Below are positions 1-44,237 of a stretch of DNA of 44,237 nucleotides, in pieces. Made by a program: the position numbers and the translations under genes. The notes beneath the pieces were generated by a model. It saw only the letters and a program-made list of their open reading frames with translations. It searched no databases and was not told the origin of the DNA. This DNA is from Lentilactobacillus parafarraginis DSM 18390 = JCM 14109 (lineage in GTDB: Bacteria > Bacillota > Bacilli > Lactobacillales > Lactobacillaceae). Within the stretch, counting starts at the first letter, position 1. Each line of letters starts with the position of its first letter. Location: NCBI RefSeq assembly GCF_001435895.1, contig NZ_AZFZ01000002.1, positions 1 through 44,237 of the forward strand. The letters are read 5' to 3'.

Positions 1-19
1 TTTTTCATCCAACTATGGG

Positions 20-43
20 GGTTCACTTCAGGGTTCACTTCAG
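20..43. repeat. 12-bp tandem duplication
   Basis: The unit GGTTCACTTCAG occurs twice back to back, at 20-31 and 32-43. Nothing else in bases 1-85 is recognisable except the 3' flank of the minus-strand oxidoreductase gene. It could be a replication-slippage duplication or a contig-edge effect. Confidence 0.6.
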
Positions 44-85
44 ATCTTCGGCAGGTTGAAACGGCTTTTTATTTGGTTATTTTAA

Positions 86-1102
86 TTAATGGTCAGCGAT
101 CCGCACGATCACCTTTCCCTGGGCGCGGCCGGTTTCTAAATAATCGACTGCGGATTGAATTTGAGAAAACGGGACCACCCGATCAATCATCGGCGTGACT
201 TTTTTGGCTTCGATTAAGTGATTGATGATTCGCAATTGGGCCCCACTTGGCTTCATAAATAAAAACCGGTATGCAACCTTGGTTTCCCTTTCCAGTTTGC
301 GAATTGATCCGTTGGCAAGCCAAAGCATCGCTTGTTTCCACCATGGAAGCCCATAGCTTTTAGCAAAATGGCCATCGGGAAGGCCGGACAACGAAACAAT
401 CTTTCCACCAGGTTTGACGATTTTAAAGGTTTTCTGTAACAGATCTCCCCCCATCGTATCGAACGCGGCGTCATAATTTCGAAGGACCCGATCAAAATCA
501 GTAGTGTGGTAATCAATGACTTGATCCGCGCCAAGCTGAGTGACCAGCTCGGCGTTTTTCGCGCTAGTTGTCGTCGCCACAAAGGCGCCCATTTGCTTGG
601 CAATCTGAATCGCCATCGTTCCAATGCCGCCAGATCCAGCTTGAATAAATACGTTATCCCCCGCTTTAATCCGCATCAAGTCACTTAACGCTTGGTAACT
701 CGTGAGTCCTACAAGGGGAACCGCGGCTGCCTGTTCAAAGGTTAAATTTCCCGGCTTTGGCGCGATATCATTCTGATCAACGGCAATGTATTCGGCAAAG
801 GTGCCAATGCGATTTTTCTGAACCCGCCCATATACGGCATCCCCAACGTGAACGTTTGTCACGCGGCTGCCGATTTGTTCAACAATCCCGGCAAAGTCAC
901 TGCCTAAAATGAGTGGCATTTTGTAGTGGAGAAGGAAGCGCAACTTGCCATCTCGGGTTTTCAAATCAATCGGGTTAAGACTGGCGGCAACAATTTTTAC
1001 TAATACGTCAGTTTCTTGAATTTTCGGGACCGGGACAGTGGTTAACGTTAAATTCCGTTGCCGATACTTCTGAATAACGGCTGCCCGCATTGTTTTTTCC
1101 AT
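86..1102 (-). CDS. NADP-dependent medium-chain oxidoreductase (zinc-free quinone oxidoreductase type)
   Basis: A 338-residue member of the medium-chain dehydrogenase/reductase superfamily, quinone oxidoreductase branch, which reduces quinones or reactive enones and carbonyls with NADPH in the cytoplasm. The N-terminal GroES-like fold contains LGSDFAGIVEQIG. The Rossmann motif GSGGIGTMAIQIAK follows near residue 155, and the end has the family phrase GRAQGKVIVRI. The cysteine/histidine ligands of zinc alcohol dehydrogenases are not evident. Start is uncertain between codon 1 (1102) and Met5 (1090); neither has a strong ribosome-binding site. It diverges from the arsR gene, with a palindromic operator just downstream of its own promoter. 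A role in detoxifying electrophiles together with the DJ-1 protein is inference; the substrate is unknown. Confidence 0.88.
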   Translation of the reverse strand: MEKTMRAAVIQKYRQRNLTLTTVPVPKIQETDVLVKIVAASLNPIDLKTRDGKLRFLLHYKMPLILGSDFAGIVEQIGSRVTNVHVGDAVYGRVQKNRIGTFAEYIAVDQNDIAPKPGNLTFEQAAAVPLVGLTSYQALSDLMRIKAGDNVFIQAGSGGIGTMAIQIAKQMGAFVATTTSAKNAELVTQLGADQVIDYHTTDFDRVLRNYDAAFDTMGGDLLQKTFKIVKPGGKIVSLSGLPDGHFAKSYGLPWWKQAMLWLANGSIRKLERETKVAYRFLFMKPSGAQLRIINHLIEAKKVTPMIDRVVPFSQIQSAVDYLETGRAQGKVIVRIADH

Positions 1103-1135
1103 GATAAGCGCTCACTTTCAATTTCAATCGGTTCT

Positions 1136-1157
1136 TTCGTTTAAATATTTAAACGAA
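1136..1157. promoter_or_regulatory. 22-bp perfect palindrome, probable ArsR operator O1
   Basis: A perfect inverted repeat with arms TTCGTTTAAAT meeting at 1146/1147. It lies just downstream of the minus-strand -10 box at 1168-1173, where a bound repressor would block the oxidoreductase gene. The core GTTTAAATATTTAAAC recurs at 14 of 16 positions in O2 (1251-1266). Confidence 0.7.
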
Positions 1158-1167
1158 TTCAAACTAG

Positions 1168-1196
1168 ATTCTACTGGCCCTTTTTCAATTCGTCAA
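1168..1196 (-). promoter_or_regulatory. Promoter of the quinone oxidoreductase gene
   Basis: On the minus strand TTGACG (1191-1196), a 17-bp spacer, then TAGAAT (1168-1173): a good sigma-A-type promoter reading toward the gene that starts at 1102. Operator O1 begins about 10 bp after the -10 box. Confidence 0.65.
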
Positions 1197-1220
1197 GGAT
1201 TTCAGTGTCCGCCACTTTAG

Positions 1221-1249
1221 TTGACATCAAAAAGGGTTCATGGTTTAAT
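1221..1249 (+). promoter_or_regulatory. Promoter of the arsR-type regulator
   Basis: TTGACA (1221-1226), 17-bp spacer, TTTAAT (1244-1249). Transcription would start inside operator O2, which fits autorepression. Confidence 0.7.
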
Positions 1250-1250
1250 A

Positions 1251-1266
1251 GTTTAAATAAATAAAC
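1251..1266. promoter_or_regulatory. Probable ArsR operator O2
   Basis: GTTTAAATAAATAAAC matches the core of O1 at 14 of 16 positions and directly follows the -10 box of the regulator's promoter. The two operators sit in equivalent places relative to the two divergent promoters. Confidence 0.6.
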
Positions 1267-1282
1267 CAAAGGATGTTTATCT

Positions 1283-1621
1283 ATGGAAAACCTATCAGCT
1301 TTAAAAAACGAATTTGCGGCCCTCAGTGATTTTCTCATTGCCCTTGGTGATGAAAAAAGACAGGCAATTATCATCGCGCTACTGGAAAATCCTCAGTGTA
1401 ACGGTCTTCGAGTAACCGAGTTAACGGATGCCACCGCCCTTTCGCGCCCGGCAGTTTCGCACCATCTAAAAATTTTAAAACAGGCCCATCTTATTGAATC
1501 ACGCAGCGAAGGGACCAAGAACTTCTACTTTCTGTCTCACCACATTAAGGAAATTGGTCAACTCAAGGCGCTATTAGACCATGTAAGCACGATTATTCAA
1601 TCAACGGAGGATCCCGAATGA
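1283..1621 (+). CDS. ArsR/SmtB-family winged-helix transcriptional regulator
   Basis: A 112-residue protein with a single winged helix-turn-helix. Residues 20-95 carry LGDEKRQAIIIALLEN, then the recognition helix region ALSRPAVSHHLKILKQAHLIESRSEG and the wing GTKNFYFLS. No cysteine pair typical of metal-sensing ArsR proteins (ELCVCDL) is present; the only cysteine is the one in NPQCNG. A redox or electrophile signal is therefore as likely as a metal. The RBS AAAGGA lies about 9 bases before the ATG. Its stop overlaps the next start (ATGA), so it is co-transcribed and probably translationally coupled with the DJ-1 protein. It probably represses itself and the divergent oxidoreductase. Confidence 0.88.
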   Translation: MENLSALKNEFAALSDFLIALGDEKRQAIIIALLENPQCNGLRVTELTDATALSRPAVSHHLKILKQAHLIESRSEGTKNFYFLSHHIKEIGQLKALLDHVSTIIQSTEDPE

Positions 1622-2304
1622 CAACTAAAAAAGTCCTGATTGTTCTCACAAATGTCACCCGCTATCAAGGAACAGATGACGCCACCGGTTTATGGTTAGG
1701 AGAAGCAACTGAATTTGCTGAAGAACTGCAGCGGGCAAACATCCCATTTGACTACGTGAGCCCAAAAGGCGGCTTTGTGCCACTGGATCCCCGCAGCATG
1801 AAGTACACCGACAAATCAATCATGGCCTTTTATGAGACCCCCGACTTTCAGCAACGGGCCCTCACCCACTCGTTACGGCCCGATCAAGTGAATCCTGCTG
1901 ATTATGCAGCCATTTACTTCACCGGCGGCCACGGTGTTATGTGGGATTTCCCAAATAATCGTGAGCTGCAATCAATTTCATTAGCCATTTACCAAAATAA
2001 TGGTTTTGTGACATCGGTTTGCCACGGCGTTGCCGGGTTACTGAATCTTAAGGATGACCAGGGCAACTACCTCATTGCCGGCAAATCAATCACTGGTTTT
2101 ACAACCATGGAGGAAGTGATCGCCGGAAAAAAACGCGTCGTTCCGTTTCTTAACAAACAAGTTGCGCAAAAACATGGTGCTCATTTTAAGAAGAAACGGG
2201 CCTATCGGGAATTTGCCATCCAAGATGGTCAGTTAATCACCGGTCAAAATCCCTTTTCAGCCCGAAAAGTTGCGCAACTTTTAATCGCTAATCTTTCCAA
2301 GTAA
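1618..2304 (+). CDS. DJ-1/PfpI-family protein (class I glutamine amidotransferase-like, Hsp31/glyoxalase III type)
   Basis: A 228-residue protein of the DJ-1/PfpI superfamily. Its nucleophile elbow is VTSVCHGVAGLL, with the reactive cysteine followed by histidine, near residue 136. The conserved acidic residue lies in LWLGEATEF, and FTGGHGVMWDF is another family motif. The length and the insert GGFVPLDPRSM fit the Hsp31/HchA-like branch, whose members act as glutathione-independent glyoxalases or protein deglycases; which activity applies here is not visible. RBS GGAGGAT lies inside the end of arsR. Its pairing with an ArsR regulator and an NADPH oxidoreductase suggests a reactive-carbonyl response unit (inference). 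Confidence 0.85.
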   Translation: MTTKKVLIVLTNVTRYQGTDDATGLWLGEATEFAEELQRANIPFDYVSPKGGFVPLDPRSMKYTDKSIMAFYETPDFQQRALTHSLRPDQVNPADYAAIYFTGGHGVMWDFPNNRELQSISLAIYQNNGFVTSVCHGVAGLLNLKDDQGNYLIAGKSITGFTTMEEVIAGKKRVVPFLNKQVAQKHGAHFKKKRAYREFAIQDGQLITGQNPFSARKVAQLLIANLSK

Positions 2305-2347
2305 TTTCCTCTTAAAAATGAGTCCAACGGTTTCGAACAACCCTTAA

Positions 2348-2399
2348 ATAAGCCCTTCATTCCAACATCCTGATCAGGACATTCGAGTGAGGGGCTTAT
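2348..2399. terminator. Stem-loop between convergent genes
   Basis: Arms ATAAGCCCTTCATT (2348-2361) and AGTGAGGGGCTTAT (2386-2399) pair with two mismatches, and the loop holds the smaller palindrome TCCTGATCAGGA. It lies between the convergent DJ-1 and deacetylase genes. The T-tracts are weak on both sides, so termination efficiency is uncertain. Confidence 0.5.
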
Positions 2400-2441
2400 C
2401 TTCAATACCGCATTATTTACTTCTTGAACTCCGGTGATGGG

Positions 2442-3332
2442 TCACTGCCGAATCCACTTGGTGACACTTGGCCAGCTATTATGGTTAATAATCACCCTTG
2501 GCGTTTCCTTTAAATCGCTGTGGTCCGTCACAATGCCGTCATTCAAGGTTAAAATCACTTTGAGGCCGGGGCGGGAAGCCAGAAACTTTTCGACCATCGG
2601 TGTGCCGCTTCCGTATGGATACGTAAAAATCGGTGATTTGTAGCCAATTTTTTCTTTCAAAACATCCTGACTCGTGGCGTAATCCCGCTTAAACCGCATA
2701 TAATTTCCGGGAAGGTTAAACACCGGCGTGCCATTGTCTACCAGGTAATGCATCCGATTGGTATGCACCGCAAAGGTTGCTAGTTTACCGGCACGCTTCT
2801 TCATCTTCAAAATTGCCGGCCAGGTTGCCAGTTTGGTTCCCTGTTTATACCAGCCCGTGTTCCCGGTAATGATTGAATCAGTGAACGGGTAGTGATGTTT
2901 AAGCAGGACCGGTAAAGCATTATCGATCATGGTGCGATCAATATCATCGAACGTAATGGTTACGTAACGGCCGTGAATTGGTTTGCGCTTTTCAACCATC
3001 TTAATCATTTGGGGCATCGAAATCACCTTAATGTGATGGGTTTGCAGATAATTCATTTGGGATTTAAATGCAGGAAGGTTGACGTTGAAATCGTGAAACT
3101 GACTGTTGGGTGAGACCCGTTCATCGAACTTCACCATGTCATTTGGCGCTAAGATACGGTGATAGCAAAATACCATTATCCCATTTTTGACGTACTGATC
3201 ATGGTGCGAAATTTCAAAATCTGGTTTATTTCCAAGTTGATACTTAATATTATGGTGAACACTGACGGCAAGAAACGCCAAGAAAACGGTAATTACCGTC
3301 ACAAGAATCCATTTACGCTGCGTCTTAGTCAT
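2442..3332 (-). CDS. PgaB/IcaB-like polysaccharide N-deacetylase
   Basis: A 296-residue, membrane-anchored member of carbohydrate esterase family 4 (NodB homology). It is predicted to remove acetyl groups from poly-beta-1,6-N-acetylglucosamine outside the membrane. Residues 8-25 form a hydrophobic signal anchor. NodB-type motifs are present: TITFDDID (FDD at 128-130), His190 and His195 in HTNRMH (the H-x4-H spacing of PgaB/IcaB rather than the H-x3-H of peptidoglycan deacetylases), and YPYGSG further on. There is no C-terminal glycoside hydrolase domain of the Gram-negative PgaB type, so it is closer to IcaB in size. RBS GGAGGG lies 8 bases before the ATG. It is the last gene of the exopolysaccharide operon and overlaps the PgaD-like gene by 8 bases. 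Confidence 0.88.
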   Translation of the reverse strand: MTKTQRKWILVTVITVFLAFLAVSVHHNIKYQLGNKPDFEISHHDQYVKNGIMVFCYHRILAPNDMVKFDERVSPNSQFHDFNVNLPAFKSQMNYLQTHHIKVISMPQMIKMVEKRKPIHGRYVTITFDDIDRTMIDNALPVLLKHHYPFTDSIITGNTGWYKQGTKLATWPAILKMKKRAGKLATFAVHTNRMHYLVDNGTPVFNLPGNYMRFKRDYATSQDVLKEKIGYKSPIFTYPYGSGTPMVEKFLASRPGLKVILTLNDGIVTDHSDLKETPRVIINHNSWPSVTKWIRQ

Positions 3333-3633
3333 CTTGATTTGCCCTCCGTTTCAAATGATGAATTCGTAACCAGCCAAAGATAATCATTAACGTTGCGATT
3401 ACAACGACTAACAGGGCAAAAATCTGATAGGCCCGAAGTGACAAATTTAAAAGCAAATAATCAGCAACCAAGGTATCGGAATACGCATTCAATAAGAAGC
3501 AAACGTTAATGTAAATCACGTAACCGGTAATCAGCCACAGCGCAATCAAAATAATGGCCCTTCTAAGCATCGTCAAAATTGGCGCCCGCTTGCGAATGAT
3601 TAGTCGGGAACATTCTGAAGCTTTCTTCATCAT
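3325..3633 (-). CDS. PgaD-like small membrane subunit
   Basis: A protein of about 102 residues with two strong membrane helices (from IILIALWLITGYVIYI and from YQIFALLVVVIATLMIIF) and basic flanks. Size, topology and position right after the synthase gene match PgaD, the accessory subunit of the PNAG synthase PgaC; IcaD in staphylococci has the same role. The frame is open up to 3660, but I place the start at the ATG at 3633, because it overlaps the synthase stop as TAATG, with GGGGGC upstream as RBS. The adjacent ATG at 3630 is also possible. Sequence similarity to known PgaD is low by eye, so the call leans on context. Confidence 0.72.
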   Translation of the reverse strand: MMKKASECSRLIIRKRAPILTMLRRAIILIALWLITGYVIYINVCFLLNAYSDTLVADYLLLNLSLRAYQIFALLVVVIATLMIIFGWLRIHHLKRRANQDD

Positions 3634-4847
3634 TAAAGCCCCCGATCCGGACTGCGCCAACTGCCAACATGCCGGGGATCCAGAAAGAACGACCCCAATG
3701 ACGTCAAGCAGCTAACCAGATTGATGAACCAGTAAAAGATGACGTATAACGGTAAGAGTAGCAGGTCTTGCCAACTAATGAAATCCGACTTTCGTGAATC
3801 CGCGTAACCAATCAGAAACTGAACAAGACTGATAAACAGCAACAGAAACAAAATCACGCCATCCATAATCAAGTCACCGGTAAAGGCAACCGTGAACAGG
3901 TAGAACAGCGTCACGAACGAGCAGCTAATGGCCCAAAGATCACTCAAAACCATATCCAGCAATAACCATTGCTCACTCAGCCGGCCGGTTACCAGCATCT
4001 CCCGATTGCGAAACAGAACTTCGAAGCCACCCCGAGCCCAGCGCCGCCGCTGATTGATCAGATCGCGAATTCGTTCGGGAACCAGGATCCAAGCAACCGC
4101 CCGCGGACAGTAAATTACTTGCCAGCCGTGATGGTAAAGGCGCCAGGTAATGTCGATATCTTCCGTAATGGCGTCAATGTTCCACCAGCCGGCATCTTCA
4201 AGTGCTGCTTTTCGATACGCGACTACAACCCCCGAAACGGTGGTGATATGGCCCGTCACAAATGCTTGGCCGCGCTTAATAATATCAATCACCCCAACGT
4301 ACTCCAGCAGCTCCAAACGGCCCAGAATGCTGGTCCGATTACGAACGATGGGTTTGCCAGCGACCGCGCCCACCTTGGCATTATTGTAAAACTGCGCCAA
4401 CATGGGCTGAATGACGTTCGCGTCAACGTAACAGTCCGCGTCCAGACAGAGAAGAAAGGTCCCGGCTGCCTCCTGAGCGCCAACGTTCAGGGCGTTGGCC
4501 TTTCCACGATTTACTTCAATATTGACAACTTTAACCGGAAACTGGGACTGATATTGATTTGCCAGTTCATGCATCACCCTCAAGGTGTCGTCCTGGCTGC
4601 CGTCGTTAATTAAAACCAATTCAATGTTGGAATAGGTTATGTGACTTACTGATTCGACAACGCTCGCCAACGTGTCCTGCTCGTTATGTCCCGGAATCAA
4701 AACGGAAACCAAATCATCCGGTTGACCGGCATGGAGATTTCGTAACGGTACTGTTCGCATTTGAATCGAATAGAAGATTGAACCCACAATCCAAACAATC
4801 GAAACGATCACCGGATACAAAATCACGAACGTGCTAATGGTATTCAT
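3633..4847 (-). CDS. pgaC: Poly-beta-1,6-N-acetylglucosamine synthase (PgaC/IcaA-type glycosyltransferase family 2)
   Basis: A 404-residue processive GT2 membrane synthase that polymerises UDP-GlcNAc and exports the chain. An N-terminal helix (residues 7-26) is followed by the cytoplasmic catalytic domain: SVLIPGHNE, ELVLINDGSQDD, LCLDADCYVD (DxD at 136-138), ITED at 227-230 (catalytic Asp/Glu) and QRRRW at 266-270, the product-binding signature of processive synthases. Three or four membrane helices end the protein. Length agrees with PgaC/IcaA (about 410-440). The RBS is a GGGGGGAT run before the ATG, nearly the same unusual G-run as in front of the GH20 gene 33 bases upstream. Hyaluronan or cellulose synthase is less likely given the deacetylase and PgaD neighbours. 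Confidence 0.9.
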   Translation of the reverse strand: MNTISTFVILYPVIVSIVWIVGSIFYSIQMRTVPLRNLHAGQPDDLVSVLIPGHNEQDTLASVVESVSHITYSNIELVLINDGSQDDTLRVMHELANQYQSQFPVKVVNIEVNRGKANALNVGAQEAAGTFLLCLDADCYVDANVIQPMLAQFYNNAKVGAVAGKPIVRNRTSILGRLELLEYVGVIDIIKRGQAFVTGHITTVSGVVVAYRKAALEDAGWWNIDAITEDIDITWRLYHHGWQVIYCPRAVAWILVPERIRDLINQRRRWARGGFEVLFRNREMLVTGRLSEQWLLLDMVLSDLWAISCSFVTLFYLFTVAFTGDLIMDGVILFLLLFISLVQFLIGYADSRKSDFISWQDLLLLPLYVIFYWFINLVSCLTSLGSFFLDPRHVGSWRSPDRGL

Positions 4848-4880
4848 TGTTATCCCCCCTAGAATGTCATGAACAACGGA

Positions 4881-6017
4881 TTAAGCCTTGCGCGCCAACT
4901 TCAAAAAGTCTTCGATAAACGTCGTACTAGCCTGATAAATTTGCTGATCAGATATCCTCCCCGCAGCATCCGACCAGATTGACGCGCTACTGCCAACAAT
5001 GCCGTGGCGGGTCTTTAATTTCGTTTGGTGGTCAGTATGCCAAAGCATCGGCGTCCAGTATTGTTTCATGTCCTTGCTCATATAGGCAACGCTCTTTGGC
5101 TTGAGATTGGCCTTTGACACGTTGAAATACAGATAGTAATCGTTGTAGTTAAATACCTTGAAGCCGTTGTGAATCAGCCGGGGCATCGAAGCCCACGCCT
5201 TTTTCCGTTCCTTGCCAAGTTCACCAGACTGATCAGCGGTCCAATTCCAGTAGGTAACCTGAATATCATGATTGATGTCCTTTAAACTGTTGGTTAAAAA
5301 CCCATCGTTCCAAGCCTCCGGCGTAAATCCAAGCTTTTCAACGTTTTCGCTGGTGGCATTCAGGTAATTGATGTAGGCGGTATTCTTTGTGAGTTTGTCA
5401 GTAAACTCATCGCCGCCCAAGTGAAATCGTTTAATTTGCTGATCCGCAAACTCGCTTGCAATTTCACGGTCCATCCGCTTTACAAACGCGATGCTGGCAG
5501 CGTTCAAATGAAGCTCATCCCCGTAACTTTTAGATTGCCAGCTCAACTGCTTAGCGAGTTTGGCCTGACCTGACGCCCTCAGTGTTTTTACCAACCCGGT
5601 GACGTGGGCCGGCGTGTCAATCTCGGGAATCAGTGTGATGTGGTGCTGCTTGGCATCTTTCAGTAAATAAGCAATCTGCCCCCGGCTGTAAAAGGCTTGA
5701 TGAGATTTCTTGTTCCGCCAAACGCCGGCCGTTTTAGTGGCCCTCCGGGTAGTTTGCCCCGCCGCCTTGTTTTCAATCGCAAAATCTTTGTCATCGCTTA
5801 GGTGCAGCTGAATAAAGTTGCCATGGTGGTCACTCACTAATCGAATGAACTTGACCAGTGTTGAAACTTGATAGTGGTGCCGGGAAACGTCAATTGTGAC
5901 GCCATTAAAGCCCCGGTTGACCGTCGACGCTTTCTTTGCCACCGGTTTAGCGGCCATACTGCACCCCATCAATAACACGATTAACGGCATTAGAAGTAAC
6001 CAAAACTTATGTATCAT
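4881..6017 (-). CDS. Secreted GH20 beta-N-acetylhexosaminidase lipoprotein (dispersin-like)
   Basis: A 378-residue family 20 glycoside hydrolase. The catalytic signature HLGGDEF holds the adjacent Asp203-Glu204 pair used in substrate-assisted catalysis, and LIPEIDTPAH at 129-138 is another GH20 landmark. The N-terminus MIHKFWLLLMPLIVLLMGC is a lipoprotein signal with lipidated Cys19. The frame is open to 6062, but the ATG at 6017 is chosen because GGGGGGA precedes it and the signal peptide begins there. As first gene of the PNAG-type operon it probably trims or releases the polymer made by PgaC, like dispersin B or the hydrolase domain of PgaB. Dispersin-like specificity is inference; chitobiose-type substrates are possible. 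Confidence 0.85.
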   Translation of the reverse strand: MIHKFWLLLMPLIVLLMGCSMAAKPVAKKASTVNRGFNGVTIDVSRHHYQVSTLVKFIRLVSDHHGNFIQLHLSDDKDFAIENKAAGQTTRRATKTAGVWRNKKSHQAFYSRGQIAYLLKDAKQHHITLIPEIDTPAHVTGLVKTLRASGQAKLAKQLSWQSKSYGDELHLNAASIAFVKRMDREIASEFADQQIKRFHLGGDEFTDKLTKNTAYINYLNATSENVEKLGFTPEAWNDGFLTNSLKDINHDIQVTYWNWTADQSGELGKERKKAWASMPRLIHNGFKVFNYNDYYLYFNVSKANLKPKSVAYMSKDMKQYWTPMLWHTDHQTKLKTRHGIVGSSASIWSDAAGRISDQQIYQASTTFIEDFLKLARKA

Positions 6018-6398
6018 CCGCGAATCCCCCCAAAATGAAATTTGTTTGAAATATATTTGCAATATTTAAATCGACCCTAATAGTAACAAAGAATCATTGA
6101 ATTACTACTAAAGCTAACCAAATCACAAGGATTGTTAGAATCTCTTAATAAATTTCATCATTTTACTCATTTCATTTGCCATTCGATGAAAATCCGATCA
6201 TCAAAAAGCCGCTGACAATAACAAAAAAGATTTGCCACGACTTTTGACGGATCTATTCATCACTTTAGCTCCTTTCAACTGACTGAAACCACGATAAACC
6301 CTTGTGTCCATTCCAAAGCAACCATATTCTTAAATGAAAACGCGCTATAATAAAACTAATTGTTTTCAGAAAACCAATGACTTAATAGGAGTGATTAC
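6018..6398. other. Intergenic region upstream of the exopolysaccharide operon and the AEC transporter
   Basis: This gap separates divergent transcription units. Toward the minus strand it holds the small ORF at 6201-6260 and a possible promoter, TTGCTT-N17-TTTATC, just before that ORF's RBS. Toward the plus strand TATAAT at 6346-6351 is a good -10 for the AEC gene, but no clear -35 is seen. The 180 bases between the small ORF and the GH20 gene are AT-rich with no terminator I can recognise, so the small ORF may lie in the 5' leader of the operon. Confidence 0.4.
6201..6260 (-). CDS. Small ORF (19 aa), apparent frameshifted small membrane peptide
   Basis: ATG at 6260 is preceded by AAGGAGCT at ideal spacing, on the same strand as the exopolysaccharide operon. 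Read straight, it gives MNRSVKSRGKSFLLLSAAF and stops at TGATGA. If one extra base is supplied in the AAAA run of the sixth and seventh codons, the frame continues as KKSWQIFFVIVSGFLMIGF and ends SSNGK at TGA, a basic N-terminus followed by one ideal membrane helix, about 29 residues in all. This suggests either a frameshift mutation or sequencing error in a homopolymer, or slippage. I do not recognise a family; expression is untested. Confidence 0.35.
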   Translation of the reverse strand: MNRSVKSRGKSFLLLSAAF

Positions 6399-7331
6399 GT
6401 GCAACTTGGCCAGCTTACCAATCAAATCGTTTTAATGTTCGTTCTAATGCTGATTGGGGTACTCATCAATAAACTCGGTTTCATGCATCCCCAGACGTCT
6501 AACGACCTCACAAATATCCTGCTTTACATTGTTTCACCCTGCTTGATCATCGGCGCCTTCGAACAAACCTATTCTGCGGATCGAATGAAACAGTTATTGC
6601 TGGTTTGCGGGGGAATCTTTATCTTCTATATCATTGAAATAATCGTTGCCCAAGTTTCCTTCAGCAAAATCAGTAACATTAACCTGCGCCGAATCACCAA
6701 GTACGGCAGTATTTATTCAAACGCCGGTTTCATGGGGGTGCCACTGACCAGCGCCCTATTTGGCAACACCGGGGTCTTCTTCGCGGTCGCTTCACTAGCT
6801 GGATTTAACATTTTCAGCTGGACGCACGGGGTGTCACTTTTCAAAACGTCCAGCCACGAAACCGACCATTGGCAGAATTTCCAGGAAATTATGGTGAATC
6901 CAAACATCATTGCCATTTTTGTCGGCCTCATTATCTTTCTCCTATCGTATCAACTTCCCGGTCCGGTTAACCAAATTGTCCATTATGTCAGCTCAATCAA
7001 CACGCCATTATCGATGATTGTGATTGGCAATAGCCTGGCAAATATCCATATCAGCCGCCAATTACTGGATTGGCACCTGTGGCTGGCACTATTTTTCCGG
7101 AACATTTTGTTTCCGATTCTCGCCATTATTGTCCTTCAATTACTAACCGTTTCCGGTGTCGCTCTCTATACCACCGTCCTAATGGCGGCCTGCCCCGCTG
7201 CCGGGTTAGTGGTTCTATTTACGCTGCAAGCTTACGGAGATACCAGCCCAGCGGTGGCCCTAATGAGCCTGTCAACCATTCTCAGTTTGGTGACCATTCC
7301 ACTGGTATTTGCGTTAATGATGGCGATTTAA
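6399..7331 (+). CDS. AEC-family (auxin efflux carrier-like) transporter
   Basis: A 310-residue integral membrane protein with about ten hydrophobic segments in the 5+5 pattern of the AEC family. The N-terminus is QLTNQIVLMFVLMLIGVLINKLGF, shortened here to its first part QLTNQIVLMFVLMLIG, and the family motif YSNAGFMGVPL lies near residue 107. Lactic acid bacterial relatives include malate and other carboxylate permeases, so an organic-acid substrate is plausible but unproven. It starts at GTG, with AGGAG seven bases upstream. It lies alone between the exopolysaccharide operon and the broken pyruvate oxidase gene, with which it could share transcripts, since no terminator is obvious after it. 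Confidence 0.82.
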   Translation: MQLGQLTNQIVLMFVLMLIGVLINKLGFMHPQTSNDLTNILLYIVSPCLIIGAFEQTYSADRMKQLLLVCGGIFIFYIIEIIVAQVSFSKISNINLRRITKYGSIYSNAGFMGVPLTSALFGNTGVFFAVASLAGFNIFSWTHGVSLFKTSSHETDHWQNFQEIMVNPNIIAIFVGLIIFLLSYQLPGPVNQIVHYVSSINTPLSMIVIGNSLANIHISRQLLDWHLWLALFFRNILFPILAIIVLQLLTVSGVALYTTVLMAACPAAGLVVLFTLQAYGDTSPAVALMSLSTILSLVTIPLVFALMMAI

Positions 7332-7377
7332 CTTAAGAAAATTGGGCTAATTGTTTAGTTGTGCACAATCACATTAT

Positions 7378-7406
7378 TTGTATAAAGGCATTAGATTAAC
7401 TAGAAT
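7378..7406 (+). promoter_or_regulatory. Promoter of the interrupted pyruvate oxidase gene
   Basis: TTGTAT (7378-7383), 17-bp spacer, TAGAAT (7401-7406). The palindrome TTGTGCACAA (7359-7368) lies upstream and TTAGAATCTAA (7417-7427) just downstream; both could be operators. The promoter is intact although the reading frame is broken. Confidence 0.6.
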
Positions 7407-7446
7407 GAAAATAAGTTTAGAATCTAATACCGGGAGTGATCAATTT

Positions 7447-9180
7447 ATGAGTCAAACTGGAGCAGATGAGTTAGTTCAAGTGTTGGAAGACTGGGGCGTC
7501 AGCCATGTTTATGGATTGCCTGGCGACTCAATTGATACCACCGTGGATGGATTACGAAAGAAATAGGCTAATATCAAGTTTATTCAGGTCCGTCACGAGG
7601 AAGTTGGGGCGCTGGCCGCGGCATCCGAAGCCAAGCTGACTGGAAAGTTAGGCGTTTGCCTTTCAATCGGTGGCCCTGGCGCCATTCACATGCTAAATGG
7701 GTTGTACGATGCCAAGATGGACCACGCGCCGGTCTTAGCGTTACTTGGTCAGGTTAAATCCAACCTGTTAAATACCGACTACTTTCAAGAAGTTAATACG
7801 CCCAAATTATTTGACGACGTGGCCGTTTACAACCGTGAAATTAAGTCGGTTAAGCAGATTCCCAAGATTGTTGATGAAGCCATTCGTGAGGCTTATGCCC
7901 ACCATGGCGTTGCCGTTTTGACAATTCCCGACGATATTCCAGAGGGCAGCATCAAATCCGCTTATCACTCCTCTGCCAAGTCCTTCCAGTTACCGAAGCC
8001 AACTGCTCCTGATGACCAGGTTACCGAAGCCGTTAAGCTTCTTAACGCGGCTAAAAAGCCAATTGCCTTAATTGGCCGGGGCGCGCGAGATGCCTCAACA
8101 ACTGTTCAGAAATTTGTTGAAACCTATCACATTCCGTTTGTTCAAACATTACCGGCCAAGGGCACCATTCCCGACGACCATCCAAATTCACTGGGTAACG
8201 TTGGCAAGTTGGGAACCAAGCCCGCTTATGAGGCCATGCGGGAAGCGGATATGCTTATTCTGATCGGAACGAATTATCCGTACGTTAACTTTTTGCCAAA
8301 ACCGGGTAAGGCAAAGTGTGTTCAGATTGAAATGAACCCACTGAATTTAAACCGCCGTTATCCAGCGGATGTCGCCATCAATGCTGACAGCGGCAAGACC
8401 ATTTCCCAGATTTTGGCAAGCGGCCTGCGCCCAAGTGACGGCCAATTCCTTAAGGCCTGTCAAGAAGACATGGCCAACTGGAATAAGTGGATGCATGGCA
8501 AGCGGTCGCTGGACAGCGAGCCAGTAGCGCCAGAAAGTTTGTTTGACTACGTTCACCAAACCGCCCCTAAAAATACCGTCTTTTCAATTGATGTTGGAAC
8601 GGCAACGTCTTGGAGCGCGCGGTTCCTGCCAATCGAGCAAAACCAAAAGTTTCTCATTTCCGCAAACTTGGGAACGATGGGGTGCGCATTGCCCGGGGCA
8701 ATTGCCGCTCAAGCAGCTTACCCTAATCGACCAACCATCGCGATCAATGGTGATGGCGCGTTTGCAATGGTTATGGAAGATTTCGTTACCGCCGTTAAAT
8801 ACAAGATGCCACTGATCTGCATCGTGCTGAATAACCAGAAGCTCGCCTTTATCGAATACGAGCAACAAGAAGCCGGCCAGCTGAATTATCAAATCGACTT
8901 AAAAGATGTTGATTACGCAAAGTTCGCCGACGCTTGCGGTGGTGTTGGGATTACCGCTAAAAGTAATGCCGAATTTCGATCTGCGCTGGACCGGGCTTAT
9001 AAGATCACTGACCGTCCAGTTCTCATTAACACCTACGTTGCCGATAACGCTCCGCTTCCAGGTAAAATCGTCAATAGTGAAGCAGCCGGATACCTGTCAT
9101 TTGGGCTCCAATACGTTGGCAAGCACCACAAGATTCCGGAGTTGCCACCATTGAAAGATATCATGAGACAATTCTTCTAA
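7447..9180 (+). pseudogene. Pyruvate oxidase gene interrupted by one in-frame amber stop
   Basis: A reading frame of about 577 codons encoding a thiamine-diphosphate/FAD pyruvate oxidase (pyruvate + Pi + O2 to acetyl phosphate + CO2 + H2O2). The start at 7447 (MSQTGADELVQVLEDWG) has GGGAG upstream. Codon 40, at 7564-7566, is TAG between GLRKK and ANIKFIQVRHEE; a single C-to-T change from CAG (Gln) would explain it. The frame then stays open to 9180 with the TPP-binding region INGDGAFAMVMEDF intact. An internal ATG at 7690 could only give a protein lacking the catalytic glutamate region (VRHEEVG). It is a paralogue of the intact gene at 42096. A sequencing error, recent inactivation, or readthrough are all possible. 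Confidence 0.85.
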
Positions 9181-9194
9181 AAAAACATGACAAC

Positions 9195-9245
9195 AAAAAC
9201 AGGGATTCTCGCCGACTATTTGGTCGGGTGAGAATCCCTGTTTTT
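9195..9245. terminator. Strong bidirectional terminator between convergent genes
   Basis: Perfect 16-base arms AAAAACAGGGATTCTC (9195-9210) and its complement (9230-9245), with A and T runs at the outer ends. It terminates the pyruvate oxidase unit on the plus strand and pnuC on the minus strand. Confidence 0.9.
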
Positions 9246-9280
9246 CGATAATAGCATTCATTAACTGCTTGACCGTTACC

Positions 9281-10099
9281 TTAACTTCCAGCCGTAGCGG
9301 GTGACTCCTTTTGCAACTTGGAAGTCCACATATAGTACCCGTAAACTGAGTTAATCAGATATGCGAACCACAGGGCAATGATAATTGGATTGAAGTTAAT
9401 CGTCCAAAGCGTCACTTCGGCAACGTTACCCAAAATCCACAACAGCCACTGACTCGCGCCGTAACGCAACACCATTAGAAGCTGAGCGAAAACTTGAACG
9501 ACCACGCTTAGCGCATCCAACCAGGGATGGGGATCCAGGGTGCTTGATAGTAAAGGTACTCGGGTCAAAAACCAGCCAAGTGCCAGCCAGCCGAGGAGCA
9601 CGAGAATGGTGAGGCCAACCCATCCCCATCGCGACAGTTCCTTGACCTGGACAACATCAGACTCATCGTTGGTTGCCACATTGCGCGCCGTCCACTCGTA
9701 GATCCCGACAAATTCAAGAATGAAGAAGTATAGGTTCAGATAAACCTCACCGTACAAGTGATTGGCGAACGAAACGTAGATGTAACTGGCATTATTTAAA
9801 ATTGCCCAGAAGTACTGCGTGATGCGGCCATCGGCACAGACGACAACACTGACGATTCCGGTCACCCCGGCAAATAGGCCAATAAACCCAATTAACGTGG
9901 TGTCCGGCTGCAATGAGAACCGCCCGTGGGAAAAGAAGAGAAAGAACGAGCCAAACTGAATGGCAATTAACATTAGCAAATACAAACTTCGTGACCGACT
10001 CATTCGGAAAACATCGTTAAAGATTTGTTTGGGACTAAACGTCCACCGAACCGCTTTTTGGAGAATTGTTCCGTTTGATGGTGCATGATTTGTTATCAA
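9281..10099 (-). CDS. pnuC: PnuC-family nicotinamide riboside/mononucleotide transporter
   Basis: A 272-residue integral membrane protein with seven or so hydrophobic segments. Family features are NASYIYVSFANHLYGE, NLYFFILEFVGIYEW (the aromatic/asparagine-rich substrate helix) and the C-terminal VYGYYMWTSKLQ. PnuC proteins facilitate uptake of a B3-vitamer nucleoside for NAD synthesis; PnuT relatives carry thiamine, which matters because a TPP riboswitch lies upstream of the neighbouring unit. The start is TTG at 10099, with AGAAGG eight bases upstream; the ATG five codons later has no RBS. It has its own promoter and two matched operator palindromes, so it is probably regulated separately from the secreted-protein gene 168 bases upstream. 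Confidence 0.85.
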   Translation of the reverse strand: MITNHAPSNGTILQKAVRWTFSPKQIFNDVFRMSRSRSLYLLMLIAIQFGSFFLFFSHGRFSLQPDTTLIGFIGLFAGVTGIVSVVVCADGRITQYFWAILNNASYIYVSFANHLYGEVYLNLYFFILEFVGIYEWTARNVATNDESDVVQVKELSRWGWVGLTILVLLGWLALGWFLTRVPLLSSTLDPHPWLDALSVVVQVFAQLLMVLRYGASQWLLWILGNVAEVTLWTINFNPIIIALWFAYLINSVYGYYMWTSKLQKESPATAGS

Positions 10100-10116
10100 A
10101 ACGATCGCCTTCTATA

Positions 10117-10158
10117 AAAGTATTTTTTACTTTTAATGTTTAAAGTAAAAATTACTTT
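10117..10158. promoter_or_regulatory. Two identical-geometry operators upstream of pnuC
   Basis: AAAGTA-N5-TACTTT occurs at 10117-10133 and again at 10142-10158, centres 25 bp apart, immediately downstream of the pnuC -10 box. Such a pair implies a dimeric repressor responding to NAD or vitamin B3 status. NiaR and NrtR are known regulators of such genes, but I cannot assign one. Confidence 0.6.
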
Positions 10159-10159
10159 T

Positions 10160-10187
10160 ATAATAGACCTGATCTTTTGAATTGCAA
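10160..10187 (-). promoter_or_regulatory. Promoter of pnuC
   Basis: Minus-strand TTGCAA (10182-10187), 16-bp spacer, TATTAT (10160-10165). The operator pair follows directly, so a bound repressor would block initiation or clearance. Confidence 0.55.
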
Positions 10188-10266
10188 CTATTTAGTTTTA
10201 ACGATTTGAAAGACCGCGGCCACGGCCATTCAAGCGATTGATCCAGAATTATTGCGGGAAGAAACG

Positions 10267-11166
10267 TTAGTATGCCACAATGGTTAGCTTCGGCTTCCAG
10301 GTAGTACCAGACCGATCCGGAACAATGTACATCCCAAAGTGCTGCTGGCCGGACTGCTGGGCAACCCGTTTCACTTGCAAATAAACGGTTACCGCATAGT
10401 ACCGTAATGCATTGGTATCCTTATGTTTTAACCAGTACGCATAGTAACCGCCCATGGTTTTGGTATCGACATCCTTAACGGTAAAGCTCAGTGCAGTTGG
10501 ACTGGCAATTCCGGCCTTTGTTGCGGCATCTTTGTTGCTGATATCCTGAGTTGCCAGCAATTTCGCCATTGTTGAAAGTTTGGGATCATAGGTTCCCTTC
10601 CCCTGCATGTAACCCGTGACCTGTTCGGTAACCAGGTTTGCAAACTGGGATTGCGGCAAGTTTGCAAGGGTCTTCAAATTATCCCGGAAGAAATCCAGCT
10701 TATTTGCCAACGTGTAAGGCATCACTGCCTTAAGCGCGGTCCCTTTATAATCGGGATTCAGACCCTTGGTTAGCGCTCCTCGCCACACATAGCCCGTAAC
10801 GGCACTATATGGTGAATAGAGTTCGTAATAAACGTTGCTGCGATTACCGTGCTTGATTACAACGCTGTTTTTAACATACCATGTCGTTTTAGGATAATTC
10901 TTCAATTTATGTAACGGTTTGGTATGAGTCGCGTTCCACATATATGCGGAACTGCCTGACAGCGCGTAATAAGCCACTGCCTCTTTGCGGTTCAAAAATT
11001 TTGTCCAAACATAATTCTGATTGGAAACAACGTTCGTGCTCGATTGTGAACTTGTTTGTGCACCTGTTTTCACTTGTGATTGCGATTTGTCAGCTGCTTG
11101 TACCGAGCCGTTGGCCATCACCCACGCCAACCCCAGTGCAACAACCATCCATCCAATTTTCTTCAA
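10267..11166 (-). CDS. Secreted protein of unknown function with SH3/GW-like surface repeats
   Basis: A 299-residue protein with a clear signal peptide (MKKIGWMVVALGLAWVMANG, cleavage probably after VQA, near residue 24), then a Ser/Gln/Thr-rich linker and a Tyr/Trp/Lys-rich region. Phrases such as YYALSGSSAYMWNATHTKP and TTWYVKNSVVIKHG resemble the SH3-like surface-binding modules of lactobacilli. The C-terminal half (residues 140-299) has no motif I know. There is no LPxTG anchor or transmembrane tail, so it is probably released or wall-bound non-covalently. It starts at TTG, with a perfect AGGAGG eight bases upstream. A terminator at 11257-11293 separates it from the monooxygenase gene. 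TATAAT at 11234-11239 may be its -10 box. Confidence 0.75.
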   Translation of the reverse strand: MKKIGWMVVALGLAWVMANGSVQAADKSQSQVKTGAQTSSQSSTNVVSNQNYVWTKFLNRKEAVAYYALSGSSAYMWNATHTKPLHKLKNYPKTTWYVKNSVVIKHGNRSNVYYELYSPYSAVTGYVWRGALTKGLNPDYKGTALKAVMPYTLANKLDFFRDNLKTLANLPQSQFANLVTEQVTGYMQGKGTYDPKLSTMAKLLATQDISNKDAATKAGIASPTALSFTVKDVDTKTMGGYYAYWLKHKDTNALRYYAVTVYLQVKRVAQQSGQQHFGMYIVPDRSGTTWKPKLTIVAY

Positions 11167-11256
11167 CGCGTTATCCTCCTAATACCAGCCAAATGATCAC
11201 CATTTTCTTCATGGTTTAATACCCTACTGGTTAATTATACCTTGATTCACTCACAT

Positions 11257-11293
11257 AAAAAATGCCCATCACAATTAAGTGGTGAACATTTTT
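11257..11293. terminator. Terminator after the TPP-riboswitch monooxygenase unit
   Basis: Arms AAAAATG and CATTTTT enclose an inner ATCAC/GTGGT stem; on the minus strand the hairpin ends in a T run. It isolates the monooxygenase gene from the secreted-protein gene, so the riboswitch probably controls one gene only. Confidence 0.6.
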
Positions 11294-11319
11294 CGTTAAT
11301 CAAGATTATTCCAAGGAAA

Positions 11320-12624
11320 TCACTTATTTGGTATTGTCAGTCCCAAGTTGTCCCGCAGCGTTGTTCCGGAGTATTCTTTTCTGAACAATCCCCGCTTCTG
11401 CAAAATTGGTACCACGTGGTCAACCATATCTTCCAGTGACTCCGGATAGGTTGGCGCCATGATGTTAAACCCATCGGCAGCCCCATTTTCAAACCACTTC
11501 TGCATCATGTCGGCCACCTCTTCCGGAGCCCCGACAACGGTTGCATGACCACCGCCCGCAGCTAGTCGCTGGAACAGCTGCCTTGCCGTTGGATGTTCCG
11601 TATCAACGATCCGTTTGATGACCTCATAACGTCCCTTTGGCCCAGAAAATTCCCGAACATCGGGTAATTCCGGTACCGGCGCATCTAAGTCCCATTGCTT
11701 AACGTCCTGACCCAGGAAATCACCCAATTGGGCAACCGAATCTTCCAATGGTAACAATTCATCCAAAGCAGCCTGTTTGCGAACCGCTTCCTCATGCGTG
11801 CTGCCAACATAGGGAACCAGTCCCGGCAAAATGGCAGGCACATCGGTTGGCCGCCGGTATCTGGCCGCCTTAGTCTTTAAGTCCTGGTAGTAATTCTGGG
11901 CCTCCTGCATGTCCCAAGCCACTGAGTAGATTGCCTCAGCGTACTTTGCCCCGAGGTTCTTGCCCTGAGCCGATTGACCTGCTTGAAACAAAACCGGTCT
12001 TCCCTGGGGACCAGATGGAATATTTAAAGGCCCCCGAACGTTGAAAAATTCACCATGATGATTAATTTCATGAATTTTTGACCGATCAAGCCACCGGTCA
12101 TGCTCAGCATCATTAATAATTGACTCAGCCGGAAATGAATCCCAGAGTTCAATCATCGTGTGAATAAATTCGTCAGCCCGCAGATATCGTTCCGCATGGC
12201 TTGGCAACTCGTCCATACCGTGATTTTGGGCCTCCTCGTCAAACATCGAGGTAATCACGTTAACGCCTGCGCGGCCGTGGCTAATATGATCCAGACTGGT
12301 AATGAGCCGCGCCATATTGTATGGATCGTAAAGCGTAGATGAAACCGTTGGGACCAACCCAATATGGCTGGTCTTGGTTGCCATCGCCGTGACCGCAGTA
12401 ATTGGTTCCAGGAAGTAGGAAACCCCGCCATAGTAGCCACCCATGATTGATTGACCGTCCGCAAAGAAGATTGTATCAAACTTTCCGCGTTCGGCTAATT
12501 GAGCTAATTTTTCAAAGTATTCGATTTGGCCAACTTGATCGATGGTTGAATGAGGTCGCCGCCAAGCAGCCCCATGATGGCCAGAACTGAATAGGAGTGC
12601 GCCGAGATGCATTTGTTTTCTCAT
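11320..12624 (-). CDS. Flavin-dependent monooxygenase, luciferase-like family (NtaA/SnaA/DszA type)
   Basis: A 434-residue bacterial-luciferase-like (LLM) TIM-barrel oxidase of the nitrilotriacetate monooxygenase (NtaA/DszA) group. These enzymes use reduced FMN from a partner reductase to attack amines or organosulfur compounds. Typical features are the opening QMHLGALLFSSGHHGAAWRRP, cut here to its first half QMHLGALLFSSG, then FDTIFFADG near residue 50, GRAGVNVITSM near residue 128 and PVLFQAGQSAQGKNLGA, cut to FQAGQSAQG. No reductase gene is nearby. RBS is GGAGG just before the ATG. A TPP riboswitch with a terminator precedes it, so expression should fall when thiamine diphosphate is plentiful; this points to thiamine or thiamine-fragment salvage, but the substrate is unknown. 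Confidence 0.85.
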   Translation of the reverse strand: MRKQMHLGALLFSSGHHGAAWRRPHSTIDQVGQIEYFEKLAQLAERGKFDTIFFADGQSIMGGYYGGVSYFLEPITAVTAMATKTSHIGLVPTVSSTLYDPYNMARLITSLDHISHGRAGVNVITSMFDEEAQNHGMDELPSHAERYLRADEFIHTMIELWDSFPAESIINDAEHDRWLDRSKIHEINHHGEFFNVRGPLNIPSGPQGRPVLFQAGQSAQGKNLGAKYAEAIYSVAWDMQEAQNYYQDLKTKAARYRRPTDVPAILPGLVPYVGSTHEEAVRKQAALDELLPLEDSVAQLGDFLGQDVKQWDLDAPVPELPDVREFSGPKGRYEVIKRIVDTEHPTARQLFQRLAAGGGHATVVGAPEEVADMMQKWFENGAADGFNIMAPTYPESLEDMVDHVVPILQKRGLFRKEYSGTTLRDNLGLTIPNK

Positions 12625-12726
12625 AATTTCCTCCGTTTATTAAAAATAATTTAATAACTTCCAATTTACCACATTTTCGCGGCCAATTCCTCCCTATTTA
12701 GGCCCTCCAGCGCAAAAATTAAGCAT

Positions 12727-12768
12727 CAAAAAAAGCCCACCTTCTGTTAACACAGCGTAGTGGACTTT
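12727..12768 (-). terminator. Intrinsic terminator of the TPP riboswitch expression platform
   Basis: On the minus strand AGTCCAC (12761-12767) pairs with GTGGGCT ahead of a run of seven or more Ts (12728-12734). It lies between the TPP aptamer and the monooxygenase start, as expected for ligand-induced transcription termination. Confidence 0.8.
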
Positions 12769-12801
12769 CAGACATTTCCCCAAAGTAAAGAGTTGCTGGA
12801 A

Positions 12802-12878
12802 TGGTTCTCCCTTCGGCAGTACTAACTGCATCAGGTTCCATGGGTTTTTCTCAGCTTAACTAAAAGCACCCCAGACCA
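12802..12878 (-). ncRNA. TPP (THI-element) riboswitch aptamer
   Basis: On the minus strand the conserved parts of the thiamine diphosphate aptamer occur in order: TGGT closing stem, GGGGTGC, CTGAGA, ACCC, GAACCTGAT, the variable stem GCAGTTAGTACTGC, then GAAGGGA and the closing ACCA. All core strings match the family consensus. A terminator follows 34 bases downstream, then the LLM monooxygenase gene. Ligand binding should favour termination. No thiamine-biosynthesis or thiamine-transport gene is in the transcript it controls. Confidence 0.93.
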
Positions 12879-12908
12879 CAAAAATAGATTAAATTTGACT
12901 ACAATTTA

Positions 12909-12937
12909 ATTTAAGCCGACTCAATTCAAAAAGTCAA
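12909..12937 (-). promoter_or_regulatory. Promoter of the TPP-riboswitch transcript
   Basis: Minus-strand TTGACT (12932-12937), 17-bp spacer, TTAAAT (12909-12914), about 30 bases before the aptamer. Confidence 0.6.
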
Positions 12938-13084
12938 GACTTTTTAGAGACCCATCAGTGCTTTCCAAGCCACTCTCCCCCCAATCTTTCGAAAACCCAA
13001 TGGCATTTGCATCCGCCACCACAACGGTGTTATCCTTTCGATAACTATGTTAATCGGGGATTCAGAAAGAAGTTTTATCTCAAA

Positions 13085-13477
13085 ATGAAAATTGAATGGC
13101 GTTACAGCCTCATTAATAACATGCCGCTTATTGTGTTCGGGGTCATCTATTGGTTATTCAAGGGTGCCAGCCCCCCGGGGTGGGATCAACTCGCCATCTC
13201 GCTGGCTGTTCTGGCGGTTCTTTGGCTGCCTTACTACTTATTCGTTCAACGGCCGTACTTCAGCCGGCATCCCGAAGAAAAACCGGGAAGCCACATTATC
13301 TCTGGGTTGGGCTGGATTATCACGGTCATTTATATAATGGCGATGGTGGTGCTTCTCAAGCTCGACGTTCAGCCCGCTGCTAGTCCGGCAATCGTTTTGG
13401 TAACAATTTCGCTTGTTCTGTGTATTCGGGACTCGCTTTCTGTGAAACGACTTGCCCTACAGCAAGAGCAGCACTAG
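13085..13477 (+). CDS. Small membrane protein of unknown function
   Basis: A protein of about 130 residues starting MKIEWRYSLINNMPL, with four hydrophobic stretches (from PLIVFGVIYWLF, LAISLAVLAVLWLPYYLF, GLGWIITVIYIMAMVVLL and SPAIVLVTISLVLC). The frame extends upstream to 13007, but those 26 residues are unlike a membrane-protein N-terminus; the ATG at 13085 is preceded by a weak AGAAAGAAG. I recognise no family. It lies alone between the riboswitch promoter (divergent) and a terminator at 13543-13573. Confidence 0.6.
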   Translation: MKIEWRYSLINNMPLIVFGVIYWLFKGASPPGWDQLAISLAVLAVLWLPYYLFVQRPYFSRHPEEKPGSHIISGLGWIITVIYIMAMVVLLKLDVQPAASPAIVLVTISLVLCIRDSLSVKRLALQQEQH

Positions 13478-13542
13478 TCTCGCTTCTGCCAATGTCACCA
13501 CTCGGGTAACTGTTGGGAACCCATTAATTTAACAATGCTCAA

Positions 13543-13573
13543 AGTCTGCTGATTGATTTCAGCAGGCTTTTTT
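13543..13573. terminator. Terminator between the small membrane protein and the phosphoribosyltransferase gene
   Basis: AGTCTGCTG pairs with CAGCAGGCT around ATTGATTT and is followed by TTTTTT on the plus strand. It serves the plus-strand gene and perhaps also the convergent purine operon. Confidence 0.8.
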
Positions 13574-13600
13574 AGATTATTGAATGATAATGACAACCGA

Positions 13601-14158
13601 TCACTTAATCGGTTTAGTTGAAAACAACGGTAATTTTTCCAGGTAAATAATATCCGTTCGCTTTGCCGCGTCACCTTCCGCTAAAATTGCGCACTTAGCA
13701 ACCGTTTTTGCGTGGGCCTTCTTTAAAAGCCGCTCAGCTGCTTCCAAAGACCCGCCGGTAGAGATAACATCATCTACCAAAATAACCCGCTTACCGGCAA
13801 GTTGTTGGGCATCGTGACCATCCAGCACAAGCTTTTGTTCATCCGTGGTTGTGATAGAATTAACGGCCACTTCCAGAGGATCGGTCATATAGGCCTTGAC
13901 GCTCTTGCGGAGAACCACGAACGTCGGATGGTTGGTAACCCGGCTCATTTCTTCAGCCAACGGGATCCCCTTACTTTCAAGGGTCACAATGTAATCAAAG
14001 TCGACGGTGATTTTGGTGGAAAGCTGCTCGGCCGCCTGATGAGCGAGTTGCGAATCACCCAGCAGGACAAACGAGGCAATCGCCGTCGTGTCGTTAATCG
14101 GAATAATTGGTAACGTGCGTGTTAATGGACCAATTTTGAGTTCGTATGTTTGTTTCAT
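13601..14158 (-). CDS. Phosphoribosyltransferase (adenine phosphoribosyltransferase-like)
   Basis: A 185-residue type I PRTase. The PRPP-binding signature VILVDDVISTGGS lies near residues 125-137, and the flexible-loop region VVLRKSVKAYM near residue 82 resembles adenine and xanthine phosphoribosyltransferases. It would convert a purine base and PRPP to the nucleotide. A true Apt is about 172 residues with a somewhat different N-terminus, so the base specificity is open. The start lies 2 bases after the permease stop, making a clear two-gene purine uptake and salvage operon. Confidence 0.82.
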   Translation of the reverse strand: MKQTYELKIGPLTRTLPIIPINDTTAIASFVLLGDSQLAHQAAEQLSTKITVDFDYIVTLESKGIPLAEEMSRVTNHPTFVVLRKSVKAYMTDPLEVAVNSITTTDEQKLVLDGHDAQQLAGKRVILVDDVISTGGSLEAAERLLKKAHAKTVAKCAILAEGDAAKRTDIIYLEKLPLFSTKPIK

Positions 14159-14160
14159 GG

Positions 14161-15246
14161 TTAGACCCCCAAGCCGACAAGCGGCAGAATGAATTTCAAA
14201 GCAGCGCCGGTTAACAGGCCGGCAAACGGATCAACGATCGCGGTCACAACTAACGTCAAAGCCGCAATCACACTATTAGATCCCTGCATTGCCGTGGCCG
14301 CGTTTTCCGGAAAAATCACCACGGCGCCTAAAATTAATAGAAAACCGGCAATTGATGCAGACGGCACATACTTGCCGATCTTCGGCAGCCATCCGGCAAA
14401 CAGAATGACCGCCATGATCAGCATCATCATGATTCCGGCAATGACCGGTTCTGGCGCGCTGGCAGTCGCGGAAATGATGGTTTCGACCGGTGCCCCGCCC
14501 AGCAAACTAGTACCCATATCAGCAAACGCCTGGGTACCGGTCAACAGATTCAGGTTCACCGGGTTGGGTTTAATTCCGGTCATTTGGCCGGTAATCAGCC
14601 CGTAAGAAATGTTGGCACCGATGTTCAGACAGGCTAAGCTCAATGCGCCACGAACAACCCGCACATTGAAAATTGGCTTTAAAAAATGAAATCGGCGTTC
14701 AACCACGTGCGCTGGTAATTCAGCCTCGTAGTGGGTCGCAAAAACCGCAATTAAACTGGAACCAATGACTGATAAGGCGATCGTCCAGACCAGATCCTTT
14801 GTCAGTAAGTAAGTAATAATCGCAATGGCAACCGATGAAATTCCGGCAGTTCGCTCTTTTCGCGCCATATTGACCGCAATCTTAGCCAACATGATGCCAA
14901 CGCCAGCCATCATCCCAGCCATAATGGAATTTCCAAGGACCGCGACAATCTTAGTCAGGGTCCCGCTGACGCCGATGATGGCCATGATGATCGACCCGCC
15001 AAAAATAATCGACGTCCGTTCCCGAGTCGTTTCACCTAAGTTTCCAGTAAGGGCCAGTGACTCCGCTTGAAATGAAATCGGGGCAACTGAGCCGAAAGCG
15101 CCGTTGACCGCCGACGCTAACACAAAGGAAAAGGTGGTGGGGAAAACCGCAAACCCTAATCCCATCGCCATAATCCCCTGGGGAATCCCGTTCAAAACCA
15201 CGCCGATTGCGGCGAGTAGATCGGCTATCCAATGCATGCCATTCAT
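14161..15246 (-). CDS. NCS2-type purine/nucleobase permease
   Basis: A 361-residue integral membrane protein rich in Gly/Ala/Ile helices, with about ten hydrophobic segments. It resembles the nucleobase:cation symporter-2/AzgA group (guanine, hypoxanthine, xanthine permeases), though shorter than the usual 430 residues. Candidate substrate-site features are VNGAFGSVAPISFQAESLAL, shown here as FGSVAPISFQAES, and LLGGAPVETIISATASAPEP, shown as LGGAPVETIISA. RBS AGGAGG lies only four bases before the ATG. The downstream phosphoribosyltransferase supports a purine-base substrate. I saw no purine riboswitch or convincing PurBox upstream. Confidence 0.75.
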   Translation of the reverse strand: MNGMHWIADLLAAIGVVLNGIPQGIMAMGLGFAVFPTTFSFVLASAVNGAFGSVAPISFQAESLALTGNLGETTRERTSIIFGGSIIMAIIGVSGTLTKIVAVLGNSIMAGMMAGVGIMLAKIAVNMARKERTAGISSVAIAIITYLLTKDLVWTIALSVIGSSLIAVFATHYEAELPAHVVERRFHFLKPIFNVRVVRGALSLACLNIGANISYGLITGQMTGIKPNPVNLNLLTGTQAFADMGTSLLGGAPVETIISATASAPEPVIAGIMMMLIMAVILFAGWLPKIGKYVPSASIAGFLLILGAVVIFPENAATAMQGSNSVIAALTLVVTAIVDPFAGLLTGAALKFILPLVGLGV

Positions 15247-15407
15247 CCTCCTGATACGAATAATTATGTATTTACTATTTGTTTCGTTCGTGTTTAATTC
15301 TTATAATATCTCATTTGAACCTAAATATCCAGATTAATCGATAAAACCGGAACTTTAATTTTACCAATCCGCTTATTTGAGCTCAATTTCCGGCCTGAAT
15401 ATTCATG

Positions 15408-15425
15408 AACTGAAAATTTTCAGTT
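15408..15425. promoter_or_regulatory. 18-bp perfect palindrome between divergent units
   Basis: AACTGAAAATTTTCAGTT is a perfect inverted repeat in the 286-base gap between the purine permease (minus) and the DUF3737 gene (plus). No clear promoter was found beside it. A second inverted repeat, GACCAA/TTGGTC, lies at about 15480-15510 before the DUF3737 RBS. Confidence 0.45.
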
Positions 15426-15532
15426 AATTTCAACCATTGATAGTCGCAACCCGTAATCAGCGTTACCATAAATATATGTACGACCAATCAACCGGCTTTA
15501 AATCAGTTGGTCATTAGAAAGGAACCAGTAAG

Positions 15533-16399
15533 ATGAAAGAATACCAGGATCAATTTTTTGAGGGTGAACGCGCACTATTTGGCGAACATGACGCCAATAT
15601 CGTCAATACGACCTTTGGTGAGGGCGAGTCACCGCTCAAGCACAGCAGTAACATCACCATGAAGGATTCCATCTTTAAATGGAAGTACCCGTTATGGTAC
15701 AGCAAACATGTAACGGTTGGCCGAACGATTCTTGAAACGGTTGCCCATGCCGGCATTTGGTACACCGATGACATTACGATGAATGACTGTTCCATTCAGG
15801 CTAGCAAGACATTTCGCCGTAGCAGTCATATTAAATTGGTGAATGTCCACCTATCTAACGCTGGCGAAACCCTATGGACCTGCCAGCACGTTCGCTTGGA
15901 ACATGTTCAGGCAAACGGCAAGTATTTTGGGATGAACAGCGAAAACATTTACGCGGATCATTTAGATCTCATTGGAAACTATTGTTTTGATGGTGCCAAA
16001 AACGTCGAGGTTCATCACTCAACATTGGTCTCAAAGGACGCCTTTTGGAATTGCGAAAACGTGGCCGTTTACGATTCGGTGATTAATGGGGAATACCTGG
16101 CTTGGAACACGAAAAACTTAACCCTTGTTAACTGCACGATTGAGAGCGATCAGGGGTTGTGTTACATCGACCACCTCACGATGCGCAACTGCAAACTACT
16201 GGAAACCGACCTCGCGTTTGAATACTGTTCTAATATCGACGCGGATATCACTTCCAACATTGTCAGCGTCAAGAATCCAACCAGCGGCAAAATTCACGCG
16301 AAATCAATTGGTGACTTAATCATGGACCCATCAAAGATTGATCCTAGTCAAACCACTATCACAACCGATACCAAAATCACGAAAAGGGAGTCTGCATAA
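15533..16399 (+). CDS. DUF3737-family right-handed beta-helix-like protein
   Basis: A 288-residue protein that I recognise as DUF3737. It consists of repeating units of about 20-25 residues of the form 'x-NITM-x-DS-x-F', 'x-HVTVGRT', 'DDITMNDCSI', 'SHIKLVNVHL', 'QHVRLEHVQA', 'KNLTLVNCTI', 'DHLTMRNCKL', which predicts a parallel beta-helix. There is no signal peptide, so it is cytoplasmic. Function is unknown. RBS AAAGGAA is 9 bases before the ATG, and the stop overlaps the next start as TAATG, so it is tightly coupled to the PatB/MalY lyase. Confidence 0.82.
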   Translation: MKEYQDQFFEGERALFGEHDANIVNTTFGEGESPLKHSSNITMKDSIFKWKYPLWYSKHVTVGRTILETVAHAGIWYTDDITMNDCSIQASKTFRRSSHIKLVNVHLSNAGETLWTCQHVRLEHVQANGKYFGMNSENIYADHLDLIGNYCFDGAKNVEVHHSTLVSKDAFWNCENVAVYDSVINGEYLAWNTKNLTLVNCTIESDQGLCYIDHLTMRNCKLLETDLAFEYCSNIDADITSNIVSVKNPTSGKIHAKSIGDLIMDPSKIDPSQTTITTDTKITKRESA

Positions 16400-17577
16400 T
16401 GGCTGATTTTAATTCAATTATTCCCCGTCGCAATACGGATTCTGTTAAATGGGACGTTAAGGACAATGAATTACCAATGTGGGTGGCCGACATGGACTTT
16501 AAGACTGCTCCAGAGATTATTGCGGCCATGCAAAAGAAGGTTGCCTTCGGCGTCTTTGGTTATGAAGAACCTCATGAGAACTTGTTTAACGCGGTTGCCG
16601 ATTGGTACCAGCGTCAACACCATGCCCGTCCCAAGACAGCCTGGATGCTTTTTTGTACCGGCGTCGTGCCCGCGATTTCCTCAGCGGTTCGGCGGGTCAG
16701 TCACGTGGGCGATAACGTCGTCGTCTCAGCCCCGGTCTATAATATTTTTTACAATTCAATCGTCAATAACGGCCGCCACGTCCTCTCAAGCGATTTAGTC
16801 TACGATGCGCACACTCATCAATACAGCGTTGATTGGGAGGATCTTGAGGCAAAATTAGCTGAACCGCTAAGCACGATGATGATTCTTTGTAACCCCCACA
16901 ATCCCGTGGGAAAAGTATGGTCCCGCGATGACCTCATTCGAATTAGCAAGCTATGCATCAAGCATCACGTGACCCTGTTAAGTGACGAGATTCACGGTGA
17001 TTTAGTCGTTGGCGATCCGCAATACACGCCAATCTTTTCGCTTCCCGAGGACCTTATTCAGCAAACCATCGTCTGCGTTTCACCAAGCAAAACGTTCAAT
17101 GTGGCGGCGTTACATGCCGCAACGGTCATCGTGCCAAACGACAACTTGCGCCAGATTGTCAATCGCGGTATTAACACCGATGAGCTGGGGGAGCCTAATC
17201 TCCTAGCCATTCCGGGCACCATCGCAGCATACACGAAAGGCGACCAGTGGTTATCAGAACTAAAGACCCACATCAGCCAAAATCGGGCCACGTTGACTGA
17301 TTTTTGTAAGCAAAACCTGCCGCAAATTCACGTCGTTTCGTCCAACGCCACTTACCTGGTCTGGGTCGACTGCGGTGAGATCACTCATAACTCGGATGAT
17401 CTGGAAGCCTATATTCGTCAGGAAACCGGGTTGTATGTATCAGCCGGTACCGTTTACGGCGGGAATGGCAATCAATTCCTCAGAATCAATATTGCTTGCC
17501 CAGCTAGTATGCTGGCAGATGGTCTCCAGCGACTTAAGCAAGGTATTCAGGCCTATCAAGCCAAAACCGAAAAGTAA
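16399..17577 (+). CDS. PatB/MalY-type pyridoxal phosphate C-S lyase (cystathionine beta-lyase-like aminotransferase)
   Basis: A 392-residue fold-type I PLP enzyme. Landmarks are the N-terminal WDVKDNELPMWVADMDF, the nucleotide-like turn NPHNPVGKVW (residues 166-175), SDEIHGDLV (PLP-contacting Asp) and SPSKTFNVAAL, with the Schiff-base lysine. The sequence ends with the arginine-bearing FLRINIACP. This fits PatB/MalY: beta-elimination from cystathionine or cysteine conjugates to pyruvate, ammonia and a thiol. RBS AAAGGGAG is inside the DUF3737 gene. The exact substrate cannot be read off the sequence. Confidence 0.88.
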   Translation: MADFNSIIPRRNTDSVKWDVKDNELPMWVADMDFKTAPEIIAAMQKKVAFGVFGYEEPHENLFNAVADWYQRQHHARPKTAWMLFCTGVVPAISSAVRRVSHVGDNVVVSAPVYNIFYNSIVNNGRHVLSSDLVYDAHTHQYSVDWEDLEAKLAEPLSTMMILCNPHNPVGKVWSRDDLIRISKLCIKHHVTLLSDEIHGDLVVGDPQYTPIFSLPEDLIQQTIVCVSPSKTFNVAALHAATVIVPNDNLRQIVNRGINTDELGEPNLLAIPGTIAAYTKGDQWLSELKTHISQNRATLTDFCKQNLPQIHVVSSNATYLVWVDCGEITHNSDDLEAYIRQETGLYVSAGTVYGGNGNQFLRINIACPASMLADGLQRLKQGIQAYQAKTEK

Positions 17578-17680
17578 GGATCAAATCCTGATCAGCCCAA
17601 TTGAAAGCCATTTTAAAGTTCAAATGACCAAACAGAGCGTTATTTGCAAAATTAAGTGAATTGCATAACCCTTTGTAAAC

Positions 17681-17726
17681 ACAACATTTATGTAAAATGG
17701 GCAAAATAACGGATTGTTGTTTTTTT
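17681..17726 (+). terminator. Weak terminator after the PatB/MalY gene
   Basis: ACAACA pairs with TGTTGT across a 28-base loop and is followed by seven Ts. The stem is short; a second hairpin, GTTAT-TGCAA/TTGCA-TAAC, lies just upstream at about 17639-17670. Confidence 0.4.
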
Positions 17727-17809
17727 GATTTTTAAACCCAAAATATTTTTTATCCACGCCAAGCCTTGTCGCCTCGCGGTTCATCGGTTCATCTGACGAT
17801 TTCTCTTAG

Positions 17810-17857
17810 GCACAATATATTGCTTATCAGTCCGCATCGAGATACTATATATAGTGT
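17810..17857 (+). promoter_or_regulatory. rtpR promoter with two NrdR boxes
   Basis: GCACAATATATTGCTT (17810-17825) and ATACTATATATAGTGT (17842-17857) match the NrdR-box consensus ACACWATATNTWGTGT. They start 32 bp apart, about three helical turns, as in known NrdR pairs. The promoter TTGCTT (17820-17825)-N17-TACTAT (17843-17848) is built into them, with the -35 in box 1 and the -10 in box 2. NrdR repression in response to nucleotide pools is therefore expected. A leader of roughly 80 bases follows; I saw no cobalamin riboswitch in it. Confidence 0.88.
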
Positions 17858-17934
17858 CGAATCGATCAAAAACGACTGAAACAAAGTCAATATGAGTACA
17901 AGAAATACTTATGAAAAGTACGGGAGGAATCGTT

Positions 17935-20184
17935 ATGCAAGCAATGAAACTTTCATCAGTTTCACTATCTGATGAATTTATAAATCGAGTAAAAAGCGAA
18001 ATCACACCGCACTGGGGCGAATTAGGCTGGGTTACATATAAGAGAACTTACGCCCGTTGGATCCCAGAGAAGCAGCGGACAGAGAACTGGGACGAAACCG
18101 TTAAGCGGGTTGTTGAGGGCAATATCAACCTCGACCCACGACTTCACCAGAACAATGTGGATCCCCAAGTAGTCAGTGAATTAACCGACGAAGCCAAGAA
18201 ACTTTACAAGTTAATTTACGGACTTGCCGCAACCCCATCAGGTCGAAACCTGTGGATCTCAGGAACCCCTTATGAGGCTCGCAACGGGGATGCCCTGAAC
18301 AACTGTTGGTTTATCGGCATTCGCCCACAACCATACGGTGACAGCCACATTATGCCCGAATATTTGAAGAAGGATCAGCCAGCCGTTTCAATGCCCTACT
18401 CCTTCATGTTTGACCAATTAATGAAGGGCGGCGGTGTCGGTTTTTCTGTCGTTAAAGAAAACGTTCATAAGATTCCGTTGGTCAACAACGAAGTCAACTT
18501 GACCATCGTGATTGACAAGAATAGTAAGTCCTACGATGCTTCCCTCAAAATGGGGGCCGTTGACAAGGACGCCTACTTTGAGAAGCATTCAATTACTGAT
18601 GCAGCTTACTATCGCCTGCCCGATACCCGCGAAGGCTGGGTTCTTTCAAACGCGCATCTGATTGACCTGCACTTTGCTTCAACTAATCCAAAGGGTCAAA
18701 AGAACCTGGTTCTTGATATGAGTGACATCCGTGAAAAGGGTGCTAAGATCAAGGGCTTTGGTGGAACTGCCTCTGGTCCAATGCCGCTCATCGAAATGTT
18801 ATTTGACATTAACAAGATTTTGAACGCCCGCGTTCGTCGTCACTTGTCATCCGTTGACATGACCGATATTGGCAACATGATTGGTAAGACCGTTGTTGCC
18901 GGAAACGTTCGCCGTTCTGCCGAATTAGCATTGGGCTCCGCCGATGATGAGGATTTCATCACCATGAAGCAGGACCAAGAAAAGCTCATGCATCACCGTT
19001 GGGCTTCTAACAACAGTGTTGCCGTTGACTCAAAATTCAGCAATTACGGGCCAATCGCCGACTCCATTCAACATAATGGCGAACCCGGCATCGTGAACTT
19101 GGAATTATCCAAGAACTACGGCCGTAAAATTGATGGCTTGCAAAAGGACATCGATCCAAACGTTGAGGGGACTAACCCATGTGGTGAAATTTCACTTTCA
19201 AACGGTGAACCATGTAACCTCTTTGAAGTCTTCCCTTACGTTGCCAGCCAGCAAAATTGGGACCTCGATGAAGCCTTTGCTTTGGGGACTCGTTTCTCCA
19301 AGCGGGTTACTTTCAGCCCATACGACTGGGAAGTTTCTCGTAAAGCAATCAAGAAGAATCGCCGGATTGGTATCTCAATGTCCGGGATTCAGGACTGGAT
19401 TTTAAGCGAATTAGGTAACCGGGTCGTTGTTGGTTACGAAGACGCCAAGGATCCTGAAACCGGCGAAGCAATCAAGAAGCCGATTTACGACAAACGTGCC
19501 GTTAAAATGGTTGATGGTTTATACAAGGCCGTTGTGAAAGCTGATAAGGACTACTCAGATGAACTGGGCTGCAACACCTCCCTCAAGCACACAACCGTTA
19601 AGCCATCAGGGACCGTTGCTAAATTAGCCGGCGTTTCGGAAGGCATGCACTTCCACTACGCCCCTTACTTGATTCAACGAATCCGGTTCCAAGATTCTGA
19701 TCCGTTGCTGCCAGCTTTGAAAGCTTGCGGCTACCACGTTGAAAAGGACGTTTACTCCAAGAACACCATGGTTGCTGAATTCCCAATCCGCGCTGCTCAC
19801 GCTGACAGCAAAGCCTTTGCTTCAGCTGGGAACGTTTCGATTGCTGAACAATTTGCCACCCAGGCATTCCTGCAGACTTACTGGTCCGATAACGCGGTTA
19901 GCTGTACCGTTACATTCCAACCAGATGAAGGCGACCAGATTGCCCCACTGATGAAGCAGTACCGCTTCACCACTAAGTCAACGTCGTTATTGCCTTACGT
20001 TGGTAACGAATTCAAGCAAGCTCCTAAGGAACCAATCGAGCCAAAAGTTTACGAAGAAAAGGTTATGCAGATTCATGGTGACGTTCAACGGACCTTTGAA
20101 CAATTAAGCGGTAACCATGATCAAAAGGGTGCCGAAATTATCGGTCAAACCGACTGTGAAGGCGGCGCCTGCCCAATTAAGTAA
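17935..20184 (+). CDS. rtpR: Adenosylcobalamin-dependent ribonucleoside-triphosphate reductase (class II, monomeric)
   Basis: A 749-residue class II ribonucleotide reductase that turns NTPs into dNTPs using a cobalamin-generated thiyl radical. It closely resembles the L. leichmannii enzyme from WVTYKRTYARW onward. Key residues are Cys124 (ALNNCW) and Cys427 (GEPC) as the reducing pair, Cys416 (NPCGEIS) as the thiyl radical, and a C-terminal CEGGACPIK with Cys741 and Cys746 for re-reduction. The frame opens at 17911, but GGGAGGA lies between that ATG and the one at 17935, so 17935 is the likely start. Two NrdR boxes overlap the promoter. The cofactor can be supplied by the adenosyltransferase encoded 540 bases downstream. 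A strong terminator follows. Confidence 0.96.
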   Translation: MQAMKLSSVSLSDEFINRVKSEITPHWGELGWVTYKRTYARWIPEKQRTENWDETVKRVVEGNINLDPRLHQNNVDPQVVSELTDEAKKLYKLIYGLAATPSGRNLWISGTPYEARNGDALNNCWFIGIRPQPYGDSHIMPEYLKKDQPAVSMPYSFMFDQLMKGGGVGFSVVKENVHKIPLVNNEVNLTIVIDKNSKSYDASLKMGAVDKDAYFEKHSITDAAYYRLPDTREGWVLSNAHLIDLHFASTNPKGQKNLVLDMSDIREKGAKIKGFGGTASGPMPLIEMLFDINKILNARVRRHLSSVDMTDIGNMIGKTVVAGNVRRSAELALGSADDEDFITMKQDQEKLMHHRWASNNSVAVDSKFSNYGPIADSIQHNGEPGIVNLELSKNYGRKIDGLQKDIDPNVEGTNPCGEISLSNGEPCNLFEVFPYVASQQNWDLDEAFALGTRFSKRVTFSPYDWEVSRKAIKKNRRIGISMSGIQDWILSELGNRVVVGYEDAKDPETGEAIKKPIYDKRAVKMVDGLYKAVVKADKDYSDELGCNTSLKHTTVKPSGTVAKLAGVSEGMHFHYAPYLIQRIRFQDSDPLLPALKACGYHVEKDVYSKNTMVAEFPIRAAHADSKAFASAGNVSIAEQFATQAFLQTYWSDNAVSCTVTFQPDEGDQIAPLMKQYRFTTKSTSLLPYVGNEFKQAPKEPIEPKVYEEKVMQIHGDVQRTFEQLSGNHDQKGAEIIGQTDCEGGACPIK

Positions 20185-20240
20185 TAATGATCTTTTAAAT
20201 TCGAATCATCCAATCACCCATTTCATGGCGGTGATCCAAG

Positions 20241-20273
20241 AACGGAAATCTGACCAAAGGTTTCCGTTTTTGT
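20241..20273 (+). terminator. Terminator of rtpR
   Basis: AACGGAAA (20241-20248) pairs with TTTCCGTT (20261-20268), followed by TTTGTTT. Confidence 0.8.
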
Positions 20274-20297
20274 TTGGCGAAAACCCGTCCTGGGCGC

Positions 20298-20326
20298 TTG
20301 ACGGTCGCGATTAGCCGCGTTAAATT
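20298..20326 (+). promoter_or_regulatory. Promoter of the 91-aa protein gene
   Basis: TTGACG (20298-20303), 17-bp spacer, TAAATT (20321-20326). Transcription would begin close to the RBS GAGGAGGT, giving a very short leader. Confidence 0.6.
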
Positions 20327-20350
20327 ACCATTATGTGAGGAGGTAATCAT

Positions 20351-20626
20351 TTGAACCCATTCAAGAAGACGGAAAAACAGCGCGAGGAGTTTCTTCGCAA
20401 TATTCGTTTTATCGATAAATCCGTGTTTGGCACGTACACGCCCGACCCGCAAAATTCCCCTGAGGAAGAACAACGCCGGATTAAATCAATCAACCGCGAA
20501 TACCATCACGAAATTCGGCGGGAAAAGGGCGAAATGCGGATTCTCCATTTTAAATTATTTATGCTGGGCCACGAGCGCCTTTCTGCATTTGTGCAGGCAA
20601 TCATTACCGGTCGGCAGCCTCATTAG
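20351..20626 (+). CDS. Small charged protein of unknown function
   Basis: A 91-residue soluble, basic protein (MNPFKKTEKQREEFLRNIRF...) rich in Lys, Arg and Glu, with a likely helical second half (EEQRRIKSINREYHHEIRR). The start is TTG, with an excellent GAGGAGGT eight bases upstream and its own promoter, which argues that it is real. I recognise no family. It sits between rtpR and the cobalamin adenosyltransferase gene. Confidence 0.7.
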   Translation: MNPFKKTEKQREEFLRNIRFIDKSVFGTYTPDPQNSPEEEQRRIKSINREYHHEIRREKGEMRILHFKLFMLGHERLSAFVQAIITGRQPH

Positions 20627-20726
20627 GTACCACAAATTTTTCATTTTCCAAAATTAATTATCGCAAAATGCGCAAAATTAGCTTATGATAAATCTACTGA
20701 CCCTTACATCCAAAGGAGCGACACAC

Positions 20727-21263
20727 ATGGTAAAAATCTACACTAAAGTCGGTGATCACGGTAAAACCAAGCAGGTCACCGGTCGAATGGTCCCAAAGTA
20801 TGACTTACAGATTGAGGCACTTGGGGCCATCGATGAACTGGATTCTTGGCTGGGTTATGTGATCTCAATCCTGTCGCCAAAAGCTCAGGAATTAGCGCCA
20901 AAGCTTAACTTGATCCAGCATAACCTTTACGAACTGCAGGCTGATATCACCGTTAAACGGCATCATGAAATTACCGATGATAAAACCAAGCAGCTGGAAA
21001 CCGAAATCGATGCAATCATGGCCAAATTACCCGTGATCAAAGCCTTCATTCTCCCCGGTGGTAATCCATCCGGTGCCGCCCTCCAGTATGCCCGGGCATT
21101 AGCTCGGAAGGCCGAACGACTAGTCGTCGAACTCAACGATAAGACCCAGCCGTTAAACGATGAAATTCTCGAGTATCTGAACCGCCTTTCAGACTATCTA
21201 TTTGCATTAGCCCGTTATGCCAACTTGTTGGAAGGTTATGACGAGGAAAAAAGTAAGCTTTAA
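20727..21263 (+). CDS. pduO: ATP:cob(I)alamin adenosyltransferase, PduO type
   Basis: A 178-residue PduO/MMAB-type adenosyltransferase that forms adenosylcobalamin from cob(I)alamin and ATP. The N-terminal ATP-binding region is IYTKVGDHGKTKQVTG, followed by EALGAIDELDSWLG. The catalytic helix motif FILPGGNPSGAALQYARALARKAER, read as PGGNPSGAALQYAR and ARKAER, carries the conserved arginines. The start at 20727 follows AAGGAGCG; the frame extends to 20685 but lacks an RBS there. TATGAT at 20684-20689 may be the -10 box. Its position after rtpR makes coenzyme supply for ribonucleotide reduction the likely role; no propanediol-utilisation genes are in the window. Confidence 0.9.
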   Translation: MVKIYTKVGDHGKTKQVTGRMVPKYDLQIEALGAIDELDSWLGYVISILSPKAQELAPKLNLIQHNLYELQADITVKRHHEITDDKTKQLETEIDAIMAKLPVIKAFILPGGNPSGAALQYARALARKAERLVVELNDKTQPLNDEILEYLNRLSDYLFALARYANLLEGYDEEKSKL

Positions 21264-21277
21264 TGAGGTGTTAGGAA

Positions 21278-21967
21278 GTGCCAACCATCCAGAACAATCA
21301 GTCAAAGTCCCAGAGTTTAGCAGATAAAGTCTCCCAGGAAATTGAAGCCGATATTTTAAACCACAAATTGGCAATTGGGGATCGTCTCCCCACCGAACCA
21401 AACTTGATGGCCCAATACAACGTTGGCCGTTCAACCATCCGGGAGGCAATCAAAGTGCTCGCAAACCTCGGTTTAATTGAAGTGATGCAGGGTAAAGGAA
21501 CCACCGTCATTCATGACACCCTACCCGACCAAACCATTTCAAAATCGTTACGCGATGCGCCGGCAATTGAAGCCTATGAAGCGCGAAAAGCGCTGGAAAT
21601 CAGCATTGTTAACCTTGCCTGCCTTAACCGTAACGCAACCGATTTGAAGGCTCTAGGCTATTATCTCGAAATTCGGGCGGCAGCTGCCAAACGTCATTCA
21701 ATCGAAGCCTATCGTCAAGCGGACGAAAAATTTCACGAAGCAATTATTGAAGCCGCCCATAACAGTGTGATTGCGACAATTTACGAACACTTTTGGCAGT
21801 CATTCAACGATCGCTTCGGTAAGCAGTTTATCGAGCTTAAATTTCACAGTGATCAGCCCATCATTCATCAAAACATTTTAAAAGCCATTGAACAGCAGGA
21901 TGTTCACCTTGCAATCCAGTGGACAAAGAAAAATATCAGTTTGTTAGAAGAAGCGGTCAGCCAGTGA
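21278..21967 (+). CDS. GntR-family transcriptional regulator (FadR subgroup)
   Basis: A 229-residue regulator. The N-terminal winged helix (residues 13-85) contains LAIGDRLPTEPNLMAQYNVGRS, read as GDRLPTEPNLMAQYNVGRST, then IREAIKVLANLGLIEVMQGKG. The C-terminal all-helical FCD domain (about 90-225) has the metal-ligand pattern ADEKFHEAII with further histidines, typical of FadR-type effector domains binding carboxylates or sugar acids. It starts at GTG, 14 bases after the adenosyltransferase stop, with GAGGTG upstream. The next gene is an MFS transporter, which it most likely controls. Confidence 0.86.
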   Translation: MPTIQNNQSKSQSLADKVSQEIEADILNHKLAIGDRLPTEPNLMAQYNVGRSTIREAIKVLANLGLIEVMQGKGTTVIHDTLPDQTISKSLRDAPAIEAYEARKALEISIVNLACLNRNATDLKALGYYLEIRAAAAKRHSIEAYRQADEKFHEAIIEAAHNSVIATIYEHFWQSFNDRFGKQFIELKFHSDQPIIHQNILKAIEQQDVHLAIQWTKKNISLLEEAVSQ

Positions 21968-22073
21968 CGGCTTCTTTTATTATTAGGATCCAGTGCTCGA
22001 TTGGCCAAGTAAGCGCAATTCACCGGGCTTCCTTGGTCACCTACATACATTTCACCAAATTGGAGGTCATCTC

Positions 22074-23261
22074 GTGAACCAAAATAAACAAGGCATCAAT
22101 TTCACATTCGAAGTTTTCCTTCTGGCCGCAAACCTGCGCCTGGCAATCATTGGCATCCCACCAATTGTCAGTAAAGTTCAAGCATTCTTTCACCTGACAA
22201 CGGCCCTAACCGGTGCCTTAACAACCATTCCCTTACTTTGTTTTGGGTTTTTATCGGTTTTAACGGCCCCGGTTATTCGGCGCCTCGGCACCAAACGAAC
22301 CATCGAATTTGCGCTGTTAATGCTTGCCATTGCCAATTTACTGCGAACTTACGTCAGTTGGGGCATGTTTGCGGGCACGATCTTTGTTGGCGCTGGAATT
22401 ACCATGTTAAATGTTTCCCTACCGGCCCTCATTGTTGAACGGCAACCCCAGGATGCTGGCCGGCTGAACGGCGTATACACCGCTTCAATTAACATCATTT
22501 CGGCAATTGTTGGCGGGATCGCGGTACCCGTGGCGAATGCTTTAGGCTGGCAGTTTACCGTCCAATTATTTTCCGTACCTGCCATTATTGCGTTTCTGGC
22601 CACGCTTCTTTTGCCCAACAAGAAGTCTCGCCGGCAAAGTTCCGCCCCAAGTCGCCCAGCAGGGGGATCCCAAACACCAATTTGGAAACGGGGCCACGTG
22701 TGGATGCTGGCACTGTTTATGGGGTTACAATCAATGATCTTCTATACGATTGTAGCCTGGCTGCCCAATGTCCTAACGTCCCATGGGCTGTCAGCAACGA
22801 CGGCTGGCTGGTTGTTCTCAATTTTTCAAATTATTGGCGCCCCGTTTGCATACCTGGTTCCCCGCGCCACCACGAAAGTCGCTAACTTACAAATCCTCAT
22901 GGGTTCGCTGTTGGCTGGTTATCTGGTGGGTACCGGGATCCTCATTTTCTTCGACGCAACTTGGTTGTTGATTTTGGCTTGTCTGGTTCTCGGCATCACC
23001 ACGGCATCGGTTTTCACCTTTTCGCTGACCATGATCACGACCATTTCGCAAACGCCTCAGGAAGCTGGATCGGTTGGTGGCATCGTGCAATCCATCGGTT
23101 ATTTGATTGCCAGCGTTGGCCCCACCATTTTTGGAGTTATCAAGACAACCCTGGGAAACTGGCCGGAGACGCTGATTGTGATGAGTATTATTTCTGTTGT
23201 CAATATTTTAGTTGGCTTCACGTTGATCCAGGTCATTCGTAAAAACCAATTTGTATTTTGA
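22074..23261 (+). CDS. MFS transporter, CynX/NimT (cyanate-type) family
   Basis: A 395-residue, 12-helix major facilitator. The N-terminus FTFEVFLLAANLRLAIIGIPP and the loop APVIRRLGTKRTIE, with its Asn-Leu-Arg in helix 1, fit the CynX/NimT group; known members take or expel small organic compounds. GTG at 22074, preceded by GGAGGT, is the chosen start; the frame from 21993 encodes a non-membrane stretch with no RBS. It lies 107 bases after the GntR regulator. The substrate is unknown. Confidence 0.82.
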   Translation: MNQNKQGINFTFEVFLLAANLRLAIIGIPPIVSKVQAFFHLTTALTGALTTIPLLCFGFLSVLTAPVIRRLGTKRTIEFALLMLAIANLLRTYVSWGMFAGTIFVGAGITMLNVSLPALIVERQPQDAGRLNGVYTASINIISAIVGGIAVPVANALGWQFTVQLFSVPAIIAFLATLLLPNKKSRRQSSAPSRPAGGSQTPIWKRGHVWMLALFMGLQSMIFYTIVAWLPNVLTSHGLSATTAGWLFSIFQIIGAPFAYLVPRATTKVANLQILMGSLLAGYLVGTGILIFFDATWLLILACLVLGITTASVFTFSLTMITTISQTPQEAGSVGGIVQSIGYLIASVGPTIFGVIKTTLGNWPETLIVMSIISVVNILVGFTLIQVIRKNQFVF

Positions 23262-23271
23262 TGATTCCCTT

Positions 23272-23311
23272 AAAGATGAGCGCTTAGTTGAATAACGCTG
23301 ATCTTTTTCTT
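23272..23311 (+). terminator. Terminator after the CynX-type MFS gene
   Basis: AAAGATGAGCG (23272-23282) pairs with CGCTGATCTTT (23296-23306) with one mismatch; a T-rich run follows. Confidence 0.7.
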
Positions 23312-23375
23312 TTGCCATCCGAATGGGGTATGCTGAAGAAAATGTTTCAGTATAACCTCAAGGGAAGCGATATCC

Positions 23376-24794
23376 ATGCCTGGGAAAGTCACCACCTTAA
23401 AAATCTGGTGGATCTTCACCGCCATCTCCATCTTTTCATTTATGTCGACCTTAACCAGCAGTGTTGTCAACATCGCCATGCCGGTGATGAGTCGGGCGAT
23501 GCGGGTGACCACAACGCAAATTAACTGGGTGGCTTCCAGCTATCTGGTCATAACGTGCATGTTACTGCTGCCATTTGGTAAATTGGGGGATCTCTTTGGC
23601 AAAATTCAGATCTTCAAAATCGGCACCATCATCTTCACAATCAGCTCGTTTCTGTGCGGGCTTGATTTTGGCTTCGGCTTCTTGCTCATCTGTCGCGGCC
23701 TGCAAGCAATCGGCGCCAGCATGACTCTTAGCAATAATACCGGCATCATTACCGAGATATTTCCACCTAAGAAACAGGGCCTGGCGCTTGGCAGCTTTTC
23801 GTCAGTCGTTGCGCTGGGTGGAATTGTCGGTCCCGGACTTGGCGGCTTAATTCTGGCTCACCTTTCGTGGGCTTACATCTTCTGGATCAACGTGCCACTG
23901 GGGATTTTTGCCATTATCGTTGGGCAATTTGTGCTGCCAAAGGACCGCTCAAATTCAAATCATTCAATCGATGTCTTCGGACTATTATCCTTCGGCATCA
24001 TGATGGGCACCCTCTTTATCGGCCTCCTATGGGGACAGGAAGCAGGCTTTAAGAACGCTGGTTTTATGAGCTTCATGGCGGCAACAATCGTTCTACTCAT
24101 TATTTTCATCAGAACTGAATCGAAAGCCCCCAATCCCGCAATTAATTTTAGCCTTTTTAAAAACGCAAACTTCACGTTAAACTTGGTGGCAACCATTCTC
24201 GTATACGCCCTCAATTTTGTGGTCAACATCATTGAGCCGCTCTATCTTCAGGCTAACCGCCTCATTTCTCCAGAGGTGACCGGTCTCATCATGATGAGCT
24301 TTCCACTGATTCAGATTATGATTGCCCCACTGGCCGGTACCCTGTCCGATCACTTAGGCGACTGGCAGGTTTACATTGTCGGAATGGGCATTCTGGTTGG
24401 CGGCCAAATCGGGCTGGCGACCGTAACCCACAACACGTCACTGCCGTTACTTTGCAGCTGGTTAGGCTTAATTGGGCTTGGCAACGGCGTTTTTCAAGCC
24501 CCAAATAATGTCATGGTTATGCAAGCCGTTCCGAAAAATCAACTGGGAGTCACCAGCGGCCTGTTAGGTCTGTCACGAAACACCGGAATGACAGTCGGGA
24601 CGATTTTCTCAAGCATTTTACTTTTCACCGGCATTAACCACGTTCTCGGTCACACCGTGAATAACTATCCGGTCCAAGCACCAAACGCGTTTATCTTCGG
24701 CATGCGATTTACATTCATCGTCACCAGCATCGTTTTTATCATTTTTCTAGCCCTCAACATTGCCATTCGAATTCGCCAGCAGGCACACAAATGA
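23376..24794 (+). CDS. MFS drug-efflux transporter, DHA2 (EmrB/QacA) family
   Basis: A 472-residue, 14-helix proton-driven exporter. Helix 1 contains IFSFMSTLTSSVVNIAMPVM, and QINWVASSYLVITCMLLLPFGKLGDLFG, cut to QINWVASSYL and PFGKLGDLFG, is the DHA2 motif with the loop 2-3 signature. Motif C occurs as GGIVGPGLGGLI in helix 5. Substrates are usually lipophilic cations or antimicrobials, not assignable here. RBS AAGGGAAG precedes the ATG. A 113-base gap with a terminator separates it from the previous MFS gene. Confidence 0.9.
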   Translation: MPGKVTTLKIWWIFTAISIFSFMSTLTSSVVNIAMPVMSRAMRVTTTQINWVASSYLVITCMLLLPFGKLGDLFGKIQIFKIGTIIFTISSFLCGLDFGFGFLLICRGLQAIGASMTLSNNTGIITEIFPPKKQGLALGSFSSVVALGGIVGPGLGGLILAHLSWAYIFWINVPLGIFAIIVGQFVLPKDRSNSNHSIDVFGLLSFGIMMGTLFIGLLWGQEAGFKNAGFMSFMAATIVLLIIFIRTESKAPNPAINFSLFKNANFTLNLVATILVYALNFVVNIIEPLYLQANRLISPEVTGLIMMSFPLIQIMIAPLAGTLSDHLGDWQVYIVGMGILVGGQIGLATVTHNTSLPLLCSWLGLIGLGNGVFQAPNNVMVMQAVPKNQLGVTSGLLGLSRNTGMTVGTIFSSILLFTGINHVLGHTVNNYPVQAPNAFIFGMRFTFIVTSIVFIIFLALNIAIRIRQQAHK

Positions 24795-24856
24795 CCCATA
24801 TACGGCATATAGAAAAATATGTCGTATCCAATATCACGCGGTCGAAATAAAAAAGC

Positions 24857-24881
24857 CTCAAGGAAATGACCTTGAGACTTT
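24857..24881. terminator. Bidirectional terminator between the DHA2 gene and gap
   Basis: CTCAAGG (24857-24863) pairs with CCTTGAG (24870-24876), with A-rich and T-rich flanks on either side. A second hairpin with arms 24800-24810 and 24817-24827 (ATACGGCATAT and near-complement) lies just after the transporter stop. Confidence 0.75.
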
Positions 24882-24915
24882 TGCATGTGATGGTTCGAGT
24901 CACATTTTGATGAAA

Positions 24916-25926
24916 CTACTTATTACCGAATGCTTTAGCAGTTCGGATAAAGTTGGAAACAAATCCATATTCGTTGTCAAACCAGGTAGCGGTCTTAACA
25001 ACTTGGAAGTCACCATTTGAAGTTACTTCGGTTTGGGTTGGATCATAAACGGCCCCGTGGGTGTCGCCAATGATATCAGAAGATACAATTTCATCTTCAT
25101 TCCAACCGAATGCTGGGTTATCCTTAGTGTAAGGCTTGATTGCGTCATTGACTTGATCAGCAGTGACGTCCTTGGTCTTCAAAACGGAAACCAGTTCGCA
25201 AACTGATCCGTCAATAACGGCAACCCGTTGGGCATGCCCATTCAAATGACCATTCAGTTCTGGAATAACCAAGCCAATTGCTTTAGCAGCCCCAGTGGAA
25301 TGAGGGATTGTGTTGGACGAAGCAGTCCGGTTAGGGCGCTTCTTCTTACCCTTAGGCCCATCGAGAATCATTTGGGAACTCGTAAAGGCGTGAATTGCGG
25401 TCATTGTGCCGACTTCAATGCCAAATTCTTTGTTCAAAGCTGCGGCCATTGGTGCCAAAGCATTTGTAGTACATGATCCTGCGGAGATAATTTGGTCACT
25501 TGCATCCAAGGTATCATCGTTAACATTGTAAACAATTGTCTTAATTGGACCAGCTGGCGCAGAAATCAAGACTTTCTTAACGCCGGCGTCCAAATGGGCC
25601 TGTGATTTTTCTTTTGAAGTGTAGAACCCGGTACATTCGAGAACCAATTCCACGCCATCGTTTTTAGCCCAAGGAATATTTGCGGCATCCCGTTCTGCGT
25701 ATACATGGAACTCATGACCATTCACAATAATTGAATCGTCGGTTGAACTCACATCATATGGCAGGGTCCCATGGGTTGAATCATATTTAAACAGGTAGGC
25801 GAGCATTGAAGGGGTTGTTAAATCGTTAATTGCGGTGACTTCAATGTCGGGATCGTTAACTTCCAAAATACGGCGAAGTGCTAACCGACCGATACGGCCA
25901 AATCCATTAATCCCAATTTTTACCAT
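24916..25926 (-). CDS. gap: Glyceraldehyde-3-phosphate dehydrogenase, type I
   Basis: A 336-residue glycolytic GAPDH: NAD-dependent oxidation and phosphorylation of glyceraldehyde 3-phosphate, also used in the lower half of the phosphoketolase pathway. The Rossmann start is [18 protein letters not shown], and the catalytic Cys152 lies in [13 protein letters not shown]. The C-terminal WFDNEYGF motif is present. RBS is AGGAGG, with a good promoter upstream. The gene stands alone; no pgk or tpi genes follow. Confidence 0.96.
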
Positions 25927-25954
25927 ATTTTTTCCTCCTCATACATAAACGACG

Positions 25955-26021
25955 GGCACAATTAAAATGTGCCATAACTTTCTGAACAAATTAAGTATAT
26001 TCTCGTAAGGGCTTTTCGCAA
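25955..26021 (-). promoter_or_regulatory. gap promoter and leader inverted repeat
   Basis: Minus-strand TTGCGA (26016-26021), 16-bp spacer, TATACT (25994-25999). Downstream in the leader GGCACA/TGTGCC arms (25955-25960, 25968-25973) form a small hairpin or operator. Confidence 0.6.
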
Positions 26022-26148
26022 GTAATTCGACTTAGGGCCAATATTAGCAACCATCACGCGTGACAATGCCGTTCGGCAGCCATGTAAAAGAACTTTGATA
26101 GCGCAAATTCGGCACTTTTGCCATACTTAAATTAGGGAGATGAACCAA

Positions 26149-26709
26149 TTGAACCTCAGCAAACAGATCAAAACCCATCGTGAACGTGAAGGTCTATCAC
26201 AGGAAGAACTCGCCGAGAAACTCTTTGTTTCTCGCCAGACAATTTCTAACTGGGAAAACGATCGGACTTATCCGGACATCGACAGTTTATTGTTGTTGAG
26301 TAACCAATTTGGCATTTCCCTGGATGAATTGGTGAAAGGAGACGTGGAAACAATGAACCGCAAACTTGCAGCGCAACACAGAACAACTTGGCACATGCTG
26401 GGAGGCTTATTTTTGGCCGGCATCCTGGTTGGCCCCGGACTCTACTTTTTTGCCAACTGGGGGTTACTATTTTTTATGATCCCGGCAGGCTGGTCGCTCT
26501 TTAACGCAATAAAGATCGAGAGGTGGAAATATGATCATCGCCTTAGGACTTACGAAGAGATTTTGGCGTACGAAAAGGGCCAGCCAGTCCCCCGAAACGC
26601 TCAGCAATCGACAAAAAGTCGCCTCATTGTCCCAATAACGACTATCGTCTTAGCAGTAATTCTTATTTCACTGACTCTTCTAAGCATGTGGTTGTTTGGA
26701 GTCCTATAA
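26149..26709 (+). CDS. XRE-family regulator with membrane domain
   Basis: A protein of about 186 residues. The N-terminal helix-turn-helix (residues 3-57) is EGLSQEELAEKLFVSRQTIS plus NWENDRTYPDIDSLLLLS; then FGISLDELVKGD. Hydrophobic segments around residues 80-100, 102-118 and 160-183 anchor it in the membrane. The ATG at 26140 directly abuts the RBS AGGGAG, so the TTG at 26149, nine bases from that RBS, is the better start. Membrane-tethered XRE proteins of this layout are common in lactobacilli, of unknown signal. Upstream palindromes TCACGCGTGA (26054-26063) and TGCCGTTCGGCA (26067-26078) are possible operators. Confidence 0.82.
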   Translation: MNLSKQIKTHREREGLSQEELAEKLFVSRQTISNWENDRTYPDIDSLLLLSNQFGISLDELVKGDVETMNRKLAAQHRTTWHMLGGLFLAGILVGPGLYFFANWGLLFFMIPAGWSLFNAIKIERWKYDHRLRTYEEILAYEKGQPVPRNAQQSTKSRLIVPITTIVLAVILISLTLLSMWLFGVL

Positions 26710-26738
26710 ACATTATTTCAAGAAATTGGCCAAAAGGC

Positions 26739-26769
26739 TTGCTCATCACGTTACGTCACCCTGTACAAA
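26739..26769 (+). promoter_or_regulatory. MerR-type promoter with 19-bp spacer
   Basis: TTGCTC (26739-26744), 19-bp spacer, TACAAA (26764-26769). The over-long spacer is typical of promoters activated by MerR-family proteins, so the following merR-like gene may regulate itself. The dyad in the spacer is imperfect. Confidence 0.45.
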
Positions 26770-26790
26770 TAGACCTGGAGGTGAAAATCG

Positions 26791-27516
26791 ATGTCAACTT
26801 ACACAACGGGTCAAATCGCCAAGAAAGCGAATGTTTCCGTCCGCACAATTCAATACTATGATCGCAAGGACTTGCTTAACCCGGCAACGGTGTCTGAAGG
26901 TGGTCGCCGGCTCTATACGGATCACGAACTCCAGCAGTTGCAACTTATTCAACTGCTTAAGTCAATGGGCCTTTCACTAACCACCATCAAGGATGTTCTG
27001 GAAAGTCCAAACGCAAACCAGGTTCTCGATTCATTGCTGGTTGAGCAAACCCGATCGTTAACCGATCAAATTAAGGCCTCAGAAAAGCGCCTCACCTTAG
27101 TTGAACAAGCGCGCCGGAGCATTGGTGACTTGGAAATGATTTCTCCAAATACACTCACTGGCATCGAGACGATGATGGAAAGCCGCAAAAAATTACGAAC
27201 GGTGCATATCACAATGATGACGCTGGGAGTTATCATGGACATCATTGAAATTTCAGTGATTGTTCTCTGGGCCATAACGGGCATTTGGTACCCAGCATTG
27301 ATTGGACTGATTATCATTATTGGCATGGCAACTTATACGGTTCATTACTACTACCAACGGGTCCGTTACGTTTGCCCGCAATGCCACACAGTATTTCAGC
27401 CCCCAATGAAGAGCTTCTTCTTTTCCCGGCATACGGCGAAGACTCGTAAGTTAACCTGTCCGCATTGTGGCTATCACGGTTACTGCGTTGAGGTTGGCGA
27501 TTGGGAATCTAATTAG
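26791..27516 (+). CDS. MerR-family regulator with C-terminal membrane helices and zinc ribbon
   Basis: A 241-residue protein with an unusual three-part layout. Residues 4-70 are a MerR winged helix (YTTGQIAKKANVSVRTIQYY, then GGRRLYT), residues 75-110 the dimerisation coil, and residues 138-162 and 165-185 two membrane helices. Residues 195-226 hold two CxxC pairs (CPQC, CPHC) that look like a zinc ribbon. MerR proteins normally carry a soluble effector domain; here the sensor seems to be membrane and metal-thiolate based. RBS GGAGGTGA is near ideal. It follows the XRE membrane regulator by 81 bases, and neither has an obvious target operon downstream. Confidence 0.83.
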   Translation: MSTYTTGQIAKKANVSVRTIQYYDRKDLLNPATVSEGGRRLYTDHELQQLQLIQLLKSMGLSLTTIKDVLESPNANQVLDSLLVEQTRSLTDQIKASEKRLTLVEQARRSIGDLEMISPNTLTGIETMMESRKKLRTVHITMMTLGVIMDIIEISVIVLWAITGIWYPALIGLIIIIGMATYTVHYYYQRVRYVCPQCHTVFQPPMKSFFFSRHTAKTRKLTCPHCGYHGYCVEVGDWESN

Positions 27517-27548
27517 GGTCCATTCCAAAATAATTTCCATTAAGCATA

Positions 27549-27591
27549 AAACAGGATCGAAAACCACTTTCAAAGGTTTCCGATCCTGTTT
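27549..27591. terminator. Bidirectional terminator between the MerR gene and nox
   Basis: AAACAGGATCGAAAACC (27549-27565) pairs with GGTTTCCGATCCTGTTT (27575-27591) with one mismatch, inside A- and T-rich flanks. Confidence 0.88.
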
Positions 27592-27611
27592 CAGTTTTTC
27601 AAACGAACTCG

Positions 27612-28967
27612 TTATTTAGCTAACTCGCGTTGCGCTTTTTGAGCCGCCACATTAATAATGTTCCATGGCCGGTCAAATCCTGGTTGGAAGAAGAAGTCAG
27701 CGTATGCCAAGTCATCAACGGTCAATTTCTGTTGGATTGCCAGCGAAATGACATTAATATTCGCAGTAACGTCAGCTTTTGACATGATTTGGGCGCCTAA
27801 GATTCTGCCATCGGTTGGGTCAAAGGTGAGTTTGAACTGAACCTTTGGATTCTGATCTGCTGGTACAAATGGTGGTCGGTAGGTATCTTCAACGTAGACG
27901 GATTGGGTGGTCATGCCAAACTTATCGGCAGTGCCTTCCTTAATTCCAGTTGAAGCAAAGTGGTAATCAAACACACTCAATGCCGATGAACCGGAAACCG
28001 CCGGGGTTGGATACTTAGCGTCCGTTAAGTTCTTAACGGCATACCGCCCCTGACGCCGGCCATTGGTAGCCAACGCAATCTGAGCTGGTTTGTCAGTTGG
28101 CGCAAACTTAATCTTAGTCGCATCGCCAACCGCGAAGATATCTGGTTGACTCGTGCGCTGATACTCGTCGGTTTTAATGGTACCGTTACTGTTCAGTTCC
28201 AATGTATCGGCAAGCCACTTGGTATTTGGTCTGACACTAACGGCTTCAACCACTAATTCTGCGGGATATTCAGCCTGATCGGTCACAACCTTGGCAACTT
28301 TACCGTCCTTGCCAACGATTTCTTTAACCGTTTCACCGGATGCGGCGTGAACCCCGTTCTCAGCCATTTCCTTCGTAAGAACACTGGTAAACTCTTTGTC
28401 CAGATAGACACTGAGCAAGCGCGGCAAAATATCAATCACCGTGACGTTCTTGCCGGCCTTCGCGAAGACTTCAGCGGCTTCAATCCCAATGTAACCAGAA
28501 CCGATAACCACGACGTTCTTAATGGTTGGTTCAACGGTGGCACGCTTAAGCTTCATTGCCCAATCACGGCCCCGCATATAATAAACGTTATCTAAATCGT
28601 TACCTGGAACCGGCAATTCAACCGGCACGGCACCAGCACTCAGGATTAATTTATCGTAACTTTCATCACGTTCAGTCCCATCAGCCAGGTTCTTCACGTG
28701 AACTTCATGTTTGTCTGGTGAAATGCTGGCAACTTCTTGACGAACGAAGACATGCACGCCCTTGGCCCGCATTCCTTCAGCCGTTGCGTAACGGACATTG
28801 TTCACATCTTTTACGACGCCTTCAAGATAGAGCTGCATCCCGCAAGAAAGAAAGGACACAAAGTCACCCTTTTCGTACCATTGAATTTCTGCATCCGGCT
28901 GCGTTGCCAATAATTCACGAACTGCTTCAAAGCCACCATGAGATGAACCAACAACAATAACTTTCAC
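27612..28967 (-). CDS. nox: NADH oxidase (H2O-forming type, CoA-disulfide reductase/peroxidase family)
   Basis: A 451-residue FAD/NAD(P)H flavoprotein. The FAD motif is [14 protein letters not shown]. The single redox cysteine is Cys42 in FLSCGM, the hallmark of the Nox/Npr family, which reduces O2 to water or H2O2 to water. The second Rossmann motif is [16 protein letters not shown], and the FAD-site motif IFAVGDAT follows. GTG at 28967 is the likely start: its RBS GGAGGAGG lies inside the longer frame from 28985. Water-forming activity is inferred from family and lactic acid bacterial context; NADH peroxidase is the main alternative. Two Fur/PerR-type boxes lie upstream. Confidence 0.88.
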
Positions 28968-29000
28968 AATAAATTCCTCCTCCATTTATACTGTGCCTAC

Positions 29001-29029
29001 ATTATAACAATTCTAAAGTAGAAATACCA
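29001..29029 (-). promoter_or_regulatory. nox promoter
   Basis: Minus-strand TGGTAT (29024-29029), 17-bp spacer, TATAAT (29001-29006). The -10 is consensus and the -35 weak. Confidence 0.6.
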
Positions 29030-29050
29030 CCTAACTTAGAATCATTCTAA
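29003..29050. promoter_or_regulatory. Pair of Fur/PerR-type boxes at the nox promoter
   Basis: TTAGAAT-C-ATTCTAA (29036-29050) is a perfect 7-1-7 inverted repeat of the PerR/Fur pattern (TTATAATNATTATAA), and TTATAAC-A-ATTCTAA (29003-29017) is an imperfect copy overlapping the -10. Starts are 33 bp apart. Control of nox by a peroxide- or metal-sensing Fur-family repressor is a reasonable inference. Confidence 0.65.
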
Positions 29051-29140
29051 TATATTAATATGGAAAATACCGATTCTAGAGGCCGTGATATCAACGTTAC
29101 GAAATGTTACAAAAAAATTGAAACTGTAAAATAATTAACC

Positions 29141-29169
29141 TTGTGTTGGCCTCGTATTTCCATTATAGT
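29141..29169 (+). promoter_or_regulatory. Promoter of the small membrane protein gene
   Basis: TTGTGT (29141-29146), 17-bp spacer, TATAGT (29164-29169), about 65 bases before the start at 29236. Confidence 0.55.
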
Positions 29170-29235
29170 ATCTTTAACAGCTTTTAGGTTGTGTAAAATA
29201 TAATTATGCCAAAAAATTATCAGGAGGTCCTGCCA

Positions 29236-29460
29236 ATGTTAAAACAAGTCATTCCAAAAATCATTGATGCTCTGGCATTGTCCGCTATTTCACTTGCGAC
29301 AGTCCTCTTCATTGTCAAAGGAATTTTTGACCTTTCTTACACCGGTACTTATCCATGGCAGCAATACATGTTTGATTTTGGAATCGGTATGCTTGGTGTT
29401 GGCGTTCTCCTGATTATTATCGAAATGTTGGAATACATCACCCGACGGTTTCGTGAGTAA
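29236..29460 (+). CDS. Small two-helix membrane protein
   Basis: A 74-residue protein, starting MLKQVIPKIIDALAL, with two hydrophobic helices (from LALSAISLATVLFIVKGIF and from DFGIGMLGVGVLLIIIEML) and a basic C-terminus (ITRRFRE). AGGAGGT lies 9 bases before the ATG at 29236; an upstream ATG at 29206 lacks an RBS. No family recognised. It has its own promoter and terminator, so it is a monocistronic unit. Confidence 0.7.
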   Translation: MLKQVIPKIIDALALSAISLATVLFIVKGIFDLSYTGTYPWQQYMFDFGIGMLGVGVLLIIIEMLEYITRRFRE

Positions 29461-29498
29461 CCCGCAATTATTTGAATGATGTTTGATCTCTGGTATTC

Positions 29499-29538
29499 AA
29501 AAGCCGTGATGGCCCTACTTTGGGTCACCACGGCTTTT
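29499..29538. terminator. Bidirectional terminator
   Basis: AAAAGCCGTG (29499-29508) pairs with CACGGCTTTT (29529-29538); it ends both the small membrane protein unit and the minus-strand oxidoreductase operon. Confidence 0.85.
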
Positions 29539-29553
29539 AGTTAATGATCAACA

Positions 29554-30510
29554 TTACACCATCACAATGACTTTTCCAAAACTATCATGGCTCTCAAGAT
29601 ATTCGTGAGCTAACCGGGTTTCCGGTAAACTGAAAACCTTCGCTGGAGTGGCATCGACATGGTGCTCTTCGACAAAACTAACCATTTCCTGAACCGCTGC
29701 GAAGGACACCCTTTCCCCGGAAGAAAAGGTGGTCAAATAGCGATTATTGGGAATCGCCGAAATCGGTTCAAATTCCGGAATTGTCCACTTGCCGCCAAGC
29801 TCCCCGGTCATATTCACAATCCCAAATTCCGTTAGGTGTTTCAATGAATCTAAAAGCGTTGTTGGGCCAACCAAATCAATGATCTTATCGAAGGGCTTCT
29901 GGTCAGTTGGAAGCGTCTCGTTGGCAACAAATGCTTCGTCAAACCCTGCCTGACGCAACTGGTCTAATTTAGCGGTGGATCGTGATGTCCCAGCAACCGT
30001 TATTTGTGGTGAAAAGCCCTTGATTAGTTTCATGCTGGCAAGGCCAACCCCGCTGGTTGCCGCGCGAACTAGAACCCGATCGGTTTTCGATAATCGCAAA
30101 CTTTTGAGAATGCCAAACGCGGTGTAGTAGGTCTCGGGAATGGTTGCTAACTGCTCCCAGCTTAACGAGGTCTTTACCGGATAAACCTGCTTGTTCGGAA
30201 GCAGGACGTACTCGGCATACCCCCCATCGAAGGCCCGACCCATTTCGCCCATAATGGAAATCACCCGTTGGCCAACTTTAAACTGATCAGGCGTCGACGT
30301 CTCGGCAACTTCGCCAACCGCTTCAATCCCCAAAATACGTGGGAAATGCACACTTGGCGAGTACCCTTGACGGGTAAAGATTTCGGAGTGATTAATCCCA
30401 AACCCCTTCACCTTAACCAACGTCCAGCCGGGCTTCACTTTCGGGGTTGGAACCTCCTTATATTCTAAAACTTCCGGACCACCTGCGTGCGTAACAACAA
30501 TTGCTTTCAT
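29554..30510 (-). CDS. Medium-chain NADPH:quinone oxidoreductase-like protein
   Basis: A 318-residue MDR-family oxidoreductase beginning MKAIVVTHAGGPEVLEYKEV, with the GroES-like domain motif RILGIEAVGEV, the nucleotide-binding turn ATSGVGLASMKLI and C-terminal SFGKVIVMV. Zinc ligands are absent, so a quinone or enone reductase is likely. The ATG at 30510 follows GGGGTGA; the frame also reads from a GTG at 30519. It starts about 20 bases after the ABC permease/binding-protein gene, so it is the third gene of that operon. It is a distant relative of the protein at 86-1102. Confidence 0.85.
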   Translation of the reverse strand: MKAIVVTHAGGPEVLEYKEVPTPKVKPGWTLVKVKGFGINHSEIFTRQGYSPSVHFPRILGIEAVGEVAETSTPDQFKVGQRVISIMGEMGRAFDGGYAEYVLLPNKQVYPVKTSLSWEQLATIPETYYTAFGILKSLRLSKTDRVLVRAATSGVGLASMKLIKGFSPQITVAGTSRSTAKLDQLRQAGFDEAFVANETLPTDQKPFDKIIDLVGPTTLLDSLKHLTEFGIVNMTGELGGKWTIPEFEPISAIPNNRYLTTFSSGERVSFAAVQEMVSFVEEHHVDATPAKVFSLPETRLAHEYLESHDSFGKVIVMV

Positions 30511-30529
30511 TATTTTCACCCCATTTACG

Positions 30530-32053
30530 TTACTTCATCAAATCATGGTGTATCAGATAATGCCTGGCAACATCCGCAGCCTTCAGATGTTTCACAGTTA
30601 CCTGATAGTTCATCTCCTGCATATCCGTTGTTGAAATTTTCCCAGCAAGCCGATTTAAATCGCGCACCACTTCCGGATGCCGCTTTGCGAACTGATTGGT
30701 CATCAATGGCGCTCCCTGGTACGGCGGGAAGAATTTCTTTGAATCAACGAGTGTCACCAGATGATACTGGCGAATCTGCGGATCAGTGGTGTACGCGTCG
30801 GTCACGTCCACGCGCCCATCTGCCAAAGCTTCATAACGTAACGACGGCTCCATGGTGCGCACCGATTTCAAACTCAGATGGTAAGCTTTTTGTAAACCAG
30901 GATAACCGTCAGACTGCTGATAAAAATCTGGATCAAACGCCCCTTTAAGGCGACCGCCCACCCTTGCTAAATCGGCAACCGTCCTTAAATGGTACCGCTT
31001 GGCTGTCGATCGTCGCACGGCCATCGCATAGCCATTCTGATAAGCCATTGGTTGCAAATAAGTCATTTTGAACTTCGCGTTTAGTTCGCGTTTAGCATCC
31101 TGATAAGCTTTTCGAGGATTGCGGTTAATGCCGTTGGGCTTCTTAACTAGAGATTGAAGCGCCGTTCCGGTAAATTCCGGATAAACGTCAACCTTACCGC
31201 TTTGCAAGGCCTTGAATAGGAAACTCGTGCCACCAAAGTTTGGTTTTAACTGCACGTGGACATTTGGCTGGTTTTCCTCGATTAAATCCTTATACATATT
31301 AATTAAAATTTCAGGCTCGCCCCCCATCTTCCCCGCGATGGTGATGGTTTGCGATGGGCGGGTTAGCTGGGTCCAGCCAAAGCCAATGCCGCCAAGTACC
31401 AGCAGGGTGACCAGACCGATCCCCAATTTTTTGAAGGAAACTTTTGCCAAGACCTTAATCAGCCAACTCGCAATCAACGCCAGAATCGCCGAGAGCACCG
31501 CACCGACAATTAGGGCGGCATTGTTATTGGTCTGAATGCCCAGCAGAATATAGGTTCCCAGACCGCCGCCACCGATTAGAGCCGCTAACGTCGCGGTTCC
31601 GATTACCAAAACGGTTGCGATCCGAATCCCGGAGAGAATCATCGGCATCGCCAGTGGTAGTTCAATTCGAAACAGTTTAAACCGGCGGGTAACCCCAAGC
31701 GCGTCCGCCGCTTCAATCAGCACCGGATCAATATGGGTCAGGCCGGCATAGGTATTTTGAAAAATTGGCATAATTGCGTACAAAACCAGCGCGATAATTG
31801 CGGGCACCGTTCCAATGCCAACAAACGGAATCAGGATCCCTAAGACGGCTAAACTGGGAATCGTTTGAATCACCCCGGCAATTTGGGAAATCACCTCACC
31901 AATTTTGGGTCGGTTAACCAAGACAATCGCTAAGGGAATCGCAATTGCAATGGTGATCAGCATCGCAATCACCGAAATGGTAATGTGCTGCCAGAGAGCC
32001 TGAAGAATCGCGGTCCAATTTTTATTCACGTAATTAACAACTGAATCGGTCAT
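30530..32053 (-). CDS. ABC transporter permease fused to substrate-binding domain (OpuB/OpuC/EgtU type)
   Basis: A 507-residue fusion. Residues 1-215 form a permease with about six helices, including the BPD-transport signature around EAADALGVTRRFKLFRIELPLAMP, shown as EAADALGVTRRFKLF. Residues 230-507 are an extracytoplasmic binding domain of the glycine betaine/choline OpuAC type: ITIAGKMGGEPEILINMY, NFGGTSFLFKAL, VDVYPEFTGTAL and YQGAPLMTNQF. Such fusions import quaternary amines (betaine, carnitine, choline); the streptococcal EgtU member imports ergothioneine. Which applies here needs the ligand-cage residues compared. Its start overlaps the ATPase stop as ATGA. Confidence 0.88.
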   Translation of the reverse strand: MTDSVVNYVNKNWTAILQALWQHITISVIAMLITIAIAIPLAIVLVNRPKIGEVISQIAGVIQTIPSLAVLGILIPFVGIGTVPAIIALVLYAIMPIFQNTYAGLTHIDPVLIEAADALGVTRRFKLFRIELPLAMPMILSGIRIATVLVIGTATLAALIGGGGLGTYILLGIQTNNNAALIVGAVLSAILALIASWLIKVLAKVSFKKLGIGLVTLLVLGGIGFGWTQLTRPSQTITIAGKMGGEPEILINMYKDLIEENQPNVHVQLKPNFGGTSFLFKALQSGKVDVYPEFTGTALQSLVKKPNGINRNPRKAYQDAKRELNAKFKMTYLQPMAYQNGYAMAVRRSTAKRYHLRTVADLARVGGRLKGAFDPDFYQQSDGYPGLQKAYHLSLKSVRTMEPSLRYEALADGRVDVTDAYTTDPQIRQYHLVTLVDSKKFFPPYQGAPLMTNQFAKRHPEVVRDLNRLAGKISTTDMQEMNYQVTVKHLKAADVARHYLIHHDLMK

Positions 32054-32991
32054 CGCTGACCTCCCTTCGCAAAGTCGGCAATGTAGGAAATCAAATCACT
32101 GGCGGTCAGAACCAAGCCATCAACGGAAACCCGCTCGTTTGGATTGCGTTCCAGTAATCCCGCCCATTCGTACACGGTTTGATCGTTGCGTAATTCAATC
32201 ACGTTATCGGCCGCGGTTTTCGGCCGCCCTAATCCCGACGCCACCACTTGCTCAAGCAGCCGACTGCCAGAATCTTCAGCGTCAAAAAAATACTTCACAA
32301 AATCGTCGGCTGGATTGGCCATCATGTGATCCGGTTCACCCACCTGCAGCAGAACACCATTATGGATAATCGCCAGTCTGTCGGCGAGTAATGTCGCCTC
32401 ATGAATATCGTGGGTCACAAAGACAATCGTCGTATCAATTTGCTTGTGGAGTTCAATCATAATTTTCTGAAGCTGCCGCCGTGATACCGGGTCTAACGCA
32501 CTAAATGGTTCATCCATCAAGACCAGCTTAGGCCTACCAGCCAGGGCCCTGACAATGCCGACGCGCTGCGCTTCACCACCCGATAGTTCACTTGGCATTT
32601 TTACCAAAAATACATCTGGATCTAAATTGACGCGGTTCATCAAGTCAACGATTCGGTCATGCTTTTTCTGGGGATCCCACCCGAGGTTGTCTAACTGAAT
32701 CGCAGCATTCTCAGCCACGGTCATGTTCGGAAAGAGCGCCCCAGTTTGCAAAACATAGCCAATTCCGCGCCGTAGCAGGCGAATATTGGTTTGCGATACG
32801 TCTTGATGATCAATTTTAACAGATCCCGCCGTTGGAACAACCAACCGGTTAATCATTTTTAACAATGTCGTTTTCCCACTGCCAGATGGGCCAACAAGAA
32901 CAAATAGTTCCCCGTCATTGATGGTTAGATTCAGGTCTTTAAGTGCAACCAGATCGGGATATTGCTTCGTCACGTGTGAGAATTCAATCAC
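32050..32991 (-). CDS. ABC transporter ATPase of the OpuC/EgtV type
   Basis: A 313-residue ATPase driving the fused permease/binding protein. Walker A is GPSGSGKTT, the Q-loop lies in GYVLQTGALFPNMTV, the signature is LSGGEAQRVGI, Walker B is LVLMDEPFSALD and the switch histidine is in FVTHD. The C-terminus is short (about 70 residues after the ATPase core) and carries no complete pair of CBS domains, unlike the osmosensing OpuA/OpuCA ATPases. GTG at 32991 is chosen as start because GAGGTGAT precedes it; a GTG at 33000 lies within that RBS. Confidence 0.87.
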   Translation of the reverse strand: MIEFSHVTKQYPDLVALKDLNLTINDGELFVLVGPSGSGKTTLLKMINRLVVPTAGSVKIDHQDVSQTNIRLLRRGIGYVLQTGALFPNMTVAENAAIQLDNLGWDPQKKHDRIVDLMNRVNLDPDVFLVKMPSELSGGEAQRVGIVRALAGRPKLVLMDEPFSALDPVSRRQLQKIMIELHKQIDTTIVFVTHDIHEATLLADRLAIIHNGVLLQVGEPDHMMANPADDFVKYFFDAEDSGSRLLEQVVASGLGRPKTAADNVIELRNDQTVYEWAGLLERNPNERVSVDGLVLTASDLISYIADFAKGGQR

Positions 32992-33065
32992 CGTGATCAC
33001 CTCGTTTAGTATATTTAGGCTTAATCAAGTGGCCTACTCAGTATTCAAACACCCCTAATCATAAC

Positions 33066-33124
33066 AAAAACAGCGTCTCCTGACTAAAATAATCCCAAAG
33101 AATTATTTCAATCATTAAACGCTG
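33066..33124 (-). terminator. Terminator after the DoxX gene
   Basis: On the minus strand CAGCGT (33119-33124) pairs with ACGCTG (33071-33076), with an inner AAATAAT/ATTATTT stem, and TTTTTG follows. Confidence 0.65.
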
Positions 33125-33143
33125 AATTCATTTATTAAATCGA

Positions 33144-33653
33144 CTATTTTGTTGACTGAGTGACTGATCGCTGCAAAAACGGCATCTTTTCCCGTAAGAA
33201 CGGAACAATCCAGCGATCCAAGCCAATCTTACCGGCATTGTATCCAGCGGCCAAAATTAAGAACTCAATGATAATGAATGTTGGGTTAACGGAAACCGTT
33301 CCTGCTAGCACATAGGCAAAGTTCATCAGCATCCCAAAGAATGCGGCGGCCGTTGTCAGTGTTCCGAAGAATAGGCCAAGACCAACCAGTAATTCACCCC
33401 ATGAAACACAGAAATTAAAGAATGAGATATGCGGTAGAACAAAACTCTTTAGAAACGAACCGTACCAACCATACGCCGGCTGACCGGTTGGTGCCATGAC
33501 GGGATTCTTAATTGCCCCCATGACAAAGCCTTTGGCATCAAACCCCTTTGTGAGTTTCTCAAAACCATCCATTAACCACTCAAAACCAATGTATAACCGC
33601 AGAACGGTCATTATCCACATGCCACTTTTTGTATCTCGTAACCACTTAATCAT
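33144..33653 (-). CDS. DoxX-family membrane protein
   Basis: A 169-residue protein with four membrane helices in the DoxX pattern: LRLYIGFEWLMDGFEKLTKGF near the N-terminus, then FNFCVSWGELLVGLGLFFGT with the conserved Glu, then FGMLMNFAYVLAG. DoxX/MauE-like proteins in other bacteria act in redox or quinone-linked membrane complexes; here function is unknown. RBS AAGGGATGA. It is downstream of the flavodoxin gene on the same strand, 130 bases apart. Confidence 0.83.
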   Translation of the reverse strand: MIKWLRDTKSGMWIMTVLRLYIGFEWLMDGFEKLTKGFDAKGFVMGAIKNPVMAPTGQPAYGWYGSFLKSFVLPHISFFNFCVSWGELLVGLGLFFGTLTTAAAFFGMLMNFAYVLAGTVSVNPTFIIIEFLILAAGYNAGKIGLDRWIVPFLREKMPFLQRSVTQSTK

Positions 33654-33781
33654 AAAATCATCCCTTACTTAATCTTCAAATTGGGTTGTAGATCCAATCT
33701 CAACACATCCACAAGATTAGTAATGATGATAATCAATCGTAATTGATTGAACTGGCAATCCATACTTTCCAACAATCCAAT

Positions 33782-34186
33782 TTACTGGGTAACGGCACCC
33801 TTTACAAAATCGGTAACTTCTTTTTGCTGATGACTGCTGATATTCCCCATCTTTGGCATAACGCCGTGAAGAAATAGGTGTTGATCGGCAATCGGAATCT
33901 TCTTTTTATCCAAAATCTTCGAAATTTGCTTTTCAATCGTGAATACGCTTCCAGAAGTGCCAAATAAATAAACTTCCTTAACCTTCGTGGGATCTAAATC
34001 CTTAGCATATTCTTTGAGGTGCTTATCAGCGCTCATATTATAAACGCCACCGCCCAGAAATAATCGATCAACGGTATCCGTGATCGGCGTATCAATGGTT
34101 TCAGCCTTAACGTTCAACTGATCTGCCAGCATATTTGCCAGCTTTTCGGTGTTCCCCGTTCGTGAATAATATCTAATTGCATCCAT
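33782..34186 (-). CDS. Flavodoxin-family protein
   Basis: A 134-residue flavodoxin-like FMN protein. The phosphate-binding loop is YYSRTGNTEKLAN at the N-terminus, and FLGGGVYNMSADKHL and LFGTSGSVFTIE are the later FMN loops. It is probably an electron carrier or small flavin reductase. The frame is open to 34261, but ATG at 34186 with AAGGAG eleven to fifteen bases upstream is the best start; the ATG nine bases earlier abuts the RBS. A strong promoter precedes it. Confidence 0.82.
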   Translation of the reverse strand: MDAIRYYSRTGNTEKLANMLADQLNVKAETIDTPITDTVDRLFLGGGVYNMSADKHLKEYAKDLDPTKVKEVYLFGTSGSVFTIEKQISKILDKKKIPIADQHLFLHGVMPKMGNISSHQQKEVTDFVKGAVTQ

Positions 34187-34232
34187 AATTGCCATCTCCT
34201 TAATATCATAAGCTTTGGAACTTACTAAATTA

Positions 34233-34261
34233 ATTATAGTGCTGTATCCGCTTTCACGCAA
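34233..34261 (-). promoter_or_regulatory. Promoter of the flavodoxin gene
   Basis: Minus-strand TTGCGT (34256-34261), 17-bp spacer, TATAAT (34233-34238). Confidence 0.7.
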
Positions 34262-34292
34262 AAAATAACCAATCCAACCCGCTCACTGCGCC

Positions 34293-34320
34293 AAAAAAAG
34301 AGGCGCCAAGTTCGCGTCTC
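34293..34320 (-). terminator. Terminator of the lar operon
   Basis: Minus-strand GAGACGC (34314-34320) pairs with GCGCCTC (34300-34306) with one mismatch, followed by seven Ts. It comes right after larE. Confidence 0.8.
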
Positions 34321-34344
34321 CGTAGTTCAAAATGATTATCAAAA

Positions 34345-35187
34345 TTATTTTTCGGTTGCGGTTAATTTTGCCTTTGTCGCCTGTGACAGATCGTCGTTCA
34401 TTCGGCCGCTCTTAAAGCCAGCCATATCAACGGTCACGTACTTGAATCCGTACGACGTCAACGCATCTTGAACCCGATCATGCTGACTAATCAAATCATT
34501 GAGCCGGTCAGCGGGAACTTCAATTCGGGCAATTTCATTGTGGAATCGAACCCGGACGATCGGGAAGCCAAGATCCCGGAGAAACTTCTCTGACTTCATC
34601 ACCCGACTAATTCGTTCAGTAGTTAACTTGGTATAGTATGGGAACCGCGACGAAATCGAGCAACTGGCAACTTTGTTCCAATTATTCAGCCCGAGTTTCT
34701 TAGCAAGTTCGCGGACATCTTTCTTGTAGAACCCAGCCTTTTCAAGCACGCTGACTGCTCCAGCCTCATTTCGAGCGATTAACCCGGGCCGGAAATCACT
34801 CAGGTCGTCCATAATCATTCCATCAAAAACGGCGTCGTAGTGGCCTTCCGTGGCAATTTCAGTCATTCGATTATAGAAAAGTTTCTTGCTGAAATACCAA
34901 GTTTCCGGTTCGTTTGCGACAATGTGGGCGTTAGATAAATAATCAATATTGACACCACGAACGGTTGCCTTCAAGTCCTTTGCAAGCGCGATTGCCTTGT
35001 CATATTCCTCGTTGGTGAACAATTCCGAGTTAGCTACCACCGCAAGGACGTTATCCCGTCCCAGAACTTTTAAAGCTTCAGCCAGGACAAGCGTACTGTC
35101 AATCCCGCCGGAAAAGGCAACAACTACTCGTGAATACTGCTTAATGATTGATTCAAGTTTACGTTGTTTTTGATCTAATTCTGTCAT
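34345..35187 (-). CDS. larE: LarE, sacrificial sulfur transferase for the nickel-pincer cofactor
   Basis: A 280-residue PP-loop ATPase. It adenylates the pyridinium carboxylate made by LarB and gives up its own cysteine sulfur to form the thiocarboxylates of the NPN cofactor. The PP-loop is VAFSGGIDST (residues 23-32). The sacrificial cysteine is Cys176 in KVASCSISSRF, the same number as in the L. plantarum enzyme, so this is the cysteine-consuming type rather than the iron-sulfur type. RBS-like GGGATGGATGG precedes the ATG. Last gene of the lar operon, 29 bases after larC2. Confidence 0.93.
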   Translation of the reverse strand: MTELDQKQRKLESIIKQYSRVVVAFSGGIDSTLVLAEALKVLGRDNVLAVVANSELFTNEEYDKAIALAKDLKATVRGVNIDYLSNAHIVANEPETWYFSKKLFYNRMTEIATEGHYDAVFDGMIMDDLSDFRPGLIARNEAGAVSVLEKAGFYKKDVRELAKKLGLNNWNKVASCSISSRFPYYTKLTTERISRVMKSEKFLRDLGFPIVRVRFHNEIARIEVPADRLNDLISQHDRVQDALTSYGFKYVTVDMAGFKSGRMNDDLSQATKAKLTATEK

Positions 35188-35215
35188 AAGCCATCCATCC
35201 CTTCATCTTGTCAAA

Positions 35216-35682
35216 TTAATCAAGTTTCCGATACACCGCTTGATAGACGTCCTGAAGCGCGACGTGGTAGTGCTTAGCCGCCGCTAGACAATCTTCAAAT
35301 TCCGGTGTGCGTTTTGCAATATCTTTAAATGTGGCCACTTTAACCCGGATCGCACCGAATTGCGTCTGAACCGTTTCAAAATCGCGATTCATCACCGTGC
35401 GGTTCAAGGTTTGATACCGCACCCCGATCGTGGTTGTCAGTCGTAAAACCAACTCGGCTAACCGGTCCCGATCAGCTGGTTGAACCAACACACTAAATTG
35501 GGTTGCCGGCCGATTCTTTTTCATCTGGATCGGCGTAAAGTAGGCGTCCAGCGCCCCGGCATCCATCAGTTGATCGATAACCGGCGCCAGGGTTTCCGGT
35601 GATTGATCATCAATATTGGCGTCAATCAGCGTAATCTGGTCCTTGTCGTGCTTGACGACGTGGTCACTTAAATTTTTTTTTT
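35216..35682 (-). CDS. larC2: LarC2, C-terminal part of LarC read after -1 frameshift
   Basis: About 152 residues in the -1 frame relative to larC1, beginning at the A10 tract ([20 protein letters not shown]) and ending VYQAVYRKLD. It corresponds to the C-terminal domain of LarC, the CTP-dependent nickel insertase that completes the NPN cofactor. The first ATG in this frame is at 35566, well inside the domain, and no RBS marks the beginning, so independent translation is unlikely. L. plantarum also encodes LarC as larC1/larC2, joined by programmed frameshifting. The domain is intact, which argues against a decaying gene. Confidence 0.85.
35645..35682 (-). promoter_or_regulatory. Probable programmed -1 frameshift site in larC
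   Basis: On the minus strand, larC1 codons AAA AAA AAA ATT TAA run through ten consecutive As (35673-35682) just before the stop at 35668-35670. Slipping back one base enters the larC2 frame. About 11 bases downstream, GTCGT (35655-35659) and ACGAC (35645-35649) form a small hairpin around CAAGC, which could stimulate slippage. RNA polymerase slippage on the A10 run would give the same fused product. Confidence 0.78.
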
Positions 35683-36453
35683 ACATTTCAGCACCCGTAA
35701 AGCATTAAACTGGGGAATCTTGCGGTTACCAAATCCATAACCGACACCCTGGATTTCCCAGTCTTCAGGAACCGTGCCAAATTCACTGACAATCTCTTTA
35801 ACGATCCCCATACCGGTTGGCGTTACCAGCTCGGTTCGCACGTTGGTTTCCTGCCGAACGGGAATACTGGTTCCTACCCGCATTTGCATCACCGCGGGAA
35901 CCGGGACCGGCATGACACCGTGGGCAACCTTGATGAACCCGGAGCCATCAGCAATTTGCGAGCAATGAACCTCGTCAACATCGAGAAGTTCCAAGGCCAC
36001 AAACGCCCCGACAATGTCGACGATCGAATCCAGGGCCCCCACTTCATGAAAGTGAACGTCATCGAGGGGCATATGATGGACTTTGGCTTCGGCTTGGGCA
36101 ATGTCCGTAAACACCGCAATTGAATGGCGCTTCACGGCGGCAGACAAATCGCTCTTATCGATCAACTCCGTAATGTCCTTGAGATGACGATGCGGTCCAT
36201 GATGGTGATGGGCATGAGCTTCTTCAGCTGAAACCGGAGCGTCGTCCTTGCCGGCAACAGCCAGTACCGTATCAAAGTTAGTCCCGTAAATACTACTGTG
36301 GGCAACCCGTTCAGCGGTCAATTCATAGCCGGAAACGTGTAAGCGGGCCAACTGATCCTTAAACGCCTTAAAATCAATTCCCAGATCCAAGAGCGCGCCG
36401 ATAAACATGTCGCCACTAATTCCCGAAAACGCATCTAAATATAGTTTAGTCAT
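35668..36453 (-). CDS. larC1: LarC1, N-terminal part of the nickel insertion protein LarC
   Basis: 261 residues. Features include [23 protein letters not shown] (cut to [18 protein letters not shown]), a histidine cluster [17 protein letters not shown] (residues 80-96) likely to bind nickel, and [16 protein letters not shown]. The frame ends in LKCKKKI at a TAA within the A10 slip region; LarC2 continues the protein one frame back. Fused length would be about 410 residues, the usual LarC size. RBS AGGAGG lies inside the end of larB, with which it overlaps by 8 bases. The terminated form may also be made and have its own role. Confidence 0.9.
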
Positions 36454-37204
36454 CCGTGCCTCCTAAATGATTGATCATACTAGCCGAATACGCGGCACCA
36501 AAACCATTGTCGATATTTACCACCGTCACGCCGGAAGCGCAGCTATTCAGCATCGCCATCAAAGCGGTCATGCCCTTAAAGCTGGCCCCATAGCCAACGC
36601 TGGTGGGAACGGCAATCACGGGCACGTCCACTAATCCGCCGACAACACTGACTAACGCGCCCTCCATACCGGCAACGACAATCACAACCTTAGCCTGACG
36701 AATCGTATCGATATGCATCAGCAACCGCTGCAAACCGGCCACCCCAACATCATAAACCTTCTGAACTCGGTTTCCATATAACTCCGCAGTCACGGCGGCC
36801 TCTTCGGCAACCGGAATATCGGTTGTCCCAGCTGTGACAACGGCAATGAACGACTTGGTTTCCGGTTGCCGAGTTGCAACTTCCGTCATACAGCGGGCGG
36901 TCTCGTGATAGGTGACGTTGGGCAACGCCTTTTGAATTCCTGCAGCCTGCTCAGGTGAAATCCGGGTCGCCAAAATATTTTGGTGATTGGTGTGCAGGGC
37001 ACTCATGATGGCAACAATTTGATCAACCGTTTTGCCCTCGCCATAAATGACTTCCGGATAACCGGTGCGCTTCTGGCGTTCCAGGTCAACTTTGGAAAAA
37101 TCTAAATCGGAAACCGTTTTTTGTGACAACAATTCCGCCGCCTGATCCACATCAATTTGATTGCGCGCCAGCTTGTTCAAAATGTCCTTAATTTCGCTTG
37201 CCAC
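36446..37204 (-). CDS. larB: LarB, pyridinium-3,5-biscarboxylate synthase
   Basis: A protein of about 252 residues that carboxylates and hydrolyses nicotinic acid adenine dinucleotide, the first step of NPN cofactor synthesis. The C-terminal half is PurE-like: [44 protein letters not shown] and [20 protein letters not shown] (cut to [13 protein letters not shown]). GTG at 37204 is the likely start, seven bases after AAAGGAAG; an ATG at 37225 sits upstream of that RBS. Overlaps larC1 by 8 bases. Confidence 0.92.
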
Positions 37205-37283
37205 AGCCACACTTCCTTTGCTCATTCAACTATCGGTCGTAAGTTATTATTATTTTAAAACTGCGAACTCAATAAGTGAATCT

Positions 37284-38546
37284 TTAATTTGCATTCGGGG
37301 CTTCCGGAACCGTTAAGGAACCGGCAGGCAGCACAATCACGGAAGCATCCGGTCCTTTTTGGGCCAGTGCTTCGGCATAGGCAACCTTTAAATCATGAAA
37401 CGGCTTGAAATGCACGTTGCGCATCTCTTCGTCGGTCAACTCAGTGACTGCCCAAGTTGAAGCCCACGTGTCGATTTGCGCCATTTTTGCCGCCTTGTGG
37501 TAGCCCAAATGCCAGCTCTCGTCGATTTTTTTAAGAACCCCCGCAGCAGTTTTTTCAGAACTAAGGAGGTTATAAAACGGTTTCGGCCCAATTCCGGTCC
37601 GGCAAGTCGCCACCAAAATCAAAATACCGTCCTTATTTAACGCCAATTTACCATTGTCCAGGGCCTTCTGTGACTGATACAGGTCAACGTCCATGGGATA
37701 GGGTGCCGCCGAAATGACGATATCAGCCTTATGCGGAATTTTGACGCCAAAGACTTCCTTAGCCTTATCAATCCCCGCGTAAAAGGATCCGTTTAAGTCG
37801 CCGGTTGTGACCGCGTATACATCGTGGTCGCTATCCAGAACGGTTTCGATGGCAAAGATGTTCAGGTCCTTCAATACCTTCATGGCGTCCATCATGTCTT
37901 CATGAACCGGATTGCCCTTTAAATTCATCGCCCGGGCAGAATCCATTAGGGCCAAGTGATGATTTTCCGAGATTGTCTTGTACGAGGCGACACCAGGCAG
38001 AAATGATTTCCGGCCGCCGGTGTATCCCGCAAAGTAGTGGGGCTCAATGGAACTGATCGGAACCACCCGATCAGCTTCGGCAACGATCTTATTGATGTAC
38101 ATTTCAGTGCCGTTTTTCGATTTCCCCAAGTAGTCCATCGGATCATTCTTACTGTCATGGCTGTGAATCAAGCCACGTGCCTTCAGATCTTCGTATATAT
38201 CAGATCCAAAAATAAAGCGGTATTCCGCTTCGGTTGGTGCCCGGTGAACGCCCGTTGCCACGATGAACGAAATGTTTTTATCCTTAATTTTTGGATAAAT
38301 GAGTTTCAAAATCTTGGCGGTCGGCGTTGGCCGAGTTCCGTCATTTACGATAAAGACAATTTTCTTATCAGTATTAATGAATTCGTCGAAAGACGGCGAA
38401 TCAATCGGATGCGCCAGGGCCTCACTGATCACCTGATCAGCGTCAGGTTTGGTCACTGGGTTGGGATTATAAACGCCGACAAGCTGATTATCGGCAATTT
38501 CAATGTTAAAGGCATCCTTTTCACCATAGGGTACGCGTACTTTCAT
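37284..38546 (-). CDS. larA: LarA, nickel-dependent lactate racemase
   Basis: A 420-residue racemase that interconverts D- and L-lactate by hydride transfer on a covalently bound nickel-pincer nucleotide. Expected residues are present: Arg72 (DGTRPTP), catalytic His101 (TGVHRAP) and His170 (IEPHYFAG), Lys180 in GGRKSFLPG (cofactor attachment), His196 (SENHH), and Gln291/Lys294 (YQSQKALDNG). LarA homologues can act on other 2-hydroxy acids, but the motif set is that of the lactate enzyme. RBS AAAGGA lies 12 bases before the ATG. First gene of larABCE; no larD channel or nickel transporter genes are adjacent. A terminator lies just upstream, and the promoter in the 64-base gap is not obvious. 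Confidence 0.93.
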   Translation of the reverse strand: MKVRVPYGEKDAFNIEIADNQLVGVYNPNPVTKPDADQVISEALAHPIDSPSFDEFINTDKKIVFIVNDGTRPTPTAKILKLIYPKIKDKNISFIVATGVHRAPTEAEYRFIFGSDIYEDLKARGLIHSHDSKNDPMDYLGKSKNGTEMYINKIVAEADRVVPISSIEPHYFAGYTGGRKSFLPGVASYKTISENHHLALMDSARAMNLKGNPVHEDMMDAMKVLKDLNIFAIETVLDSDHDVYAVTTGDLNGSFYAGIDKAKEVFGVKIPHKADIVISAAPYPMDVDLYQSQKALDNGKLALNKDGILILVATCRTGIGPKPFYNLLSSEKTAAGVLKKIDESWHLGYHKAAKMAQIDTWASTWAVTELTDEEMRNVHFKPFHDLKVAYAEALAQKGPDASVIVLPAGSLTVPEAPNAN

Positions 38547-38610
38547 GACGTTTTGGGTCCTTTCCTGTTCAACTTTAAATTAAAAACGGCAAACCATTAA
38601 GTTCGACAAA

Positions 38611-38646
38611 AGGCTGGGACAAAACGATTTGTTTTGTTTCCAGCCT
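38611..38646 (-). terminator. Terminator between frdA and larA
   Basis: Long hairpin with arms AGGCTGGGACAAAAC and GTTTTGTTTCCAGCCT (38631-38646); on the minus strand TTTTG follows. The T-run is short, so some readthrough from fumC-frdA into lar is possible. Confidence 0.7.
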
Positions 38647-38681
38647 ACCATTAATTGATTTGATTGTCGTAAAAATTTTTA

Positions 38682-40082
38682 CTAATTCTTTGTGTCCTGA
38701 ATGTACTTAAATGACTGTTCGCCAGCTTGACGACCAAAGATGACCGTTTCAGCAATTGAATTGCCGCCGATTCGGTTATTTCCGTGCAGACCACCGGCAA
38801 CTTCACCACCGGCAAACAAGCCTTTAATTGGGTTACCGTCGTCAGCGAGCACTTGGGCTTTACGGTTAATCTTGACGCCGCCCATTGTGTAGTGAACCGC
38901 TGGGGCGATGTGGATGGCGAAGAATGGGCCATGCGAAATATCGCGTTCCATCCCGGTTGATCGCCCAAATTGGGAATCGTTTTGATCGGCAACCGCCGTG
39001 TTCCAATCGGAAACCGTCTTTTCCAGGTTACCGGAATCCACCTTAATGTTAGTTGCCAAGTCCGCAATCGACTCACCGTGAACGACCAAGCCAACATGAT
39101 CATAGAAGTCCAGAGCCTTCACATGTTCACGGATACCTGAATCCAGAATCAGATAGGCACTCTTTTCAGGCAGCCCATTAATGGCGTTGGTGACGTTCTT
39201 TCGGGTATCAAGTTCGTTCACAAATCGTTTACCTTCACCATTAACTAAGATAGCGCCCTCACCTCGGGTGGCTTCACCAATCAGAAAAGCGTGGTCGGTG
39301 TCCTGCTGGACGGTTGGGTGAACCTGAATTTGATCCATATCAACTAATCCAGCCCCCACTTGTTGGGCAAGCTTAATACCATCACCGGTAGCACCGGGTT
39401 GGTTGGTCGTGTTGTAGTCAACCAGGTCGGGACGGTATTTCTTGATGATGTCCTTGCTGGCACCAAATCCACCGGTTGCCAGGACAACGGCATCGGCTTT
39501 AATTTCGGTTTGCGAACCGTCACCAAGAGTTGCCGTTACCCCGTCAACGACGTTCCCAGTTTGGTTGAGTTTGTCAACGTGAACGTCAGTAAACACCGGA
39601 ATTTGTTGCTTTTCAACTAATTTCAGTAATTCGGTAACCAGAAACCCGCCGATTGGAGCGAGACTGGCTGGGCGGTGGGTCCGCTTAATTTTCATGCCGC
39701 CGGTGATCGTCAGGTCATCCAAATGAATGCCGTGATCTGCCAGCCAATCAATGGCTAATGCGCCATGGGTTGTAAAGTACTGCAGCATTTCTTTGTTATT
39801 CATCTCACCGCCGCCGCGATAGGTATCTTCGTAAAATTCTTCATAACTATCCACGATGTGGTGCTTTAACTGAACGCTGGTTTCCGCGGCATTCATGCCG
39901 GAAGATGCCCGGTTGGTGTTGCCGCCCAGCTTATCCATTTTTTCAAAAATAACGGGCTTTAACCCCAGTTCATGAGCTTGCAGCGAAGCAACCAACCCGG
40001 TTGCCCCTGAGCCAATCACAACCAGATCATATTGATCCTTGAGTTCTTTAATGTCTGTCGGTTTGAAGACGTATTTTGCCAT
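38682..40082 (-). CDS. Soluble fumarate reductase flavoprotein (flavocytochrome c/FrdA-like)
   Basis: A 466-residue FAD protein of the fumarate reductase/succinate dehydrogenase flavoprotein family without haem or membrane subunits. The FAD motif is LVVIGSGATGLVASLQ, with KLGGNTNRASSGMN and AVVLATGGFG as typical FAD contacts. The substrate region is HPTVQQDT and TRGEGAILVNGEGKRFVNE (cut to GEGAILVNGEGKRF), and HYTMGGVKIN and GGNSIAETVIFGRQAG close the protein. It probably reduces fumarate to succinate using a reduced flavin or NADH donor. RBS GAGGAGAG; 13 bases after fumC. Confidence 0.87.
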   Translation of the reverse strand: MAKYVFKPTDIKELKDQYDLVVIGSGATGLVASLQAHELGLKPVIFEKMDKLGGNTNRASSGMNAAETSVQLKHHIVDSYEEFYEDTYRGGGEMNNKEMLQYFTTHGALAIDWLADHGIHLDDLTITGGMKIKRTHRPASLAPIGGFLVTELLKLVEKQQIPVFTDVHVDKLNQTGNVVDGVTATLGDGSQTEIKADAVVLATGGFGASKDIIKKYRPDLVDYNTTNQPGATGDGIKLAQQVGAGLVDMDQIQVHPTVQQDTDHAFLIGEATRGEGAILVNGEGKRFVNELDTRKNVTNAINGLPEKSAYLILDSGIREHVKALDFYDHVGLVVHGESIADLATNIKVDSGNLEKTVSDWNTAVADQNDSQFGRSTGMERDISHGPFFAIHIAPAVHYTMGGVKINRKAQVLADDGNPIKGLFAGGEVAGGLHGNNRIGGNSIAETVIFGRQAGEQSFKYIQDTKN

Positions 40083-40095
40083 ATTGTCTCTCCTC

Positions 40096-41484
40096 TTACT
40101 TGTCGATGTTTGTCATCTTTAATGGGTCGACCCATTCGTCAAACTGTTCCGCGGTGACTTTGCCTGATTTAATCGCAGCTTCACGCAATGTGCTGCCAGC
40201 TTTATCAGCTGCTTGCGCAATCTTGGCACTGTCATGGTAGCCAATGTGTGGTGACAACGCGGTAACGGTCATCAATGAGTTGTCGACTAATTCGGTCATC
40301 CGATCGGCATTGACTGTTAAGCCATGAATCATCTTGTCAGCAAATCCCGTCATTGTTCCAGCTAACAAATCGGCTGATTCCAGGAAGGCGTCGATGAGAA
40401 CTGGTTTATAAACGTTCATTTCAAAGTTACCTTGAGATGCGGCCAAATCAACCACCACATCGTTACCCATTACACGAACAGCAGCCATCGTAACGGCTTC
40501 GGCCTGAGTTGGGTTAACTTTGCCGGGCATAATTGATGAACCTGGTTCGTTAGCCGGAATGTTCAATTCGTCGTAGCCGGCACGGGGACCACTGGCCAAG
40601 AAACGGACATCGTTGGCGATCTTCATCAAGTCGGCAGCCAGTGTCTTCATCGCACCATGGACAACGTTTAAGCCAGAGTGAGCAGCCAATCCGTCAAACT
40701 TGTTGGTGTCCGCCGTGAATGTCAATCCGTAAACCTTGCTCATGCGATCCGCAATATCTTGGGCAAAGTGTGGCGCAGCGTTTAAGCCGGTTCCAACGGC
40801 GGTCCCGCCCATTGCGAGTTCCAGCAGGGTTGGGTCCAGACTCTTGAGATATGACAGGTCATGTTCAACCATGCTGACCCAGCCGCTGACTTCTTGGCCA
40901 AATGTCAATGGCGTAGCATCCTGCAAGTGGGTCCGGCCAATTTTAACCGTTCGCCAGTAGGTTTCCTGTTTAACTTTTAATTCATCAATTAAATGTTGAG
41001 CGGATTTTTCAAGATTTTGAACGGCTTCACTAGCGGTAATATTCATAGCCGTTGGGAAAATATCGTTTGAACTTTGGCCATGGTTCACATCGTCATTTGG
41101 CAAAATTTCAATACTATCATCAAGTTGAGCCGCCTTATGGGCAACGACTTCATTGACGTTCATGTTAGTTTGGGTTCCTGACCCGGTTTGATAAACCTTT
41201 AATGGGAAGTCTTTTCGTAAATCCTCATCAGAAAGGGCCAGTAATGAATCAATTGCCTTAACGATTAACTGACTCTTGTCGTTGCTTAAGGCACCCTCTT
41301 CGGCGTTGGCCTGAGCGGCAGCCTTCTTAATTTGCAATAACGCTTTGATAATTGGTAGGGGCATGAATTGGCCGGTAGGAAAGTTATTTCGGCTTCTTTC
41401 TGTTTGGGGTCCCCACAATGCTGAAGCTGGAATCTCAACTGGACCTAATGTATCTTCTTCAACGCGGACATCTTTGTTTGACAT
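40096..41484 (-). CDS. fumC: Class II fumarate hydratase
   Basis: A 462-residue fumarase C (malate to fumarate + water), with the superfamily signature GSSIMPGKVNP near residue 315. Other fumarase motifs are GSGTQTNMNVNEV, NQSS-type NHGQSSNDIFPTA, and GRTHLQDATPLT. The ATG at 41484 follows GGAGGT; a GTG at 41499 is upstream of that RBS. With frdA it forms a malate-to-succinate electron-sink pathway. Upstream are a CRP/FNR-type palindrome and a cre site. Confidence 0.94.
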   Translation of the reverse strand: MSNKDVRVEEDTLGPVEIPASALWGPQTERSRNNFPTGQFMPLPIIKALLQIKKAAAQANAEEGALSNDKSQLIVKAIDSLLALSDEDLRKDFPLKVYQTGSGTQTNMNVNEVVAHKAAQLDDSIEILPNDDVNHGQSSNDIFPTAMNITASEAVQNLEKSAQHLIDELKVKQETYWRTVKIGRTHLQDATPLTFGQEVSGWVSMVEHDLSYLKSLDPTLLELAMGGTAVGTGLNAAPHFAQDIADRMSKVYGLTFTADTNKFDGLAAHSGLNVVHGAMKTLAADLMKIANDVRFLASGPRAGYDELNIPANEPGSSIMPGKVNPTQAEAVTMAAVRVMGNDVVVDLAASQGNFEMNVYKPVLIDAFLESADLLAGTMTGFADKMIHGLTVNADRMTELVDNSLMTVTALSPHIGYHDSAKIAQAADKAGSTLREAAIKSGKVTAEQFDEWVDPLKMTNIDK

Positions 41485-41574
41485 ATAAATTACCTCCACT
41501 AAATGTTCATAACAACCATCGTATTAATCAGAATACCAAATGAAACCCTGATGTTGAAGCGTTCATCGCCAATT

Positions 41575-41594
41575 TTTGTGACCAAAATCACAAA
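41575..41594. promoter_or_regulatory. CRP/FNR-family-type palindrome upstream of fumC
   Basis: TTTGTGA-N6-TCACAAA: perfect 7-base arms around CCAAAA, matching the CRP/FNR superfamily pattern TGTGA-N6-TCACA. It lies about 90 bases upstream of the fumC start. The lar regulator LarR of L. plantarum belongs to this superfamily, but no such regulator is encoded in this window. Confidence 0.6.
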
Positions 41595-41619
41595 TAATCG
41601 CAAAAAATTTTCAGCGCAG

Positions 41620-41650
41620 TTAAAACGCTTTCAATCATCTTCAAGATGAT
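41620..41650. promoter_or_regulatory. cre site adjoining a 17-bp inverted repeat
   Basis: TTAAAACGCTTTCA (41620-41633) matches the CcpA cre consensus (TGWAARCGYTWNCW) except for the first G. Directly next to it ATCATCTT-C-AAGATGAT (41634-41650) is a perfect inverted repeat, possibly a second regulator's site. Confidence 0.6.
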
Positions 41651-42005
41651 GTTACTATTTATGAACCATTATAGTCAAACATATAGATGGTTATAAATAG
41701 TTTTTATATATCATTGCCGGTGAAAACGCCGATAATTCGGCAACGTCTCCTGGCATTTCCCCTTTTTCCAAAGGATATTGACCCTCAAAAATGATCAAGA
41801 ATTAGTGAGTGATTTTTCAAAAATAATTTTCAATTAAACGTCTAAAAAATGAGCAAAATTTCACAAACTTTTTTACCGTAAATTTTTCTGAATATTAAAA
41901 CTAAAAAATTAACTATCTGTCTTAATGCCGTCACAGTGGGGTTTACAACCAACATTTATTTCAATATTTTTGCAACTTGGCATTAAAAAAATTAATTAAT
42001 TTAAA

Positions 42006-42042
42006 TTAAAGCGTTTACATTTCACAAATTCGATACTATACT
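42006..42042 (+). promoter_or_regulatory. Pyruvate oxidase promoter with overlapping cre site
   Basis: cre TTAAAGCGTTTACA (42006-42019) overlaps the -35 TTTACA (42014-42019); after 17 bp the -10 TATACT follows (42037-42042). CcpA bound here would block the promoter, fitting the known carbon-catabolite repression of pox genes in lactobacilli. Confidence 0.75.
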
Positions 42043-42095
42043 CGGGTAAGTGAAGGGTAATAAATTCATCAAAATTTTAGGAGGTTTAATTTACT

Positions 42096-43856
42096 ATGGT
42101 TGAAAAGATTAGTGGATCCGATGCTGTATTAAAAGTAATTGAACAATGGGGCGTTGACCACATCTATGGCCTGCCAGGTGGCTCATTTGACTCGACCATG
42201 AATGCAATTCATAACCAACAAAATCAATTGAAGTTCGTCCAAGTCCGTCATGAAGAGGCCGGCGCAATTGCCGCTTCCGCTTCAGCTAAGTTAACCGGCA
42301 AAATCGGGGTTTGCTTTGGCTCAGCTGGCCCAGGTGCCGTTCATTTGTTAAACGGACTCTACGACGCTAAGAGTGACGGGGTTCCAGTTTTGGCAATCGT
42401 TGCCCAAGTTCCTTCAAGCAACATGAACAAGGACTTCTTCCAGGCAATGGACGAAGAACCAATCTTCGACGACGTTGCTGTATGGAACCGGACGGCTATG
42501 ACCGCGCAATCCTTACCTGAAATGACCGATGAAGCCATTCGCAAAGCCTACATGAAGCATGGGGTTGCCGTTTTGACAATTCCTAAGGACTTTGGCTGGG
42601 CTGAAATTAACGACAACTATCAACCAAACGTTAAGTCACACGTTGCCCCGCTCTATCCAGAACCACGTAAAGAAGACGTCAACGAAGCTGTTCAAATGAT
42701 CAAGGATGCCAAGTCCCCAATGATCTACTTTGGGATTGGTGCCAAAGATGCAGCCGACGAATTAAAGGAAGCCTCCGAAAAGTTCAAGATGCCACTGGTT
42801 TCATCCGTTTTAGCCAAGGGCATTTTACCAGACGATTACCCGGCATACCTGGGATCAACCGGCCGGGTTGCGCCTAAACCAGGTTCTGAAATTGGCTTTA
42901 GCACTGACTTGATTCTTTGGGTTGGTAACAACGTGCCATTCAGTATCTTCCTGTTTAATAAGAACGCTAAGGTTATCCAAATTGATATTGAAAGCGAAAA
43001 ATTAGGCAAGCGGCGTCACAATGACGTTTCAATGTTGGCAGATTCCAAGAAAGCCTTGCGGGCAATTATTGACGCTGGTGAAGCCAAGGAACCATCCGCA
43101 TTCTATCAAGCATCATTGGCTGATAAGAAGAACTGGAATGACTGGTTGGCAAGCTTTAGCGATTCAACCGAAATGCCGGTTCGTCCAGAACCAATCTTTG
43201 ATGTTTTGAACAAGACCGCTTCTAACAAAGCCGTTTGGGCAATCGATGTTGGAAACGTCAACATTAACTTTGAACGGCTCATCGATATGCATGACGATCA
43301 GAAGTGGGCAACTTCCGGTATTTACGCAACCATGGGCTTTGCACTGCCAGCTTCAATCGCTGCCAAGATGGAATACCCGGATCGTGATGTTTACAGCTTG
43401 AGCGGTGATGGTGGCTTTGCAATGTTGATGGAAGAAGTCATGACGCAAGTTAAGTACAACCTGCACGTTGTCAACGTCATCTTCAGTAATGAAACCCTTG
43501 GCTACATTGAAGCAGAACAGACTGATGATTCGCATCAACCATTGTCGGGTGTTGATTTACCAGCAACCGACTGGGCTAAAGTATGCGAAGGCATGGGTGC
43601 TGTTACCTACACCGTTAAGACCAAGGATGACATGCAAAAGGCCTTAGCTGATGCCAAGAAGACCGACAAACCGGTTGTCATTGACGTCAAGTTAACGCAC
43701 AAGATGCCATTTACAACTCAGCACATGTTCTTGGACTCATCATGGCAGGACAAAGCCAAGATCGATGAATTCGTTAAGAAGTACGATGCTCAAGATTTGA
43801 AGCCATTCAGCTACTTCTTAAAGGAAGCTCAAAACCATCAACTTCAAACCAACTAA
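42096..43856 (+). CDS. pox: Pyruvate oxidase (acetyl-phosphate-forming)
   Basis: An intact 586-residue ThDP/FAD enzyme: pyruvate + phosphate + O2 to acetyl phosphate + CO2 + H2O2. The N-terminal PYR domain has the catalytic glutamate region VRHEEAGAIAA near residue 50; the central FAD domain spans roughly 190-340. The C-terminal PP domain has the ThDP motif SGDGGFAMLMEEVMTQVKYN, cut to GDGGFAMLMEE, ending near NETLGYIE. RBS AGGAGG lies 11 bases before the ATG. It is the functional counterpart of the interrupted gene at 7447, with which it shares many motifs but is clearly divergent. The promoter carries a cre site. Confidence 0.94.
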   Translation: MVEKISGSDAVLKVIEQWGVDHIYGLPGGSFDSTMNAIHNQQNQLKFVQVRHEEAGAIAASASAKLTGKIGVCFGSAGPGAVHLLNGLYDAKSDGVPVLAIVAQVPSSNMNKDFFQAMDEEPIFDDVAVWNRTAMTAQSLPEMTDEAIRKAYMKHGVAVLTIPKDFGWAEINDNYQPNVKSHVAPLYPEPRKEDVNEAVQMIKDAKSPMIYFGIGAKDAADELKEASEKFKMPLVSSVLAKGILPDDYPAYLGSTGRVAPKPGSEIGFSTDLILWVGNNVPFSIFLFNKNAKVIQIDIESEKLGKRRHNDVSMLADSKKALRAIIDAGEAKEPSAFYQASLADKKNWNDWLASFSDSTEMPVRPEPIFDVLNKTASNKAVWAIDVGNVNINFERLIDMHDDQKWATSGIYATMGFALPASIAAKMEYPDRDVYSLSGDGGFAMLMEEVMTQVKYNLHVVNVIFSNETLGYIEAEQTDDSHQPLSGVDLPATDWAKVCEGMGAVTYTVKTKDDMQKALADAKKTDKPVVIDVKLTHKMPFTTQHMFLDSSWQDKAKIDEFVKKYDAQDLKPFSYFLKEAQNHQLQTN

Positions 43857-43976
43857 TTAAATCATCAGCGAATCAGCGGGGTTAATAACCCTCCTTGCAC
43901 TGCCGGAATGGCAGATGAGTTGAAATCGGAAACCATATTCAATTCCGGTTTCTATTCAATAAAATTCGTAAACCAG

Positions 43977-44024
43977 TAAGTGGGTGGGGCAAAATGAACT
44001 TTTGTCTCCCCCACTTATTTTGGT
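43977..44024 (+). terminator. Strong terminator after pyruvate oxidase
   Basis: TAAGTGGGTGGGGCAAAA (43977-43994) pairs with TTTTGTCTCCCCCACTTA (44000-44017) with few mismatches, followed by TTTTGGTT. A smaller GAAACC/GGTTTC hairpin lies at about 43927-43952. Confidence 0.85.
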
Positions 44025-44065
44025 TATACTTAGTCTGATGTTATTTTTGGGGGAAAATAAACCAC

Positions 44066-44212
44066 ATGCAAGTCATCTACTTGAACAACCACACACATCA
44101 GAATCAAGCCATCGTATCAAAACAACCAATCGTGTTAGCGCTTGGGTTCTTTGATGGGGTTCACCGCGGCCACCAGGAAGTTATTCGAACCGCCCGACGA
44201 ACTGCCGATTAA
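44066..44212 (+). pseudogene. ribF: 5' fragment of bifunctional riboflavin kinase/FAD synthetase gene
   Basis: 48 codons encode the N-terminus of RibF: MQVIYLNNHTHQNQ, then VLALGFFDGVHRGHQEVI with the GFFDGVHxGH nucleotide-transferase motif of the FMN adenylyltransferase domain. RBS GGGGGA precedes the ATG. After TARRTAD the frame hits TAA (44210-44212) inside a perfect palindrome at the window edge, whereas RibF proteins run to about 310 residues. The rest of the gene is missing; an assembly edge artefact is more likely than a natural truncation of this essential-type gene. Confidence 0.8.
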
Positions 44213-44234
44213 AGGTCATGACCTTTAATCGGCA
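44203..44234. repeat. 32-bp perfect palindrome at the window end
   Basis: The half-site TGCCGATTAAAGGTCA (44203-44218) is followed at once by its exact reverse complement (44219-44234); only three bases remain after it. The left arm includes coding bases of ribF (TGCCGAT), suggesting a fold-back copy. Confidence 0.85.
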
Positions 44235-44237
44235 CGC

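Follow-up and report, generated by a model that had tools for sequence, protein, structure and literature searches.

A luciferase-like monooxygenase behind a TPP riboswitch as a candidate oxidative step of thiamine-moiety salvage

Why does a luciferase-like flavin monooxygenase stand behind a TPP riboswitch, and which part of thiamine metabolism could it serve? The question is raised by a locus on the minus strand of a 44,237-nucleotide stretch of DNA from Lentilactobacillus parafarraginis DSM 18390 = JCM 14109, which is referred to below as the window. The preliminary description had reported an aptamer, a leader terminator, one monooxygenase gene and a closing terminator, and the Rfam, ORF and folding analyses confirm these elements and their positions:

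12937-12908, minus strand: promoter-like hexamers TTGACT-18-TAAATT, 9/12 consensus matches in a consensus scan
12883-12790, minus strand: TPP riboswitch aptamer RF00059, 68.3 bits against a gathering score of 54.3, E 1.9e-11
12768-12732, minus strand: predicted intrinsic terminator of the leader, fold -19 kcal/mol, z -2.78, with U tract
12624-11320, minus strand: NtaA/DszA-family FMN-dependent luciferase-like monooxygenase, termed THI-LLM, ORF of 434 aa with ATG start
about 11294-11257, minus strand: predicted terminator after the THI-LLM gene, fold -14.8 kcal/mol, z -3.33, with U tract

The RF00059 match covers the full model length (model 1-105), and in an alignment the invariant core columns of the window aptamer are common to 16 other TPP aptamers. 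According to folding, the 5' arm of the leader terminator (12766-12760) can instead pair with the 5' arm of the aptamer P1 helix (12879-12873), which gives an antiterminator. The two arms are paired when transcripts of nascent length, with ends at 12760-12740, are folded; in the full-length leader the aptamer and the terminator fold together. Such a leader is predicted to be a standard platform that terminates when TPP is bound, with mutually exclusive antiterminator and terminator, and TPP binding and repression are its predicted functions. A chance match to RF00059 is ruled out by the score relative to the gathering threshold and by the leader platform. The promoter-like pair is weak, since the consensus scan finds 1 such site against a shuffle mean of 3.1, i.e. 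fewer than chance. The terminator pattern scan is near chance (3 found, shuffle mean 2.3), lists neither of the two minus-strand hairpins and gives an overlapping plus-strand one at 11267-11284; thus, the claim of two terminators rests on the folds. The next minus-strand ORF of at least 80 aa starts at 11166, past the closing hairpin. Elsewhere in the window, a plus-strand ORF (7690-9180) is pyruvate-oxidase-like, a TPP-dependent enzyme type; its PRK08611 match begins at model position 83, with no match to the N-terminal domain.

THI-LLM has the PF00296 domain and matches TIGR03860 (NtaA/SnaA/DszA) over residues 7-426 with 501.1 bits at a cut-off of 279.7. The AF2 model (mean pLDDT 83.1) has CmoJ, BdsA, NTA monooxygenase and RcaE among its top PDB matches in Foldseek. 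By score and fold THI-LLM is assigned to TIGR03860, and the use of reduced FMN and O2 is predicted. It is neither SsuD (TIGR03565, 52.7 bits, cut-off 518.2) nor RutA (TIGR03612, 54.3 bits, cut-off 498.3). The best solved match is CmoJ/YtnJ, the N-acetyl-S-alkylcysteine sulfoxide C-S monooxygenase of B. subtilis, which is homologous to THI-LLM over nearly the whole length (Foldseek rank 1, 38% identity; 384.3 bits with the profile of the clade described below). RcaE, the riboflavin lyase, and RutA are likewise flavin monooxygenases that act on a vitamin or a pyrimidine; RcaE is of the same fold family (Foldseek rank 16), and RutA is, as its score indicates, only distantly related. To our knowledge, neither of them is under a TPP switch. 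CmoJ is described, in the accessible text of PMC10863075, as cleaving a C-S bond by flavin/O2 chemistry, which yields an aldehyde and a sulfenic acid, and as having a role in cysteine salvage. Unlike CmoJ, THI-LLM is under TPP control and has an SDR, tenA-ykoE or thi genes as partners.

These partners become visible in the relatives. The ortholog is rare in Lactobacillaceae: it occurs in 4 of the 301 family genomes drawn, own included, and within the genus in 2 of 24 (own and G304). The match values of the G304 monooxygenase and riboswitch are identical to those of L. hilgardii. When a large collection of genomes is scanned, four lactobacillar loci with the gene are obtained. All five Lactobacillaceae species in which it was found have a TPP riboswitch with it. 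The riboswitch lies immediately ahead of the monooxygenase gene in the window, in 'Lactobacillus sp. Sy-1', where a flavodoxin-fold oxidoreductase gene follows, and in L. hilgardii, where the order is riboswitch-LLM-tenA-ykoE (LLM being the monooxygenase). In S. silagincola and S. mixtipabuli the riboswitch is followed by tenA-ykoE-LLM. Co-transcription with thiamine genes is read here from gene order and strand. The conserved riboswitch and the shared units of the relatives make THI-LLM a predicted member of the thiamin salvage regulon. The L. hilgardii frame is broken in the records examined (L027:8001-9326; L036/L037), and the frame-shift is either decay or an assembly error.

The absence of a thiamine gene from the unit, as described earlier, thus holds for the window's genome and fails for the three relatives with tenA-ykoE in the unit. 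Nor is a single orphan gene the typical arrangement, the relatives having tenA-ykoE (L025, L026, L027), an SDR or whole thi operons. Because of these neighbours, of the two roles initially offered, breakdown of a thiamine analogue and salvage of a moiety, we consider salvage, most likely of the pyrimidine, the likelier one and analogue disposal the less likely.

Beyond the family, 35 of 295 genomes of the order Lactobacillales match at 1e-40, with identity of at most 41% among the matches listed besides own, and a TPP riboswitch is found at 0 of the 29 Lactobacillales loci examined besides own (L038-L066). In the class Bacilli, 105 of 299 genomes have a match. We examined 29 listed Bacilli loci besides own (L067-L095), each being the best match of its genome, and 18 of them have, within their 1.5-kb flanks, a TPP riboswitch that precedes an SDR-LLM pair; in L075, one of the Bacilli loci, riboswitch and SDR are separated by a short thiM-like remnant. 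At a nineteenth locus (L082/L096, LLM interrupted) the riboswitch heads an operon thiE/tenI-thiO-thiG-thiF-SDR-LLM. The other ten loci comprise L067 and L068, which are extra copies, and L088-L095. Of the 58 order and class loci, 20 were scanned with Rfam, which gave a TPP riboswitch in 11; the other calls were made with a model built from 17 TPP aptamers. The gene lies inside thi operons in two genomes (L096, L097). In G650 the order is riboswitch-SDR-LLM-thiM-thiD-thiE-thiW, and neither ThiC nor TenA is found in this genome; hence, apart from uptake, no HMP source but the SDR-LLM pair is visible in it, and G650 is the cleanest natural test case. Among plasmids, 757 records have some match, and riboswitch-SDR-LLM is present in all four records examined (Mesobacillus foraminis, Rhodococcus sp. 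DMU1 and two of Pseudochrobactrum), where the annotation of the pair goes no further than 'LLM class flavin-dependent oxidoreductase' and '3-oxoacyl-ACP reductase'. Outside Lactobacillaceae the arrangement thus occurs in Bacillota, Actinomycetota and Alphaproteobacteria.

A tree of 46 rows, which are a chosen subset, has one clade of 28 rows with support 100/99, and 26 of them have the riboswitch. The earlier 66-row tree agrees (clade of 24 rows, 22 of them riboswitch-linked, 100/98); out of it are four duplicates (L020-L023) and seven broken or short sequences (L027, L030, L036, L037, L052, L054, L082). The two rows of the 28 without riboswitch or SDR neighbour are L067 and L068, and their genomes also carry a copy in a riboswitch-SDR-LLM unit (L155, L154). 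L088-L095 fall outside the clade. In a phylum-wide profile search 12 of 398 genomes match at E 1e-90, and only own and G558 reach scores like those of the TPP clade. A simple history would be a single ancestral TPP-linked enzyme and a later loss; two separate gains of the linkage are possible. Relocation of the riboswitch in this strain only, an option left by the preliminary description, is ruled out by the five Lactobacillaceae species and by the clade over three phyla. A search upstream of the enzyme family, as proposed there for RF00059 and made here with Rfam and with the model from 17 aptamers, gives a riboswitch in 26 of 28 clade rows, and the idea of an oxidative step tied to thiamine status and lying outside the established pathway is strengthened by a pairing kept across three phyla.

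Distant homologs of Oceanobacillus (L029, L030, L031, L035; 35-37% identity) lie downstream of SAM riboswitches at 4 of 4 loci, in L031 at a distance of about 840 bases. The same enzyme family appears to stand under two riboswitch classes, TPP and SAM.

The window's genome, a 3.08-Mb draft in 254 contigs, has 13 TPP riboswitch matches, 12 of them above the gathering score. Downstream of them lie tenA; thiW; tenA-ykoE-tenA; ykoE; an allantoinase with an NCS1 permease; NCS2 permease-LuxE-LuxC-SDR; ykoEDC; thiS-thiF-thiG with an allantoate-deiminase-like gene; a methyltransferase; thiM-thiD-thiE; an M20 deacylase; a contig end in one case; and the THI-LLM of the window. Gene names are from translations, nine of them also from profile searches; thiW, ykoEDC, thiS/F/G and thiM/D/E are putative names read from the sequences. 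There are four TenA copies (PF03070). ThiC was searched in all five lactobacilli with the monooxygenase and is found neither in the window's genome nor in the other four. Since thiS-thiF-thiG is present and ThiC is not found, it is the pyrimidine branch, and not the thiazole core, that appears to be missing from the window's genome; the same applies to G825, in which the monooxygenase is interrupted.

Several units of this regulon are unusual in their own right. A TPP riboswitch precedes the allantoinase and the NCS1 permease at L012:10774-7932 (minus strand), and at L016:863-3969 (plus strand) another one precedes thiS-thiF-thiG and then the allantoate-deiminase-like gene; ureide breakdown might feed the glyoxylate imine required by ThiG. 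At L017:8519-7683 (minus strand) a riboswitch stands ahead of a lone SAM-dependent methyltransferase of 236 aa. At L019:1146-2618 (plus strand) a riboswitch-like match of 52.4 bits, under the gathering score, is followed by a single gene, whose product is an M20 deacylase of the ArgE/DapE type (607.5 bits with PRK08596) and may be a formylaminopyrimidine deformylase similar to YlmB.

An SDR taken from one of the Bacilli units also has a counterpart in the window's genome. Its best match there (45%, 2.7e-66; the next is 33%, 1.7e-29) is the last gene of the NCS2-LuxE-LuxC-SDR operon behind a TPP riboswitch. This operon lies at L013:3162-8093 (G000:C220), and elsewhere at L115-L123. Its LuxC occurs in 10 of 301 Lactobacillaceae genomes, own included, and the riboswitch is ahead of the operon in all ten. 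The nine other loci have the same gene order from translations, with unusual ORF borders in L122; the riboswitch is single in four, which Rfam confirmed, and tandem in five. In L120 a thiW-like gene follows the operon. From its gene content the operon looks like one that imports a carboxylic acid and reduces it to the alcohol, perhaps carboxy-HMP to HMP. SDR relatives behind a TPP riboswitch of their own are found also in Sy-1 and in G109, which belongs to the window's genus and lacks the monooxygenase. All 13 SDRs in the alignment have the Tyr-x-x-x-Lys motif.

An SDR partner for every monooxygenase is not upheld. No SDR relative above background is found in G139, G237 and G304, i.e. three of the five lactobacilli with the gene; tenA adjoins it there and is Cys-less in the two genomes with a readable site. 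Hence, the partner varies: SDR in some genomes, TenA in others, and both types are present in the window's genome. There, the active-site Cys135 of B. subtilis TenA aligns with Gly in the tenA-ykoE TenA, which does not adjoin the monooxygenase gene in this genome, and the Cys is absent also from the tenA-ykoE TenA of S. silagincola and S. mixtipabuli, i.e. from 3 of 4 such proteins; in the fourth, of L. hilgardii, the site is not matched by the pattern. Four of the five lactobacilli have a weak-scoring TenA type; Sy-1 is the one without it and has the SDR instead. TenA is present in 19 of the 20 genomes tested (G650 being the exception), and the SDR-LLM module is mostly additional to it. Absence of ThiC is not a rule for the module either, as 7 of the 21 tested Bacilli genomes with the riboswitch-SDR-LLM unit have ThiC (one of the seven units is interrupted).

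We suggest that THI-LLM is the FMNH2/O2-dependent step of a TPP-repressed salvage that regenerates HMP from a damaged or derivatised pyrimidine half, in bacteria that in many cases have no ThiC, an explanation to which we give an even chance. Its parts differ in strength. The riboswitch, the regulon, the operon contexts, the clade membership and the SDR relationship are computed results, and the steps of the chemistry are proposals. That THI-LLM belongs to thiamine-moiety salvage is highly probable. The pyrimidine rather than the thiazole side is fairly likely, based on the ThiC-less genomes with thiazole genes (the window's and G825) and on the linkage to tenA-ykoE. An aldehyde intermediate is somewhat doubtful; it is proposed, with HMP as the product, since the closest solved relative CmoJ makes an aldehyde and since the monooxygenase is paired with a reductase.

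The proposed route would run as follows. When TPP is scarce, the leader would antiterminate and THI-LLM would be made. With reduced FMN supplied by a reductase, perhaps in Sy-1 by the flavodoxin-fold oxidoreductase encoded after it, the enzyme would oxidise the CH2 of a 5-(CH2-X) substituted 4-amino-2-methylpyrimidine, X being S-, N- or sulfonate-linked. The C-X bond would be broken with formation of 4-amino-2-methylpyrimidine-5-carbaldehyde, which the SDR would reduce to HMP for use by ThiD and ThiE. In the window's genome, the NCS2 permease would import the matching carboxylic acid and LuxE/LuxC would reduce it to the same aldehyde. The specific X is a guess; one candidate substrate is sulfite-cleaved thiamine, which is a pyrimidinylmethanesulfonate. 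An acid-reducing LuxE/LuxC pair feeding the same SDR type suits the aldehyde scheme well. The broader picture would be an undescribed redox salvage of the pyrimidine half that converges on one aldehyde, reached by THI-LLM from CH2-substituted products and by LuxE/LuxC from the acid and passed by the SDR to HMP, with the LLM-SDR arm in Bacillota, Actinomycetota and Alphaproteobacteria; we hold it tentatively, with more doubt than confidence. The aldehyde-SDR scheme as written does not cover G139, G237 and G304, since they have no SDR relative and have tenA next to the monooxygenase instead. Further points against the salvage reading are the ThiC of a third of the Bacilli carriers, the near-constant TenA and the broken frames in L. 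hilgardii and G825. The oxygen that such an enzyme requires is also often scarce where lactobacilli grow, which counts against the reading as well.

The three genomes left out of the scheme lend themselves to another reading, in which the monooxygenase prepares a substrate of TenA: it would oxidise, for example, damaged thiamine or an N-substituted aminomethylpyrimidine for the hydrolase, with no aldehyde for an SDR. It is in keeping with this reading that the three lactobacilli with tenA-ykoE in the unit are those without SDR, that the tenA-ykoE TenA of the window's genome, S. silagincola and S. mixtipabuli is Cys-less, and that Sy-1, with its SDR, lacks the weak-scoring type of the other four. 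Cys-less TenA_E proteins are reported, in the accessible text of PMC5635689 and PMC10470507, to be active on FAMP/AmMP. Against it, the SDR is the constant partner in 19 Bacilli clade loci (L067 and L068 aside) and in the four plasmid records, and G650 manages without any TenA found; the L. hilgardii site escapes the pattern, the TenA_E placement is only a candidate one, and the ocean data in the accessible part of PMC10470507 give no tenA_E from Firmicutes. We regard this reading as unlikely, though with a real share of the probability. Salvage of the thiazole half is less probable still. There, the substrate would be, for example, a thiazole carboxylate or thiamine oxidised at the hydroxyethyl side, and the SDR would make the hydroxyethyl alcohol. 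The thiM and thiW of the G650 operon, the thiG-thiF ahead of SDR-LLM in G825, the thiM-like remnant of L075 and the thiW-like gene of L120 are in line with it. The window's genome and G825 have, however, thiazole synthesis genes and no ThiC, ykoE belongs to a pyrimidine/thiamine carrier, and the permease of the LuxEC operon is a nucleobase-type NCS2 carrier. TenA, moreover, acts on the pyrimidine according to the accessible text of PMC10470507 and PMC5635689.

A further reading is disposal, in which the enzyme would be made at low TPP to remove damaged thiamine or toxic analogues of it. Breakdown of an analogue was the first option of the preliminary description, and a TPP-switched oxygenase without an obvious product would fit it; location within biosynthesis and salvage operons and the reductase partner favour recovery of the moiety, and we find disposal improbable. 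We give least weight to ordinary sulfur scavenging by a C-S monooxygenase with an incidental riboswitch, which is very improbable. It draws on the Oceanobacillus relatives behind SAM riboswitches (4/4 loci) and on other distant relatives beside apparent sulfonate-type ABC genes, but three Oceanobacillus rows (L030 was dropped as too short) and the eight rows L088-L095 fall outside the TPP clade, and the TPP linkage is conserved over three phyla.

How does the proposed pyrimidine salvage relate to what is known? The TenA/YlmB salvage (FAMP to AmMP to HMP) belongs to the same regulon and has the same presumed end product, and its tenA shares the transcription unit with the monooxygenase in three lactobacilli. 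That route is hydrolytic, as the accessible text of PMC10470507 and PMC5635689 describes; unlike it, the present module adds an oxygenase and a reductase. In the literature searched, which was taken at listings and opening lines of abstracts and did not extend to supplementary regulon tables or to the 2002 regulon paper, no listed paper links such a monooxygenase to a TPP riboswitch, and a term search does not meet 'monooxygenase' in the accessible main text of PMC3766115. The same search, with the 2002 paper outside its scope, gives no link between oarX and thiamine among the papers listed. A TPP-regulated oxidoreductase named 'oarX' is reportedly described by Rodionov et al. in 2002 or in RegPrecise; we know of no substrate assigned to it. 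It may be the SDR partner, and TPP control of the SDR would in that case already be in print. Since regulon tables may name the monooxygenase and oarX may be the SDR, we file the TPP-linked enzyme as an addition to thiamine salvage and not as a categorically new system.

Thiamine degrades readily, and recovery of its fragments can cover the vitamin need of cells without HMP synthesis, as the accessible text of PMC10470507 and PMC5635689 indicates. With a monooxygenase-reductase pair tied to the TPP regulon, new vitamin B1 biochemistry is predicted in a concrete form that can be assayed, and luciferase-like and LuxC/LuxE-like enzymes would thereby be linked to vitamin salvage.
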